From Pseudomonas sp. KNUC1026 (GTDB lineage: Bacteria; Pseudomonadota; Gammaproteobacteria; Pseudomonadales; Pseudomonadaceae), in NCBI RefSeq assembly GCF_021650705.1, contig NZ_CP087138.1:4364001-4428000 (forward strand): a stretch of 64,000 bases of DNA, read 5' to 3'. Below, piece by piece: positions 1-64,000 of the stretch (its first letter is position 1; the number at the start of each line of letters is the position of its first letter). The notes under the pieces were generated by a model. The model had not been told where the DNA came from. It ran no database searches and saw nothing but the letters and a program-made list of their open reading frames with translations. Position numbers and translations under genes: made by a program.

Positions 1-111
1 AAACTGGTCACTACACCAGCCTACATGCTGGCCCAGTCGATCACTGAAGCCGCTGCCGGCATCAACAAGCTGGTCGACCGGGTTATCGAGCTTACTCACG
101 CACCCGCCTGA
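1..111 (+). CDS. elbB: ElbB-like glyoxalase/DJ-1 superfamily protein, C-terminal end (partial)
   Basis: The window opens inside a reading frame of 36 codons that stops with TGA at 109-111. The residues (TTPAYMLAQSITEAAAGINK, then LVDRVIEL) match the conserved C-terminus of ElbB, the isoprenoid-biosynthesis-associated glyoxalase of the DJ-1/PfpI superfamily. The gene starts outside the window. It converges on the lysE-type gene, and both stop codons lie inside one shared palindrome. The short length limits certainty. Confidence 0.7.
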   Translation, partial: KLVTTPAYMLAQSITEAAAGINKLVDRVIELTHAPA

Positions 112-122
112 TCAGGCGGGTG
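101..122. terminator. Palindromic stem between convergent elbB and lysE-type gene
   Basis: CACCCGCCTGA is followed directly by its exact reverse complement, a perfect 11-bp arm palindrome. It contains the stop codons of the genes converging from both sides. No strong T-tract follows on either strand, so it may act as a 3'-end stabiliser or weak bidirectional terminator. Confidence 0.5.
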
Positions 123-744
123 CGCGGCGCACCATCGCCAGCAAGGTCGCAGCTCCAACGAACAGGGCAGCAAAGGTGCGGTTCATGCGGCGCTGTTGCG
201 CCGGCGTGCGCAGCAGGCGCAACACCTTGGAAGCCAGGCCGGTGTAACCGGCCATCACGATCAGGTCGACCGTGATCATGGTGATGGCAATGATGACGTA
301 CTGGCTCAGCAGCGGAGCGTGCGGGTCAACGAATTGGGGCAGCACGGCCAGCATGAAGATAATTGCCTTGGGATTGCTGGCGTTGACCAGAAAGCCCCGG
401 AACACCAAGGCAAGCGGCTTGCCGATCGGGCGCAGGGCGACGCCTTGGTCCAGATCTTCCGGCACCGCTCGCCATTGCTTGATCGCCAGGTAAAGCAGGT
501 ACGCGACACCAAACCACTTGATCGCTGCGAACGCCGCCGCCGAGGTGGCCAGCAATGCGCCAACACCCAATGCAACGATGACGATCTGCAGCAGCAAGCC
601 GAGCTGCAAACCCAATGCGTTCCAGTAACCGCGCAAGAAGCCGTACTGCAAGCCACACGACATCGATGCCACCGCACCAGCACCGGGCGACAGGCTGATG
701 ACCCAGCACGCCAGAAAGAATCCCAACCACGTCTGCAGTGCCAT
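112..744 (-). CDS. LysE/RhtB family amino-acid exporter
   Basis: This 210-residue inner-membrane protein has about six hydrophobic segments. The LysE/RhtB family signature is SPGAGAVASM near residues 19-28, and NPKAIIFMLAVLPQF lies near residues 122-136. The family exports amino acids or derivatives such as lysine, threonine or homoserine lactone, driven by the proton gradient. The substrate cannot be told from sequence. The length is normal and the frame is intact. It lies just downstream, on the same strand, of the ABC-F gene, with a gap of 20 bases. Confidence 0.85.
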   Translation of the reverse strand: MALQTWLGFFLACWVISLSPGAGAVASMSCGLQYGFLRGYWNALGLQLGLLLQIVIVALGVGALLATSAAAFAAIKWFGVAYLLYLAIKQWRAVPEDLDQGVALRPIGKPLALVFRGFLVNASNPKAIIFMLAVLPQFVDPHAPLLSQYVIIAITMITVDLIVMAGYTGLASKVLRLLRTPAQQRRMNRTFAALFVGAATLLAMVRRAPA

Positions 745-764
745 ATGCCGTTCCTTTACAGGGG

Positions 765-2674
765 TCAGTCGTTCAAGGTTTCCAGTTCGGCCTGCATGGC
801 CTCCAGGGTTTCCAGCGCTTGCAGCCAGCCGTCCTCAAGTTCGCTTTCACGCGCCTTCAGCCGGGCCTGCGTGGCCAGCAGCTCGCGCAGCTTGTCCTTG
901 CCTGCGGCGTCGTACAAACCGCTATCGCCCAACGCAGCTTCAACGCTGGCAAGCTCGGCCTGCACCTTGCCGAGTTCCTTTTCCAGCTGGTCGGCCTGCT
1001 TTTTGTGCGGTGCCAACTGCTGGCGCAGGGCCGCAGCGGCCTGGCGTTGAGCCTTTTTGTCGGTCTTCTCGCCGGCCGGCTGGGCGGCAACTGGGGCCAG
1101 GCTCTGCCGATAGCTCGCCAGCCAGCGGGCGTAGTCGTCCAGGTCGCCGTCGAAGTCCGCAACGCGGCCTTCGGCTACCAGCAGGAACTGGTCGGTTGTG
1201 CTCTTGAGCAAATGGCGATCGTGCGATACCACCAGCACAGCGCCACCGAACTCCTGCAAGGCCATGGTCAGGGCCAGGCGCATTTCCAGGTCGAGGTGGT
1301 TGGTTGGTTCGTCGAGCAGCAACAGGTTGGGCCGGCCCCAGGCAATCAGGGCCAGGGCCAGGCGGGCTTTTTCGCCACCGGAGAAATTCAGCACCGGCTC
1401 ATCGACCCGTGCGCCACGAAAATCGAAGCCGCCGAGAAAATCCTTGAGCGTCTGCTCGCGCTCGGTAGGTGCCAGGCGATGCAGATGCAGCAGCGGGCTG
1501 GCTTTGTCATCCAGCGAATCGAGCTGGTGCTGGGCGAAGTAGCCAACGACCAGGTTCTCGCCCCGCAGCAAGCGGCCACTCAAAGGCTCGAGCTCCGCAG
1601 CGAGGGTTTTGATCAGGGTCGACTTGCCTGCGCCGTTAGGGCCAAGCAGCCCGATGCGCGCTCCTGGCACCAGTTGCAGCTTTACCTTCTCCAGAACCGT
1701 TTTTTCGCCATAGCCCAGGCGGCCTTCGGACAGGTCCAGCAGCGGGCTGGATATTTTCAGCGCCTCACGGAAACCGAACTCGAAAGGTGAATCGACGTGG
1801 GCGGCGCTGATCTCTTCCATCCGCTCCAGTGCCTTGATGCGGCTCTGGGCCTGCCGAGCCTTGGTGGCCTGGGCGCGGAAACGGGCGATGTACTTCTCCA
1901 TATGCGCCCGGCGTGCCTGTTGCTTTTCGAACGCCTGCTGCTGTTGGGCGAGGCGTTCGGCGCGGGTGCGTTCGAAGGCCGTGTAGCCGCCACGATAGAG
2001 CGTGAGCTTGGCCTGTTCGACGTGGGCAACGTGGTCGACCACAGCGTCGAGAAAGTCGCGGTCGTGGGAGATCAGCAACAGTGTGCCGGGGTAGCTCTTG
2101 AGCCAGTCTTCCAGCCAGAGGATCGCGTCCAGGTCCAGGTGGTTGGTCGGTTCATCGAGCAGCAGAAGCTCCGAGGGGCACATCAGCGCCTGGGCGAGGT
2201 TGAGCCGCATACGCCAGCCGCCGGAGAATCCCCGACGCGGCGCTCCATCTGTTCGTTGCTGAAGCCCAGGCCAGCCAGTAGCTTGCGTGCGCGGGCATTG
2301 GCGGTATAGCCATTGGCGGAGTCGAGCTGGGCGTGCAAGCGCGCCTGCGCAGTGCCGTCCTGGGCCTGCTCTGCGGCGGCCAGCTCGCGCTGTACCTGGC
2401 GCAGGTGCAAGTCGCCGTCGAGGACGTACTCCACGGCTACGCGTTCCAGGTCATCGACCTCCTGGCGCATATGGGCGATACGCCAGTCGGCAGGCAGGTC
2501 GCACTCGCCCGCATCGGGATGCAGTTCCCCGCGCAGCAAAGCGAACAGGCTAGACTTGCCCGCGCCGTTGGCGCCGATCAAACCGGCTTTCTGGCCAGCG
2601 TGCAGAGTCAGGTCGGCGCCTTCGAGCAAACGCTTGGGGCCGCGCTGTAAGGTAAGGTTCTGGATTCGGATCAT
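765..2674 (-). CDS. yheS: ABC-F ATPase YheS (frameshifted in this sequence)
   Basis: ABC-F proteins are soluble twin-ATPase translation factors that act at the ribosomal E site. The N-terminal piece begins MIRIQNLTLQRG, with Walker A GANGAGKSS, and continues to GFSNEQMERRVGD. The rest (MRLNLAQAL onward) is in another frame and carries the linker, a second Walker A GPNGAGKST, two LLLDEPTNHLD Walker B/signature blocks and a C-terminal coiled coil. Near 2227 one base is missing (GAT TCTCC for GAT TTC TCC), which destroys the first ABC signature FSGGW. Restoring it gives a 636-residue protein close to E. coli YheS. The loss falls in a T run, so I suspect a sequencing error. Confidence 0.85.
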
Positions 2675-2724
2675 AATGGCGCCGGAGTCTACCAGCTTCG
2701 GGCCGAAGTGGCGTGGAGTGTGTA

Positions 2725-3168
2725 ATGAGTAAAGGGCTATGGGCGTTTGCGCAACAGTGGTACGCCCGCCCCGAAGTGGAAGCCGCTTGCCTGGCCCTGC
2801 AGGCTGCCGGTGGCAATGTGTGCCTGGTGCTGTGCGCCGCCTGGCTCGGGCTGCGCGGGGTGGCCTGGCAAACTGAACGCGCGCAGGCATTGGCAACGCT
2901 TGCCAACGATTGGCAAAGCGATGTGATAGCGCCGCTGCGCTCGGTGAGAATTCAGTGGAAAGGGCTGGCCGTTCACGATGCTGCACTGGCGCAATGGCGC
3001 GAGCAGATAAAAACGCTGGAGCTTGCAGCTGAGAGAGAATTGCTGACGCGGATGGAAACCTTGGCGCAATGGCCGGAAAACACCAGCCAAAGCCTGGAAG
3101 CGTGGCTTGCCAGCAGCCTGGAAGGCATCGATACCGATACCGCCCAGGCGCTGTTCGACACCCTTTAA
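2725..3168 (+). CDS. TIGR02444 family protein
   Basis: This small, Trp-rich, mostly helical protein of 147 residues (MSKGLWAFAQQWYARPEVEA...) matches the TIGR02444 family. The family is found next to yheS and algP in pseudomonads and has unknown function. I chose the ATG at 2725 over an in-frame GTG at 2713 because GGAG at 2715-2718 is correctly spaced for it. The gene is divergent from yheS. Its stop overlaps the stop of convergent algP by a few bases. Confidence 0.75.
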   Translation: MSKGLWAFAQQWYARPEVEAACLALQAAGGNVCLVLCAAWLGLRGVAWQTERAQALATLANDWQSDVIAPLRSVRIQWKGLAVHDAALAQWREQIKTLELAAERELLTRMETLAQWPENTSQSLEAWLASSLEGIDTDTAQALFDTL

Positions 3169-3983
3169 GAGGCGGTTTTTGACGGCTCGCTGGCTGCAGC
3201 CGGTGCGGGCTGAGCAGCAGGTGCCGGGGTTGCAGCGGGTTTGGCCGCAGGAGTCGCTGGCTTGGCCACCGGCTTGCGGGCAGCAGGCTTGGTGGCTGCT
3301 GCGGGTTTGCTCGCGGCTGCAGGCTTGCGCGCAGCAGCGGCAGGCTTGGCGGCAGCGGCTACCGGTTTGGCTGCGGCAGGTTTGCGAGCAGTCGAGGCCG
3401 GTTTCGCAGTAGTGGCCGGCTTGGCTGCAGCTGGAGCCTTGGAAGCAGCAGGTTTTCTGGTGGCCACAGGTTTGGTTGCAGCTGGCTTGCTGGCGGCTGC
3501 GGACGCGCGGGTAACTGCTTTTGGAGCAGCGGCCTTCGCCGCCGTGGCCCGGCCTGTTGCAGGTTGGGCAGCGGGTTTGGCCTGGCGCTGTTCGAGGGCC
3601 TTGCTGGCAGCCTCACGAACCTTGCCAATGCCTTGGGCAAGCTTGAGGCTCTCTTGAGAGTCGCGCTTGAGAGTTGCAATGTACTGGCGAGTCTCGCCCT
3701 GGTGCTTCTGCAGGTTTTCCAGAAGTGCTTCAAGCGCGCTTACAGCGGCAGTGGCTTTGGACTGGGCCTTGTTCTTGCCAGCGACAGCGGCGTCTTCAAT
3801 CTTGCCGAGCGACTTGTGAAGTTTGTCCTGCGCTTTGACACGTTGTTTTTCCAACTTGGCGAGCAGCTTCTCTGCATCAGCCAGTGCCTTGGAGCACGCG
3901 CCTTCGAGTGTTTCGAGCAGATTGCCGGTCAGTTGCTGGAGCAGGTGCAGCGGAGTGTTTACAGGCTTCTTTTTAGCCGACAT
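3165..3983 (-). CDS. algP: AlgP, histone H1-like alginate regulatory protein
   Basis: The 272-residue protein has two parts. Residues 1 to about 135 are a helical, charged domain. The remainder is a low-complexity tail of KPAA-type repeats (AAKPA, ARKPA, ASKPA) resembling histone H1 and P. aeruginosa AlgP/AlgR3. AlgP binds DNA and influences alginate gene expression. The start at 3983 is supported by AGGAGG six bases upstream, and an in-frame ATG at 4010 has no such site. The tail repeats vary in number between strains. Neighbouring algQ and the FKBP gene match the usual Pseudomonas layout. Confidence 0.85.
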   Translation of the reverse strand: MSAKKKPVNTPLHLLQQLTGNLLETLEGACSKALADAEKLLAKLEKQRVKAQDKLHKSLGKIEDAAVAGKNKAQSKATAAVSALEALLENLQKHQGETRQYIATLKRDSQESLKLAQGIGKVREAASKALEQRQAKPAAQPATGRATAAKAAAPKAVTRASAAASKPAATKPVATRKPAASKAPAAAKPATTAKPASTARKPAAAKPVAAAAKPAAAARKPAAASKPAAATKPAARKPVAKPATPAAKPAATPAPAAQPAPAAASEPSKTAS

Positions 3984-4171
3984 GACTTTCCTCCTGGCGG
4001 ACATGGACATGGGCCATGTTAGACCTCCCCTTTGACAGCTGCTAGATCATGTGACGGGAAATTGCACACTATCGAGCCAAATTTTATTGTTTCCTCAAGC
4101 AGTCGCTGCGGCGGTTCAACTATCGGCCTACTCAGGGCCATAATCGATGCTTTCTGCCTTGGAGCCTTAAC

Positions 4172-4832
4172 ATGTTGCGGTGCCTGTCGTTGACACTGTG
4201 CCTGGGTTCATCACTGGCCATGGCCCAGGATGCACCCAGCCCTTCTTCGCATGACCTGTCCTACAGCGTGGGGGCCAGCCTTGGCGAACGCCTGCGCCAG
4301 GACATGCCAGGGCTTGATCTGGATACGCTGGTACAGGCCCTTCGCCAATCCTACAACCAGCAACCTCTGGCTCTGAGCGAGGAGCGCATGCGGCAGGTGC
4401 TGGCCGAACATGACAGCCAAGCGGGGAGTGGCGACGAGAGCGACCTGCAAAAGGCATTGGCGGCGGAGAAGCGCTTCATGGCGACCGAGCGCAGCAAAGC
4501 CGGCGTACGCGAGCTGGAAGGAGGCGTATTGGTAACCGAATTGTCGCCCGGCAGCGGCACCAGGCCAGCGGCCACAGACAAGGTCAGAGGTGCGCTATCT
4601 GGGCCGCCTGCCGGATGGCACCGTGTTCGATCAGAGCGACACACCCCAATGGTTCCGCTTGGGTAGTGTGATAGACGGATGGAAAACGGCTTTGCAAGAC
4701 ATGCCCAAAGGCGCCAAGTGGCGGGTGGTAGTGCCCTCCGCTCAAGCCTACGGCGCCGATGGCGCCGGAAGCCTCATACCACCCTACACGCCCCTGACGT
4801 TTGAAATCGAGTTGCTCGATTTCGCTCCCTGA
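4172..4832 (+). CDS. FKBP-type peptidyl-prolyl isomerase, exported (frameshifted in this sequence)
   Basis: A signal peptide (about 18 residues, ending AMA before QDA) precedes an FKBP-type N-terminal dimerisation segment (SYSVGASLGERL). The catalytic FKBP domain follows (RLPDGTVFDQS, WRVVVPSAQAYG, IPPYTPLTFEIELLDF). Such periplasmic isomerases speed folding at proline bonds. The frame changes near 4585, where GACAAGGTCAGAGGTGCGC has one base too many (or two too few) to join DKV to RYLGRLPDG. The corrected length is about 219 residues. The gene lies between divergent algP and convergent algQ. Confidence 0.8.
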
Positions 4833-4841
4833 CCGTTTCGA

Positions 4842-5315
4842 TCAGGCGGGCTCCGCGTCCTCTTCCCGGTGCGCGGTGTGCAGCACTTCGATCAGGCAGT
4901 CTTCCAGTTCGAACCGCTCATACAGCGCATTGCCCAGCTCTTCAAGGCGAGCCACGACATCCGGGAGGTCGCTGCAGTCGCTCTTCTCGCAATGATCGTT
5001 GAATGTGAGCGCTCGCTCGGTCAGGGCTTCCAGGCGCGGGCAGATACGTTCGGCCAACTCCACTGCAGCATCGTCTCCGAAAGCCCGAGCCTCACCGATC
5101 AGTTGCTCGTAGACGGCGAAGTGGCCAGCGGAAAAGTAATCGACCAGGCTGCCACAGAATTCATTCAACTGCGTGCGGGTCAGGCTCTGCTCATCCGGCA
5201 GCTCGACCAGGGAGTTGAACGTGCGAATCAGCTGATGACGTTCCTGCAACCAACGGTCGATCAGCAAATGCACACCGCCCCAACGTTCCTGGGCATTTCG
5301 ACAACTTTCCAACAT
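4842..5315 (-). CDS. algQ: AlgQ/Rsd anti-sigma factor
   Basis: This 157-residue all-helical protein belongs to the Rsd/AlgQ family, which binds region 4 of the housekeeping sigma factor RpoD and shifts RNA polymerase toward alternative sigmas. In Pseudomonas it affects alginate and siderophore genes. Diagnostic stretches are MLESCRNAQERWGGVH at the N-terminus, LNEFCGSLVDYFSAGHF mid-protein and FELEDCLIEVLH near the end. The frame is intact and of normal length. Confidence 0.9.
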   Translation of the reverse strand: MLESCRNAQERWGGVHLLIDRWLQERHQLIRTFNSLVELPDEQSLTRTQLNEFCGSLVDYFSAGHFAVYEQLIGEARAFGDDAAVELAERICPRLEALTERALTFNDHCEKSDCSDLPDVVARLEELGNALYERFELEDCLIEVLHTAHREEDAEPA

Positions 5316-5473
5316 GATCTTTTCTTCCCTATGGGCCTCGATGGCGCTGGCGAAAACCGCCTCGAAGTGACGTCACCGTCCAGTACTTTTGCGAGGTATG
5401 CCCGCTCGCCTGCGCCTTCAAGCGATGCGGGTCAATAACTTCATACATTCGTTTGATCGCCAGCAAACCGCCA

Positions 5474-5962
5474 TCAACGGCGAACCAATGCGGTTATTGC
5501 CAAGCCGGCCAAACAGCAGTAAACGAGCAGGCTCCATTCAGGCAGGCTCATGCCCAGCAGTGTCCAGCTCACGTTCGCGCAGTCTGGCGTCCCCAGCAAT
5601 AGTGCACTGGCAGCCTGCCCGAAGGGCAGCGAGGCCAGCACATGCCAGGCCCCGGAAAAGCACATGGCATCGGCGGGGCCTGCGTGGTTTTGCAGCCACA
5701 ACTGCCGAATGGCCGATGCCGCGCCCAATACACAGCAGCCGACGCAGGCAAGCGCATAACCGCGCAAGCCGTGCCGCCCCGGCGCGCATAGCGCGGCAAC
5801 CAGGCACAATGCGCCCACTGCGCCGATAAAGAAGCGCTGCACAATGCATAACGAACAAGGCACCAGGTTCACGACTTTTTCCAGATACAGGGCCGCGCCC
5901 AACGCTGAGACAGCGATCAGAAAACCCAGGATGAAGGGGCGACGCGAACGAACCAGCGGCAT
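5474..5962 (-). CDS. dsbB: Disulfide bond formation protein DsbB
   Basis: This 162-residue protein has four predicted transmembrane helices. It carries the quinone-proximal cysteine pair PCSLC (C36 and C39) and a second periplasmic pair formed by the Cys in DAMCFSG and the Cys in TPDCANVSW. DsbB reoxidises DsbA and passes electrons to quinones. I start at MPLVRSRRP (5962), because the in-frame upstream ATG at 5995 adds a non-conserved tail. The gene stands alone between algQ and hemY. Confidence 0.88.
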   Translation of the reverse strand: MPLVRSRRPFILGFLIAVSALGAALYLEKVVNLVPCSLCIVQRFFIGAVGALCLVAALCAPGRHGLRGYALACVGCCVLGAASAIRQLWLQNHAGPADAMCFSGAWHVLASLPFGQAASALLLGTPDCANVSWTLLGMSLPEWSLLVYCCLAGLAITALVRR

Positions 5963-6052
5963 GTGCAAACCTGAAGGCCGGAAACTGGACGGCAACGGTA
6001 GAACATCGCCCGCGCCGCTATCAAGAGCGGCCCGGTCAGAGCGCTCTGAAAG

Positions 6053-7275
6053 TCAGCGCGCCGCAGGTAATGGCAACGCCAGCAAGCGTTCGTCGAGCAG
6101 AGCCAGGCCTTCCTGAAACAACTGATTGCTGCGTTCGGTGTCCCCCAGCCGGCCCAACAGGCGTGCCAGTTCGGCGCAGGCTTCAGGATGGCGCTGCAAG
6201 CGCAGGCTTGCTTCCAGATAATCGCGGGCCTTGCCCCACAGGCTGTTTTGCAAGCACAGCCGCCAGGGTCAGTTGCAAGCCTGGGTCGTCAGCATGCTCT
6301 TTCACCCAGCCCTCGGCGAGCTGCAGTTGCTTGAGCGGGTCCTGGCCTCGTACCAGGCCATAGAACCGCGCCAGGCGGCTGTCGTATTGGCGCTTGAGTA
6401 CCCCGCGCAGCGCCGCTTCGGCTTCAGCGCTCGCCCCCTGGCGACGAAGCTGCTCGGCGTACGCAAGAACCAGTGCAGGCTCCTGGCGCTGCGCAGAGCT
6501 CAAGGCATTCCAGGATTGATCTAGCGCCTCACGCTGGCCCTGCCCCTCAAGCGGTGCAATCAGCAAGCCTTCGCGCCAGGTTTGCTGCTCCAGAGCCGCC
6601 AGCTCGCGGGCAGGCAGCGCCTTGGCCTTGCGCAGCTCGGGCAACAGGCGAATCAGCCCGGCCCAATCGTCGCGTTCGTGCATCAGCCGGTACAACTGGC
6701 GCAACACCTGCACATTGTGCGGATAGCGCTCTCGCATCACTGCCAGCGTTTCCTGGGCGGCCTCAGGCTCACCTCGGTCGACCTGCAATTGCGCGTGGCT
6801 CAGCGCTACCGCCAGCTCGGCGTCGGGTTGGCGATCGAGCGCCCGCTCGAGCAACGCGTCGCTCTTCTCGTATTCACCCAGCTCATTGGCCGCGCGTGCT
6901 GCGCCCAGGTAGTAGAACAGCGGAAACCGCTCCGCCTCGGCGGCGATTCGCAAATGGCGTTGGGCGTTGGCCCAACGCCTCGGCCAGCTCTACCTGCCCT
7001 TGGGACACCGCCGACTGAATCCGACGCCGGCGGTTGCGGCGCGACCACGGATTGACCACCCCGGTGGACGTCAGCAGCAAGCGTACGCAACCGGTAACCA
7101 ACAGCACCACCAGCCCGATGGCCAACATTGCGGCCAGCGTAGACCACAGCCCCGATTCATACCTGAACACATGGGGGTAATCGATCAATACGTAACCAGG
7201 ATGCTTGGCGATACCCAGGCCGATCACCAGCGCCAGAAGCACCGCGACGAAAATGATCGCGTCGAGCCGCTTCAT
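6053..7275 (-). CDS. hemY: HemY, heme-biosynthesis-associated TPR membrane protein (two frameshifts in this sequence)
   Basis: The N-terminus (MKRLDAIIFVAVLLALVIG) has two membrane helices. A TPR-rich cytoplasmic part follows (FPLFYYLGAARAANELGEYE..., then LWGKARDYLEASLRLQRHPE near the end). HemY is co-transcribed with heme genes and may organise coproporphyrin enzymes. The protein is split over three frames. Breaks lie near 6977 (VELAEA to RWANAQRHL) and near 6260 (LTLAA to LCLQNSLWG). Both are explained by loss of one CG dinucleotide from a GCGC repeat. The corrected length is about 408 residues, as expected. Its ATG overlaps the hemX stop as ATGA. Confidence 0.85.
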
Positions 7276-8369
7276 GGCTTGGCCTCCCGCTGGAAGGCAG
7301 GTTCAGGCGCCTGGCGCTGCGCCAGATAGGCTTGAAGCGCCTTTATGCTGGGCCCTAGGTCTGGGGTTTGTACCTGCACAGGGGCCTGCGCCAGCTTGGC
7401 CACCTGTTCCGCCAGGTTGCGGGCCTGAACATTTTCCTGGTTGAAGGCAGTCTTGACCACGTCGCCTGCCTGCTTCATTGCCTGCTGATAAACCGCCTGC
7501 TGGCCATTGAGCGCCCCACTGGGCCTGCTCCAGCGCCAGGCTCGAAGCCATGCGAACCTGATCCAGCGCCTGCCCGGCAAGCAGCGGCCGCAGGTTGGCG
7601 TCAGGGTTGAAATCGACCCGGAAGAAACCGGAAATCTTTTGCCAGTACTTGCGCCAGTGCATCCAACTGTCATCGGCGGCCTCGGAAGGCTCTACCTGTT
7701 GCTGGGCCTGGAACGCTGGCGCCAGGGCCGAAAGCTCGACCGCCTGATCGCGCAGCGCGCCCAATTGCAGAAACAGCCCGGTGCGGTCGGGTTGGTCGAC
7801 GCTATTGAGCGCCGCAAGGCTGCGCGCCAGTTGCTCGCGGGTGGCGAAGGCTGCAGGGTCATCTTGCTCGCGCAGGATCTGGTCAGCGCCTTCCACCAGT
7901 GCGGTTGCGCTGTTTACGTCCTGCAAGGCCGAAAGCCGAAGTGCCGCCAGACGCAACAGGTGTTCGGCCTCAGCCAGGCGCCAGCCTTGACGGCTTGAAC
8001 CCAGCACGGTTTCGAGGCGCTGATTGATACGCTGCTGATCGCCCTGCAATTGCGCCACCAATTGGCGGCGCTCTTCGAGCTCTTGCGGCAACGGGAACTG
8101 TGCCAGGCGCTGATCCAGCTGCTGCTCGCTTTGCTTGAGCACCTGCGACTGGGCGCTGAGCGTCTCGATCTGCGAAGACTGCCGCTGGTGGCTCTGTGTG
8201 AGCGTATGCAACTGCCAGACGCCCCAGCCCGCCACGGCAACGCCCACGGCGGCCACCAGCAGCGCGAAAGCCGCCAACCCTTTACCACTGCGGGCCTTCG
8301 CGGGTGCCGGTGCCGGGGTTTGCTCGGCGCTGGTGATCGCCGGCTGTTCGCTCGATGTTTTTCGCTCAC
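7272..8369 (-). CDS. hemX: HemX, uroporphyrinogen-III C-methyltransferase-like membrane protein (two frameshifts in this sequence)
   Basis: HemX has a short Pro/Ala-rich cytoplasmic head, one membrane helix (LAAFALLVAAVGVAVAGWGV), a periplasmic coiled coil (SQIETLSAQSQVLKQSEQQL) and a helical domain with GWRLAEAEHLLRLA. It is listed in the uroporphyrinogen methyltransferase family, but this membrane form lacks demonstrated catalysis. The start is probably GTG at 8369, reading SEK then TSSEQPAIT after restoring one A in an A run near 8360. A second break near 7512 (QAQWGA to LNGQQAVYQQ) fits loss of GC from GCGC. The corrected length is about 366 residues. Confidence 0.83.
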
Positions 8370-8383
8370 GTATCCATCCTTCT

Positions 8384-9142
8384 TCATGAGGTGGCGCCTG
8401 GGCTGTGTGCCGCCAGGGCTGACACCAGTGCCGCAGTACTGGCGCCCTGGCAGTCGATCACATGCTGCGCACCCAACTGGCGCGCCTGCGCGGCGACCCG
8501 CTGGCCCGGCACGAACAGTGCAATCCCGGCAAGCTCCGGCCAACGCTCGGCCGCCAGCGCGTGCAAGTGCTCAAGGCCCTGCCCACTGCTGACCACCAGC
8601 CCGTTCAAGCGTTCCGCTGCTACGCGGGCGGCAGGCTCGCCGGCACTGCCGGGAGGGCAGGCGCGCCGATAAAGCTCCAGATAATCCACGCGGGCGCCGC
8701 GCTCGCGCAAGCTGCCGGCCAGTAATTCCCGGCCGCCCTCTCCGCGCACGATCAACACGCGGGGGGCGGGGCCGGCCAGGGCGCAGGTTCGCGCAGGCAG
8801 CGCCAACAAGGCTTCGCTGTCCTCGCCCTGCAATGGCCAATGCGCGCCAAGCCCGGCCTCTATCAACAAGCGGCCAGTGCCCTCGCCTACCGCAAACCAC
8901 TGTTCGGCAGGCCGGGGCTGGCCAGCCAGCCGCTCGAGGCACAGCCGCGCCGCAGCCTTGCTGACGACGATCGCCGCGTCATAACGGTTTGCGAGCAGCC
9001 TCTGCTGGTGGGCCGTTACAGGCAGCGGTTGAATCTCCAGTACGGGCAGCACGCTGGCGAAGACGCCCTGCGCAGCCAGCGCCAGGCATTGCTCATTGGC
9101 TTCAGGCTCGGCACGCGTGACCAGCAGCCGCCAGGGGCTCAT
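8384..9142 (-). CDS. hemD: Uroporphyrinogen-III synthase
   Basis: This 252-residue HemD cyclises hydroxymethylbilane to uroporphyrinogen III, inverting ring D. The sequence begins [18 protein letters not shown] and shows the usual two-lobed pattern, with SKAAARLCLERL and VVSSGQGLEHLHAL in the two lobes. Conservation in this family is low, so operon context matters. The start overlaps the hemC stop (ATGA), and hemX follows 14 bases downstream. The frame is intact. Confidence 0.88.
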   Translation of the reverse strand: MSPWRLLVTRAEPEANEQCLALAAQGVFASVLPVLEIQPLPVTAHQQRLLANRYDAAIVVSKAAARLCLERLAGQPRPAEQWFAVGEGTGRLLIEAGLGAHWPLQGEDSEALLALPARTCALAGPAPRVLIVRGEGGRELLAGSLRERGARVDYLELYRRACPPGSAGEPAARVAAERLNGLVVSSGQGLEHLHALAAERWPELAGIALFVPGQRVAAQARQLGAQHVIDCQGASTAALVSALAAHSPGATS

Positions 9143-10080
9143 CAGCTCTCGCCCTGGCCATAGACTGCCGCCAGAATCTCGCCCGCGCCTTGCTCAACCA
9201 GCGCCTGGGCGATGCGCTCGCCCAAGGCCTGCGCCTGCTCCTGCGGTGCGCGTGCGTTGGCCTGCAGCAAGCGCTTGCCGGAAGGGTCGCCCACCAGGCC
9301 GCGCAGCCACAACTCACCGGCCTCGAGCACTGCATAAGAGGCGATAGGCACCTGGCAGCCGCCATTGAGGGCTTTGTTCATCGCACGCTCGGCAGTCACG
9401 CACACGGCGGTGGGCAAGTGGTGAAGAGGTTCGAGCAGCGCGTGCAGGTCGGCATCGGCCGTCCGGCACTCGATCCCCACCGCACCCTGCCCACCAGCCG
9501 GGAGGCTGGCTTCGACGCTCAGGTTGCTGCGGATGCGCTCGCCAAGGCCCAGGCGGATGAGCCCCGCAGCGGCAAGAATGATCGCGTCATATTCGCCGGC
9601 ATCGAGCTTGGCCAGGCGTGTGTTGACGTTGCCGCGCAGGAAGCGCACCGAAAGGTCAGGCCGCGCGGCCAGCAGCTGGGCCTGGCGGCGCAGGCTGGAA
9701 GTGCCGACCACGCTGCCGGGAGGCAGCGCGTGAAGGCTGTCGTAGGTATTGGAAACGAACGCGTCGCGGGGGTCTTCACGCTCGCAGATGCAGAACAGCC
9801 CAAGGCCCTCGGGGAAGTCCATCGGCACATCTTTCATCGAATGCACGGCGATGTCGGCAGCGCCCTCGAGCAGCGCGTTTTCCAACTCTTTGACGAACAG
9901 GCCTTTGCCACCGATCTTGGCGAGCGGCGAGTCGAGCAACTTGTCACCACGGCTGACCATCGGTACGAGCGTGACCACCAGCCCCGGGTGCGCCTGCTGC
10001 AGGCGCTCCTTGACATACTCGGCCTGCCAGAGAGCCAGCGCACTCTGGCGCGTGGCGATACGGAGGGTTCGACTAGGCAT
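9142..10080 (-). CDS. hemC: Hydroxymethylbilane synthase (porphobilinogen deaminase)
   Basis: HemC condenses four porphobilinogen molecules into hydroxymethylbilane on a dipyrromethane cofactor. The sequence shows [18 protein letters not shown], the DVP loop ([11 protein letters not shown]), substrate arginines in [11 protein letters not shown] and LRGNVNTRL, and the cofactor cysteine in [15 protein letters not shown] start at [10 protein letters not shown] (10080), as in other pseudomonads. An ATG four codons upstream (10092) has a poorer upstream sequence. The product is 312 residues. Confidence 0.92.
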
Positions 10081-10168
10081 GTGATGATCCATGGCGGGTA
10101 AAGGCCGGGATGCGTGCCAGTTCAGAACTTGCGGCGCGGAGCCACCCTGCCATGTACTCTGCGCTGGA

Positions 10169-10915
10169 TCAAAGCTGCTGCATCATCTTGCGAACGCCTG
10201 CGACATGGCGGCGGCTTACGGTCAGGGCATCACCGCCCAGGCCTTTGAGGAAGAGCTGAAAGTGCCCCAGCGGTGTACGCTGAAGGCGTTCAATGCGTTC
10301 GCGCGCCACCAGCGCATTGCGGTGAATGCGTACGAACCGATCACCGAACTCGTCTTCCAACGCCTTGAGGGGTTCGTCGAGCAGCACTTCTCCGCCCACG
10401 TGCCGCAAGGTCACGTATTTATGGTCGGCAATGAAGTAGATCACCTGATCCAGCGGAATCAGCTCGATTCCCTTGCGGGTGCGAGCGCTGATGTGGGTGC
10501 GTGGGCCAGTGCCGCTTTCCGAGGCGGGCCGGGTAAGCGCAGCCAGCTGCACGCGGTTGGGGCGCTCGGCTTTTTTCAATGCGTCGCTCAGCTCATCGGC
10601 ACCCACTGGCTTGACCAGGTAGCCCACGGCGCTGACCTGAAAGGCGTTCACCGCAAACTCATCGTGGGCAGTACAGAACACCACAGCCGGTGGGGTATCG
10701 CGTTCGCACAGGCGAGCGGCGACCTGCAGGCCATCGAGCCCGGGCATGCGGATATCGAGCAACACAACGTCAGGCTTGAGGTTGTCAATCAGCGTCAAGG
10801 CCTCATCGCCATTGGAGGCGCTGGGTTCCAGGACGCTATAGCCCTCGATATTGCTGACCATCCGGGTCAGCCTTTCGCGGGCCAAGGGTTCGTCATCAAC
10901 GATCAGGACATTCAT
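10169..10915 (-). CDS. algR: AlgR, LytTR-type response regulator
   Basis: This 248-residue protein has an N-terminal receiver domain with the acidic pocket DD (residues 7-8), the phospho-acceptor D54 in [13 protein letters not shown] and Lys in YLVKPVG. A C-terminal LytTR DNA-binding domain follows ([30 protein letters not shown]). AlgR regulates alginate, twitching and virulence genes with sensor AlgZ. The start [10 protein letters not shown] at 10915 overlaps the algZ stop (ATGA), showing translational coupling. The longer in-frame ATG at 10963 would lie inside algZ. Confidence 0.93.
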
Positions 10916-11973
10916 AAAGGGCCGGATTCCTGCGTGAGTCTCGCACAAGGGTAGCGTAGACAAGTGGAGTGACGACCGTCACGGCGTACCACGCTCAGAC
11001 TCGCCTTCGGGCCAAAAAGTGCCCCGAGCCTGGCTTCGATATTTGCCAGCGCTTGCCTCGTACCGCCCGGCAAGCGGGCAGCGGCGGCTTCGTCGTAGGG
11101 ATTGGTGATGCTCAAGCTGAACTCCCCCTTGGTATTGCGCTTCGACACTCACCAACCCACCGTCGACGCGTGGGGCGATTCCATGGATCAGGGCATTCTC
11201 CAGCAACGGCTGGAGCGTCAACTGCGGGATCGGCACATCCTCAGGCACGCCGCTGATCCTCCATTCCAACTGTAGACGCTCACCGAGGCGATATTGCTCA
11301 ATCGATAAATAACGCCGTGCCAGTGCCAGCTCCTGCCCCCAGGTCACCAGGCTCCCCGGCGTGCCCAGGCTTGCGCGGAACAGGCTCGACAAATCCAGCA
11401 CCGCCTGCTCGGCCTTGGGCGGGTCCAGTGCAATGAGGCTGGCAATGCTATTGAGGCTGTTGAACAGGAAGTGAGGCCGGATGCGCGCCTGCAATGCCTC
11501 CAGCCGGGCGCGGAGCTCGGCCTGTTGTTGCCGGCGCCACTGGCTTTGCAAATAGAAGTAGCGCAGTGAAAGCCCGGACATGATCAGCGCGATCACGCCG
11601 TGGCGCAGGTAACGGAAGATCCCCTCCGGCGCCTGCGGCGTACTCAGGCGGTAATGGTCGGTCAGCGCGGTGCCCGCAAGGGTGAGCAGCATCACCAGCA
11701 GGCAGCACCAACCCCCGGCAACGCCGGGGTGCAGCCTGGCCAGGTGCGGGCGCAAGTAGCAGAGCGCCGCCGCCGACAGCAGCACGATCCACTGCACGAA
11801 CAGCGACGTCAGCGCCAGCCGCACCCAGTTGAAACCGGCCGCCATCGACTCCGACAACACCAGTACCAGCACCAGCAGCTCGGCCAGCAGAATCAATAGC
11901 AACAAGGCCCGAGGCGCGCACAACTCAGGCAGGAAAACTCCTTGGGCTGGGCCGTGGCCGCTTCCCTGTGCAT
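10912..11973 (-). CDS. algZ: AlgZ/FimS sensor histidine kinase-like protein (two frameshifts in this sequence)
   Basis: AlgZ is a LytS/YehU-type membrane sensor (His_kinase family PF06580). It has four or more transmembrane helices, then the phospho-histidine block ARIRPHFLFNSLNSIASLIA and an ATPase region with LQPLLENALIHGI. The true start is ATG 11973 behind AGGAGG, reading MHREAATAQPKEF. Near 11935 one T is missing from a T run (KEF to FLPELCAPRALL). Near 11126 one extra G (VEAQYQG to EFSLSITNPYDE) breaks the ATPase lobe. The corrected protein is about 353 residues and is followed directly by algR. Confidence 0.87.
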
Positions 11974-12086
11974 CGTTCCCTCCTGCGTGGGCGGTGTCGG
12001 TACCGCTCTTCTCTCACGCCCCGCCCGCGCCGGCAACCCTGCTATGATGTGGACCTTTCCGTTCGAGCCTTCACCGAGCCAGACCA

Positions 12087-13487
<1,401 letters not shown>

Positions 13488-13492
13488 CCCTC

Positions 13493-13518
13493 CCCTGCGG
13501 CCACGGCCGCGGGTTTTT
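13493..13518 (+). terminator. Rho-independent terminator after argH
   Basis: CCTGCGGCC and GGCCGCGGG form a 9-bp stem with a two-base spacer, so a few inner pairs probably open to form the loop. TTTTT follows. It sits 6 bases after the argH stop. Confidence 0.75.
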
Positions 13519-13535
13519 CACGCCAGGAACCGAAC

Positions 13536-13805
13536 ATGAGCGAACAACCCGAAGACGAACAATTCGTTGAAAGCACCCTGATCCAGGCCATTGAAAACCA
13601 GATCGAAACCGGTGAGCCGGCTGCCGCAAAGGCGGTGTTCAACAAGCTCACGCTGGTGGGCTACGAGCGTGAAGAAATCCTCGAATTGATGGCGCAGGTG
13701 CTGGCCATGGAGATCGACGACATGCTCGAAACCGACCGCCCCTTCGATGGCCAGTGGTACGAAACCACGCTGCGCGGTTTGCCTGAGCTTCCCGAAAGCC
13801 GTTGA
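13536..13805 (+). CDS. Conserved small acidic protein
   Basis: The 89-residue, strongly acidic protein (MSEQPEDEQFVESTLIQAIE...) is predicted to be helical, with no signal peptide or membrane segment. I do not recognise a named family, but it looks like the conserved uncharacterised protein commonly found beside argH in pseudomonads. The start has a suitable upstream GGAA. The next gene begins 41 bases after its stop. Confidence 0.6.
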   Translation: MSEQPEDEQFVESTLIQAIENQIETGEPAAAKAVFNKLTLVGYEREEILELMAQVLAMEIDDMLETDRPFDGQWYETTLRGLPELPESR

Positions 13806-13846
13806 ACGTCTACACTGCTCCTGAAAACAACAACACCGGAGCTGCC

Positions 13847-14095
13847 ATGACGTTACATGCCGAACTGTTAGCAGAAGTCCAGATGCTTGCCCATTTCAAC
13901 CTGGGTAACAGCCAGGAAGGGCTGAAGGTCCACCATGACGCCTCGCCCGAGCTGGTCGCAGCCACCCGGCGCCTGCATGCCAAGGGGCTGATCAGCCAGG
14001 CCGATGGCGGCTACCTCACCCACCTGGGCCTGGAAGCTGCCGAGCACGCGCAAAGCCTGCTCAGCATTCTGGAGCAAAAGGAAGAAGCGGCCTGA
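13847..14095 (+). CDS. TIGR02647 family protein
   Basis: This 82-residue protein (MTLHAELLAEVQMLAHFNL...KGLISQADGGYLTHLGLEAA) matches TIGR02647, a short family annotated as putative DNA-binding, with a winged-helix-like pattern. I chose the ATG at 13847 because GGAG lies just upstream. An in-frame TTG farther upstream would overlap the preceding gene. Its target is unknown. Confidence 0.7.
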   Translation: MTLHAELLAEVQMLAHFNLGNSQEGLKVHHDASPELVAATRRLHAKGLISQADGGYLTHLGLEAAEHAQSLLSILEQKEEAA

Positions 14096-14172
14096 GGCGC
14101 TCAAACTCCGTCGCCGGCTGCCGATAACGCCGTAAAGCTGAACGTTATCGTCGGCCATCGACCGAGAGCAAC

Positions 14173-17011
14173 ATGACTCGCCACCACGAAATTCGCCCGG
14201 ATCTTGACGACGGCATCGACCGCAAGGCCTTGGCGACCGTGCGCGCGCGCTTCTCGCGGCGAGCAGTGTGCGCCTGGCGCGTGCCTGCGACGGGTTCTCC
14301 ACCCGGCAAAAGCAGGCGCTGGCCTTGTTGCCCCTGCTGTTTCACGTCAACCATCCGTTGCTGCCCGGTTACGTGTCGGGCTTTACGCCTGCGGGCATCA
14401 GTGGCTACGAACCCAGTGACGAAGTGCTTGCAGAGGGCCAGCGCCTGGCCCGATCGTTCGCCTACAAAACCCGCCGCAACGCACCCGCGCCCATTCTTGG
14501 GCTCTACCTGATGGGCAGCCTGGGCACGTTGGCGCAGGACGAAAGCAGCGATATGGACATGTGGGTCTGCCATGCGCCAGGCCTTGAGGCAGGCGAGCTA
14601 CAGGAGCTCGATAAAAAATGCCGGCTGCTGGAGGCCTGGGCCGAGAGCCTGGGTGCCGAGGCGCATTTTTTCCTGATCGACTGCGAACGCTTCGTGCGCG
14701 AGGACCGCGACAACCGCCTGAGCTCCGAAGACAGCGGGGCTACCCAGCATTACCTTCTGCTCGACGAGTTCTACCGCACCGCGCTATGGGTCGCCGGGCG
14801 TACACCGTTGTGGTGGCTGGTGCCTGCCTACGAAGAGCACCGCTACGAGCACTTCACTCAAACGTTGCTGGGCAAGCGCTTCATCCGCGAAGACGAAGTG
14901 CTGGACCTGGGCAACCTCTCGCGTATCCCGCCGGGAGAGTTCATCGGCGCAGGGCTCTGGCAGCTGTTCAAGGGTATCGACTCGCCGTTCAAGTCGGTAA
15001 TCAAGCTGCTGCTCACCGAGCTCTATGCTGCCGAGCACCCGCACGTGCGCTGCCTGGGCCTGGACTATAAACAGGCAGTCTTCGAAAACCGCCTGGCGCC
15101 GGACGAGTTGGACCCTTACTTGATGGTCTACCGGCGCATCGAAGCCTACCTGCAAGGCACCGGCGATCTGGAGCGCCTGGAACTGGTGCGGCGCGCCTTT
15201 ACCTGAAGGTCAACAAGCGGCTCAGCAGCATTGCACGCAGCCGTGCCCAAGGCTGGCAACGGCCGCTGATGGAAAAACTGGTGGCCGAGTGGGGCTGGGA
15301 TGACCGGCACCTTGCGGTACTCGACGCCCGCCCCTCCTGGAAGGTGCGCCAGGTGACGCTTGAGCGGCGCGGCCTGGTGGCGGCGCTCAACCAGAGCTAC
15401 CGCTTCCTGACCAGCTTCGCCCGCCTGCATCCCGCAACCAGCTCTGCCAACCGCCAGGATCTGAACGTGTTGGGCCGGCGCCTGTATGCAACCTTCGAGC
15501 GCCGCGCCGGGAAGGTAGAGCTGATCAATCCGGGATCGCTCCGGACCTTTCCGAAGACACGCTCACCCTGATCCAGGCGCCCAACCGTCGTGAGGCAGGG
15601 CAAACCCAGTGGGCGCTGTTCCACGGGAACCTCAACGCACTGGAGTGGGAGCATTACGCCCCCTTCAAACGCAGCCATTGTCTGGTCGACCTGCTCGCCT
15701 GGGGCCACCGCAACGGCATCATCGACAGCAGCACGCGCCTGGCCGTGCACCCGGGCAACAGTGACGTGAACGACTTCGAGCTGTTCAATTTGCTGGGCGC
15801 TTTGCAGCAACTGATGCCGCTGCCGATGCCGCGCGTCGAGGATGCGCAGTTGCTGCAACCGGCGATCGCGACCGAGGTGCTGTTGCTGGTGAACGTCGGC
15901 GTGGACCCGCTCAAGCACCACCGGGAGCTGAACATCCTGCTGACCACTGAGCGCACCGACTCGCTCAGCTATGCCGGCGCCCGTGACAACCTGGTGCTCA
16001 CGCTCGACCAGGTGACTCTCAACAGCTGGAATGAAGTCACCGTCAGCCGCTTCGATGGCCGGCATGCGCTGCTCGACTGCCTGCGTGACTTTCTCAATGG
16101 ATTGCCCGAAGGCAGGCCGGCGCCGAAAGTGACTGTGCGCTGTTACTGCCAGAACCGTGCAGCCGCCATCTCGGCACGTGTAGAGGAGCTGTTCAGCACC
16201 GCGCAAACGTTGCTGGAGCGGGGCCTGGGCCATCGTTATCTGATCCAGATCCAGCAGCAATACCATGTGCTGGAGCTTGCCGCCGGGCAGGTTCGGCATT
16301 TCCCGCTGCCTGAGCCTGTCAGTGCTGCTCGATTACCTGTCGCGGCCGCTGAAGCGCTATAGCCCTCTTCACCTGGACCCTCACGCGCTGAACGATCAGG
16401 AACTGGCGCTGATCCTGCCGCATGCTCACCCCGATTGCGTGCAGGTGTTCTATTTCGCCCAGGGCGATGAGGCGCAGTTGTACGTGCTCGACGAATTCAA
16501 CTCGCTCTGGCGCCAGCGCCTGCCATTTCACGATGAAGCCAGCCTGTTGCAGCCGCTGCGGCGGTTCCTGCGCGCGATTGGCGACCGCCGCGAGGCGCGC
16601 TGGGTGCTGGCCAACCCACAGCATCTGGAGACGCTGTTCTATCGGCTGCAGCCGGGCCAGGGAAACCGCGCGCGCACGGTAGAGCGCCTGGCGCTGCCGG
16701 CTGATACCGACATGACGCCGTTCTTCGACGTGCAGGCGATCATGTTCAAGAGCAACGCTCAGCAGACGCGTGTGGTGCTCTACTGCAATCAGAAGGAATT
16801 CAGCGAGCTGGAGCACGGTGTGGCGCTTTATCAGGTGGTGGCCCGGGAGATCCTCGGCCAGCGCAGCCACGCGCAGCGCTACCGCTGCTACATCACCGAC
16901 CTGGACCTCTCGGCGCTGGGCAACGAGCAGGCCTTTTCGAGCAATGTGTACCTGCGCTACGAAACCGACCTGGAACAGGCGATCAATGCCGCGCTCACGG
17001 CGCTGGACTGA
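14173..17011 (+). CDS. cyaA: Class I adenylate cyclase CyaA (four frameshifts in this sequence)
   Basis: CyaA makes cAMP from ATP, which activates Vfr/Crp-type regulators. The N-terminal catalytic domain shows the class I signature GLYLMGSLGTLAQDESSD followed by DMWVCH. The large C-terminal regulatory domain ends NAALTALD. The protein is split by breaks near 14253 (RARF to LAASSVRLARA), 15199 (RRAF to YLKVNKRLSS), 15533 (LINPG to IAPDLSEDTL) and 16323 (PEPVS to ALLDYLSRP). Three fit loss of one base and the last fits loss of GC from GCGC. The corrected length is about 947 residues, normal for Pseudomonas. The last bases overlap the convergent DUF1289 gene. Confidence 0.88.
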
Positions 17012-17207
17012 TTTGCGCCTTGCGCAAGGCCGCCTGCTCGCAGATTTCGCGGCGGCGCTCGTCGCTCGCCGCGCGCCACTGACGGATGTGTTCCACGTGG
17101 CGGAAACATCCCAGGCAAAAGCGTTCTTCATCCAGCCGGCACAAGCTCACGCACGGTGACTTCACCGCATTGCTGGCATTGATATAGAGCGGTTTTTCGC
17201 TGGCCAT
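16995..17207 (-). CDS. DUF1289 domain protein
   Basis: A 70-residue protein with the DUF1289 pattern: SPCVSLCRLDEERFCLGCFR holds four cysteines (two CxxxC/CxxC-like pairs) that could bind a metal, followed by an Arg-rich helix WRAASDERRREI. Function is unknown. Its ATG follows immediately on the stop of cyaY (TGAATG), so the two are probably co-translated, and its 3' end overlaps cyaA. Confidence 0.8.
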   Translation of the reverse strand: MASEKPLYINASNAVKSPCVSLCRLDEERFCLGCFRHVEHIRQWRAASDERRREICEQAALRKAQISPAP

Positions 17208-17539
17208 TCAGATCTCGTCGAAGTCGAGCTTCTCGCCGCCCTGCTCGAAGACGATACGCACCAGCATCTCGTTGAGCAGTTCGTCGGTGCTGTCGCACAT
17301 CCACTTGCCCGACTCGGCGTCGTAGTCGAAATGAAAGCCCCGGAGCGAGCGGCCAGCCACAGCTGGCGCAAGGCGGGCTGGCGGCTGAAGATCAGTTGGC
17401 TGCCGCCTTCGAAACGCATGGTCAGCACGCCGCCGGAGTTTTCCATATCGACATCCAGGTCGCTGTCGTCGAATACGTCTTCCAGGTTCTGCTGGGTCGC
17501 ATCGACCAGGTCGTGGAAGCGGGCTTCGGTCAAACTCAT
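17208..17539 (-). CDS. cyaY: CyaY, frataxin-like iron protein (frameshifted in this sequence)
   Basis: CyaY is the bacterial frataxin, which binds iron and modulates IscS-dependent iron-sulfur cluster assembly. The acidic first helix (FHDLVDATQQNLEDVFDDSD) carries the iron-binding acidic ridge. It is followed by LTMRFEGGSQLIFSRQPALR and, after a break near 17339, by GFHFDYDAESGKWM and a C-terminal helix. The break is a G run one base short (RSGG). The corrected length is 110 residues. It is divergent from lptM and followed directly by the DUF1289 gene. Confidence 0.87.
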
Positions 17540-17720
17540 GTGCTCACCTTCGGTTGTTGGCGCAAGCGCGGCACGATACGAGCAGGCGCAGGCGATTGCA
17601 AAGACTATCTGACCAGCCACCGCCCGCGCCGCGCCGCCCGGCGGGCGCCCATTGCGTAGGCAAGGGCGTGGTGCACCGGTATACTCGGGCGCAATTGCCG
17701 ATTTGCACAAAGGATTCCCC

Positions 17721-17870
17721 ATGAAGCGTCTGATCGCCTCGTTCGCCGCGCTGCTCGCCGTGGCCTGCCTGTTGTCCGCCTGTGGCCAGAAGGGCCCGCT
17801 CTACTTGCCGGACGGCAGCAAATCCACCGCCGAACAATCCGGCTCGCACTCGCATCAGCGTACTTTCTAA
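17721..17870 (+). CDS. lptM: LptM (LppL) small lipoprotein
   Basis: A 49-residue lipoprotein with a signal peptide and lipobox LLSAC, followed by the family motif [10 protein letters not shown]. LptM (formerly YifL/LppL) assists oxidative maturation of the LPS translocon protein LptD at the outer membrane. The gene sits immediately before lysA with a 9-base gap, as in other pseudomonads. Confidence 0.88.
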
Positions 17871-17879
17871 GGGCCCTCC

Positions 17880-19127
17880 ATGAACCCGTTCCAGTACCGC
17901 GAAGGCCAGCTCTTCGCGGAGGGCGTCGCGCTGACCGATATCGCAGAGCGCTTCGGCACCCCTACCTACGTCTATTCCCGTGCTCACATCGAAGGCCAGT
18001 ACCGCGCCTACACCGATGCCCTGAGCGGCACCGAGCACCTGGTGTGCTTCGCAGTCAAGGCAAACTCCAACCTGGGCGTTCTCAACGTGCTGGCGCGCCT
18101 CGGCGCAGGCTTCGACATCGTCTCCGGCGGTGAGCTGGAGCGCGTGCTGGCCGCTGGCGGGCGTGCCGACCGGGTGGTGTTCTCCGGCGTCGGCAAAACC
18201 CGCGCCGACATGCGGCGCGCTCTGGAAGTGGGCGTGCACTGCTTCAACGTCGAATCCACCAACGAGCTGGAGCGCCTGCAGGAAGTCGCCGCCGAAATGG
18301 GCGTGCGCGCACCGGTTTCGCTACGCGTGAACCCTGACGTCGACGCCGGCACCCACCCCTACATTTCCACGGGGCTGAAAGAAAACAAGTTCGGCATCAG
18401 CATCGCCGAGGCCGAGGCTGTGTATGTGCGCGCCGCGCACCTGCCGAACCTTGACGTGGTCGGTGTCGACTGCCACATCGGTTCGCAGCTGACCTCCCTG
18501 GCCCCTTTCATCGATGCCCTCGACCGCCTGCTGTTGCTGGTCGATCGCCTGGCCGAATGCGGCATTCACCTCAAACACCTCGACCTCGGCGGCGGCCTGG
18601 GCGTGCGCTACCGCGACGAAGAGCCGCCGGTCGCAGGCGACTACATGAAAGCCGTACGCGAGCGCCTCGAAGGCCGCGACCTGGCCCTGGTGTTCGAGCC
18701 GGGCCGCTTCATCGTCGCCAACGCCGGCGTGCTGCTCACGCAAGTCGAGTACCTCAAGCATACCGAGCACAAGAACTTCGCCATCATCGACGCTGCCATG
18801 AACGACCTGATCCGTCCTGCGCTGTATCAGGCGTGGATGGGTGTCGACGCCGTGGTGCCGCGCGAAGGCCAGGCCAAGGCCTATGACCTGGTCGGGCCGA
18901 TCTGCGAAACCGGCGACTTCCTCGCCAAGGACCGCGAGCTGGTGCTCGAAGAAGGCGACCTGCTGGCCGTTCAGTCCGCCGGCGCCTATGGTTTCGTGAT
19001 GAGCTCCAACTACAACACTCGCGGCCGTTGTGCCGAAGTGCTGGTCGACGGTGGCCAGGCATTCGAAGTGCGCCGCCGTGAAACCGTGGCCGAACTGTAC
19101 GCCGGCGAAAGCCTGTTGCCGGAGTGA
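17880..19127 (+). CDS. lysA: Diaminopimelate decarboxylase
   Basis: LysA converts meso-diaminopimelate to lysine using PLP. The 415-residue protein has the PLP lysine in [16 protein letters not shown], the HIGSQ loop ([11 protein letters not shown]), the glycine-rich [11 protein letters not shown] phosphate site and the C-terminal catalytic cysteine in [12 protein letters not shown]. The frame is intact. It is the second gene of lptM-lysA-dapF-DUF484-xerC-HAD, all closely spaced on the plus strand. Confidence 0.95.
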
Positions 19128-19131
19128 ATCG

Positions 19132-19962
19132 ATGCTGCTGCGCTTTACCAAGATGCATGGCCTGGGTAATGACTTCATGGTGCTCGACCTGGTCACCCAG
19201 CATGCCCATGTCACACCCAAGCACGCTCGCCAATGGGGCGACCGCAATACCGGCGTAGGCTTCGATCAGCTGCTGCTGGTCGAGGCGCCGACCAACCCGG
19301 ACGTCGACTTTCGCTACCGCATCTTCAATTCCGACGGTTCGGAAGTGGAGCAGTGCGGCAACGGCGCGCGCTGCTTCGCCCGCTTCGTGCTCGACAAGCG
19401 CCTGACCACCAAGAAGCGCATTCGCGTCGAAACCAAGAGCGGCGTGATCGAGCTGGACGTGCGTAACGACGGCCAGGTGCGTGTCGACATGGGCCCGCCA
19501 CGTTTCGTACCTGCCGATATCCCGTTTCAGGCTCAGGCCCAGGCGTTGGCTTACACGCTTGAAGTCGACGGCCAGGTGCTGGAAGTCGCCGCGCTGTCGA
19601 TGGGCAACCCGCATTCCGTGCTGCGTGTCGAGGAAGTGAGCAGTGCCCCTGTTCGCGAGCTGGGCCCGAAGATCGAAAACCACCCGCGTTTCCCGGCGCG
19701 AGTGAATGCAGGCTTCCTGCAAGTGCTCGACCGGCACCATGGAAAGCTGCGGGTATGGGAACGCGGCGCCGGTGAAACCCAGGCGTGTGGCACGGGCGCC
19801 TGCGCCGCCGCCGTGGCGGCGATTGCTCAGGGCTGGATGGACTCGCCAGTGGAGCTGGAGCTGCCCGGAGGGCGCCTGACGCTGGAGTGGGCAGGCCCTG
19901 GCCAGCCCGTGATGATGACTGGCCCGGCCGCCCGGGTTTTCGAAGGCCAAGTACGCCTCTAA
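19132..19962 (+). CDS. dapF: Diaminopimelate epimerase
   Basis: DapF interconverts LL- and meso-diaminopimelate for lysine and peptidoglycan. The 276-residue protein starts [15 protein letters not shown] and has the two catalytic cysteines in [12 protein letters not shown] and [14 protein letters not shown]. The start at 19132 lies 4 bases after the lysA stop and gives the exact family length. An in-frame upstream start would lie inside lysA. Confidence 0.95.
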
Positions 19963-19975
19963 AGCGAGTGAAACC

Positions 19976-20704
19976 ATGACCGACAAGCCCCGCGCTACCG
20001 CACGCAAGCCCTCCACCGAAGGCGCGCCGCTGGCGCCCGGGGCTGAAGCGGTCGCGCAGTTTCTGCACGCCAACCCCGACTTTTTCGTCGGCCGCGAAGA
20101 GCTGCTGGCCGAGCTGCGCATCCCGCACCGCCGTGGCGATACCATTTCGCTGGTCGAGCACCAGCTCAAGTTGTTGCGCGAACGCAACACCGAGCTGCGC
20201 CAGCGCATGGCGCAGTTGATGGATGTGGCCCGCGACAACGACCGCCTGTTCGACAAGACCCGCCGGCTGATCCTTGCCCTGCTCGACGCTACCAGCCTCG
20301 AAGAGGTGGTGATGAGCGTGGACGACAGCCTGCGCCAGGACTTCAAGGTGCCCTTCGTCAGCCTGATCCTGTTCAGCGAATTGCCTACGCCCGTCGGCCG
20401 TTCTGTGCCTCTGGCCGAAGCGCAGCAGGCTATCGCTGGGCTGCTCAACGAAGGCAAGCCGGTGAGCGGATCGCTGCGGCCCCATGAGCTGGCCTTTCTG
20501 TTCGGGGAAAAACCTGCCACGGAGATCGGCTCCACCGCCCTCGCGCCGCTGATGCACCAGGGCCTGCACGGGGTGCTCGCCATCGGCAGCGCCGACCCGA
20601 ACCACTACAAAAGCTCGGTCGGCACGCTGTTTCTCAACTACATCGCCGAAGTGCTCGGCCGAGTCCTGCCGCACTTCACCCACACCCTGCGCTCGGTACG
20701 TTGA
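19976..20704 (+). CDS. DUF484 family protein
   Basis: A 242-residue DUF484 protein (GAF-like fold) that begins with a basic tail, then [19 protein letters not shown] and a GAF-like core ending LGRVLPHF. The family nearly always lies between dapF and xerC, but its function is unknown. Its stop is followed within 2 bases by the xerC start. Confidence 0.88.
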
Positions 20705-20706
20705 GC

Positions 20707-21609
20707 ATGCAGGCGCAGCTGGATGCCTATTGCAACTACCTGCGCACCGAGCGGCAAAGCTCGCCCAGCACGGTGGGCGCCTATGGCCGCGACCTGGGCA
20801 AGCTGATCACCCTGTGCGAACCCGCTGGCGTGCTGCAGTGGCAACAACTGACCACCGCGCAGTTGCGGCGGCTGGTCGCCAGGCTGCACCAGCACGGCCA
20901 GGCGCCACGAAGCCTGGCGCGGCTGCTCTCTTCGGTGCGCAGCCTGTACCGCTGGCTGAACCGCGAGGGGCTGTGCGATCACAACCCGGCAATCGGCCTG
21001 AGCGCGCCGAAGGCCGAACGCAAGCTGCCCAAGGTGCTCGACACCGATCGGGCCCAGCAATTGCTCGACGGTGCGGTCGAGGAAGACTTCCTGGGCCGGC
21101 GCAATCACGCCGTGCTCGAACTGTTCTACTCCTCGGGGCTGCGCTTGTCCGAGCTGTCCGGGCTGGACGTTGACGCGCTGGATCTCAATGCCGGCCTGGT
21201 ACAGGTACTCGGCAAAGGCAGCAAACAGCGGGTGGTGCCGGTGGGGCGCAAGGCTCAGGAAGCGATCCGCCAATGGTTGCCCTATCGCAGTACGGCCAGG
21301 CCAACGGACGCAGCGTTGTTCGTCAGCCAGCAGGGCCGCCGCCTTGGCCCACGCGCCATTCAGGTGATGCTGCAAAAGGCCGGGGCCAGCGAACTGGGCC
21401 AGCACCTGCATCCGCACATGCTGCGCCACTCCTTTGCCAGCCACCTGCTGGAGTCCTCGCAGGACCTGCGAGCGGTCCAGGAAATGCTCGGCCACGCCGA
21501 CATCACCACCACACAGATCTACACCCATCTGGACTTCCAGCACCTGGCCTCGGTCTACGACAAGGCCCACCCCAGGGCACGCCGCGGCACCAAGGAGAAA
21601 GAAGGATGA
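20707..21609 (+). CDS. xerC: Tyrosine recombinase XerC
   Basis: XerC, with XerD, resolves chromosome dimers at dif. The 300-residue protein has the N-terminal SAM-like core-binding domain and the catalytic residues: Arg in [11 protein letters not shown], Lys in GKGSKQR, HxxR in [14 protein letters not shown], His in [15 protein letters not shown] and the nucleophile Tyr in that same segment. I use ATG 20707. An in-frame TTG at 20701 would overlap the DUF484 stop. Confidence 0.93.
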
Positions 21610-22307
21610 ACATCGAGCTGGTCACGTTCGACCTGGACGACACCCTGTGGGATACCGCCCCGGTGATCGGGAACGCCGAGCTGGTACTGCGCCATTGGCT
21701 TGCCGAGCACGCGCCACGGATCGGTGCTTTTCCTCCGGAGGAGCTGTTTGCGATCCGGCAACGGCTGGTAGGTACAGAGCCGGGGCTGAAGCACCGCATC
21801 AGCGAATTGCGCCGGCGCGTGCTGTTCCACGGCTTGCTTGAGGCAGGCTATCCGGAACCGGAGGCCAAGGCGCTGGCCGAACGTGCCTTCGAAGCTTTCC
21901 TGCATGCGCGCCACCAGGTGGATTTCTTCCCCGAGGTGCACCCGACGCTTGAAATGCTCGCCAACCGTTACAAGTTGGCCGCACTCACCAACGGCAATGC
22001 AGATGTGCGCCGCCTGGGCGTTGCAGATTATTTCAGTTTCGCGCTGTGTGCCGAAGATGTGGGCATTGGCAAACCAGACCCGGCTCCATTCGAAGAGGCG
22101 CTGCGCCGCGCCGGCACCCGCGCCGAGCACGCGGTGCATGTGGGCGATAACCCTAGCGATGACATCGCCGGTGCCCAGCAGGCCGGCCTGCGTGCGGTGT
22201 GGTACAACCCGCGGCAGTTGCCCTGGGAAGCCGGCACACTGCCCGATGCGCAGATCGCCAGCCTGGCCGAGCTGCCGGCATTGCTGGAGCGCTGGCAACA
22301 GGGCTGA
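21606..22307 (+). CDS. HAD superfamily hydrolase
   Basis: A 233-residue HAD phosphatase with motif [10 protein letters not shown] (nucleophile and acid Asp), motif II LTNGNAD, the conserved Lys in GIGKPDP and motif [15 protein letters not shown] helical cap sits between motifs I and II. It belongs to the YigB-like group that follows xerC in many gamma-proteobacteria, a group with FMN or sugar phosphatase activity. The start overlaps the xerC stop by 4 bases. Confidence 0.88.
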
Positions 22308-22320
22308 ACGCCGGCCAAGA

Positions 22321-22344
22321 AAAAGCCCGCGACGACGACGGGCT
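22321..22344 (-). terminator. Rho-independent terminator for sutA
   Basis: On the minus strand GCCCG and CGGGC form a 5-bp stem around a nine-base TCG-repeat loop, followed by TTTTT. It lies about 20 bases past the sutA stop and also separates sutA from the convergent HAD gene. Confidence 0.65.
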
Positions 22345-22365
22345 CGTTCAGGCCAGCAAGGCGCC

Positions 22366-22704
22366 TCAGATAGGGCGGCTGCCGTATTTGTTGTCGGGCT
22401 TTTTGGGTGGGTCGGAAACCACGTTGGGCTCGACCTCCTGCACCTTGCCACCACGCGCCAGGAACTCTTCCATGGCGCGAGCCAGCGCGTCACGGTCCTT
22501 TTGCTTGGCCTCAAGGCTCGGCATTTCGTCTACAGCGACCTGGGCTTTCTTGCCCTTGCCGCTCGCAGGCGCGGGTGCATCGCCCTCTTCGCTGCTGTCG
22601 TCCTCAGCCGGGACGTCCTCGGAGCCAGCCTCCAGGCCACCTTCCTCGCTATCGTCCTCGTCACCTACTTCCAGATCATCTTGTTCCAGATCGTCGTCGC
22701 TCAT
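22366..22704 (-). CDS. sutA: SutA, RNA polymerase-binding slow-growth regulator
   Basis: SutA binds RNA polymerase and stimulates transcription of housekeeping genes in slow-growing Pseudomonas. The 112-residue protein has the expected acidic, disordered N-terminus, a central helix (EAKQKDRDALARAMEEFLAR) and a conserved C-terminal tail (VQEVEPNVVSDPPKKPD, then YGSRPI). It is strongly acidic. The family is Pseudomonas-specific, which supports the genus assignment. Confidence 0.88.
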   Translation of the reverse strand: MSDDDLEQDDLEVGDEDDSEEGGLEAGSEDVPAEDDSSEEGDAPAPASGKGKKAQVAVDEMPSLEAKQKDRDALARAMEEFLARGGKVQEVEPNVVSDPPKKPDNKYGSRPI

Positions 22705-22782
22705 TGTCCTACCTCATGAATCGCCAAAGCTGAGTGTTTATAGCCCAGGCAGGCCCGGATGAAGCCTGCCAGTTTAGAAAAC

Positions 22783-23205
22783 CTACCCCTCGCCGTTGAG
22801 GGTCGCGATCACCCGCCGGGCGCCACCGTGGTCGCGGTGCTCACCCAGGTAAACCCCTTGCCAGGTGCCTACTGCCAAGCGCCCGTCGCGTACCGGCAAC
22901 GTGAGTTGGCAGCCCAGCAAGCTGGCCTTGAAATGCGCCGGGAGATCATCGTCGCCTTCGTCGTTGTGCTCGTAACCGGGCTGGCCCTGCGGCACCAGGC
23001 GGTTGAAGAAACGCTCGAAATCGCGGCGCACTGCCGGGTCGGCGTTTTCGTTCACCGTCAGTGAGGCCGAGGTGTGTTGCAGCCACAGATGTAGCAGACC
23101 GACACGGCAGCGCGACAGTTCAGGCATGCCCGCAAGCAATTCGTCGGTTACCAGATGAAAGCCCCGAGGCCGAGGTTTCAGGGTAATCGTCGCTTGTTGC
23201 CACAT
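22783..23205 (-). CDS. YjbQ/UPF0047 family protein
   Basis: A 140-residue protein of the YjbQ/UPF0047 family, with [20 protein letters not shown] and ALT-type [16 protein letters not shown] carrying the conserved histidines. Members have weak thiamine-phosphate synthase activity, but the physiological role is unclear. The frame is intact. It lies downstream of amtB but is separated from it by a strong terminator. Confidence 0.88.
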
Positions 23206-23373
23206 GGCTTTCTCCCATTACTCGGGGCGCATTCTAGCGCGCTGTGAAAAAAGCAAAGTGCTTGAACGCACGGCAAAAAATCCTACAGAGGCGATGCACT
23301 TGAAAACCGGCGCAACCCTTGCCATGTGGGCCTTCCAGGGCACCTGCGTATAACCTCATCGACACATCGCAGA

Positions 23374-23406
23374 CAAAAAAATGCCCGGCGAGCCGGGCAT
23401 TTTTTC
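23374..23406 (-). terminator. Strong terminator downstream of amtB
   Basis: ATGCCCGGC and GCCGGGCAT form a 9-bp stem with a two-base spacer at 23381-23400. It is flanked by seven A on the left and six T on the right, so it can work on both strands. It ends the glnK-amtB transcript. Confidence 0.85.
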
Positions 23407-23418
23407 GCAAACGGTTGA

Positions 23419-24752
23419 TTACAGGTTGTAACCGCGCTCGTTGTGCTCGGACAAGTCCAGGCCGACCGATTCGTCTTCTTCATTGACGCGCAGGCCCATC
23501 ACCACATCCAGCACCTTCAGGATCACGAAGGTGACGATAGCGGTGTAGATCACGGTGAACCCGACGCCTTTGGCTTGTACCCACAGTTGCGCGGCAACGT
23601 CGGTGACAGTGCCGAAGCCACCCATCGAAGGTGCTGCGAACACGCCAGTGAGCAGCGCGCCGAGGATGCCGCCGATGCCGTGTACACCGAAAGCGTCGAG
23701 GGAGTCGTCGTAGCCCAGCTTGCGCTTTAGGGTGGTTGCGCAGAAGAAGCACACAACGCCCGCCGCCAGGCCGATCACCAGGGCGCCCACCGGGCCTACG
23801 GTACCCGCGGCCGGGGTGATGGCGACGAGGCCTGCAACCACACCAGAGGCGATGCCCAGTGCGCTGGGTTTACCGTGGGCGATCCACTCGGCGAACATCC
23901 AGCCCAGTGCAGCAGCGGCAGTGGCGATCTGGGTAACCAGCATGGCCATACCGGCAGTGCCGTTGGCGGCTGCGGCGGAGCCTGCGTTGAAGCCGAACCA
24001 GCCGACCCACAGCATGGCCGCGCCGATCAGGGTGTAACCCAGGTTGTGAGGCGCCATCGGGGTGGTTGGGTAGCCTTTGCGCTTGCCCAGCACCAGGCAT
24101 GCCACCAGGCCTGCGATACCGGCGTTGATGTGCACCACGGTACCACCGGCGAAGTCCAGCACGCCCCAGTCCCACAGCAGGCCACCATTGCCGCCCACAC
24201 CATGTGCGCAATCGGTGCGTAGACGAGGGTGAACCACACGCCCATGAACACCAGCATCGCGGAGAACTTCATGCGTTCGGCGAAAGCGCCAACGATCAGC
24301 GCCGGGGTGATGATCGCGAAGGTCATCTGGAAGGTGACGAACACCGCTTCCGGGAACAAGGCCGCCGGGCCGGTGATGCTTGCGGGAGTCACGCCCTGCA
24401 GGAAGGCCTTGGCCATGCCGCCAACGAAGGAGTTGAAGTTGATCACACCCTGTTCCATGCCGGTCGTGTCGAAGGCCATCGAATAGCCGTAGACGAACCA
24501 CAGGATCGAGATCAGGCCGGTGATAGCGAAGCACTGCATCATCACCGAAAGAATGTTCTTGGAACGCACCATGCCGCCGTAGAACAGCGCCAGCCCCGGG
24601 ATCGTCATGAACAGCACGAGCGCGGTGGAAGTGAGCATCCAGGCGGTGTCGCCGGAATTGAGCACCGGTGCCGCGGCCTCATCGGCCAGGGCGATGCCTG
24701 GTAGAACTGCAGACAACAGGGCGCCTAGCCCTGCGAATCGACGCAGAGTCAT
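23419..24752 (-). CDS. amtB: Ammonium transporter AmtB (frameshifted in this sequence)
   Basis: AmtB is a trimeric ammonium channel of the inner membrane, gated by GlnK. A signal peptide (ending ALADE) and eleven membrane helices are visible, including GGMVRSKNILSVMMQ, AFAERMKFSAMLVF and GAMLWVGWFGFNAGSA. The frame breaks near 24195 between IAHMVW and GGNGGLLWDWGVLDFAGGTV, where a G run is one base short. The corrected length is 444 residues. It follows glnK by 48 bases as the usual nitrogen-controlled operon. Confidence 0.9.
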
Positions 24753-24800
24753 GTTGTTTACTCCTGGGGCTTTTTTAGTTGTGTGTGTCGGCGGTCGAGG

Positions 24801-25552
<752 letters not shown>

Positions 25553-25813
25553 ATGCTTGCCCCTAAAGCTTTTCTGGACTCTCTTGCAGGCCAGGCCGCC
25601 CGCCTGATCGGTGGCGATGCCAGCGCCCCACGCGCTGAAATCGAGAGCCAGTTGCACGCACTCTTGCAGAGCGCATTCAACAAGCTCGAACTGGTCAGCC
25701 GCGACGAATTCGACAGCCAGATGGCAGTTCTCGCACGTACCCGGGCCAAGGTCGAGGCACTCGAAGCTCGCCTGGCTGAGCTAGAAGCCGCGCAGGCGCA
25801 GCGCCCAGACTGA
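25553..25813 (+). CDS. ubiK: UbiK, ubiquinone biosynthesis accessory factor
   Basis: An 86-residue BMFP-domain protein (PF04380). The first half has two amphipathic helices, and the C-terminal half is a coiled coil with RDEFDSQMAVLARTRAKVEA. UbiK trimerises and binds UbiJ in the cytosolic ubiquinone complex. I use ATG 25553 behind GGAGGA. The gene precedes comM, as in other pseudomonads, here with a LysR gene between. Confidence 0.87.
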   Translation: MLAPKAFLDSLAGQAARLIGGDASAPRAEIESQLHALLQSAFNKLELVSRDEFDSQMAVLARTRAKVEALEARLAELEAAQAQRPD

Positions 25814-25884
25814 AGGCGCGCTGGACGGGCGGCCTGCCCGCTCCCTACACTCCGAGTTGTTACAGGGTGTTTACCGGAGCCAGG

Positions 25885-26810
25885 ATGAACCGCAACGAGT
25901 TGCGCAAGGCCGACATCAACCTGATGGTGGTGTTCGAAACCCTGATGCAGGAGCGCAACGTCACCCGCGTCGCGGAAAAACTCTTTCTTGGCCAGCCTAC
26001 GGTGAGCGCTGCGCTCAACCGGCTGCGCAACCTCTTCAACGATCCACTGTTCGTGAGAGTCGGGCACCGCATGGAGCCCACTGCGCGGGCCGGGGAAATC
26101 ATCAAGCACCTGTCCCCGCGCTGGACGCCATGTCCGTCGCGCTCAGCCTTTCGCACGACTTCGAGCCGCTTCAAAGCACCATGACCTTTCGCATCGGCCT
26201 GTCGGACGATGTGGAGTTCGGCCTGCTGCCGCCACTGCTGCGAGCCTTGCGCGCCGAGGCGCCGAACGTGGTAGTGGTGGTGCAACACGTGGATTACTGG
26301 CGCATCCCCGATTTACTGGCTTCAGGTGACATCACCGTAGGCATCTCGCAAACCCGAGGCCTGCCGGCCAATGCCAAGCGCAAATCGCTGCGGCGCATGT
26401 ACGCACGGGTGCTGCGCGCCGACCCTTCCGATGCCCCGCTGACCCTCGATGAGTACTGCTCCCGGCCCCATGTGCTGGTGTCGCACACAGCCAATACGCG
26501 CGGCATCGCCGATGAGTGGCTCGATGAGATCGGTCGCTCCCGCCATGTGGTGCTGTCAGTGCCGCAGTTCAGCTCGCTGCCGGCCATTCTCGCGGGCACC
26601 GACCTGCTCGCCGGTTGCCCCGATTACGCCGCCACAGCGATGCTGGGCTGGGGCAACCTGTATGTGGAGCCGCTGCCGTTCGACACGCCGGCGCTGGAGT
26701 TGTCGATGGTGTGGCTGAGCATTACCGACAGTGACCCGGCAGAGCGGTGGTTGCGGTCTAGGTTGGAGTTTTATATGGGAGACCGAAAGGATGGCTTGCC
26801 TCTACCTTGA
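25885..26810 (+). CDS. LysR-type transcriptional regulator (frameshifted in this sequence)
   Basis: The N-terminal winged helix-turn-helix (VTRVAEKLFLGQPTVSAALN) identifies a LysR regulator, and the remainder is the periplasmic-binding-like co-inducer domain (MTFRIGLSDDVEFGLLPPLL...). The frame breaks near 26118 (IIKHLSP to ALDAMSVAL), where one G is missing. The corrected length is about 308 residues. The start at 25885 has GGAG upstream. The effector and targets are unknown. The gene is inserted between ubiK and comM on the same strand. Confidence 0.8.
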
Positions 26811-26906
26811 TATTGGCAGGGAAACATCCCCTGACACTCCACCCCGGCAGCCCTGCCCCTTCCCGGCTACCGTTGCACCGCTCAACGGTTACCCAAGGAG
26901 GCACGG

Positions 26907-28400
26907 ATGCCCCTCGCCATCGCCCACAGCCGCGCCCAGGTCGGTGTCAGTGCCCCTTCGGTGCTGGTCGAAGCGCACCTCTCCAACGGGCTGCCGTCTC
27001 TCACATTGGTAGGCCTGCCGGAAACCTCGGTCAAGGAAAGCAAGGACCGTGTACGCAGCGCGATCATCAACGCGGGGCTGTCCTTTCCGGCGCAGCGCAT
27101 CACGCTCAACCTGGCCCCGGCCGACCTGCCCAAGGATGGCGGGCGCTTCGACCTGGCCATTGCTCTGGGCATCCTGGCCAGCAGCGGGCAGATTCCGCTT
27201 GCCGCGCTCGACAACATCGAATGCCTCGGCGAGTTGGCGCTGTCGGGTGCCATTCGTGCGGTGCAAGGCGTGCTGCCGGCAGCGCTGGCTGCGCGGGACG
27301 CCGGGCGCACGCTGGTGGTGCCGCGCGAGAACGCCGAGGAAGCGTCGTTGGCCAATGGTTTGAAGGTGCTAGCCAGTGAGCACTTGATCGAGCTGGTGGC
27401 ACACTTCAATGGCAAGCAGGAGCTGCCGCTGTTTCGCTCCGACGGGCTACTGCTGGTGCCGCGTCCTTACCCTGACCTGAACGAGGTACAAGGCCAGCCA
27501 GCGGCCAAGCGCGCGCTGATCGTGGCAGCGGCCGGCTCGCATAACCTGCTGTTCAGCGGCCCGCCGGGCACCGGCAAAACCTTGCTGGCCAGCCGCTTGC
27601 CGGGCCTGCTGCCACCGTTGGCCGAACACGAGGCGCTGGAAGTGGCGGCCATCCAGTCGGTCACCAGCTACGTACCTTTGAGCAGTTGGCCGCAGCGGCC
27701 GTTTCGCCACCCGCACCACTCGGCGTCGGGCGCGGCGCTGGTGGGGGGCGGCAGCCGGCCCCAGCCAGGGGAAATCACCCTCGCCCACCACGGCGTGCTG
27801 TTTCTCGATGAACTGCCCGAGTTCGATCGCAAGGTGCTTGAAGTGCTGCGTGAGCCGCTGGAGTCTGGCGAGATCATCATCGCCCGCGCCCGCGACAAAA
27901 CCCGCTTCCCTGCGCGCTTCCAGCTCGTCGCTGCGATGAACCCCTGCCCCTGCGGCTACCTGGGCGACACCACCGGTCGCTGCCGTTGTAGCCCCGACCA
28001 GATCGAGCGCTACCGCAACAAGCTCTCCGGCCCGCTACTGGACCGCATCGACCTGCACCTGACCGTGGCCCGAGAAACCACTAGCCTCAACCCAGTCCGG
28101 GGCGATGGCGAAAGCACGGCCCAGGCTGCCGAGAGGGTGTCTGCCGCACGGGATTTACAACTTCAACGCCAGGGCTGCGCCAATGCCTTTCTCGACTTGC
28201 CCGGCCTGCGCCAGCACTGCCAGTTACAACAGGCAGACGAGCAATGGCTGGAGGCGGCCTGCGAACGGCTGACGCTTTCACTGCGCGCAGCACATCGCCT
28301 GCTGAAGGTAGCCCGCACGCTGGCAGACCTGGACGGTGAAGCCTCGATTGCGCGCGCCCATGTCGCCGAGGCCCTGCAATACCGGCCGGCAGCGGGCTAG
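26907..28400 (+). CDS. comM: ComM/YifB family Mg-chelatase-like AAA+ ATPase
   Basis: A 497-residue intact protein with an N-terminal ChlI/Lon-like fold (LVGLPETSVKESKDRVRSAI), Walker A GPPGTGKTLLASRL, Walker B GVLFLDELPEF, sensor AAMNPCPCGYLG with a cysteine cluster (CPCGYLGD...GRCRC) and a C-terminal Mg-chelatase subdomain. ComM is a hexameric helicase that promotes branch migration during natural transformation. The start lies behind AAGGAGG at 26895-26901. Confidence 0.9.
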   Translation: MPLAIAHSRAQVGVSAPSVLVEAHLSNGLPSLTLVGLPETSVKESKDRVRSAIINAGLSFPAQRITLNLAPADLPKDGGRFDLAIALGILASSGQIPLAALDNIECLGELALSGAIRAVQGVLPAALAARDAGRTLVVPRENAEEASLANGLKVLASEHLIELVAHFNGKQELPLFRSDGLLLVPRPYPDLNEVQGQPAAKRALIVAAAGSHNLLFSGPPGTGKTLLASRLPGLLPPLAEHEALEVAAIQSVTSYVPLSSWPQRPFRHPHHSASGAALVGGGSRPQPGEITLAHHGVLFLDELPEFDRKVLEVLREPLESGEIIIARARDKTRFPARFQLVAAMNPCPCGYLGDTTGRCRCSPDQIERYRNKLSGPLLDRIDLHLTVARETTSLNPVRGDGESTAQAAERVSAARDLQLQRQGCANAFLDLPGLRQHCQLQQADEQWLEAACERLTLSLRAAHRLLKVARTLADLDGEASIARAHVAEALQYRPAAG

Positions 28401-28515
28401 TTATCTATCCAGCTTGTGCGCATCGCAGCTTCACTTGTGCCCGCCGGCCGCAACCATAGGCAAGCCCGCCCCGCCCTGCCCTAATAGCGGCGTTTTCCTG
28501 CAACAGGCCTGCCCC

Positions 28516-29568
28516 ATGCACCGCATCGCCCCTACTCTGCTACTCGCTCTGGTTGCGAACACCGCCCTGGCCGCTGACCAGCCACCGCTGTACGCCACCT
28601 ACAAGGATTGGCTGATCGGCTGCGACAACACCCGCACCTGCACCGCCATCGGCGCCGTGCAGCAGCGCGATGACACCGGCCACGCTACCTTCAGCCTGCG
28701 CATCACCCGTGAAGCCGGGCCTGAAGGTGCGCTGCGCATCGGCGTATTCGACAGCAACCCGGCCAAAGGCCCACCTTCTCTGGACGGCAAGCCGCTGAAG
28801 GCCACCTTCGGCCCCGGCCAACTCAACGAGGGTGAAGTGCCCGAGCAATTCGCGGCTACGGGCGCACAGGCGCTGGCGCTCGTCCGCGAGCTGCGCGATG
28901 GGCACAACCTGGTGCTGCCCACCCAGGAGGGAGAGGCATTCGCCTCATTGGCTGGGATGAGCGCCGCCTTGCTGCAGATGGACGCCGTGCAGGGCCGGGT
29001 AGGCACGCAAACAGCACTGGCCCGCCCAGGCGACAACCCTGCCAGCAGTGTGCCCTTGGCGCCAGTAGCGCCTGAGCCGCCGACCTGGCAAGCGCCGGCC
29101 CCAATGAGCGAAGCCACCGCCCAGCGCATCGGCGAGGCGGCCATCGCCGCGACCCGCGAGGACTGGAAACAAACGTTGGACGACGACAGCCCTGCACAAG
29201 CACAGGCCTATGCCCTGAACGCCAGCCAGGCACTGGTGCTGATCAAGACCGGCTGCGCCGCTTACAACTGCACCTACAGCCTCTACCAGACGCCGCTGGC
29301 GCATCCCGAGCAGGCGCGGCGAATTGAGCTGCCTCAGCCAGTGCCAGTGGATGACGACATGCCGGGCGGCGATTTCCGCTTCGACCCGGCCAGCGGCGAG
29401 CTCACGAGCGAGTTCATGGCGATGGGCATGGGCGGTTGCGGCACCTCGATCCGCTGGCGCTTCGACGGCAGTGGCTTCGCCTTGGTAGACGCCCGCCAGA
29501 TGAGCGCCTGCATGGGCCTGGCCCAGGCCTACTGGCCAGTGCTGTGGCGGACTTCGCCAAGCCGCTGA
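28516..29568 (+). CDS. DUF1176 domain exported protein
   Basis: This 350-residue secreted protein has a signal peptide (MHRIAPTLLLALVANTALAA). The DUF1176 family pattern includes YKDWLIGCDNTRTCTAIG near the mature N-terminus, CAAYNCTYSLYQTPL, and the C-terminal GGCGTSIRWRFDG and MSACMGLAQAYWP. Cysteines are in even number, consistent with periplasmic disulfides. Function is unknown. The 3' end overlaps the convergent membrane-protein gene by 40 bases. Confidence 0.83.
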   Translation: MHRIAPTLLLALVANTALAADQPPLYATYKDWLIGCDNTRTCTAIGAVQQRDDTGHATFSLRITREAGPEGALRIGVFDSNPAKGPPSLDGKPLKATFGPGQLNEGEVPEQFAATGAQALALVRELRDGHNLVLPTQEGEAFASLAGMSAALLQMDAVQGRVGTQTALARPGDNPASSVPLAPVAPEPPTWQAPAPMSEATAQRIGEAAIAATREDWKQTLDDDSPAQAQAYALNASQALVLIKTGCAAYNCTYSLYQTPLAHPEQARRIELPQPVPVDDDMPGGDFRFDPASGELTSEFMAMGMGGCGTSIRWRFDGSGFALVDARQMSACMGLAQAYWPVLWRTSPSR

Positions 29569-30188
29569 ACGCCGGGAAACAACAACGCCAGGGTGTGCCT
29601 GGCCTGGGCGGCTTCGACATAGCTGTAAATGAGTTGGACGACTTGCCTGTGCTTCAGCGGTTCGCCGTCGAGGGTAAGGCGCACATACCACAGCTTGATC
29701 TGAAGGCCGCCTGCGATGGGCCAGGCGTCTGGCACGGCCAGCGACCTGTAACAACGGGGGCTCAGCGGTGGCGCGCCCTTGGGCGCATGCACGGTAAACG
29801 CCAGTGTGGTGTGCAGGTAACTCTGCTCCAGAACGAACTCGCTGAACTGGTACAACTGAGCCGGCTCCGGAGAGTTGGCGAAGGCCAGGGTATCAGGCGT
29901 GAGCGCCAGCACCACGCAGCCGTGCCGCCGCCACAGTGCCCGCGCGATGGCCAGCCCGGCCCCACCGGCTGCGATGAACAGCAAGGCCGGCCCCCATACC
30001 AGGATCGAATGCGCAAACGCCTGGTTGGCCCAGAGCAACCAGGCGCCGATTACCAAGGGCGCGCCTGCTGCGAGCCCCAGCAAACAGGCCTGCACTCGGC
30101 AGCGTTCACTCAGCTCGCAACTGTGTTGCGGGCCTTCGGCGGCGGTTTGCAGGGCTTGCAGATGCGCCTGCCGCTCCAGGTCATCCAT
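29529..30188 (-). CDS. Uncharacterised two-helix membrane protein, last gene of the SPFH/P1B-ATPase operon
   Basis: A 219-residue protein with a cytoplasmic N-terminus, two adjacent transmembrane helices (LLGLAAGAPLVIGAWLLW and ILVWGPALLFIAAGGAGLAI) and a C-terminal domain of alternating strands ending in a helix. The layout resembles bacterial PH-like membrane proteins and matches the gene just upstream, so the two may be diverged paralogues. I recognise no named family. It begins 1 base after the preceding gene's stop. Confidence 0.6.
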   Translation of the reverse strand: MDDLERQAHLQALQTAAEGPQHSCELSERCRVQACLLGLAAGAPLVIGAWLLWANQAFAHSILVWGPALLFIAAGGAGLAIARALWRRHGCVVLALTPDTLAFANSPEPAQLYQFSEFVLEQSYLHTTLAFTVHAPKGAPPLSPRCYRSLAVPDAWPIAGGLQIKLWYVRLTLDGEPLKHRQVVQLIYSYVEAAQARHTLALLFPGVQRLGEVRHSTGQ

Positions 30189-30189
30189 C

Positions 30190-30843
30190 TCAGCGCAGCG
30201 TGTCGAGCTGGCGTTGCGCTTTAGCAGCCAGTACGTAGGCGTTGAGCAAGGCGCCTGCGTCTTCAGGCTTGAGCTTCTGGCCGCGAGCCATCAGCCCGGC
30301 AGACTGAATCAGGATGTGCGGTTCTGGCTTTTTCAGCGCCATGGCCTGGTTGCCGAACATCACCTTCACAGGGCGATGGGTGGGCATGGCCACCTCAGGG
30401 TCGATGGCGAGGTTCTGCACCAGTAACCAGCCGCCTTCATGCACACCGATGTCGACCACGTCGGCCAATTCCACCGGCCCGCTGAGGGCATCGTGGAACA
30501 GCTGGCGGCGGGTCAGGCGCATGAAGGGGTGTTTGCCGGCATCGCGGTGCTGCCAGGTGAGGAAGGCGAACACCAGCGCCAGGACCACACCACAGATCAC
30601 CAACCCGGTTTTGCCCTGATGTACGCCCAGGAACGCGCCGATCAGCGAGAAGGCAATCAGCAGTGGGCCCACTATCAGAAAGCGCCGAGTATTGGTCAGC
30701 TCGGTCTGCTCCGGTACGTGCTCCACGACTTGCTTGAGCTCGGCTATCACACGGTGGCGCTGGGCTTCGCGCGACTGGTCGTACTCGGCACTGAGTGTGC
30801 CGGCCAGGCTGGAAAGTGGATCAGGCTGCTGCGGGGTCGTCAT
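30190..30843 (-). CDS. Uncharacterised two-helix membrane protein with PH-like tail
   Basis: A 217-residue protein with a charged N-terminus (QSREAQRHRVIAELKQVVEH), two close transmembrane helices (FLIVGPLLIAFSLIGAFLGV and GLVICGVVLALVFAFLTW) and a C-terminal domain starting MRLTRRQLFHDALSGPVEL that reads like a PH-type sandwich. The family is not recognised. It lies 98 bases downstream of the P1B ATPase on the same strand and is likely in the same transcript. Confidence 0.6.
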   Translation of the reverse strand: MTTPQQPDPLSSLAGTLSAEYDQSREAQRHRVIAELKQVVEHVPEQTELTNTRRFLIVGPLLIAFSLIGAFLGVHQGKTGLVICGVVLALVFAFLTWQHRDAGKHPFMRLTRRQLFHDALSGPVELADVVDIGVHEGGWLLVQNLAIDPEVAMPTHRPVKVMFGNQAMALKKPEPHILIQSAGLMARGQKLKPEDAGALLNAYVLAAKAQRQLDTLR

Positions 30844-30941
30844 CGGGGCATCCTCGGGTAGGCTGGAAACCCGTCATTATCCTGCCCCGCTCGCAGGCCC
30901 GGCAGATGCCAGGCCGATGCTCACAACAATGCCCGCCGGCC

Positions 30942-32837
30942 TCACAAGCCCTCGCCCAGGTGCTCCTCGAACCTGAGCAGCCGCCCGGCATTGCCCAGTA
31001 CCAGCAAGGTGCTCAGGTTGTGCAACACCGCGGCGATCATCGCCCCGGCAGCGCCCAGCCAGCCGAAGGCCGCAAAGGCGACGATAGCGATGGTCCAGCC
31101 GATGCCGATGATGACGTTGGCGTGCAAGGTGCGCCGGCACTGGCGGCTCAGCCGCACGCAGGTGCCGAGGCGGCGCAGGTCGCTGCCGATCAGCACGATG
31201 TCGGCCGACGCCAGGGCGATGTCGGCACCGCCGGCACCCATGGCCACACCCACCACGCCGGCCTTGAGCGCCAGCGAATCGTTGATGCCATCGCCCACCA
31301 CCATCGGGCGAAAGCCTTGGTCGATTTCTGCCAGTACGCGGTTGAGCTTGTCCTCGGGCAACGCCTGCGCCTGCACTGCCTGGATGCCCACTTGCGCGGC
31401 CACTCGGTCGGCCACGCTCTGGCGGTCGCCCGTCAGCAGCAGCTGCCGGCCCAGGCCCAGTTCGGTGAGCTCGGCCAGTGCCTGCGCGGCCTCGGCCTTG
31501 GGCGTGTCGGCCAGCAACAGCCAGCCGAGGAAACGCCCGCCCAGCGCCAGCCCGGCGATAGGGCCGTCATGATCGGGCACCGGGGCGGTCGCCACGCCCA
31601 AGGCGTCGAACAATTCAGGGCGGCCCAGCGCGGCAACACCTTGCTCGGTACTGGCCAACACACCGAGGCCCTGGCGCTCCTCGATACCATCGAGCGCCAG
31701 CATCTGCTCGTGAGGCACCAGGCTCGCCAGCGCACGGCTGACCGGATGACTGCTGGCGTGGCCAAGGCTTGCGGCCAAGCGGTGCAGCGCTGCGGTGTCG
31801 CCCTGTTGTGCGTCGATGCCTTGCAGGCGCAGGGCGCCGTGGGTCAGCGTGCCGGTCTTGTCGAGCACCACACTGGTGAGGTCGGCCAACTCTTCGAGGA
31901 AGGCCGAGCCACGAATCAGAATGCCATGCCGCGCGGCCACGGCGACCCCGGCAATGGCAGTGGCCGGTGCCGACAGCACCAGCGCACATGGGCAGGCGGC
32001 CACCAGCACGGCGAGCATGGCCTGGGCATCCTGGGTCACGAACCAGGTCACCGCCGCCACCAGCAGCACCAGCACCTGATAGGCCCCGGCGTGGCGCTCC
32101 AGCAGGCGGGTAATCGGTGGCTTGGCGCGCTCGGCGCTCTGCATCAGGGCAATGACCTTGCCCAGCGTCGAATCGCTGCCGGTGCGAGTCACTTCCACGC
32201 GCAGCAAGCCGTCGAGGTTGATACTGCCGGCCAGTACGCTTTCACCCTCGCGCACGCGCTGGGGCACCGATTCGCCGGTGAGCGTTGCGGTGTCGAGGCT
32301 GGCCTGGCCACTGCGCACCACCCCATCGGCGGGCACCTGGTCGCCAGCGCGCACCTCGACCTGGTCGCCGGCCTGCAAGGTGCTGTTGTCGACTTCGCGG
32401 ATGCCGCCATCGGCCAACAGGCGGGCCTGGCTGCGCGTCAGCTGGCCCAAGGCGTCGATGGCCTGCTGCGAGCCGATCACGCTGCGCTCCTCCAGCACGT
32501 GGCCGAAGATCATGATGATCGGCAGCAAGGCTGCGGTGAGCAGGTCGCCGCTGGCCCAGGCGCCGATCATCGCCAGGGCGATGAGTTGATCGGTGATGCC
32601 GTGCAGGCTGGGGTGGCGCAGGCTGAACCAGGCCGAGCGCAGCACCGGCACCGCCACCAGCAACGAGGCCAGGCCCAGCAGGCAATCGCCGACCTGAGCC
32701 TGGTCAGCCGCCCAGGCGCGCCAGCCCAGGCCCAGCAGCAACAGGCCGAGTGCGAGCATGGCCAGGGTCAGTTGCCGCGCAGCGCGGCGTTGCTCGCCCT
32801 GGCTGAGCAGGGGCGCTGTGTGTACGTGGGCGCTCAT
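30942..32837 (-). CDS. P1B-type heavy-metal-translocating ATPase
   Basis: A 631-residue metal pump with the actuator motif TGES, the metal-binding membrane motif ACPCALVLS, the phosphorylation motif DKTGTLTHG, an HP dipeptide in GHASSHPVSRAL and GDGINDS in the ATP-hinge. The CPC motif and short N-terminus without a CxxC domain suggest a P1B pump. The metal (copper, zinc or other) is not certain. It overlaps the upstream HflK-like gene by ATGA and is the fourth gene of the operon. Confidence 0.87.
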   Translation of the reverse strand: MSAHVHTAPLLSQGEQRRAARQLTLAMLALGLLLLGLGWRAWAADQAQVGDCLLGLASLLVAVPVLRSAWFSLRHPSLHGITDQLIALAMIGAWASGDLLTAALLPIIMIFGHVLEERSVIGSQQAIDALGQLTRSQARLLADGGIREVDNSTLQAGDQVEVRAGDQVPADGVVRSGQASLDTATLTGESVPQRVREGESVLAGSINLDGLLRVEVTRTGSDSTLGKVIALMQSAERAKPPITRLLERHAGAYQVLVLLVAAVTWFVTQDAQAMLAVLVAACPCALVLSAPATAIAGVAVAARHGILIRGSAFLEELADLTSVVLDKTGTLTHGALRLQGIDAQQGDTAALHRLAASLGHASSHPVSRALASLVPHEQMLALDGIEERQGLGVLASTEQGVAALGRPELFDALGVATAPVPDHDGPIAGLALGGRFLGWLLLADTPKAEAAQALAELTELGLGRQLLLTGDRQSVADRVAAQVGIQAVQAQALPEDKLNRVLAEIDQGFRPMVVGDGINDSLALKAGVVGVAMGAGGADIALASADIVLIGSDLRRLGTCVRLSRQCRRTLHANVIIGIGWTIAIVAFAAFGWLGAAGAMIAAVLHNLSTLLVLGNAGRLLRFEEHLGEGL

Positions 32838-33871
32838 CGGTCGGCTCCCTGAAGGATCAAACGGCTGTCGTCGCGGGGGTCGACGGTGGTGACCGAGCCG
32901 GCCTTGCCGAGAATCGCCGGGAGCCTTTCGCGGTACAGGCGCAGCGCCAGGCCGGGGTCATCACTGCGGGCGAGGCCGGTGATGGTGGCCGTGGCGGCCT
33001 GGGCCTGCGCCACCTGTTCGCTGGCTTGAGCGTGGGCCACGGCGAGCAGGCGGTCAGCCTTCTGGGTAGCGGCTTGCAGGGTCTTTTGTGCGTCGTTGCG
33101 GGCGGTGGCCAAAGCCTTGTCTGCCTCCTGCGTGGCGGTGAGCACCGCATTGAACGCGCTTACCGCGTCGGCCGGCAGGCTGGACTGCACGTCCACCCGC
33201 TCCAGTTCCACACCCAGGCCCTGGCCAGTGGCCTCCAGCTCGCGCAGGCGCTGGTTGGCGCTTTGCACCAGGTCGGCGCGCAAGCGCTCACGGCGCTCGG
33301 CGGCCTGGTTGCCCTGGCTGAGCATCTCCGGGCGCGCCACCAGGATGGTATCCAGGTCACGCGCAGCAGCCAGGCCGATGGCGCTGCGGGTAATCACCCG
33401 GTCCAGCGCTGGCAGCACATGATCGCCCTGCAACACCCAGGCGCGCGGGTCGGTGACTCGGTAGAACACTTGCAGGTCCAGCTGCACCACGCCGGCATCG
33501 CCCGTGAGCAGGTAACCGGAACCGGCCAGCGCATCACTCACCGGGGTTACGTAGCTGGCTTTGAGCTCCGCGTCGCGGGCCGCGTTGCTACGTTGCAGGC
33601 CTTGCACGTGCAATTGCAGCACGCGCTCGGGGCCCGGCACGGTAACCACTTGTTCGACCGGCTGCGGCCAGGCCATCAGCAGGCCGGCGCCGGCCACCCG
33701 CTCGATGGCGCCAAAGCGCAGCACCACGGCACGATCCTGCGGCGCCACCTGGCGCACGTTGGAGAACAGCCAGGCCAGCGCCGCCAGCAGCGTCACCAGA
33801 TACAGGCCGATGAAGGCCAGCCGCGTCGCTTGGTGCCAAGGGCCAACGCCCCGTTCGCTGAGCTGGCTCAT
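32834..33871 (-). CDS. SPFH/HflK-type membrane protein
   Basis: A 345-residue protein with one N-terminal membrane anchor (LAFIGLYLVTLLAALAWLF), an SPFH/band-7 domain (QDRAVVLRFGAIERVAGAGL, YRVTDPRAWVLQG), and a long Ala/Gln-rich coiled coil (ATARNDAQKTLQAATQKAD). HflK/HflC proteins form large cages around the FtsH protease. This copy is a paralogue outside the hflKC locus. It overlaps both neighbours by 4 bases, so it is translationally coupled. Confidence 0.8.
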   Translation of the reverse strand: MSQLSERGVGPWHQATRLAFIGLYLVTLLAALAWLFSNVRQVAPQDRAVVLRFGAIERVAGAGLLMAWPQPVEQVVTVPGPERVLQLHVQGLQRSNAARDAELKASYVTPVSDALAGSGYLLTGDAGVVQLDLQVFYRVTDPRAWVLQGDHVLPALDRVITRSAIGLAAARDLDTILVARPEMLSQGNQAAERRERLRADLVQSANQRLRELEATGQGLGVELERVDVQSSLPADAVSAFNAVLTATQEADKALATARNDAQKTLQAATQKADRLLAVAHAQASEQVAQAQAATATITGLARSDDPGLALRLYRERLPAILGKAGSVTTVDPRDDSRLILQGADR

Positions 33872-34893
33872 GGCTGCACAGGCGCCTTGCCATCGCCAGG
33901 CGTTGGCCCTTCGACCAGCGCCCGGAACGGCGCAGCGTCGGTGCGCAGCACCAGCCGGCTGCTGGGCGTGATGATCGTGCCGAGGGTGTCCAGCGAGCGC
34001 AGCAGGTTGTACAGCTGCGGGGCGCTGGCGTAGGCCTTGCCGTAGATCTGCGCGGCTTGCACTTTGGCCTGGGCCTGGATGTCGGCGGCCTGCACCGAGG
34101 CGTCTGCCTCCATCACCCGCGCATCGCGCTCGGCCTGCGAACGAATCTGCGCGGCTTGGCGCTTGCCTTCGGCGGTGCGCTCGGTGGCGATGGTTTCGCG
34201 TTCGGCGCGCATGCGGTCGACCGTGGCGTTAAGGGTTACCGAAGGCAAGGTCAGGCGCTCGACGCCCACTTGCAGCACGCGCACACCGTAGGTGTCGAAC
34301 AGGGCTTTTTCGATCTGGTCGCGCAGGCGGGTTTCGAAGGCGTTGATCTGCACCTGGCTGGCGTCGGTGTTCACCAGGCTGGCCAGGTCGAAGCTTGCTG
34401 CGGTGGTTTCCAGCGCGGAGCCCACAAACGTGCGGATCTGCCGTGCGGCTTCATCGGGCTGGTTCTGCACCGCGCGCATGAAGCGCTGCACAGCGTTCTG
34501 GTCGGCCGGCACCTGCCAGGCCACGTAAGCCTGCACGATGATGCGCAGGCCATCGCGGGTGCCGACGTCCTGCAGGCCACTCGACGTGCTGCGCAGGCGC
34601 AGGTCCACCGGCACCGCTGCCTCCAGCGGCGTGGGCAGGCGCCAGGCAAGGCCGGGCTCCAGCAGCACCCGCTGCGGGTTGCCGAAGCGCGTCACCACCA
34701 TGGCCTCGCCCGAGCGTACCTGCACCAGGCTCGCGGCGATGGCCGCGAACGCGACCAGCACGAAGGCCACGGCAAAGCCGGCCCAGGGCCAGGGCCCGGC
34801 GTGCTCTGGCGCACCGTGGTGGTGATGGTGGTGGCCGTGGTGATGGTGATGATGGCCGTGGTGGTCATCGTGGGTGTGGGTCGGGTTGCTCAA
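33868..34893 (-). CDS. SPFH/HflC-type membrane protein with His-rich N-terminus
   Basis: A 341-residue SPFH protein. Residues 6-26 contain 16 histidines, directly before the single membrane helix (AGFAVAFVLVAFAAIAASL), so a metal-binding tail is likely. The SPFH core (MVVTRFGNPQRVLLEPGLAW) and coiled coil follow. I start at TTG 34893 because AAGGAG is correctly spaced for it. An in-frame GTG at 34902 sits directly on that site. The His tail and adjacent P1B ATPase together suggest metal handling. Confidence 0.78.
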   Translation of the reverse strand: MSNPTHTHDDHHGHHHHHHGHHHHHHGAPEHAGPWPWAGFAVAFVLVAFAAIAASLVQVRSGEAMVVTRFGNPQRVLLEPGLAWRLPTPLEAAVPVDLRLRSTSSGLQDVGTRDGLRIIVQAYVAWQVPADQNAVQRFMRAVQNQPDEAARQIRTFVGSALETTAASFDLASLVNTDASQVQINAFETRLRDQIEKALFDTYGVRVLQVGVERLTLPSVTLNATVDRMRAERETIATERTAEGKRQAAQIRSQAERDARVMEADASVQAADIQAQAKVQAAQIYGKAYASAPQLYNLLRSLDTLGTIITPSSRLVLRTDAAPFRALVEGPTPGDGKAPVQP

Positions 34894-34905
34894 GTCAGCC
34901 ACTCC

Positions 34906-36834
34906 TTAACGAACGGCGCGCGGTGGCGTGGCGTCCACCGGGGCGAAGAAGGTGCGCAGGTCGAGGGTCGGCGCGCTGCCGCCTCCGAGCCGGTGATCGA
35001 GTATCAGCAGTTTGCCTTGGGCCAGGCCCAGGCTCAGTTGCGCCAGGTAGCGCTCGAAGATGAACGCCTGGCCGGCGCTGGCATACGCCTGGCGCTCGGC
35101 TTCGAAGGTTCGGTCGGCAGCCTGGGCGGCGGCGTGGTTCTCACGGGCCGAGGCTTCGGCCTGGGTGCTGACGTCGAACGCTACCAGCTGCGCTTGGCTC
35201 ATCTGTTCGGCGGCCGCGCCGCGCTCGCGAGCCACCAGCGCCTGGGCGCTGATCTGCGCAGCCTGCACGGCATGATAGGCGTTGGCGGCACCGGCCGGCG
35301 GGTGAATGGCTTCCACCACCGTGGCCAGCACCTCCACGCCGCTACCGAGTTTGTGCAGGTCTGCCTGCACGGCCTCGCCGATGCGTTGCGACAGGCCTTG
35401 GCGATCCTCGCCCAGCAGGCCATCCAGGGTGCTGGAGGCCAGGCTGTGCACCAGCACCCGGCTGGCGGTGTCGCGGATCAGTTGCGGTACGTCGGCGCTG
35501 TGGTATGTGGCAGCCAGGGCGTCGGCGTCGCTCAGGCCGATGCGGTAGATGAAGCGCACGTCCATGTTCACCACCTGGAAATTCTGCTGCGCGCCGCTGC
35601 TGCTGGCGATCACCTGGGTGTTGTCACGCGCGTGGGTAGCGTCCCAGAGGCGGTCGGCGCTCACCGGGGCGGGGCCGTCTGCGGTGGCGGCGCTGGGCGC
35701 GGCGGCACCTTCCAGGCCGGTGGCGAGTTCGTGAACGGTGCCGTTTTCCACCGGGATCACTCGGCCCAGCGGCCAAGGCAGCCCCACATGCAGGCCCGGG
35801 CCGAGCACCCGCAGCGGGTTGCCGAACTGCTCGTACACGCCCCGGCCGTCCAGTGGCACCTGGCGTACGCCACTGAGTGCCCAGCCCAGCAGCGCCACCA
35901 CGGTAAACACCGGCAGCGCGGCGCGGCGCATGTAGTTGAAGGCCCAGATCTGCCGCAGGTCGATACCGAAGCGGCCTTTGAGCTCTTGTTGCAGCGCCTG
36001 CAGCGGGCGCGGCGGCCAGCGCAGCAGCCCGGCAACGAAGCTGTCGGCCAGCATCGGCGGTTCCAGGCTGGGCCGGCGCGGGCTGAACCATGACAGCACC
36101 GCGCGCACCGCCAGCTCCAACGCAACCGCCGCCGGCAGCAGGCCACTGAGGGTCGCCACTCGCGCAGGCCAGAGGTTGTCGGGGCTGTAGAACAGCAGGC
36201 AGAGCGCATTGATCAGCAGCTCGGCCAGCGCCACCCGCAAGATCAACGCCAGTGCCCTGGCTTCGGGCCATTGCGCGAGGTTGGCCTGCGTGAGGTGGCG
36301 CTCGGCAACCAGCAGGCCGAACGCCAGCAACAGGCTCAGGGCGACGGCGATGTTGCCAGCCATCCCGGCCTGGCCACCGGGGATCGCAAGGTCCCAAGGC
36401 AGGCGGATGCACAGCATCGCCAACAGGCTCCAGCCCAGCAGCCATAGCGACGCCAGGCCCAGCCTCCGGGCGCTGCCGAGCAGGCCCCGGCTGATGCGAT
36501 CCAGCGTGCGTTCGTACCAGCCAGTGGCCTCGGCAGCTACTTCAGCCTTGGCCGGCACGGTGGCGAGCAACGCCGCACGCCAGCGTGCCGGCTCCCGGGC
36601 GGCCTGTACAGCCGCCCCTGCGAGCAGAAAGCTTGCGGCCAGGTTGCACAGCACGGTCGGCCACAGCGTGGTGGCCGCGAACAAGCCTGCGAAGGTGGCC
36701 GAGGCCAGCAACACGGCTACCAGCGCGGCGCATGCCAGGCCATAACGCAACAGCACCCGCGCCTGCCCCGCCGCGCTCAGCACGCTGGGCAGCTCGCGCA
36801 CCTCTGTGGCCGCTGCTTGCAGATCGATACCCAT
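34906..36834 (-). CDS. Large SPFH/HflK-type protein with multi-helix N-terminal membrane domain
   Basis: A 642-residue protein that begins with six or more transmembrane helices (residues about 30-310), an architecture unlike canonical HflK. An additional helix (AALPVFTVVALLGWAL) and an SPFH domain (YEQFGNPLRVLGPGLHVGLP, DVRFIYRIGLSDADAL) with coiled coil follow. I use ATG 36834, though GTG 36840 is possible. It is the first gene of the six-gene operon. The promoter region upstream ends at an IS256 insertion. Confidence 0.75.
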   Translation of the reverse strand: MGIDLQAAATEVRELPSVLSAAGQARVLLRYGLACAALVAVLLASATFAGLFAATTLWPTVLCNLAASFLLAGAAVQAAREPARWRAALLATVPAKAEVAAEATGWYERTLDRISRGLLGSARRLGLASLWLLGWSLLAMLCIRLPWDLAIPGGQAGMAGNIAVALSLLLAFGLLVAERHLTQANLAQWPEARALALILRVALAELLINALCLLFYSPDNLWPARVATLSGLLPAAVALELAVRAVLSWFSPRRPSLEPPMLADSFVAGLLRWPPRPLQALQQELKGRFGIDLRQIWAFNYMRRAALPVFTVVALLGWALSGVRQVPLDGRGVYEQFGNPLRVLGPGLHVGLPWPLGRVIPVENGTVHELATGLEGAAAPSAATADGPAPVSADRLWDATHARDNTQVIASSSGAQQNFQVVNMDVRFIYRIGLSDADALAATYHSADVPQLIRDTASRVLVHSLASSTLDGLLGEDRQGLSQRIGEAVQADLHKLGSGVEVLATVVEAIHPPAGAANAYHAVQAAQISAQALVARERGAAAEQMSQAQLVAFDVSTQAEASARENHAAAQAADRTFEAERQAYASAGQAFIFERYLAQLSLGLAQGKLLILDHRLGGGSAPTLDLRTFFAPVDATPPRAVR

Positions 36835-37042
36835 CCCCACCCCGAAACATTTCGCAATCTACCGTTACGATATAACGATGGGGGTCAAAATGTCGTGGGG
36901 CGCGAGATGAAAAAAGGGTGGTTCAGGGAGGGTTCAGGGTTTGGGGGCATGTAAATCAGCGAACAGAATGTTCAACCCGTGGGAGGTCGGCTGTGCCGAG
37001 CGACGCGGTTAGTCCGAGCACCCAGTCGGTTGGTGCTTAAGA

Positions 37043-38415
37043 GGGACTATCAGTAATTTTGTGTTCGGGCATCACATGCGTTTAAGGTGCATGACATGCC
37101 AAGCAAAAAGACCCCGGCCGGCAAGGCCAGAAAAGACCTCCCAGAGATCCCCAAAGACCTGGTCGAACAGTTCGTCAAAGGCCCGATGACAGCTGAGGCG
37201 ATCCAGGACATCTCGATGGCCTTCAAGAAGGCGTTGGTCGAGCGCGCACTGGGTGCGGAGCTTGGCTATCACTTGGGCTATGCGTCCGGCGAGACGCGCC
37301 CGGAAGGCACCGATAACCAGCGCAACGGCACCAGCGGCAAGACAGTGCTGACTGACGATGGCCCGCTCAAGCTGGACATTCCCCGCGATCGCGACGGCAG
37401 TTTCGCGCCCATCCTGATTCCCAAGCATGAGCGCCGCTTCACAGGGTTCGACGACAAGATCATCGCCATGTATGCCCGTGGCATGACGGTACGCGAGATC
37501 CGTGCGTTTCTGCTGGAGCAGTACGGCACGGACGTCTCTCATGACTTCATCAGTTCTGTTACTGACGCCGTGATGGAAGAAGTGGGTGCATGGCAACAGC
37601 GGCCTCTGGAGCCGATGTATCCGGTCATTTTCTTCGATGCCTTGCGGGTGAAGATCCGCGATGAAGGTGTGGTCCGCAACAAGGCGATCTACTTGGCGCT
37701 GGGCGTTTTGCCGGACGGCACCCGTGACATTCTGGGTATCTGGATCGAGAACACCGAGGGTGCGAAGTTTTGGTTGAAAGTGTTCAACGACTTGCGCAAC
37801 CGAGGCGTTGAGGATGTGCTGATTGCCGTCACGGACGGACTCAGGGGCATGCCGGAAGCACTGGCGGCTGTTTACCCTGAAACGACTCTGCAAACCTGCA
37901 TCGTCCACCTGATCCGCAATAGCCTTGAATACGCCTCCTGGGACAAACGCAAAGGGCTGGCCAAAGCTCTGAAGCCGATTTATCAGGCACTCAATGCCGA
38001 GGCCGCCGAGCAGGCATTGAACGACTTCGAGGCTGGGCCCTGGGGCAAGCAGTATCCGACGGTTGTTGCCGCGTGGCGGCGGGCTTGGGATCGCGTGATC
38101 CCGTTCTTCGTGTTCCCGCAGGCAATACGCAAGGTGGTCTACACCACCAACGCCATCGAGAGCATCAACGCCCAGTTGCGCAAGATCATCAAGACGCGCG
38201 GGCACTTCCCGAATGACGAAGCGGCGACCAAGCTGATCTGGCTGGGACTGCGAAACATCACCGCCAACTGGGGCAAGGCTGCGCATGACTGGAAAAGTGC
38301 GATGAATCAATTTGCGATCCTGTATGAAGATCGCTTTACCAGGCCAACCTGGTGATTTCACTGTCCGTCAGGTGACGGGCGTTAACCGCCCGCACACAAA
38401 AAATCTGACAGTCCC
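37043..38415 (+). mobile_element. IS256-family insertion sequence
   Basis: The 1373-bp element has imperfect terminal inverted repeats (GGGACTATCAGTAATTTTGT on the left, and GGGACTGTCAGATTTTTTGT read inward from the right). It is flanked by a perfect 8-bp target duplication GCTTAAGA at 37035-37042 and 38416-38423. One intact transposase fills it. It lies between the SPFH operon promoter side and the CDP-alcohol phosphatidyltransferase gene. The intact ends and duplication indicate a recent insertion. Confidence 0.92.
37096..38355 (+). CDS. IS256-family (Mutator-type) DDE transposase
   Basis: A 419-residue transposase with the N-terminal segment AELGYHLGYASGETRPEGTD, NQRNGTSGKTV, the catalytic DDE core (first Asp in VIFFDALRVKIRD, second in IAVTDGLRGMPEAL, Glu in TTNAIESINAQLRK) and LRNITANW near the end. 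The start at 37096 has AAGG 8 bases upstream, while the in-frame GTG at 37087 overlaps that site. The frame is complete and probably active. Confidence 0.92.
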   Translation: MPSKKTPAGKARKDLPEIPKDLVEQFVKGPMTAEAIQDISMAFKKALVERALGAELGYHLGYASGETRPEGTDNQRNGTSGKTVLTDDGPLKLDIPRDRDGSFAPILIPKHERRFTGFDDKIIAMYARGMTVREIRAFLLEQYGTDVSHDFISSVTDAVMEEVGAWQQRPLEPMYPVIFFDALRVKIRDEGVVRNKAIYLALGVLPDGTRDILGIWIENTEGAKFWLKVFNDLRNRGVEDVLIAVTDGLRGMPEALAAVYPETTLQTCIVHLIRNSLEYASWDKRKGLAKALKPIYQALNAEAAEQALNDFEAGPWGKQYPTVVAAWRRAWDRVIPFFVFPQAIRKVVYTTNAIESINAQLRKIIKTRGHFPNDEAATKLIWLGLRNITANWGKAAHDWKSAMNQFAILYEDRFTRPTW

Positions 38416-38559
38416 GCTTAAGATGAGCGACAGATACACGTCGCCCGGCGCAGCCGGCCTCCCACCAAGGCTCAGCTCAGATTGCAAGAGCTAGCACTGC
38501 CCCCTCCCATTCTCTGAAACACCCGCTATCATGGCTCACCCCTTCCAGGATGGATCACC

Positions 38560-39189
38560 ATGGACAGCAATCGACGTCCTATACGCGCACGCTCGTCGCG
38601 TTGGGCGAACAGCATCACCGCCTTTCTCATCCGCACCGGCATCTCCCCCAACCAGATTTCGCTCATCAGCATCGCTTTCGCGGCACTCGGCGCTGTGGCG
38701 ATCGTGCTCGACCAGGGCATCGCAGGTTCGGTGCTGTGCATCATTGGCATCCAGGGCCGGCTGCTGTGCAATCTGTTCGACGGCATGGTGGCCATCGACG
38801 GCGGCAAGCAATCACCGCTGGGCGCGCTGTTCAATGAATTCCCCGACCGCGTGGCCGATTCACTGCTGCTGATCGCGCTGGGCTACGCCTGCGCATGGCC
38901 CGCGCTGGGCTGGTTCGCCGCCCTGGCGGCAGCGCTGACGGCTTATATCCGCGTATTCGGTGGTTCGCTCGGGCTGGCGCAGCGCTTTCTCGGCCCTTTC
39001 GCCAAGCAGCAGCGCATGGCAGTGATGACCGGCGCAATGGTGCTCAACGCATTCGAAACCCCGCTATGGGGCAGCCATCACGCGCTGCTGGCCGCGCTCT
39101 GGCTGATCGCCTTGGGCTCGGCACTCACCTGTGTTACCCGCACCCGCGCGCTTTGCCGCGACCTGGAGGCCAAGCATGTGGCTCAGTGA
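38560..39189 (+). CDS. CDP-alcohol phosphatidyltransferase family membrane protein
   Basis: A 209-residue membrane enzyme with six hydrophobic segments. The CDP-alcohol phosphotransferase motif is present in variant form: NLFDGMVAIDGGKQSPLGAL then FPDRVAD, with Ile where the usual motif has Arg after DGxxA. Family members move a phosphatidyl group from CDP-diacylglycerol to an alcohol. The alcohol is unknown. It overlaps the PlsC-type gene by 14 bases and forms an operon with it and a CdsA-type gene. Confidence 0.82.
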   Translation: MDSNRRPIRARSSRWANSITAFLIRTGISPNQISLISIAFAALGAVAIVLDQGIAGSVLCIIGIQGRLLCNLFDGMVAIDGGKQSPLGALFNEFPDRVADSLLLIALGYACAWPALGWFAALAAALTAYIRVFGGSLGLAQRFLGPFAKQQRMAVMTGAMVLNAFETPLWGSHHALLAALWLIALGSALTCVTRTRALCRDLEAKHVAQ

Positions 39190-39775
39190 ACTGCTGGTGG
39201 CGCTGCTGCGCCTGCTGCTGGGTATTACTGCGCGCTGGCAGAGCCCGCCGCAGCTGGGCCGCCAGCGCATCTACTTCGCCAACCATTCCAGCCACATGGA
39301 CACGCTGGCGATCATCTCGGCCCTGCCCAAAGCCGCTCGCCGGCACACGCGCCCCGTGGCCGCCGCCGATTACTGGGGCAAGAACGCCTTCCTGCGCTTC
39401 ATCTCCGGCCAAGGCCTGCGCGCGGTGTTGATCGAGCGCCACGGGCCGCCAGGGCGCGATGCGCTGGCGCCCGTGGTGGAGGCGCTGGCGCAGGGTGATT
39501 CGATCATCCTCTTCCCGGAGGGCACTCGCGGCGATCAGCCCCTGCCGGCGCCGTTCAAGAGCGGGCTGTTCCGCCTGCATCAGCAATTCCCTGACGTGGA
39601 GCTGGTGCCGGTGTACCTGCAGAACTTCCACCGCTCGCTGCCCAAGGGCAAGCGCGTGCCGCTGCCGATCCTGTGCAACATCCGCATCGGCGACCCGATC
39701 CCGGCGCTGCCCGGTGAAGACAAAGCGGTGTTTCTCGAACGCGCCCGCGAGGCGGTGGTGAGGTTGGCCCAATGA
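39176..39775 (+). CDS. PlsC-type 1-acyl-sn-glycerol-3-phosphate acyltransferase
   Basis: A 199-residue acyltransferase with the HX4D catalytic motif NHSSHMDTLAI and the substrate motif FPEGTRGD, preceded by one N-terminal hydrophobic helix. It would transfer an acyl chain to lysophosphatidate or a related lipid. It is shorter than typical PlsC (about 240 residues). I start at ATG 39176, overlapping the upstream gene. Its stop overlaps the CdsA-type start (ATGA). Confidence 0.82.
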   Translation: MWLSELLVALLRLLLGITARWQSPPQLGRQRIYFANHSSHMDTLAIISALPKAARRHTRPVAAADYWGKNAFLRFISGQGLRAVLIERHGPPGRDALAPVVEALAQGDSIILFPEGTRGDQPLPAPFKSGLFRLHQQFPDVELVPVYLQNFHRSLPKGKRVPLPILCNIRIGDPIPALPGEDKAVFLERAREAVVRLAQ

Positions 39776-40715
39776 GCATGATGTCCAAATTTCTCTGGTT
39801 CGTCGGCATCGTGCTGGCGCTGCTGACCATCGCCTCGGCCACCGGCTGGGTGCTGGCGCGCACGCTCAAACGTGAAAGCCTGGTCGCCACGATCGTGAAC
39901 CTCAACGAGCGCATCAACGCCTGGTGGTGGATGGTCATCATCTTCCTGGTGTCGTTCTGGATCGGCCCCACCGCCACGCTGGTGCTGTTCGGCTTCATCT
40001 CGCTGTTCGCGCTACGTGAATTCATCACCTTGGCGCCGACCCGGCCTGCGGACCACTACGCCTTGTTCGCGGCGTTCTTCGTGTTGATCCCGGCGCAGTA
40101 CTGGCTGATCGGCACGCACTGGTACTCGATGTTCACCCTGCTGATCCCGGTGTATGCCTTCCTGCTGCTGCCGGCCATCGCCGTGCTCAGCGGCGACACC
40201 AGCCAGTTCATGGAGCGCACCGCGAAGATTCAGTGGGGGTGATGATCAGCGTCTACTGCATCAGCCACGCCCCCGCGCTGTTGCTGCTCGACCTGCCCGG
40301 CTATCAGGGCCAGAACGCCTTGCTGCTGTTCTATCTGATCTTCGTGGTGCAGATCAGTGATGTGCTGCAGTACGTGTTCGGCAAGTTGTTCGGCAAGCAC
40401 AAGGTGGCGCCGTCGGTGAGCCCTTCCAAGACCGTAGAAGGCCTGGTAGGTGGAGGCCTGGCGGCGACGTTAGTGGGCGGTGGGCTGTTCTGGATGACGC
40501 CGTTTAGCTTCGTTCAGTCGCTGACCATGGCGTTGCTGATCGTGACCATGGGCTTTCTCGGTGGGCTGGTGATGTCGGCGATGAAGCGCAGCCTGAGTGC
40601 GAAGGACTGGGGGACGATGATCAAGGGGCACGGCGGGATGCTGGATCGGATGGATTCGATCTGCTTTGCGGCGCCGGTGTTTTTTCATGTGACGCGGTAT
40701 TTTTTTAGTCCGTGA
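39772..40715 (+). CDS. CdsA-type phosphatidate cytidylyltransferase (frameshifted in this sequence)
   Basis: The protein makes CDP-diacylglycerol from phosphatidate and CTP. Multiple membrane helices precede the C-terminal signature (SVSPSKTVEGLVGG, MKRSLSAKDWGTMIKGHGGM, LDRMDS). The frame breaks near 40237 (AKIQWG to VMISVYCISH), where a G run is one base short. The corrected length is about 314 residues. As third gene it would supply substrate for the first gene of the operon. This is a second, non-housekeeping type of CdsA. Confidence 0.84.
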
Positions 40716-40774
40716 GGGTGGAGGGCTCTTTTGCGGGGGCCCTCGCCTTACTGCAGCCTGATCAGAAGATCTAG

Positions 40775-41469
40775 GCTCTGTACGTAATTGGCAGAAACTC
40801 AGCCAAACCCACACCGCAGAGCAGTTGCCGTAGAGTCTCCCGCCATCCAGGGAAAGGAATCCTCTGATGGCCAGTCGGTACGATATTTCGGATGAAGCTT
40901 GGGATTTGGTAGCGGATCTTTTCACAGGTCCGCAGCGCAAAGGTCGCCCCCGTCGTGATGATCGGCAGATGCTCAATGGCATCCTGTGGGTACTCTGTTC
41001 GGGAGCACCATGGCGCGACATGCCGGAGGATTTCGGGCCCTGGTCAAGCGTCTATCAGCGCTTTCGCGATTGGCGAAACCAACGTGTCTTCAGCCAGATG
41101 CTCAAACGGCTGCAACTGAAGCTCAACGAAAAAGGCCGGATCGATCTGAAGACCTGGATGATCGATTCAACCGCCATACGTGCCTCCCGCTCGGCCTCCG
41201 GCGCGGGTAAAAAGGGGGCCTGACGAACCCGCCGATCATGCTCTAGGCCGCAGCCGCGGAGGCTTCACCACCAAGATTCATATGCTGTGCGACGCTAACG
41301 GCATTCCTCTTCGCTTTCTGCTCTCCGGTGGCAACAGCGGATGTTCGGCTGGCTCAAAGACAACCGCAGAATTGGTACGCGCTATGACAAGCTGGCAGAG
41401 AGCTTTGCCGCTATGGTTTCGCTGGCGTGCTCGTTGCGGTGTTTAGAATAGTTGGTTTCGTACAGAGCC
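40775..41469 (+). mobile_element. IS5-family (IS427-type) element, copy 1, internally deleted
   Basis: The ends GGCTCTGTACG and CGTACAGAGCC are present, flanked by TA on both sides (40773-40774 and 41470-41471). Compared with the 944-bp copies at 44744 and 54467 about 250 bp are missing. The junction is in GGTGGCAACAGCGGATG near 41337, which removes the middle of orfB. The element therefore cannot make a full transposase but could be moved in trans. Confidence 0.88.
40867..41223 (+). pseudogene. IS5-family transposase orfA, with truncated orfB remnant downstream
   Basis: orfA encodes MASRYDISDEAWDLVADLF... with the first catalytic Asp in MIDSTAIRA. It ends early because the slippage run has five A here (six in the other copies), giving GKKGA then stop. 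orfB begins in another frame (MLCDANGIPLRFLLSGG) and is cut by the internal deletion, losing the second catalytic Asp. The element is non-functional. Confidence 0.85.
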
Positions 41470-41471
41470 TA

Positions 41472-41570
41472 GAGATGGCGTTGTCGATCAGATACTTGAA
41501 CTGCGCCGCGTTGCTGGCCAAGCCGTCGAGCAGGCTTTGGCCAGTGCGCTTTGCCTTTCAGTGACTATGT
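41472..41570 (-). pseudogene. Short cdiA fragment at the left edge of the toxin island
   Basis: Read on the minus strand this piece resembles the main cdiA around 63300-63370 (RTGQ-LLDG-AS-NAAQFKYLIDNAI). It is directly abutted by the deleted IS copy and followed by the barstar-like gene. It marks an old recombination endpoint and the leftmost recognisable cdiA sequence. Confidence 0.65.
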
Positions 41571-41588
41571 TCACGTATAAAACGTAAG

Positions 41589-41963
41589 CTAAATTTTTAA
41601 AATCTCCTCAATAGCAGCCCTATCATTATTTTTAAAAAAAATCTTGAGCGTATGCTTATTATCAAAACCCCAGTCCAAAACTGCATCGCGAAGAATTTCT
41701 ATATACAACTTCAATTCATTTCGCGGCAAGCCAGGTAGCGATTCATGAACAACCACGATCTCATTAAGTGGAATCCAATCAAAATCTCTCAAACAATCGT
41801 ATAAAGCATCCCAATTGAAACCGAAATATCCGGGAAACCAAAGCATATAATAAATTGCTTTAAATAATTCATCCTTGTCTTTAATAAAAGGATTAACTCG
41901 AACGCAGAAGCTTTCTGCGAAATCGCGAGACGGCAAATCGTCTACAAAGATAAATGGCAACAT
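41589..41963 (-). CDS. Barstar-like orphan immunity protein
   Basis: A 124-residue protein with the barstar family pattern (PF01337): a core helix-strand segment FNWDALYDCLRDFDWI followed by VVVHESLPGL and a C-terminal helix. Barstar-type proteins inhibit barnase-like RNase toxins. No matching toxin tail is recognisable next to it, so it is an orphan, presumably protecting against RNase-bearing siblings. The base composition is AT-rich relative to the core genome. Confidence 0.75.
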   Translation of the reverse strand: MLPFIFVDDLPSRDFAESFCVRVNPFIKDKDELFKAIYYMLWFPGYFGFNWDALYDCLRDFDWIPLNEIVVVHESLPGLPRNELKLYIEILRDAVLDWGFDNKHTLKIFFKNNDRAAIEEILKI

Positions 41964-42290
41964 ATACTTTTACTCACACATCCACTTACTTGATTTATAA
42001 TTTCTTGGATTTTATCTCAGCACTTTTTTAAATCAATTTAGGATAGCCAGCTAATTTTTAATAGTAGTTTCTCCCACCAACTCAGCTTCGCCTTGCCATT
42101 TGAAAGCGCAAGGCCTATAGAAAACAGAACCTAAACAACTGAGCATCTATTTAAACTAAACCCTTGCACAGCCGGGAGTTTTCACCATGGTCAGCTTCAA
42201 TGCAACCAACTTCCTGAACAGACTTTTCTGATCCTCTGCCAATCATTTACAAAAATCCGGAACGTATTCGGCGCTAGCTCATTTATTTAA
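41964..42290. other. AT-rich intergenic stretch without a recognisable gene
   Basis: This 327-base region has no convincing reading frame. It contains a small inverted repeat GCCTTG/CAAGGC near 42092-42116 without a clear T-tract. It may be decayed toxin DNA, since every other immunity gene here is preceded by a toxin tail. Confidence 0.4.
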
Positions 42291-43046
42291 TTAAAAAGGT
42301 GACTTCACATCAGGCATGTATTGATAGGCCATCAGTACTGCATCCAAGGGGGCGTCAACACCGCCCAATTTGCAATTTACTATATTAATCCACTTCACTG
42401 CTGTGCTGACCTGCCCCTTGCTAAGCCAGTCTTTTTCGAGATTCTCCCTCAAGAACTTTTTCCCCATATCAAAAAGTTTGTTTTTATCGAAAACCCCTTC
42501 GATTTTGGATCTGCATAATTTATACGCATATTTGCGTTGCGATTTTCCAGGCGACTTTATTTCTGAAACACCGTGATATTTTTCATAGGCAGAAATACCT
42601 TTTTCATATTCTTCCGCAAGAAAGCATGCTGTGACATACTCGTCTAAAAACCAACTACCCAGCCCTGCCTTACCCCAATTCTGTATATTTTCGGACTTTT
42701 CCAACCAATTGGATGCTACGGCCCAACATGAAACTTCAGCCTGGTCCTGCATAACCCAAGCTCCGATACTGCGATACTGATGTAGCCGAGCCATATAAAA
42801 ATCAAGATCGCCCCCGAAGCTATCCTTCCTCGATATTGCCAATTCAATTCTAGATATCATTTCGGGCATGTAACATTGAACTTGATCATAACACCCAACA
42901 AGCCACCCCCAAAATATGGTGTCTATCGAGTGACACGCTAAATTTCCAAGCGCAACACTTTGTTCCGGCTTTTCCTTTAGCGAACGCAACCCCGAACTCA
43001 ACACATGTTTTTTTCTATCAAACATATCCAAGCTTTTCACATTCAT
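42291..43046 (-). CDS. Probable immunity protein for the adjacent toxin tail (unrecognised family)
   Basis: A 251-residue, largely helical cytosolic protein (MNVKSLDMFDRKKHVLSSGL...), with no signal peptide or membrane segment. Its ATG overlaps the stop of the toxin-tail fragment (ATGA), the standard toxin-immunity arrangement, and its AT-rich composition matches the other immunity genes. I cannot assign a named Imm family, so the function is inferred from position. Confidence 0.6.
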   Translation of the reverse strand: MNVKSLDMFDRKKHVLSSGLRSLKEKPEQSVALGNLACHSIDTIFWGWLVGCYDQVQCYMPEMISRIELAISRKDSFGGDLDFYMARLHQYRSIGAWVMQDQAEVSCWAVASNWLEKSENIQNWGKAGLGSWFLDEYVTACFLAEEYEKGISAYEKYHGVSEIKSPGKSQRKYAYKLCRSKIEGVFDKNKLFDMGKKFLRENLEKDWLSKGQVSTAVKWINIVNCKLGGVDAPLDAVLMAYQYMPDVKSPF

Positions 43047-43290
43047 ATTCTCTTACCGTTAACATAAACAGCTGGGACAGAGTTTTTCGCTGCTCCAGCT
43101 CCAACAGTATTCGCCTTGAAATTTCCTGACCTTATATTCTTTAAAGCTTGATCCTTAATATCATCCAACAATGATTTTGATACTGGTTTCCCCCAGCGTC
43201 CCAATTGCACGCCCCATCGGAACAATGTATGCGCCTGGATCGCCTGCCACTGCCGGTAAGGCTCGTGCCGAGGGCTCCGAGGCGGAAAAA
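43043..43290 (-). pseudogene. Displaced CdiA C-terminal toxin fragment
   Basis: The upstream part reads EPSARALPAVAGDPGAYIVP then MGRAIGTLG in one frame. The rest reads KPVSKSLLDDIKDQALKNIR and ends VYVNGKRI in another. One extra G in the run at 43190-43194 explains the switch. It has no start codon, secretion domain or promoter of its own, so it is an orphan CT module that would need recombination onto a full cdiA. The toxin fold is not recognised. Confidence 0.6.
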
Positions 43291-43326
43291 TAGCGTCTAC
43301 TTCAGATCAACCCTAGGTATTTACAG

Positions 43327-43596
43327 TTAGCAAGAAACATTCAAACCGCAAGCAGAGATAAAATCATGCACCGGCATATCAAGAAAGCTATTCGCCCCAG
43401 CGGAAAGAACATCTTGCAACCGGACGATGCCTTTTTCAAAATTCAAAGAAACGTCAAAGCAATTAAATTCGAATTCCCTAAGCAGGACGCTTTTTGAGCA
43501 AATTCGCTCATCAAAGGCGTTTTTCAGAATAGAGCGCACGCTGTCGTCCAACTCCTGAGCGACAAATCGATCTATTAGTGTGTCAACACTACTCAT
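43327..43596 (-). CDS. Immunity protein of the cdiA-2 toxin
   Basis: An 89-residue acidic protein (MSSVDTLIDRFVAQELDDSV...). I choose ATG 43596 because AAGGG lies six bases upstream. An ATG two codons earlier (43602) sits directly on that site. It begins 12 bases after the stop of the cdiA-2 toxin, and its size is typical of CdiI proteins. The family is not certain. It lies in AT-rich sequence. Confidence 0.7.
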   Translation of the reverse strand: MSSVDTLIDRFVAQELDDSVRSILKNAFDERICSKSVLLREFEFNCFDVSLNFEKGIVRLQDVLSAGANSFLDMPVHDFISACGLNVSC

Positions 43597-44740
43597 AGCC
43601 ATCCCTTACTAGTATGGGAATGCAGTATGAATCACTCCATCCCGAACATTTATCTTGATTGTCGACGTTGGAGCGCCTGAAATATTAGTTCCAATCACCT
43701 TACCTGCATTGTACTCAACAATGTATCCCCCTGGGCCGTTAGGAGTTACCTTCCCATATCTTAGTGCGCTATCAACATAATTAGAGACATCTTTAATAGA
43801 TGTTCCCTCCGAAAACTTACCAATATTCACAAATCCTGAATCAGGCCCATGCCGATAGAATACATGCTCGATACCTGTCATCAAACCGCCTTTTTTATAT
43901 GTGTTCGCGCCCCATGATGCATCTATTTGTTTCGGCGCTGGCAATGCCTTAATTGTGTCATCGACGGCCGTCCCAGTAGCTTTTGTACCTGTTGCAGGCC
44001 CAACCAAGTCAGACGGATAATACGCTCTCTCCACCACATCGCCACCGGCAGAAACGCCCTTCCCCCCGGCCGTAACCAACCCTTTTGCCGTTGTTCCCAG
44101 CCCAACGGCAGCAAGCGCACCCGTTACTGCATTACCCGCCAACGCCCATCCATTCTTGTCGTCAATGGCCTTCAGGCCGCCAACGACTGACCCACCCCCC
44201 ATCGCACTTAGCGATAAAACCTGAATCGCACGTCCTGGCAAACCACCTAAAAACTCAAGCGCCGCCTGGCCGATATTCGCCTCGCCCTGCGTATGGTTAT
44301 TGATAGTGATGTATTGCTTTGCTTTGTCATAAATCTTTTCGTCGGGCCCCTTTCCTCGCAGCCAAGCAATATTGCCCAACAGGCTATCGCTGTGTTCCCG
44401 GTTTACGACTGCCTCCTGCTTCTGCGCCTCCTCGCTCGCAGCAAAGTAGTTCGGATAGGTTCGGTAGCCGGGACCTTCAGTCAACAGTCCTTTCAATAGC
44501 TGCTGGGCGACTGCAGTTCCGTACACCTGCTGCTGCTGATAGGTGTACACCTGCAGGTAGGCCTGTAAATCAGTCCTATCCTGGGCCGTCATGAGCTCAG
44601 GGCTAAGACGAGCTTTTTCCAGAAGATAATCACTTTGCTGATCGGCTTCGTAGAGTGCAATCAGTTGCGCAGAAGCAGCCGGGTCATGGTCTTCCATTAC
44701 CTTTTTCTTGAGCTCTTCAAGCCGTTCTCGGGCCTGGTGG

Positions 44741-45594
44741 CTAGGCTCTGTACGAAACCAACTGTTTTAAACACCGCAACGAGCACGCCAGCGAAACCAT
44801 AGCGGCAAAGCTCTCTGCCAGCTTGTCATAGCGCGTACCAATTCTGCGGTTGTCTTTGAGCCAGCCGAACATCCGCTCAATGATGTTCCGCTGCGCGTAT
44901 TTGGGCTTGTCGAACAGGCGAGGCAAGCCCGGTTTCGGCTTGCGCTTCATCATCCGAAGGGGAATGACGGGCTGCATTCGATAGCGGTCGCAGTATTGGC
45001 GCAGCGCCTCGGCGTCATAACCTTTGTCTGCTAGTAGCCATCTGCAGCGCTTGCGTGGCCGGCCACGTACAGTCGGAAGATGGGCGCCGTCCAGGAGGGG
45101 TTGGGCGTAGTTGATGTCGCTTGCGTTGCCACCGGAGAGCAGAAAGCGAAGAGGAATGCCGTTAGCGTCGCACAGCATATGAATCTTGGTGGTGAAGCCT
45201 CCGCGGCTGCGGCCTAGAGCATGATCGGCGGGTTCGTCAGGCCCCCTTTTTTACCCGCGCCGGAGGCCGAGCGGGAGGCACGTATGGCGGTTGAATCGAT
45301 CATCCAGGTCTTCAGATCGATCCGGCCTTTTTCGTTGAGCTTCAGTTGCAGCCGTTTGAGCATCTGGCTGAAGACACGTTGGTTTCGCCAATCGCGAAAG
45401 CGCTGATAGACGCTTGACCAGGGCCCGAAATCCTCCGGCATGTCGCGCCATGGTGCTCCCGAACAGAGTACCCACAGGATGCCATTGAGCATCTGCCGAT
45501 CATCACGACGGGGGCGACCTTTGCGCTGCGGACCTGTGAAAAGATCCGCTACCAAATCCCAAGCTTCATCCGAAATATCGTACCGACTGGCCAT
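44741..45594 (-). CDS. IS5-family transposase, orfA/orfB with likely -1 frameshift
   Basis: orfA (from 45594, MASRYDISDEAWDLVADLF, 126 residues) carries catalytic Asp in MIDSTAIRA. orfB carries Asp in LLADKGYDAEALRQ and Glu in IIERMFGWLKDNRR. orfB lies in the -1 frame. The run AAAAAAG near 45250 is a typical slippery site, so the active protein is probably made by programmed -1 frameshifting, as in other IS427-group elements. The stop TAG of orfB uses the flanking TA. Confidence 0.88.
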
Positions 45595-45687
45595 TAGAGG
45601 ATTCCTTTCCCTGGATGGCGGGAGACTCTACGGCAACTGCTCTGCGGTGTGGGTTTGGCTGAGTTTCTGCCAATTACGTACAGAGCC
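44744..45687 (-). mobile_element. IS5-family (IS427-type) element, copy 2, inserted in cdiA-2
   Basis: A complete 944-bp element with ends GGCTCTGTACG / CGTACAGAGCC, flanked by the duplicated TA target at 44742-44743 and 45688-45689. It is oriented with its transposase on the minus strand. It is nearly identical to copy 1 and close to copy 3. Precise removal would rejoin the cdiA-2 frame. Confidence 0.92.
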
Positions 45688-47302
45688 TAAGAAAGTTATA
45701 TTGCGTAGCACTGGCATTCACCGCTGACGCCACTTCCACACTCTTCTGATCCCCGCCCTGCAACGACGCAGACAACACACCAATCAACTGCGAATTCATC
45801 ACCAGCAGGCGTTTTTTGTCCTCTGGCGCCATACCGCTGTAGGCGTCCGACAGCGACTTCACGATCGCCTCATTCACACCGGCCGCCAGCGCACCCGTTT
45901 TGAAATCACCGCCCATGGCTTCGGCAGCCAAGCCGCCCATTAACGCGTGCAGGCCGATCTTCGCCGCTTTGCCGTCGTCGAAGCCGTAGTCCCTGCCGAT
46001 GTCACCCACCAGGTTGAACCCGGCAGCCACGAAGGTGTTCACCAGGCTCTGTTGCAGCGCATCACCCAGGCTACCCTTCTGCCCCAGCGCCTTGTTCAAC
46101 AGCGCGGAGGTACTGTTTTGCAGTGTCTGGCTAGCTGCGAACTGGCCAATACCCGACCAGGTGGACAGCCCGTTCTTTGCCGTGACAGCAGCGGTATTGC
46201 TGAGGGCGTTGGAAGTGCTGGAGGTTTTTGCAGCCCCTTCCACTGCGCTTTGCCCGGTTTGAGTACTGGTCCATTCGTCATACAGCCCCGCCGTCAAACC
46301 GGCCGTGATGCCGGAAACCGCATAGCCCTTGAGCGCATCCTTGGACACGACCTGTTTGAGTGTCAGCCCCAGGTCGCCGCCGTTGTTGATGAACCCGATT
46401 CCTGCATTGCTGGCCATGCCGACCAACACAGCTGAGGCTGCGGCGTTGGCCCAACCGGCCGCAGCTCCAGCAGTCGTCGCGGTTGCAGCGGTACTGGCGG
46501 CCCAGGCGCTGCCGGCAGTCACGCTCGCGCCTGCGCTGCTTGCAGCACCCGCCACCAACCCACTGGCCGCGCCCGCCGTGAAGTACGCAATGATGATCGC
46601 GATCACCAGTTGTGCCGCCCCGCCCAGCCCGGAGTGGCTGTACTTGTACGAGTCGTGCACTTCCTTGACCTGCCGCCAGTCCACGTCACCGCGGGCTTCG
46701 GCGTCTTTCAGCCAGGCCAGGTCCGGGTTCACCGCCACCATCGCGTCGATGGTCTGGTGCACGCTTTGCTGATTCACCTCCTTCACGTCCACGGTGATCC
46801 GCTGGGCGGCCTGGATCATCAGCTCGCCCTGCACCGCCATTTCGGTCTGGCGCACGGTTTCGTCGGTGCGGCCCTTGCCGCTCATGCTGTTCCAGACCGC
46901 CGAGTTGCTGCTCTTCTCGTGGCTCTCCTGATGCAGGTCCTTCACCGCCTCGAAGGTGACTGCCCCGCCGCTGTCGATGGTCAGGTCCTTCGCGGTCTCA
47001 AGCCGGGCGCCCTGATAGGTCTGGTCGCCACCGCTGGCCAGGGTGATATCCCCGCCCGCCTTGACCTGGCTGCCAACGTTGGTGACATCCGTCACCTCAT
47101 CGCGCTGGGTCTTCTTGCTGCCGAAGCCGCCCTTCTTCTTCATGTCGTACAGCGAGTAGTCGCTGTCCTGGGCGGCGAGCAGGTTCAGTTTCCCGCCGGC
47201 CACCAGGTACGCTTCGTTCGCGGCGGTTAGGTTGCTGGCGGTGACGGTCATGTCCTGCCCAGCGCTCAGATCGAGGTTGCCGCCAGAGGTGATGGTGGTG
47301 CT

Positions 47303-48104
47303 CACCTGGCTGACATGATCCTCCTGCGCCGTCACCTTCTTCGTCTTGGCATACAGGTGCGACTCATCCGCCGCCGCGCTCACCAGCAGGTTCTCACCCG
47401 CCGCCACCGCCACATCACGCTTGGCCTCCAGCTGGCTCGCGACCAGGCTCACGTCGCGCCCGGCCTGGATGCTCAGGTCACGCCCGGCGGTGGCGCGAGC
47501 CCCTAGCTGGGTGATGTCGCTGCTGTTGCGGTTGCTGTCCAGGTACAGGCTGTTGTTCACCTGGGTGGCGTCGACATTCACATCGCGGCCGGCGCGCAGC
47601 GCCAGGTCGCGGCCGCTTTGCAGCACGCCGCCGGTGTTGCTGATGTCACGCCCGGCGCTGATCGCCAGGTCGTTGGCCGCTTCGATGCGCGCGGCGCTGT
47701 CGGCGAAGCCGCGCTGTTCGGTCTTGGTGCCGGCGCTGCTTTGGTGGGTGGTCAGCGTACGTTCGTTGATCACGTCGCCGTTGATCGCCGTGGCGCTCAC
47801 GTCGCGCCCGGCGATGATGCCGCCGGCCTTGTTGACGATGGTGTTGCCTGCCAGCAGGTCCAGGCTGCCGCCGGCCTGGATCAGCCCGCTGTTGGTCAGG
47901 TCGCCGGCGGCCTTGGCGCTCAGGTTGTTGCTGGCCTTGAGGGTGCCGACGTTGGTCAGGTCCTTGCCGGCGATCAGGCTCACGTCGTTGCCGGCGATCA
48001 GTGCGCCGTTGGGGCCCAGCCGGCCGTTGGCCTGGGCAAGGTACACCACCGGCACCAGTACCTGCTCGCCGTTCACTTCCTGGCTCTCCAGCCAGACGAT
48101 GTCG
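47303..48104 (-). repeat. 802-bp cdiA segment duplicated at 62420-63221
   Basis: The two segments align without a gap at a constant offset of 15117, with only a few mismatches (for example near 48015 versus 63130). The segment encodes haemagglutinin repeats and gives long homology for recombination between cdiA-2 and the main cdiA. Confidence 0.92.
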
Positions 48105-48251
48105 TCGAGATCGTAACCGAGCTTGCCGAGCAGGTAGTCCGAGTTCAGGAGCTGGTGCAGGTCGGTGAGGGCTGGATCGGTTTTGATCGGGCGGGTTGCT
48201 GGTATGGAAAGGAATCGCTACCCTTGCGCGTCGCTGTCAATCCAGCGACCG

Positions 48252-48463
48252 GGTTTGGCGACTCGGACAGGCAAAGGCGTATCAGCGCCTACCGCTCTTA
48301 ACCTTGGGCGCTTTTTTGTGCCTCGAGTTAAGTGTTATGGCGGCTGTGCGCGGGAGACTTTCGGGTCTGCCGGGTTCCTTTGCCCCGGTTCGCCAACCTG
48401 CGTACAGCTGCCACCCATCTCGTTTGGCGACGGGAGTGGCAGCTTCAATCGGCAAAGGCGTAT
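48252..48463 (+). promoter_or_regulatory. Repeat-containing leader upstream of two small plus-strand genes
   Basis: Two motifs recur: GTTTGGCGAC at 48253-48262 and 48422-48431, each followed by GGCAAAGGCGTAT at 48270-48282 and 48451-48463. The second copy ends 4 bases before the ATG at 48468. Between them lies a terminator-like hairpin. A shorter hairpin (AGGCG at 48275 with CGCCT at 48286) would compete with the terminator stem. This looks like a structured, possibly attenuating leader. The role is inferred. Confidence 0.45.
48285..48317 (+). terminator. Terminator-like hairpin inside the leader
   Basis: GCGCC at 48285-48289 and GGCGC at 48307-48311 form a stem, followed by TTTTTT. It lies about 150 bases before the first small gene, so it would stop transcription early unless an alternative fold forms. 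Confidence 0.5.
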
Positions 48464-48467
48464 AGAA

Positions 48468-48602
48468 ATGAATTACTCGAATATTGGAAAGGTGCATCCA
48501 CTAACTCATGGCCCGAAAGGGCTAAATGAAACAAGGGGATATTTCAATCGCCTGCCACCGGGCACTCAAGTGAATATGGTGATGCTTGGAGGTGCGAAAT
48601 GA
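48468..48602 (+). CDS. Small uncharacterised protein
   Basis: A 44-residue protein (MNYSNIGKVHPLTHGPKGLN...QVNMVMLGGAK) with no signal peptide or membrane segment. Longer in-frame starts exist upstream but run through the repeated non-coding leader, so I prefer ATG 48468, right after GGCAAAGGCGTATAGAA. Its stop overlaps the next start (ATGA), suggesting co-translation. I do not recognise the family. Confidence 0.5.
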   Translation: MNYSNIGKVHPLTHGPKGLNETRGYFNRLPPGTQVNMVMLGGAK

Positions 48603-48892
48603 GTTCAGTCTCCCAAATTTGCACCTATCTAGAAACGCTATCCGGTGGGTTGCCACAAAATTTCAGGCATGCCTTAAGACTCGAAATCGAGTCTCTCAAA
48701 GAAATCAATAAGCTTCTGGAAGACTCACGGCAGCGACTGAGCGATAACTGTTGTGCAGCAACTGTATTTCTAAAGGTACTGGATGCTGCGGATAGCACAC
48801 AGATTGGGAGCAACGACCTGCACTGTTTGTTGTTACCTGTGAAAAACTCAATCTACCGGGCGTGTTGTATTCTGGATGAGGCGCTCGGATAG
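48599..48892 (+). CDS. Small helical protein (DUF3077-like pattern, uncertain)
   Basis: A 97-residue helical protein (MSSVSQICTYLETLSGGLPQ...). The final helix (CLLLPVKNSIYRACCILDEA) resembles the tail of small Pseudomonas DUF3077-type proteins, but the match is weak. It overlaps the preceding small gene by 4 bases and is followed by a terminator. It is on the strand opposite to the toxin array and is probably not an immunity gene. Confidence 0.5.
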   Translation: MSSVSQICTYLETLSGGLPQNFRHALRLEIESLKEINKLLEDSRQRLSDNCCAATVFLKVLDAADSTQIGSNDLHCLLLPVKNSIYRACCILDEALG

Positions 48893-48935
48893 TCGGCTGT
48901 TGTTTTCAAAACAGTCCTCATTAGCTACTGTAACT

Positions 48936-48965
48936 AAGCCTTGTGTTTCGATGACGCAAGGCTTT
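48936..48965 (+). terminator. Terminator after the small plus-strand gene pair
   Basis: AAGCCTTG and CAAGGCTT form an 8-bp stem around a 13-base loop, with TTT at the end. It begins 44 bases after the stop at 48892. Confidence 0.6.
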
Positions 48966-49143
48966 GCGAACTCATGAATACTTCGCCATTCCACTCCAAT
49001 AAACCTTCCGCATTTAAAAATTCAAGATTCTATTCATGAAAGTCATACAGCTGGGAATGATTCAAAGCCACACGCAGTGAGCAGATAGTCGCCAACCCCA
49101 CATTGCAGTTAAGCGTTGGTGAAATTTTCACACCACGACCTGC

Positions 49144-49592
49144 TCATACACTCGAGCGTTTTTCAATCAATGTCTTTATGTATTTCAGCTTTTCCAATAT
49201 AAAATCAGAAAATGTTTGACTCAGAACATCAAGCTCATCCCACTCAGAGTTGATCTCTATAATCCTCCAATCATTTTCGCGTCAAAAGCATACAACACAT
49301 CACTTGAGTTTCCGCCAAATACATATAAAGCTTCATACCCTTCAATTGGGCGACCACATATATCTGAATATTTATTCAGCCCGTCATCGAGATAGAATGC
49401 TGCGTCTAGCTCTCCATATCCAAACTCACGGACAAATTCTAAGTAATCTGATGGAACCCTATGCTGAAGCGATTTATCAATATCTACCGACACCACACTT
49501 ACATCTTTCACGCGATAACCGAAATTACCTTCATACTTTTCAGAGGACACAATTGCTTCGATCAAAAACATTAGCTCGTTATTATTCTTCAT
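49144..49592 (-). CDS. Orphan SMI1/KNR4-like (SUKH) immunity protein (frameshifted in this sequence)
   Basis: MKNNNELMFLIEAIVSSEKY is followed by the SUKH core VPSDYLEFVREFGYGEL and YEALYVFGGNSSDVLYAFDA. The frame ends early at KMIGGL, but adding one A to the run at 49274-49277 continues it as AKNDWRIIEINSEWDELDVL and on to a stop at 49144, giving 149 residues. SUKH proteins commonly neutralise nuclease toxins. No partner toxin is visible, so it is an orphan. An in-frame ATG at 49694 would extend it, but conservation starts at 49592. Confidence 0.72.
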
Positions 49593-49942
49593 ATTAAGTA
49601 CCAAATGCTTTTTCAGCTGCTCCCTAGCCCTTTGAATAACACGCTGATGCTTGCAAAGGTTAATCTTCTGCAACCGCTTACGACTTTTCCCCATTCCCGA
49701 CCACGCTTACTGCGCAGGTAGCGACCATCGATCTAACAGCATCCGCCACAGCCGACTAATCTCAGATCGCGCAGACTACAGGCTCTTATTCAGAACGCCC
49801 TAATTAATGAAGTCGATCAAATTTATCGAACGGCAGTCACTGGATTCAATTTCATCAATTCAGAACTCTACCCTTTGAGCAAATGCACGAAAAGTTCTAG
49901 TCATTAAGATCGACCAGTTCGAGCCTTGTCTTCACCACGGGA

Positions 49943-50524
49943 TCATATAAACAAAAACTTCCAATAATCATCACCATCAACCATCCAATATCGCTCGGAG
50001 GTTGGAATCAGAAAATTAAAATCTGCACATTGAGCGAACCAGTCCGGGTATGCTGAGCTTTCATGGTCACGATAATCATCCATGTGCATGAATATTTTTC
50101 TGTCGAAATTTATGTAAAATCCTGGAAGTCTGGATTTTACTACGTTAGCTTGCTCAAATAACTTCTGCGTCAGACCTTCACCGGTCAAGAAATAACGCTC
50201 AATATCTTCGAATATTTTCTGGCCTCCGCCTAAGCATCCTCTTAAATCATCTGAAGATAGGATTTTTACGCTCGAAGAAGTTAGATATTGCAAGAAGTTA
50301 TCAGCGGTTAATTTCAATACCCCACCTCGGAACTCTCTACATGATTGCTCGTATTGCTCTTGCGTTATTTCCCCATCCTTAAGATAAGATTGATAGTCTC
50401 TTTCCGCATCGAGGCAAATATTGTACTTTTCATCCACGACCCAGTAGCTTCTTCCAAAATGCACATAGAAACAAATTCCTTTGTCTCCGTTCCAGAGGTC
50501 CTTGAGAATAGATTCTTCAAGCAT
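49943..50524 (-). CDS. Probable orphan immunity protein (unrecognised family)
   Basis: A 193-residue cytosolic, aromatic- and Asp-rich protein (MLEESILKDLWNGDKGICFY...IPTSERYWMVDGDDYWKFLF). I use ATG 50524. A TTG three codons upstream is possible. It begins 30 bases after the stop of the preceding immunity-like gene, is AT-rich, and has no toxin tail of its own. The immunity role is inferred from location only. Confidence 0.5.
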   Translation of the reverse strand: MLEESILKDLWNGDKGICFYVHFGRSYWVVDEKYNICLDAERDYQSYLKDGEITQEQYEQSCREFRGGVLKLTADNFLQYLTSSSVKILSSDDLRGCLGGGQKIFEDIERYFLTGEGLTQKLFEQANVVKSRLPGFYINFDRKIFMHMDDYRDHESSAYPDWFAQCADFNFLIPTSERYWMVDGDDYWKFLFI

Positions 50525-50553
50525 AATGTTCAAAAGCCAATTAAAAATTGCAC

Positions 50554-51396
50554 CTAGAAAATAAAAACCTCATTATAGGCATCTTCTACTTTTTGAGAAA
50601 CCTCATCGGAAACCGCATTAAATGAAGCGCATGCACTTAAGCAAAAATCAATTAGTTCATTATTAGGTAGGGCAGCTGTCCCAACGACCTTGGCAAATGC
50701 AACAACCTCAAAAACGAAAACATTGAAGGGTGAGAATATAAACTCTGCTCGCCACTGATCGTTCCCATCACTGGAGTGGGCTTTATGATAGTCAACGAGC
50801 TCGAAAAATCCTTGAACAGATACCCTAGCGAACTCAACAGAAACTGTCTTAAAGATACTATCTTGAATATCCACGCTGACCTGAGATGGATCTTTCTTCA
50901 TCATATATAGCCAGACCATAAAAGATTCAAAAGGCCTTTTTTTAAAATAAACCTCTCGAAGAGATTCAAAACGGTAAACCCTCAGCAGCATCTCTCCCAA
51001 TTCGTCGGACAAGTATCTCTCGTTCACAGCAATGACAGCCGCAAGAGTACAACAAAGTAAATCAATGACATGAAGTAATCTTGTGCTTTTCTCTTCCTGA
51101 CTCCCAAATCCAGCCATTATGCACTCGATTGAGATTTTAATACTCCAGTACGAATATATAATAGACTTCGAAAAGACCACCCCTTGATCAAGGTCACTAT
51201 CGTAGCAATAAACTTGGGCCTGCGTCCCATGATGAACTGATAATGCTCTAAGGTGGCTGGCCACGCTCATCATGCTAGGTCGGTCTTTCTTAGAAAGGGC
51301 CAGCATAAGACCCTGTGTGTAGAGATCGAGGCCTTCCTCGTTATTAGCTAGCCACTTTCGCGCGGCCTTGATATTTGAATCGAGATAGCTAGACAT
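50554..51396 (-). CDS. Probable immunity protein for the truncated toxin tail at 51399
   Basis: A 280-residue helical protein (MSSYLDSNIKAARKWLANNE...) with no signal peptide. Its ATG at 51396 lies 2 bases after the toxin stop, the classic toxin-immunity spacing. The upstream GGGTAAG could serve as ribosome site. The helical-repeat layout recalls large Imm families, but I cannot name one. Confidence 0.6.
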   Translation of the reverse strand: MSSYLDSNIKAARKWLANNEEGLDLYTQGLMLALSKKDRPSMMSVASHLRALSVHHGTQAQVYCYDSDLDQGVVFSKSIIYSYWSIKISIECIMAGFGSQEEKSTRLLHVIDLLCCTLAAVIAVNERYLSDELGEMLLRVYRFESLREVYFKKRPFESFMVWLYMMKKDPSQVSVDIQDSIFKTVSVEFARVSVQGFFELVDYHKAHSSDGNDQWRAEFIFSPFNVFVFEVVAFAKVVGTAALPNNELIDFCLSACASFNAVSDEVSQKVEDAYNEVFIF

Positions 51397-51398
51397 AT

Positions 51399-51681
51399 TT
51401 ATCTTACCCACAGAGAAACACGGACAACCTTATTCCGAAGGTCGACTCCAATTGCATTTCCACTAACACTCTGTAGACCCAACTCCTTATCAGCCAGCAC
51501 CTCGTCAAGCAAGGTCTGAGCTTTATATTTTTCAGCAACTGGCATATTTTTATATTTCCCCTGCCCGTTTGCTGCTTGTTCCAACACATCTTGAACAAAA
51601 AAGTCCATAGACTTTTGCCGATCCGATAAATTTGCGATATTCCCCACTGATGAACTTTTCACTTCTGAGAACACCAGTCTA
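51399..51681 (-). pseudogene. Truncated toxin C-terminus, cut at its start by an IS remnant
   Basis: The remaining frame reads GRLVFSEVKSSSVGNIANLS and ends VDLRNKVVRVSLWVR. The SEVKSS segment could be the E-x-K half of a PD-(D/E)xK nuclease core, but the first half is missing because IS sequence begins at 51682. It has no start in frame, so it is presumably silent unless transferred. Confidence 0.6.
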
Positions 51682-51779
51682 CCATCAGAGGATTCCTTTC
51701 AATTAATAGCGGGAAACTCTACGGCAAATGGCCTGCGGTACGGGTTTGGCTGAGTTTCTGCCAATTACGCACAGAGCCT
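51682..51779 (-). mobile_element. IS5-family left-end remnant
   Basis: About 98 bp matches the left end of the IS5 copies on the minus strand, from TAGGCTCTGTGCGTAATTGG through GAAAGGAATCCTCTGATGG (the orfA ribosome site and start), with several mismatches. It shows the element has been in this island for a long time. Confidence 0.8.
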
Positions 51780-51860
51780 AAGCCAGCCCCAAGATAGGCT
51801 TGATCTGTTCATTCATTTGTACAAAAGTCTCATAGCACATGTTCGGGTCATCGTTGAGAA

Positions 51861-52490
51861 TTAAATAGACCCCCCCATCAGCGGTACCGCCATACGACAC
51901 TTTCCTTCCAGTCGTGCAATGACTTCATCAGGGCCATAGCCTAGAGCGCTCTGACAAAGGTCTGCATCCCAGAACTGGGCAGGATGTAGAGTATAGATAT
52001 TGTTGCGACCATCAACGTCTAAAGTTTTATCTTCTCGCAACCGATTATAAGTCGCATTGTTATCGCTTAGTCCTCCTTGGTAATAAAGACTATATAGGTC
52101 ATAGGATACATGGGCCCTATAACCCTTGAAAGCCTCAATTAATCTTGGCAAGTACACATTCACAATAAGCCTATAATCAATAGCCTTGTTTGATGCCTTA
52201 AACCCAAACCGCAAGTGTTCGTCATAGGATGCCCTATCTTCATATATGTATCGATCACCACGGTATGCATAATCCCCCACGCACCGGAGCCCTCTGATGG
52301 GAAATTTAACTGTATAGGTAGCAACTAACCCGTCGCCACAACTCGGAGCAGCCGGAAGCTCAAGACCCGCAAACCCTAAAGGAGCGTCAATCCGGGACAT
52401 CCTATCGATGATTTCAGCATGTCGCTGATTTATAGATAGCGCTCTATCAGGACGCGCATAAAACCATAGCTCTATATCTGCTGCACTCAT
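51861..52490 (-). CDS. Probable immunity protein for the adjacent nuclease-like toxin
   Basis: A 209-residue cytosolic protein (MSAADIELWFYARPDRALSI...RMAVPLMGGSI). Its ATG overlaps the toxin stop (ATGA), strongly indicating a toxin-immunity pair. The fold family is not recognised. The frame is intact. Confidence 0.65.
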   Translation of the reverse strand: MSAADIELWFYARPDRALSINQRHAEIIDRMSRIDAPLGFAGLELPAAPSCGDGLVATYTVKFPIRGLRCVGDYAYRGDRYIYEDRASYDEHLRFGFKASNKAIDYRLIVNVYLPRLIEAFKGYRAHVSYDLYSLYYQGGLSDNNATYNRLREDKTLDVDGRNNIYTLHPAQFWDADLCQSALGYGPDEVIARLEGKCRMAVPLMGGSI

Positions 52491-54421
52491 GGGGTTCTCG
52501 TCCTAGTACTAACAATGCTATCGAAACCATTGGATCGGATAAAAACTTTAGCCTGCGCCTCGACTTTTTGGTTTGGAAACTCATATACAACTTTATACCC
52601 GGGATTCTGCTCAACGGCAGATTTAACACGCTGCAGAGTATCCAAAACCGCCTTCTGCGTTGAGGGGCTCCAGATGGCCAGCTTTGTCTTTGCATCAATT
52701 AACATAACCAACGAACCATCAGCTGCCGCCTCAATCCCATCAAATTTTACAAAATTGACGCCGTTTTCATTAGGGTGGGTGTAGCGCAGCGCCGGCACCC
52801 CCTCCCTTACCTGTCGATAAATCAGTAAACGGGCCATTGGTACCCGCCTGAAAGTCCTGCGCCGCAGGCTTTCCTTTTGGACCTTCCGCAACATAAATCA
52901 GACCTTTATTTTCACCAACTAAGGCTCTTGCCTCAGTCTCGGTAAATACCCGAGTATTGAGGTTTGGGAGTAGATCATCGACCTTGCTTCCGGGCCCTTT
53001 TGCACCGTTGGAAGGTATGGTTTCAGAGTCGGGTAGTGGGCTCGGCAAGCTTGCCTTGGGCAAGTCACCAACCGATGCCGAATAGCTTCCCTCGAATACC
53101 TTACCATCCGGCATGGTGACCTTCATCGTATCACCATCCACTACAACCAAACTGCCCCTGGGTGCAGCTGATCCCATTTTTCAGCAAAACGTCATTGGTC
53201 AAAAGAACAGTCGTGTCCTTTTGAATCTCAGCACTGCCAAGCTTCTCGGCACTTCCCACCAATATGAAATTCGGAATCTCTGACTTGGCCAGCTCCTTGC
53301 CAGCCACTTCTACTGCGGCCTTTTCAGCGCTGTTACGCAAGAACGCCTTGATCACAGAGCCCGCGCCGCCGGGCCCGGCCAAAGCTAGAATGATTTCAAT
53401 GTCAGCGGTGAACGGCCTACCCCCACCAATGGCAGCAAGCGCCAAATCCTCATACATTTCAGAAAGATGAGATGGATTCGTCGATCCATAGGCGATTTCG
53501 AAAAACTTCTTCGCTGCTGTCGCATCACCGAATTGCGCTTTCCACGTCTCCGGGACCGGGTCCTGACCGGGCAGCGCCCCGTCCAGATCGAACGTGACAT
53601 CACGCGCCAGGGTGTTGAACAGCAGAGCATCCTTGTATTGCGCCTTGGACGCCTGGAATGCATAGACAGGCTCGCCATCTGCAACTATCGGGCTGCCATC
53701 TGCCCAGGTAACAGCGGTCTTTGTATCTGCCATCCTTTGCACAGAGTTGTAGGCAGTGGCCAGGACATTCAGGAAAACCTGATAGCTGTTTGATCCTTTG
53801 TCCCTTTGGGCGGCTATCAAATCGCTGAGCTTCTGAGACTCCTTCTCATCGACAGTGGCGCTGCTAACAATCAGCAGCAGGTCCTTCCAGGTCAGGCTAT
53901 TCAGAGCCAACTCTGTCTTGGTCAACTCGGCGAGGCGGTCAGCCTCTTCCGCGATCAGCTTCTTTTCTTTCTCATGAAGCTGACGGTTGAAGGCCTCCAC
54001 AGTTGCAGCTGCCTGCCCGGCCGTAGCTCGGCCAGCGGTGTCGGTAGCACTCGCTGCACCTAAGGAAGCGGCGACCAAGGTAGAGATGGCTTTACGGTTC
54101 AACTCATCCTTGGCAAGCCCGCTCTTCCCAAGCATGTCCTCGATGCCTGGCATCAATGCTGCTGAAAGCCCCGCACCGATCGCACCACTTTGCACACTCC
54201 CGCCCGCAAGGCCTTGCAATGCACCAGCGGCCGCGTGGAGCGCCACGCGTGCAGCTCCGCCCTCCTCCCATGCCGCGCGAGTCGAGGCATCCGTGGCTTC
54301 CTGAGCCTTGCTGTCGGAGTAGTCGGCGATGCGTTTGGCAACGTCCTGAGCAGTCGTGTTGGCGACGATACCCACGGTCGTTGCAGCACCGGTTCCGCCT
54401 AAACCTGCTGCAAGAGCGGTT
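52487..54421 (-). pseudogene. Displaced cdiA fragment with restriction-endonuclease-like toxin tail
   Basis: The upstream part is a CdiA pre-toxin region (GALQGLAGGSVQSGAIGAGL, then LNRKAISTLVAASLGAASAT) running to LTNDVLLKNGISCTQG. The tail begins VVVDGDTMKVTMPDGKVFEG and contains GVPALRYTHPNENGVNFVKF then MLIDAKTKLAIWSPSTQK, resembling a PD-(D/E)xK core (D...DAK). Two G-run irregularities near 53156 and 52800 split it into three frames. Its left end is cut by an IS5 right-end remnant. It has no secretion domain. Confidence 0.68.
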
Positions 54422-54449
54422 TTTAAAACAGTTGGTTTCGTACAGAGCC
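54422..54449 (+). mobile_element. IS5-family right-end remnant
   Basis: TTTAAAACAGTTGGTTTCGT followed by ACAGAGCC is the last 28 bp of the IS5 element, with a TA at 54450-54451. It lies 17 bases from the left end of the complete copy 3, suggesting an older insertion or deletion beside a newer one. Confidence 0.82.
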
Positions 54450-54466
54450 TAGCGAACTGCGCTTTA

Positions 54467-55410
54467 GGCTCTGTACGTAATTGGCAGAAACTCAGCCAAG
54501 CCCATGCTTCAGGCCATTTGCCGTAGAGTCTCCCGCCATCCAGGGAAAGGAATCCTCTGATGGCCAGTCGATACGATATTTCAGATGAAGCTTGGGATTT
54601 GATTGCGGATCTTTTCATAGGCCCGCAGCGCAAAGGCCGCCCGCGTCGTGATGACCGGCAGATGCTCAATGGCATCCTGTGGGTACTCTGTTCGGGAGCA
54701 CCATGGCGCGACATGCCGGAGGATTTCGGGCCCTGGTCAAGCGTCTATCAGCGCTTTCGCGATTGGCGAAACCAACGTGTCTTCAGCCAGATGCTCAAAC
54801 GGCTGCAACTGAAGCTCAATGAAAAAGGCCGCATCGATCTGAAGACCTGGATGATTGACTCGACCGCCATACGCGCATCCCGCTCGGCTTCCGGCGCGGG
54901 TAAAAAAGGGGGCCTGACGAACCTGCCGACCATGCTCTAGGCCGCAGCCGCGGGGGCTTCACGACCAAGATTCACATGCTGTGCGACGCTAACGGCATTC
55001 CTCTTCGCTTTCTGCTCTCCGGCGGCAATGCCAGCGACATCAACTACGCCCAACCCCTCCTGGACGGCGCCCACCTCCCGACTGTTCGTGGCCGGCCACG
55101 CAAGCGCTGCAGATGGCTTCTGGCAGACAAAGGCTATGACGCCGAGGCGCTACGCCAATACTGCGACCGCTATCGAATGCAGCCCGTCATTCCCCTTCGG
55201 ATGATGAAGCGCAAGCCGAAACCGGGCTTGCCTCGCCTGTTCGACAAGCCGAAATACGCGCAACGGAACATCATCGAGCGGATGTTTGGCTGGCTAAAAG
55301 ACAACCGCCGAATTGGTACGCGCTACGACAAGCTGGCGGAGAGCTTTGCCGCTATGGTCTCGCTGGCGTGCTCTTTACGATGTTTAAAACAGTTGGTTTC
55401 GTACAGAGCC
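54467..55410 (+). mobile_element. IS5-family (IS427-type) element, copy 3
   Basis: A complete 944-bp element flanked by TA at 54465-54466 and 55411-55412, in plus orientation. It differs from copies 1 and 2 at scattered positions (for example in the leader and wobble bases of orfA), so it belongs to a slightly diverged sublineage. It separates toxin module 2 from module 3. Confidence 0.92.
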
Positions 55411-55413
55411 TAG
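54560..55413 (+). CDS. IS5-family transposase, orfA/orfB with likely -1 frameshift
   Basis: orfA (54560-54940, 126 residues, MASRYDISDEAWDLIADLF) and orfB (to 55413, LLADKGYDAEALRQ, IIERMFGWLKDNRR) together hold the DDE triad. orfB is in the -1 frame, and the A6G run at 54902-54908 is the probable slippage site. Both frames are intact, so the copy may be active and could move the deleted copy in trans. Confidence 0.88.
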
Positions 55414-55494
55414 TACTACAGTTAGAGCAAACATTCCAGCTTGATTATTTTTCATTACCGCCCATGATAAAAAAATCATCACCAAACAATAGCT

Positions 55495-56172
55495 TCAATT
55501 CATTTTTTTCTCGTAAAAATACGAAGACTGCTCAACCACGTCGTGAATGCTGTCCGTCACTGTAATAAGAGCCCCTTCTCCTATTTTTTGCACAGCGAAT
55601 CCTCTGCTCCTAAACTCGGAAAGGTCAAACCCTAAAGAAACACTCTTACCCAAAAACATACCCCAACTCACATCTGCAACTTTACCCTGTTGCAGAACAC
55701 CTGAAAAAAAATAACTTTCCAGGCTTCCCGGCCTAAAGTTCGAGCGCGCCTCTTTGGAAAAAAAATGCATGGACGCATATATCGGAGAAAGTATCTCGCA
55801 TATCCTTTTAAAAATCTCAAACCAGTTTACCTTCTGATTAAAATCTGCCTGAACCCTTAACTTTCCATTGATTTTCTCCCCTTTCAAATTTCGTCGAGTA
55901 TGATTTATTTCAGCATCATACTTGACTACTTTTCTCTTCCATCTAAGACCAATGGGAAAACTTAACTCAATACCCTGAGCTTTGACGGAACCTGACGGCG
56001 CCCAGTAGGGTTCGCATGCAGCAACGCTTTCGAAGTCGCCAAGCTTATTCTCCCATTGAAACAATACTTCAGGGGCAAGTCGTGGATTTTCATCCACAAA
56101 CATGGATATCAACCTAGACCCCACAGACCACGGAGTTGTATCTGCATCCGTCGTTACTGAAATAACTATCAT
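55495..56172 (-). CDS. Immunity protein of the module 2 nuclease toxin
   Basis: A 225-residue cytosolic protein (MIVISVTTDADTTPWSVGSR...SYFYEKKMN). I use ATG 56172 with AAAGGGG upstream. An ORF start at 56238 would overlap the toxin. It starts 10 bases after the toxin stop. I suspect a known Imm family but cannot assign it confidently. Confidence 0.65.
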   Translation of the reverse strand: MIVISVTTDADTTPWSVGSRLISMFVDENPRLAPEVLFQWENKLGDFESVAACEPYWAPSGSVKAQGIELSFPIGLRWKRKVVKYDAEINHTRRNLKGEKINGKLRVQADFNQKVNWFEIFKRICEILSPIYASMHFFSKEARSNFRPGSLESYFFSGVLQQGKVADVSWGMFLGKSVSLGFDLSEFRSRGFAVQKIGEGALITVTDSIHDVVEQSSYFYEKKMN

Positions 56173-56182
56173 AAAAACCCCT

Positions 56183-57750
56183 TTAGAACTTTGAAAGCTC
56201 GCCGATGGATGGGTCATACCTATATATTCCACCGCCAACCTTACTTGTTACTTCGTCAATTCTTGCTTGCAAGGGGGCACTAATTCTCTGGGTCCTAGGG
56301 CTGACTACTAAATTAAAAGGCTGCCCAGTAATTTCTGAGAGCTCCAACTGAGCACGCAGCTGATCAGACATGGAAAGCTCCCTAATATTTTTAACCTCAA
56401 GTATTCCGCCTGAGTTCCTTCCCCACATATCAGGATATGTCTTAACTTCTTTTCCGTTCGGCAACTGCACAGTGATCGGTGTGTTATTTTTCTCTCCCCC
56501 GACATGTTCAAAGGCATCGATCACCTGTTTTTCAAATGCAGAACCATTTTGTCGATTTTCCATAATTTGTGAAAACTTATCGACTGGGGTTCCATTTCCG
56601 TCAACTTTGCTTAGCCTATCAGCCTCCGCCTTAGCTTCCTTCGACGCAACAGCCTCCAGCTTCCCACCCACCCGGGTCAGCAATTCGTCCACAATCGTGT
56701 CCACCACTGCACTGGTGATCACTTGGGTCAGGCTTTGCTCCTCGGGGAACGTCTCGGGCTTGAGCGAGGCCAATACCAGCTTTCCTTCCTCGCTGGTAAA
56801 CCCATCCGCAATTTTATTCAAGCCGTCACGGTATTGGTCGATGCCTGCAGCGAACCCGATACCGGCCAAAATACAACCCACGCCGGTTTCACGCGTCAGT
56901 ACGGCGCCTACGCCGCTGGTGACTGTCAACAAGCCTCCCTTCGCAACATCGCTGCTGGCATTGACGTAATAGCGTCCCTCCCATGGCTGGAGTACCAATC
57001 CGCAACAGACTCGTTCCACGTCCGCTGGGACATCCCCTGCGAGCCCAAGCTCGCTTGCAGGTCTGGGTATTTCGCCTCTTCCAGTTCCAGCGCATGCAGG
57101 CTTGCGTACTCTGGGTCGGACTCCGGCACACCCGCGCGACACGACACCATCGCGCACGCGGCGTCTCTCCATCGGTGGGCGCACTGTGGGTCTTCTTTTT
57201 CCAGCGCACTCAGCACTGCCGATTCATCGGCATGCAAACGCCGGTTGTAGAGCTCAACCCCGGTCGCGGCATTCACCGCAACTGCACCACCTGAGATGCA
57301 GTTGCCGGTGGCAAGCCCAAGCGACGTGGCACTCAGGTTGTTGCTGGCCTTGAGGGGTGCCGACGTTGGTCAGGTCCTTGCCGGCGATCAGGCTCACGTC
57401 GTTGCCCAAGCGCTTGGCGCTGTCGTCGGGATCGTAGCCGAGCTTGGCCAGCAGGCAGTCCGAGTTCAGGAACTGGTGCAGGTCGGTGAGCGCGGGATTA
57501 GTTTCGATCAGGTACTTGTTGGGGTTGCTTTTGCCGGCGGTGGTCGGCAACCCCTGGAATCGGGCGATGGTACCTGCGCCCGGCAGGCCGTTGGTGTCGC
57601 CAAGGCGAACGAGGTTCTCTGCGCCGCCCGGGACGTTGGTGTCCAGTGCGGAAGCGCTAGCGATGCCGCCGGAAGCCTAGTGGCCGGTGCTGGAGAGCTG
57701 GCCAGCGGTAGCGACCTGGATGTCTCGCCGCCAAAAGGTATTGATCGTAC
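56183..57750 (-). pseudogene. Module 2: displaced cdiA fragment with Tox-REase-7-like nuclease tail
   Basis: A cdiA stretch (SNPNKYLIETNPALTDLHQF, GNDVSLIAGKDLTNVGTLKA) with an internal deletion joins a pre-toxin region (NAATGVELYNRRLHADES). The tail has GSAFEKQVIDAFEHVGG, VKTYPDMWGRNSGGILEVKN and SDQLRAQLELSEITGQP. PD...EVKN is the PD-(D/E)xK nuclease core and the layout fits Tox-REase-7. Frames change at 57354-57357 (one G too many) and near 56981 (one G too few). Correcting both gives one open frame. An in-frame stop upstream (near 57678) shows decay. It has no secretion domain. Confidence 0.72.
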
Positions 57751-57979
57751 TGTTTGAAATTTGAGTAGCGGCGCCCTAAATTAAGCTCCCAAGTAGGAAA
57801 ACTGAAATCATAGCGCGACAGAATGTTGTACTTAGCCTCTGTTGTCGTTAATGGCAACGATACAGCGACACCGTGCAAGGACGGCTAGGGGTTGCACTCA
57901 GTATTTGCCGCCGTCCTTTGATCGCTCAGGCCGTGACTAAAGCGAATAGCGAAGGAAGGGTAGTGTTGCAGTAAAGCGG

Positions 57980-58008
57980 AAAAACAACACCGGCACGAGG
58001 CCGGTGTC
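57980..58008 (-). terminator. Terminator of the main cdiA-immunity transcript
   Basis: On the minus strand ACACCGGC and GCCGGTGT form an 8-bp stem with a five-base loop, followed by TGTTTTT. It lies about 45 bases after the immunity gene stop at 58054. The rest of 57751-58053 holds no supported gene. Confidence 0.78.
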
Positions 58009-58053
58009 AGATCGAGTATGATTCTATATAAATCTGTTACCCACCATCAAAAA

Positions 58054-58688
58054 TTAGCCGACAACATTTAATCTAATCTGGGAACCGTCCGGCAGTTCTT
58101 TAATTTGACTGGCTATATCAGCTCTAAATCTCATCCCCTCTACAGCATCAGCCAAGTACAAATTATCCAGCACAAATTCACCACCCAGTACGAACGGTAC
58201 CTTAGGTAACAAACGCTTCCCGGCAGGGAGCCAACCGTTCTGCTTTTGCCATTGATGCGCTAACGGATAGCCCGTAAGTACCTCATAATCACTGAGGAGT
58301 ATTTGCACCCAGCTTTCAATATCATCAGCCAAGTACTCTAACGAGCCTGTTTCTGGGTCAAAAGTATAGACCTTGCTATCCTTAATGCAAAACTGCCCAC
58401 CAAAAACATCTTCAGCAAAAAAAGGCAACCATCGGCCATGCCTTTGTAGCAGCTGCGCCACAGAGCACTCTCGTTCCAATCACAAATACCAATTTCGTTC
58501 TGACTAGAGTGTGTTGGAAATACATGCAAAGCGCTTTCTAGAGCATAAAAACCATTACGCTGACACAGCATTCTCAAAAGTTGATCGACTAAATCACCTG
58601 CCAACCTACGCGATTGCCCTAACATTTCCGGCTCATGCTCGCTCAAAGATGAACTTGCGTTCAATAACAATTTATTCAAACTAGTCAT
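58054..58688 (-). CDS. cdiI: SMI1/KNR4-like immunity protein of the main CdiA (frameshifted in this sequence)
   Basis: The N-terminal part (MTSLNKLLLNASSSLSEHEP...FYALESALHVFPT) is followed, after a break in the A7 run at 58417-58423 (one base short), by FFAEDVFGGQFCIKD and YTFDPETGSLEYLADDIESW, the recognisable core of SMI1/KNR4-type proteins. The corrected length is about 211 residues. It lies 3 bases downstream of the DNase toxin stop and before a terminator, the standard position of a CdiI. Confidence 0.78.
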
Positions 58689-58691
58689 ATT

Positions 58692-61600
58692 CTAATCCAC
58701 CACGTCTATTCGAACCTTTGCTCCGTTTGGCAACCCTCTACATTGAGCACCAATACAAGCACCAGCCCCACGGTTGTCGCTAGGGTTGATATGTCTTACA
58801 GAGGCCCCTTGACCACCTTCTTGGAACATTGCAGGTGGATACTCATCACGATCAAGGCCTGGTTTAGTTTCAATACCGCGCAAAGAATCACGCCTATTTG
58901 ATGCCGTATTCGCGCGATCTATGGTCAGAATGTCAGGCTTACCCGCGTCAATAGCATCTTCGATGTGTTGTGCTGACTCAGGAAAGCGGCCTTTGCTGAC
59001 TGTTACAACCTTTTCAACATCACTCCCAGCGGCACCTGCGCCTTTTGCCCCTTTCGTGACCTTGGAAGCCAGCCCCAAACCCGGCACCAACCCCAGCAGC
59101 AACCCTGCCCCAGAAACTATCCGTTGTTCAAGAGAGTCTTGCTCCCCAGTAAACGGATTGGTCCCACCGGCCGTAAAGTACGCCTGACAGAGCGCGCTTG
59201 CTGCACCTACTCCCCACAACCACTCTCGAACAATTTCTGCCCGAGCTCCTGAGCGCTTTTATCCGCTTGCGCACTCAGCGCAGCATCCTCTGCCATCTGC
59301 GCTTGGGCGACGATATCAGTGGCCGGGGCGAGTTTCCATTCCTGGCCGTCGGGCGTCTGTTTGGTTTCGCTGGTGACGACGCAATAACCGTTGGCGGAAC
59401 CTGCGCAGGGCACCACAGATCCTAGGGTGTGCGTCAATTCCAAGTCGGTACCCATATCGCTACCGACTGAAATCAGTTCCTCCTGCAGTATGCTCGCCCC
59501 TTTATCCTCCAGCGCATTGATCTCGGTACGCAGCTTCTGGCACTCGGTAGAAGCTCCCGCAGCGCCTTGACATCCCTGGGCGTATTTTTCCGATCCATGT
59601 CGAGAGACACACGCTCGATGTCGCTCAGATGGTTGTTATCCACCGCGTTCTGCCCAGCCTGCGCACCGGCCATCGCACTGGCCGCGTCTCCTCCGGCCAG
59701 CCCACCAGCCAGCCCTGCCGCCAACGTTGACAAGGCAGATACCGTTTGGCGTTGCTCGTCGGTCAGATCCGCAGTCTTGGTATTGGGGTAAAGCGTTGCT
59801 GCGATCAATTCGCCCGTGGCTGCTCCAGCCGCGCCGGCCGCTGCTGAATTGCCTTGTGCTTTAGCTACGAAGGCGCCGAGCACAGCCTGAGCCATGATCC
59901 GGGCTTCATCGTTGTCGCCAGTGATCTGCTTGATCGTGTTGGCTAGATAAGGCGCTGCGGCTCCGCTGATCGCTGCTTGAACACTTCCGCCAGCCAAGCC
60001 TTGGATGGCCGCAGTTACAGCTTGGGCCGCGCGCTGAAGAGAGCTACCAGTGCCATATTGCGAGAGTGCTTTCTCATACGCTTTACTGGCTTGCAACTGC
60101 TCCAGAGTAGGAGTCGCATTCCCCTGAGACTTTAACTCTTGCCGGGCAGCTTTCAGGGCGGCGATCTGACCCTGTGTGCGTATTGCATCCATTGCCTGGC
60201 TGCCAAGCTCCGCAATCGCTTGAGCTTGTTGCAAGCGCCGTTGTTCTTTCTCCTTGTCGAAAATAGGGCTCAAAGCATTAGCAGCATGTTCCGCATCACG
60301 GTTGAGTGATTCGATGTCCTGCGCCTGTTGGGCAGGTTTGGTCAGCAGAATCGACCCCGGAGAAACCGCTGCATAGGTAGTGCTGCTGTCATGACCACTG
60401 CTGTTGGCACCAGAAAGCAAGCCGTTAGCCATATTGCCCAGAAATTGGCTGCCTACCCCACCGCCGCTGCTGACTGCTATGCCTTGATGTTGCGCCTTGT
60501 AGTCAGCTTTGTTTTCAACATCGCTCCAACCCGACGTACCGGTAGCCAGGCTGTTCTTCGAGCGATCTGCAGTGCTTGCGATAACGGCCGCGTCCAGCTG
60601 GGTGTGGTTGCCCACCTCAACCTGGTACCCGCCTTTACCCGCAAACAAACCTGTTTGCTCTTGTACGCTATCGAAGTTGGACTTGAGCCGATCCAGAGTG
60701 ACGCTTAGGTAACCACTGAGGTTCATTGTCCCAATCGTGAAGCTCAGGCCACCGCTTACATTCTGCTGCCGCGCGTCATAGCTGTTGTTGTCTTGAACAC
60801 TCCGTACCAAGAGGTCACGGCCAACATTTGCGACCACTTGCTCAGCAGTGACTTGTGCGCCCTCCAGTGCGGTATCCCTGCCACTGTGCAAATTGGCCTG
60901 GCGTCCTGCGTCCAGCGTGGTCTCATTCCAGGTGACACCGCTGCCCTTCTCGCTACCTTTGCCCGCGTTGCCGTTGGCGAAGATACTCAGCCCGGCGCCG
61001 TTGGTGCCGCCACCCAATGAAATCCCTACATTGCCGCCGCCGCTGGTGTTGTTTCCAGAGACGGTTTCGGGTGTCCGCCGAAGCGTTAAGCAGAATGTCC
61101 CGATTGGCGTTGAGCACCACATCTCGGCCTGCCTTCGCCTTGGCCCCCTGAACGAAAATATCACCACCGAGGCCTGCATCGCCGGTCGCATTGATCGTGA
61201 TATCACGGCCAGCTGTAAGGGAGGTGCCTTGTTGGGTAGTCTGCGTTTGAGCCAAGACAGACTGGGCATGCTGGGCTCCCAAGGACAGGCTGATGCCCCA
61301 GTAGGCGCCAGCATCACCTGTCGGAGATGAAGCATCTGCCACCTGAGCGGCTTGCCATGCCTGGTAGCTGCTCAGCCCTGCCTTGATGCCTTGAAGAGCA
61401 TTTAGCCGGCTATCCCCGGTGTCGGCCTTGCGTGCTTCATTGGTGTTTTGAACAGCCGTATTCAAGGCACTGCCAACGACCCCGGACAGCGCCAAGGTCA
61501 GGCCGCTCTTGCGGCTTTCAGTGGTTTGCCGTTGGTCAACCTGGCTGGCGGCTGCCAATACACTTACATTCTGGCCGGTAAAGCTGATGTCTTTACCCGC

Positions 61601-64000
61601 AATCACGTCAGCGCCACGCACCACTACATCGTGCGCGGCGATCACACTCACATTGCCCTCCACGCTTCCAAGCGTGCTTGCTTTCTGGCTTTGCGCAGTG
61701 GCGTCCTGAGTGGCTTTATTGAGAGAACTACCGACGGTAACGCCGATACCGCCGGTTCCCATCAGGCCTGATCGCTTCACACTTTGAAGGTGTTGCGAGC
61801 GTTCAGCTTCAGCACTGGTGTCTACCAGTACATTTCGGCCTGCAACGACTGTCGTCTGCTCAGTAGATACAACGTTACTGCCTTGGATAGTCGCATCGCG
61901 CCCTGCACTCAACGAAGTAGTGTTGCCACTGAACGTCGAGCTTTCGGCTACGGACTGCTGGCTCGCATCATTTTTCAGCTTGGAAGAGCCAGACAATACG
62001 CCCCGTTTGGAAGTACTGCTGCCGTTGAGTGAGGCATAGGTGCTTTGTGCCGCCTCGATAGTAATGTCTCGGCCTGCACTGGCTTTGAGTGCGCCACTGG
62101 TACTGGAAACACTTGCACCTGAAGCTTTCAAGTCATTGACTGCGGCCAGCGTGACGGCGTTGCCAGCAGTAATCGACGCACCCACTGCCAAAGCGTTATC
62201 GGTTTCAGTCAGAGTGGTTTTGCTACTGCTACTGAATGCACCGCTCTTCTTTTTGGTTTTCTCGTAGTAGCTGTAGTCTTTGTTCTGTGCCGCCAACAAC
62301 TCAAGGTTATTGCCCGCATAAACATACGCTTCATCTGCGGCCTTCAATTGGCTACCAACCACAGCCACGTTATTAGCCGCCGTCGCGATCACGGAGCCGC
62401 CAGCAGTAATGCCACTCGCCACCTGGCTGACATGATCCTCCTGCGCCGTCACCTTCTTCGTCTTGGCATACAGGTGCGACTCATCCGCCGCCGCGCTCAC
62501 CAGCAGGTTCTCACCCGCCGCCACCGCCACATCACGCTTGGCCTCCAGCTGGCTCGCGACCAGGCTCACGTCGCGCCCGGCCTGGATGCTCAGGTCACGC
62601 CCGGCGGTGGCGCGAGCCCCTAGCTGGGTGATGTCGCTGCTGTTGCGGTTGCTGTCCAGGTACAGGCTGTTGTTCACCTGGGTGGCGTCGACATTCACAT
62701 CGCGGCCGGCGCGCAGCGCCAGGTCGCGGCCGCTTTGCAGCACGCCGCCGGTGTTGCTGATGTCACGCCCGGCGCTGATCGCCAGGTCGTTGGCCGCTTC
62801 GATGCGCGCGGCGCTGTCGGCGAAGCCGCGCTGTTCGGTCTTGGTGCCGGCGCTGCTTTGGTGGGTGGTCAGCGTACGTTCGTTGATCACGTCGCCGTTG
62901 ATCGCCGTGGCGCTCACGTCGCGCCCGGCGATGATGCCGCCGGCCTTGTTGACGATGGTGTTGCCTGCCAGCAGGTCCAGGCTGCCGCCGGCCTGGATCA
63001 GCCCGCTGTTGGTCAGGTCGCCGGCGGCCTTGGCGCTCAGGTTGTTGCTGGCCTTGAGGGTGCCGACGTTGGTCAGGTCCTTGCCGGCGATCAGGCTCAC
63101 GTCGTTGCCGGCGATCAGTGCGCCGTTGGGCGCCAGCCGGCCGCTGGCCTGGGCCAGGTACACCACCGGCACCAGCACCTGCTCGCCGTTCACTTCCTGG
63201 CTCTCCAGCCAGACGATGTCGTGAGTCAGCGCCGCCACCTGCTCGGAGGTCAACGTCACGCCCACGCTGAGGTTCAGCTCATCCTTGCTGGCGATGGCGT
63301 TGTTCATCAGGTACTTGAACTGCGCCTCGTTGCTGGCTTGCCCATCGAGCAAGGCCTGGCCGGTGCGGGCGGTAATGGCTTGCTGAACGAGGCGCTGCTC
63401 GTAGAGGCCGTCCCCAGGCGCTTGGCGCTGTCGTCGGGGTTGTAGCCGAGCTTGCCGAGCAGGTAGTCCGAGTTGAGGAATTGGTGCAGGTCGGTGAGCG
63501 CGGGGTTGGTTTCGATCAGGTACTTGTTGGGGTTGCTCTTGCTGGCGGTAGTCGGCAGCCCTTGAACTCTGGAGACGGTCTGGTCGGTGGCGGCCTGCGC
63601 GGGGGTTGCTGTGCTGCCGCTGGCAACGGCGCCAACGGCGGGCGCGCCGGCGATGTCGGCAAGGCGCACTGATGCCGCCGCGCCGGGCGCCGCCGCGCCG
63701 CCCGGGACGCTGGTGTCCAGTGCCGAAGCGCTGGCCATGCCGCCAGAAGCCTGGTGGCCGGTGCTGGAGAGCTGGCCGAGCGCGGCGCCCTGAATGTCTC
63801 TGACCGGTGCCGCCGAGAGGGTTTGGTCGCGCTGGGCGGTGGTCAGGGTGGCGCCGGTCATTGTCCAGCTTTGGGCAGTGGCGCCGGGCTGGGTTGCCGT
63901 AGCCGCAGTGCCAGCGGTGCCGCTCAGGCGGAACAGGCCGTTCTGTCCGGTGGGCAGGCTGAAGCCGGGCAGGCTCAGGGGGTTGATCTGGCGCTGTGCC
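58692..64000 (-). CDS. cdiA: CdiA/FHA-family contact-dependent toxin with NucA/NucB-like DNase tail (partial, frameshifted in this sequence)
   Basis: The gene runs in from the right edge (RQINPLSLPGFSLPTGQNG). It contains the long haemagglutinin-repeat region (SAGRDISNTGG, AGRDVVLNANRDILL), a pre-toxin VENN-type domain ending VDNNHLSD (VDNN at 59632-59643) and a toxin tail of about 310 residues. The tail carries FPESAQHIEDAIDAGKPDI, GLDRDEYPPAMFQEGGQG and NPSDNRGAGACIG, closely matching the secreted DNases NucA/NucB of Bacillus. Frame breaks lie near 63413, 61069, 59553 and 59213, all in G/C runs or a CGCG repeat. The signal peptide, two-partner-secretion domain and cdiB must lie beyond the window. 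Confidence 0.85.
62420..63221 (-). repeat. 802-bp cdiA segment duplicated at 47303-48104
   Basis: This is the partner of the segment in cdiA-2, with the same length, no gap and only a few base differences. A much shorter and more diverged relative lies at 57325-57405. Confidence 0.92.

Follow-up and report, generated by a model that had tools for sequence, protein, structure and literature searches.

Three SPFH-domain genes followed by the gene of a P1B-type ATPase form a conserved unit that is found far beyond Pseudomonas sp. KNUC1026, and the unit of this strain is, on sequence grounds, a relative of the P. aeruginosa genes PA2439-PA2435, which code for the PaFlo5-7 trio and HmtA. As a whole explanation, an hmtA-type zinc-starvation operon in which an SPFH assembly serves the pump appears moderately probable. 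SPFH scaffolds are widespread, and to our knowledge few of them have a known client. The strict genetic linkage leads us to name the metal pump as a candidate client, and it makes the organisation or protection of particular membrane proteins by SPFH proteins a testable question.

Gene layout and conservation of the four-gene unit

All coordinates are positions within the window, i.e. the whole 64,000-nt stretch of Pseudomonas sp. KNUC1026 DNA that was analysed (Table 1). A sequence-only reading of the window had described an operon of six minus-strand genes, mostly overlapping or a few bases apart. The six minus-strand ORFs were verified, and the tight spacing was found within the four-gene part (junctions of +3, -4 and -4 bp) and between the genes of the 217-aa and 219-aa proteins (+1 bp), but 98 bp separate the ATPase gene from the 217-aa gene, and the six genes are therefore not uniformly overlapping or closely spaced. 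The 4-bp overlap at the junction of the HflK-like and pump genes recurs in 73 of 86 loci. Translation of the large SPFH gene more probably begins at the ATG at 36834, which yields a protein of 642 aa.

Table 1. Features of the SPFH-P1B region of the KNUC1026 window
Feature	Position	Strand	Basis and remarks
Large SPFH protein, 644 aa	34906..36840	-	ORF, Band_7; PA2439/PaFlo5 counterpart
HflC-like His-tailed SPFH protein, 344 aa	33868..34902	-	ORF, Band_7; PA2438/PaFlo6 counterpart
HflK-like SPFH protein, 345 aa	32834..33871	-	ORF, Band_7; PA2437/PaFlo7 counterpart
HmtA-type P1B ATPase, 631 aa	30942..32837	-	Motifs and family score; PA2435 counterpart
217-aa protein, two hydrophobic segments	30190..30843	-	Judged outside the four-gene unit
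219-aa protein, two hydrophobic segments	29529..30188	-	Judged outside the four-gene unit
Zur-like box GTTATATCGTAAC	36864..36876	-	Pattern; 29 bp upstream of the ATG (36834)
Second conserved promoter element, upstream of the Zur-like box	36884..36896	-	Consensus of the relatives near AC-AAAATTTCAC

The order large SPFH, His-tailed SPFH, HflK-like SPFH and P1B ATPase was identical in all 85 relatives fetched, and the His-tailed protein and the pump were co-present in the same 11 of 398 genomes sampled across the phylum. The co-occurrence survey that the sequence-only reading had proposed thus links the SPFH proteins to the pump across genomes and, as the arrangement recurs elsewhere, the restriction to this strain that the reading had named as evidence against itself was not observed. 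Pseudomonas labels are carried by 78 of the 80 kept loci, and one locus is that of P. nitroreducens (L082). The four-gene unit was also found in further genera and classes, and in Paraburkholderia sprentiae it lies near zinc ABC transporter genes. The available part of the paFlo5-6-7 paper gives the operon, in a comparison of ten species, for P. knackmussii and P. syringae only; our survey suggests that it is spread more widely than that comparison indicates.

Two small genes and cfa as neighbours

It could be argued that all six genes form one system in which the two small membrane proteins also have a function. The small genes are indeed on the same strand and directly downstream of the unit in KNUC1026 and at one other locus, L018, but tblastn did not find them in the other 84 of the 85 relatives. 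Among 248 family genomes, the 217-aa gene was found in 6, and in two of these, G458 and G480, it is more than 3 Mb away from the hmtA unit (contig coordinates; this check covered all but G716 and G791). The neighbourhoods fetched, from four of the five other genomes, contain M48-peptidase-like ORFs or a DUF1176-like ORF, and the 98-bp gap contains a -10-like GATAAT, conserved in L018. Plasmid searches with both small genes gave no match. Since the relatives of the small genes sit apart from the four-gene unit, the six-gene system was rejected for them and is considered very improbable; of the six-gene operon first described, the three SPFH genes and the pump stand as a unit and the two small genes are not members. 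Their description as PH-like is likewise unproven, because at the limits applied neither the 217-aa nor the 219-aa protein matched any family of Pfam or NCBIfam, the 217-aa protein giving two sub-threshold Pfam matches, and because the structure predicted for the 217-aa protein is uninformative (mean pLDDT 43.5).

A cyclopropane-fatty-acid synthase gene (cfa) lies downstream of the pump in 64 loci. This gene is present in 66 of the 79 genus genomes searched, with the pump beside it in 41 (18+10+13), with an adjoining cardiolipin-synthase-like gene and no pump in 19, and with neither in 6, for some of which the region covers only 6 kb. The neighbourhood is thus frequent, yet it also exists without the pump unit, and cfa was therefore not counted as part of it.

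SPFH proteins

All three proteins described as SPFH proteins exceed the Pfam Band_7 cut-off of 23.6 bits (67.2, 109.1 and 77.8 bits), and the best NCBIfam models for all of them are HflK and HflC. The two HflK-side proteins score 90.9 and 55.2, below the HflK equivalog cut-off of 159.4, and the HflC-like protein scores 96.5, below the HflC equivalog cut-off of 134.4, whereas the separate HflK and HflC of the KNUC1026 genome pass these cut-offs. These relationships bear on an alternative in which the trio acts in place of HflK/C and tunes the zinc protease FtsH in zinc starvation, the linkage to the pump reflecting shared regulation only. The best-scoring models, the HflKC-FtsH structures that match the SPFH part and the connection with HflB (FtsH), a zinc protease, drawn in the accessible text of PMC11761036 are in line with this alternative, but none of the three proteins reaches an HflK or HflC cut-off while the genome's own HflK and HflC do, the trio is strictly linked to the pump and the unit contains no FtsH gene, so that we regard it as unlikely.

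In the HflC-like protein, residues 9-29 of the GTG-start ORF include 16 His; the number agrees with the His-rich tail first noticed, which had been placed at residues 6-26. The tail (at least 5 His) is kept in 85 of 86 loci, and the copy on a Klebsiella plasmid is without it (1 His). The large protein shows six N-terminal hydrophobic segments and a seventh that precedes the SPFH domain, as anticipated by the proposal of an N-terminal membrane domain of six or more helices. Following the charge rule, it is built of a six-helix N-terminal domain, a cytoplasmic-type loop, a seventh TM and an HflK-side SPFH domain. In the other two proteins, a surplus of K/R follows the single TM in 73/86 (His-tailed) and 57/86 (HflK-like) cases, and these counts do not favour a cytoplasmic N-terminus.

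The modelled six-helix domain aligns with the zinc transporter YiiP (Z 14.6, rmsd 3.5 A over 195 residues), although mostly helical models reach a Z of ~14 without a clear relative. Of the 50 rows of this structural comparison, which was limited to the top chains of Foldseek, 14 cover the N-terminal region, and every one of these is a CDF/ZnT chain; in Foldseek itself the best CDF row has an E value of 0.36. Alignment by hhalign to 28 proteins, assigned to CDF from their position and hydropathy after the outliers L154 and L171 had been dropped from 30, gave probabilities of 0.5 or less, similar to the controls (0.1-0.3 with reversed profiles, 0.6 with the pump profile). Cation_efflux did not match any of 44 members, and the helices of the domain lack an invariant His or Asp, the sole invariant Asp lying outside them. 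CDF homology was therefore dropped as a structural match without sequence support, and the model points to a weak resemblance to CDF zinc transporters.

Zur-like box and zinc regulation

KNUC1026 has the gene content and order of the hmtA operon, with three SPFH genes followed by a P1B pump, and pattern matching places a candidate Zur box before the first gene. The box scores at least 9/11 in 82 of 89 upstream regions, which belong to related promoters, against 3.8% of 1,780 shuffles that preserve base counts only. When the promoters were thinned to 20, the box columns were mostly 0.85-1.0 conserved and the second element was equally conserved. The exact pattern occurs at eight sites in the KNUC1026 genome, three of them without a clear zinc neighbour, and also precedes the zigA gene and a ZnuD-like receptor ORF; the genome carries zur-like, znuA-like and znuC genes. 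At the P. aeruginosa PA7 locus the box is weak (8/11) at the usual place, and it was not found in this form at the Rhizobium, Burkholderia, Paraburkholderia and Klebsiella loci. A sigma-70 scan gave no match.

In the accessible portions of the P. aeruginosa literature, a Zn-dependent Zur shift is reported for the PA2439 promoter (EMSA), the counterparts are up 5.6-14.4-fold in a znuA mutant, and their protein is raised in zinc depletion (PMC11761036) and with calprotectin; the proteomic table gives p below 0.05 for PA2438 (DDA) only (PMC11761036). The same portions describe hmtA mRNA as low and not repressed by added zinc, and a review states that Zur bound every zinc-uptake promoter but that of hmtA, which contradicts the EMSA text of the paper cited there. 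The Zur-like box, the conserved His-rich tail and the published zinc responses of the counterparts all bear out the link to metal that the sequence-only reading had supposed.

The P1B pump and its direction

The identification of the 631-aa protein as a P1B metal pump agrees with its motifs (CPC in TM6, DKTGT, TGES, GDGxND, and LHNLST in the last helix) and with its family scores, which pass the NCBIfam cut-offs of TIGR01525 and TIGR01512. CPC is present in all 86 loci, and the HNx[SG]T of the last helix (TM8) is distinctive, the other P1B pumps of the genome differing from it. No N-terminal HMA domain was found in the pump, its score with the ZntA-type exporter model NF033775 is 274.1 against a cut-off of 1240, and among solved structures the closest to it in sequence is 7qbz, a cadmium-translocating P-type ATPase.

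The pump had been taken for a metal exporter, which is not supported by its counterpart: the reviews, as far as their text was available, report HmtA as a Zn/Cu importer, and one of them, which states that its overexpression caused Zn and Cu hypersensitivity and raised cell metal, wants the import confirmed. Given these reports, the zinc-starvation response and the Zur-like box, export is disfavoured, and by analogy zinc (copper) acquisition is favoured for the KNUC1026 unit. Under zinc starvation an exporter might load the periplasm, or rid the cell of wrong metals (Cu, Co, Ni) that enter once uptake systems are de-repressed. Such a role seems rather unlikely to us, since the hypersensitivity and higher cell metal, a de-repression in zinc starvation that suits uptake and a TM8 motif unlike that of the genome's other P1B pumps all speak against it, even though P1B ATPases are usually efflux pumps according to the review that awaits confirmation of HmtA import, the pump is above the cut-off of the Cd model TIGR01512 and 7qbz translocates cadmium.

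Proposed mechanism

In the acquisition model, Zur would be released from the box in front of the large SPFH gene when zinc is scarce. The SPFH trio, of the HflK/C type, and the P1B pump would then be made from a single transcript, and the pump would bring Zn (and Cu) into the cytoplasm as published for the P. aeruginosa counterpart. The trio (two subunits of the HflK side and one of the HflC side) may build a cage or ring within the inner membrane that faces the periplasm. This structure may cluster the pump or protect it, perhaps from FtsH, and its His-rich tails, themselves arranged in a ring, may bind the metal that the pump transports. Zur binding, higher expression in zinc starvation and import are published for the counterparts and would apply to KNUC1026 by analogy; the hetero-cage, its contact with the pump, the metal binding of the tails and their membrane side are what we infer. 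A precedent for the protection of an uptake protein by SPFH proteins may be seen in E. coli, where loss of HflKC is reported, in the accessible part of the source, to destabilise TonB. The paFlo5-6-7 deletion in P. aeruginosa had only slight effects in the assays given in the available text, possibly because these included no zinc-poor condition.

A Zur-controlled cage of three HflK/C-like subunits that houses HmtA, with the His tails as metal relay or buffer and the six-helix domain of the large subunit as a degenerate CDF-like docking or structural module, is put forward tentatively and is on the doubtful side. If true, this transporter-cage assembly would differ from both HflK/C-FtsH and flotillin-NfeD.

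Comparison with known systems

The system had been called little described. Publications exist on the pump, on the zinc response and on the SPFH trio, but within the open-licence literature searched none names HmtA together with SPFH, or SPFH and HflK together with a P-type ATPase and an operon; three papers there name both HmtA and HflC. The parts of the operon are thus known, and added here are the His tail in 85/86 loci, the HNx[SG]T motif and the weak, purely structural CDF-like resemblance of the six-helix domain.

The hmtA cluster PA2439-PA2434 (PaFlo5-7 of PA14) shares gene order, gene kinds and the His tail with KNUC1026. The PA7 locus (L089) is 79% identical in the pump, 78% in the His-tailed protein, 63% in the HflK-like protein and 41/62% in the N/C parts of the large protein, but carries an additional small ORF that separates the third SPFH gene from the pump gene, and the KNUC1026 Zur-like box is the stronger. 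The pump, 75-80% identical to those at other Pseudomonas loci, resembles HmtA in its place in the operon and its CPC motif, and differs in having 2 N-terminal His against 7 in the PA7 copy. The six-helix domain, whose model aligns with YiiP, shows no sequence kinship to the CDF zinc transporters (YiiP, ZnT) and no invariant His/Asp in its helices.

Like the HflK/HflC-FtsH cage, the unit contains SPFH proteins of the HflK/C kind, the large protein probably having the same topology and its modelled SPFH part matching the fold of 9cz2 and 7vhq. It differs in having three subunits instead of two, all below the HflK/HflC cut-offs, in its linkage to a metal pump and in bearing a six-helix domain and a His tail, and the genome keeps its own hflKC at a separate site. 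With the flotillin/stomatin-NfeD operons, as described in the available text of Hinderhofer 2009, it shares an SPFH scaffold with an operon partner, but here the partner is a P1B pump and the four genes include no NfeD.

Gene content of the locus

Six ORFs lie on the minus strand of the region. Four of them, with +3, -4 and -4 bp between neighbours, form a unit that encodes three SPFH proteins and one P1B ATPase. Each SPFH protein exceeds the Pfam Band_7 cut-off, and the ATPase scores above cut-off for two NCBIfam models of heavy-metal P1B ATPases. Two small genes follow the pump gene after a 98-bp gap, and their 217-aa and 219-aa products matched no family above cut-off in Pfam or NCBIfam.

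Features of the locus (positions in the window)
Feature	Position	Strand	Length	Remarks
Large SPFH protein	likely ATG at 36834	-	644 aa	
HflC-like SPFH protein		-	344 aa	16 His within residues 9-29
HflK-like SPFH protein		-	345 aa	
P1B ATPase		-	631 aa	CPC, DKTGT, TGES and GDGxND motifs
Overlap of the 219-aa ORF and DUF1176 ORF ends	29529-29568		40 bases	ORFs on opposite strands
Zur-like box	36864-36876			GTTATATCGTAAC, before the large SPFH gene
Second upstream element	36884-36896			near AC-AAAATTTCAC
IS256-family element	37007-38442			upstream of the operon
Transposase of this element	37087-38355	+		

The sequence-only reading had joined all six genes in one operon. The four-gene unit was upheld, whereas the small genes were found beside it only in the window and in one further locus, L018. 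The 217-aa gene is present in 6 of 248 genomes of the family, and in two of these (G458 and G480) the hmtA unit lies more than 3 Mb away in contig coordinates. Its neighbourhoods were compared in four of the five other genomes: L136, L137 and L138 have nearby ORFs with an M48-type motif, Pfam-confirmed for L137 only, and L135 has near the 217-aa relative a DUF1176-like ORF, recognised by eye. A DUF1176 gene also adjoins the small genes in the window, and relatives of the 219-aa protein occur in L136 and L137 as well.

Distribution and gene order of the unit

A scan of genome contigs with the 644-aa protein gave 93 matches. Of these, 80 were retained, with the label Pseudomonas in 78 cases, Rhizobium tubonense in one and Pantoea in one. 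A plasmid search added 10 records from Rhizobium, Klebsiella, Paraburkholderia and Burkholderia, five of which were compared, giving 85 loci in total. The order large SPFH gene, two other SPFH genes, pump gene was found in all 85, three being incomplete as fetched (in L053 the pump is cut at the contig end, in L064 the HflK-like gene is shortened, and in L069 the start of the pump is missing). In the phylum sample of 398 genomes, 11 contained the His-tailed HflC-like protein (E <= 1e-50) and the same 11 contained the pump (E <= 1e-140), at adjoining positions. Among 194 genomes of the order, five matched the 644-aa protein, one of them (G093) only weakly and in the SPFH part. One plasmid carrying the unit is a conjugative plasmid of Klebsiella aerogenes (L014).

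Downstream of the pump, many Pseudomonas loci contain a cyclopropane-fatty-acid synthase gene (cfa) and a cardiolipin-synthase-like gene. The pump adjoins cfa in 41 of 79 genomes of the genus sample, a lower bound for the genus, or 41 of the 66 that have cfa; in 19, the two lipid genes occur together and the pump is missing. Some loci, such as L019 (14375-15996), have two genes between pump and cfa, one for an MbnB/TglH/ChrH-type enzyme and one for a DUF2063 protein, a kind of pair known in metal-related RiPP pathways; tblastn matched the first in 12 and the second in 13 of the 86 loci.

Features of the SPFH proteins and the pump

At least five His precede the transmembrane segment of the HflC-like protein in 85 of 86 loci, the window included, with a median of 14.5 and a maximum of 20; the protein of the Klebsiella plasmid has one His there and no His tail. 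The spacing of the His residues varies, so what is conserved is their abundance and not the exact sequence. At the pump N-terminus, the number of His ranges from 0 to 11 across loci.

A tree of 40 SPFH sequences, from 12 loci plus four other SPFH proteins of the KNUC1026 genome, contained one group for each of the three unit proteins. The His-tailed group was placed together with HflC of the genome and with two more of its SPFH proteins, and the large and HflK-like groups on the side of its HflK (both references confirmed by NCBIfam), the deep joins being unsure because of long branches.

The successive loops of the window's large protein contain 3, 0, 9, 1, 2, 1, 9 and then, in the 30 residues after TM7, 3 K/R, a pattern that points to an N-terminus in the cytoplasm and an SPFH domain in the periplasm; K/R are more numerous before than after TM7 in 83 of 86 loci. 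As the counts do not favour this orientation for the His-tailed and HflK-like proteins, the putative membrane side of the His tail rests on homology with HflC.

The large protein was modelled from 44 sequences; the mean pLDDT of the model is 67.0, with values of mostly 72-95 from residue 10 to residue 270. The C-terminal part of the model matches SPFH structures. The N-terminal six-helix part resembles CDF zinc transporters, with YiiP 8f6k as best match (Z 14.6, rmsd 3.5 A, 195 residues), a Z-score close to the ~14 that mostly helical models reach without a clear relative, according to the comparison tool. Sequence profiles gave no support for a CDF relationship and the domain has no conserved metal site; the predicted likeness is a lead only.

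The motif LHNx[SG]T is found near the end of the pump in all of the 86 loci but the truncated L053. At this place, the remaining P1B pumps of the KNUC1026 genome carry other motifs. The direction of transport cannot be read from this motif.

Zur-like box and upstream region

The Zur-like box was identified by sequence pattern. When 89 upstream regions (the window, three further genomes and the 85 loci) were scored against GTTATANNATAAC (maximum 11), 69 reached 10 or 11 and 82 at least 9, compared with at least 9 in 3.8% and at least 10 in 0.2% of 1,780 base-shuffled regions. In P. aeruginosa PA7 (L089) the counted match lies 259 bp upstream and the box in the usual place scores 8, which agrees with the description of a 'weak putative' site in P. 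aeruginosa (PMC4542158).

The exact pattern GTTATANNRTAAC gave ten strand matches in the KNUC1026 genome, against five for the reversed pattern, corresponding to eight distinct sites. Their neighbours include the window operon, zigA (above cut-off) and, below curated cut-offs, a partial ZnuD-like receptor ORF and an N-acetylmuramoyl-L-alanine amidase ORF, presumably part of the zinc response; another site (L098) precedes a short receptor-like ORF without family match, and three of the eight have no clear zinc neighbour. The receptor-like ORFs after two Zur-like sites (L098 and L099) are short, the genome completeness is given as 86%, and frameshifts in these genes or in the assembly are possible. 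A zur-like gene of this genome adjoins znuA-like and znuC genes (znuC above cut-off, zur and znuA just below or below), and in Paraburkholderia sprentiae zinc ABC transporter genes and a copper chaperone gene lie near the unit.

A second element lies seven bases upstream of the box and recurs at this position in relatives; its conservation is similar to that of the box. The IS256-family element, absent from L018, leaves the box intact between itself and the large SPFH gene; for its transposase, the genome contains four identical copies, two at 98% and one in two pieces.

Comparison with the hmtA cluster of P. aeruginosa

In PAO1 numbering, PA2439 belongs to the HflK family, PA2438 and PA2437 to the HflC family, and PA2435 is HmtA (PMC4542158). 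The three SPFH genes correspond to PA14_33070/33080/33110 (PMC9431628), named PaFlo5/PaFlo6/PaFlo7 in a report in which the triple deletion lowered biofilm by ~20% and attenuated the strain in Galleria (PMC13086221). The word 'ATPase' is absent from the main text of that paper and from that of Hinderhofer 2009, which leaves SPFH6-12 without documented members.

According to PMC4542158, a znuA mutation raises PA2434, PA2435, PA2437, PA2438 and PA2439 by 5.6-14.4-fold. Published work also describes a complete shift of the PA2439 promoter by Zur only with zinc, higher levels of the counterpart proteins under zinc depletion (table p below 0.05 only for PA2438, DDA) and a rise of the HmtA system with calprotectin. 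To the contrary, hmtA mRNA is also reported to have stayed low and unrepressed by added zinc, and according to one review Zur does not bind at hmtA. HmtA reportedly imports its metals, a 2009 result of Lewinson relayed through reviews. The initial view of a metal exporter gives way to one in which the unit would serve zinc (copper) acquisition, and the SPFH trio may form a cage for the pump.

Between the third SPFH gene and the pump, L081, L083 and L089 have a gap of ~600 bp, which in L089 holds a small ORF without Pfam match, with a signal-peptide-like start by eye; it is probably PA2436. The gene order of the PA7 locus is that of the window, with 79% identity between the pumps, and its equation with the PAO1 hmtA cluster rests on gene order and organism rather than on comparison with PAO1 itself. 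The unit in the window is another operon of the hmtA type.
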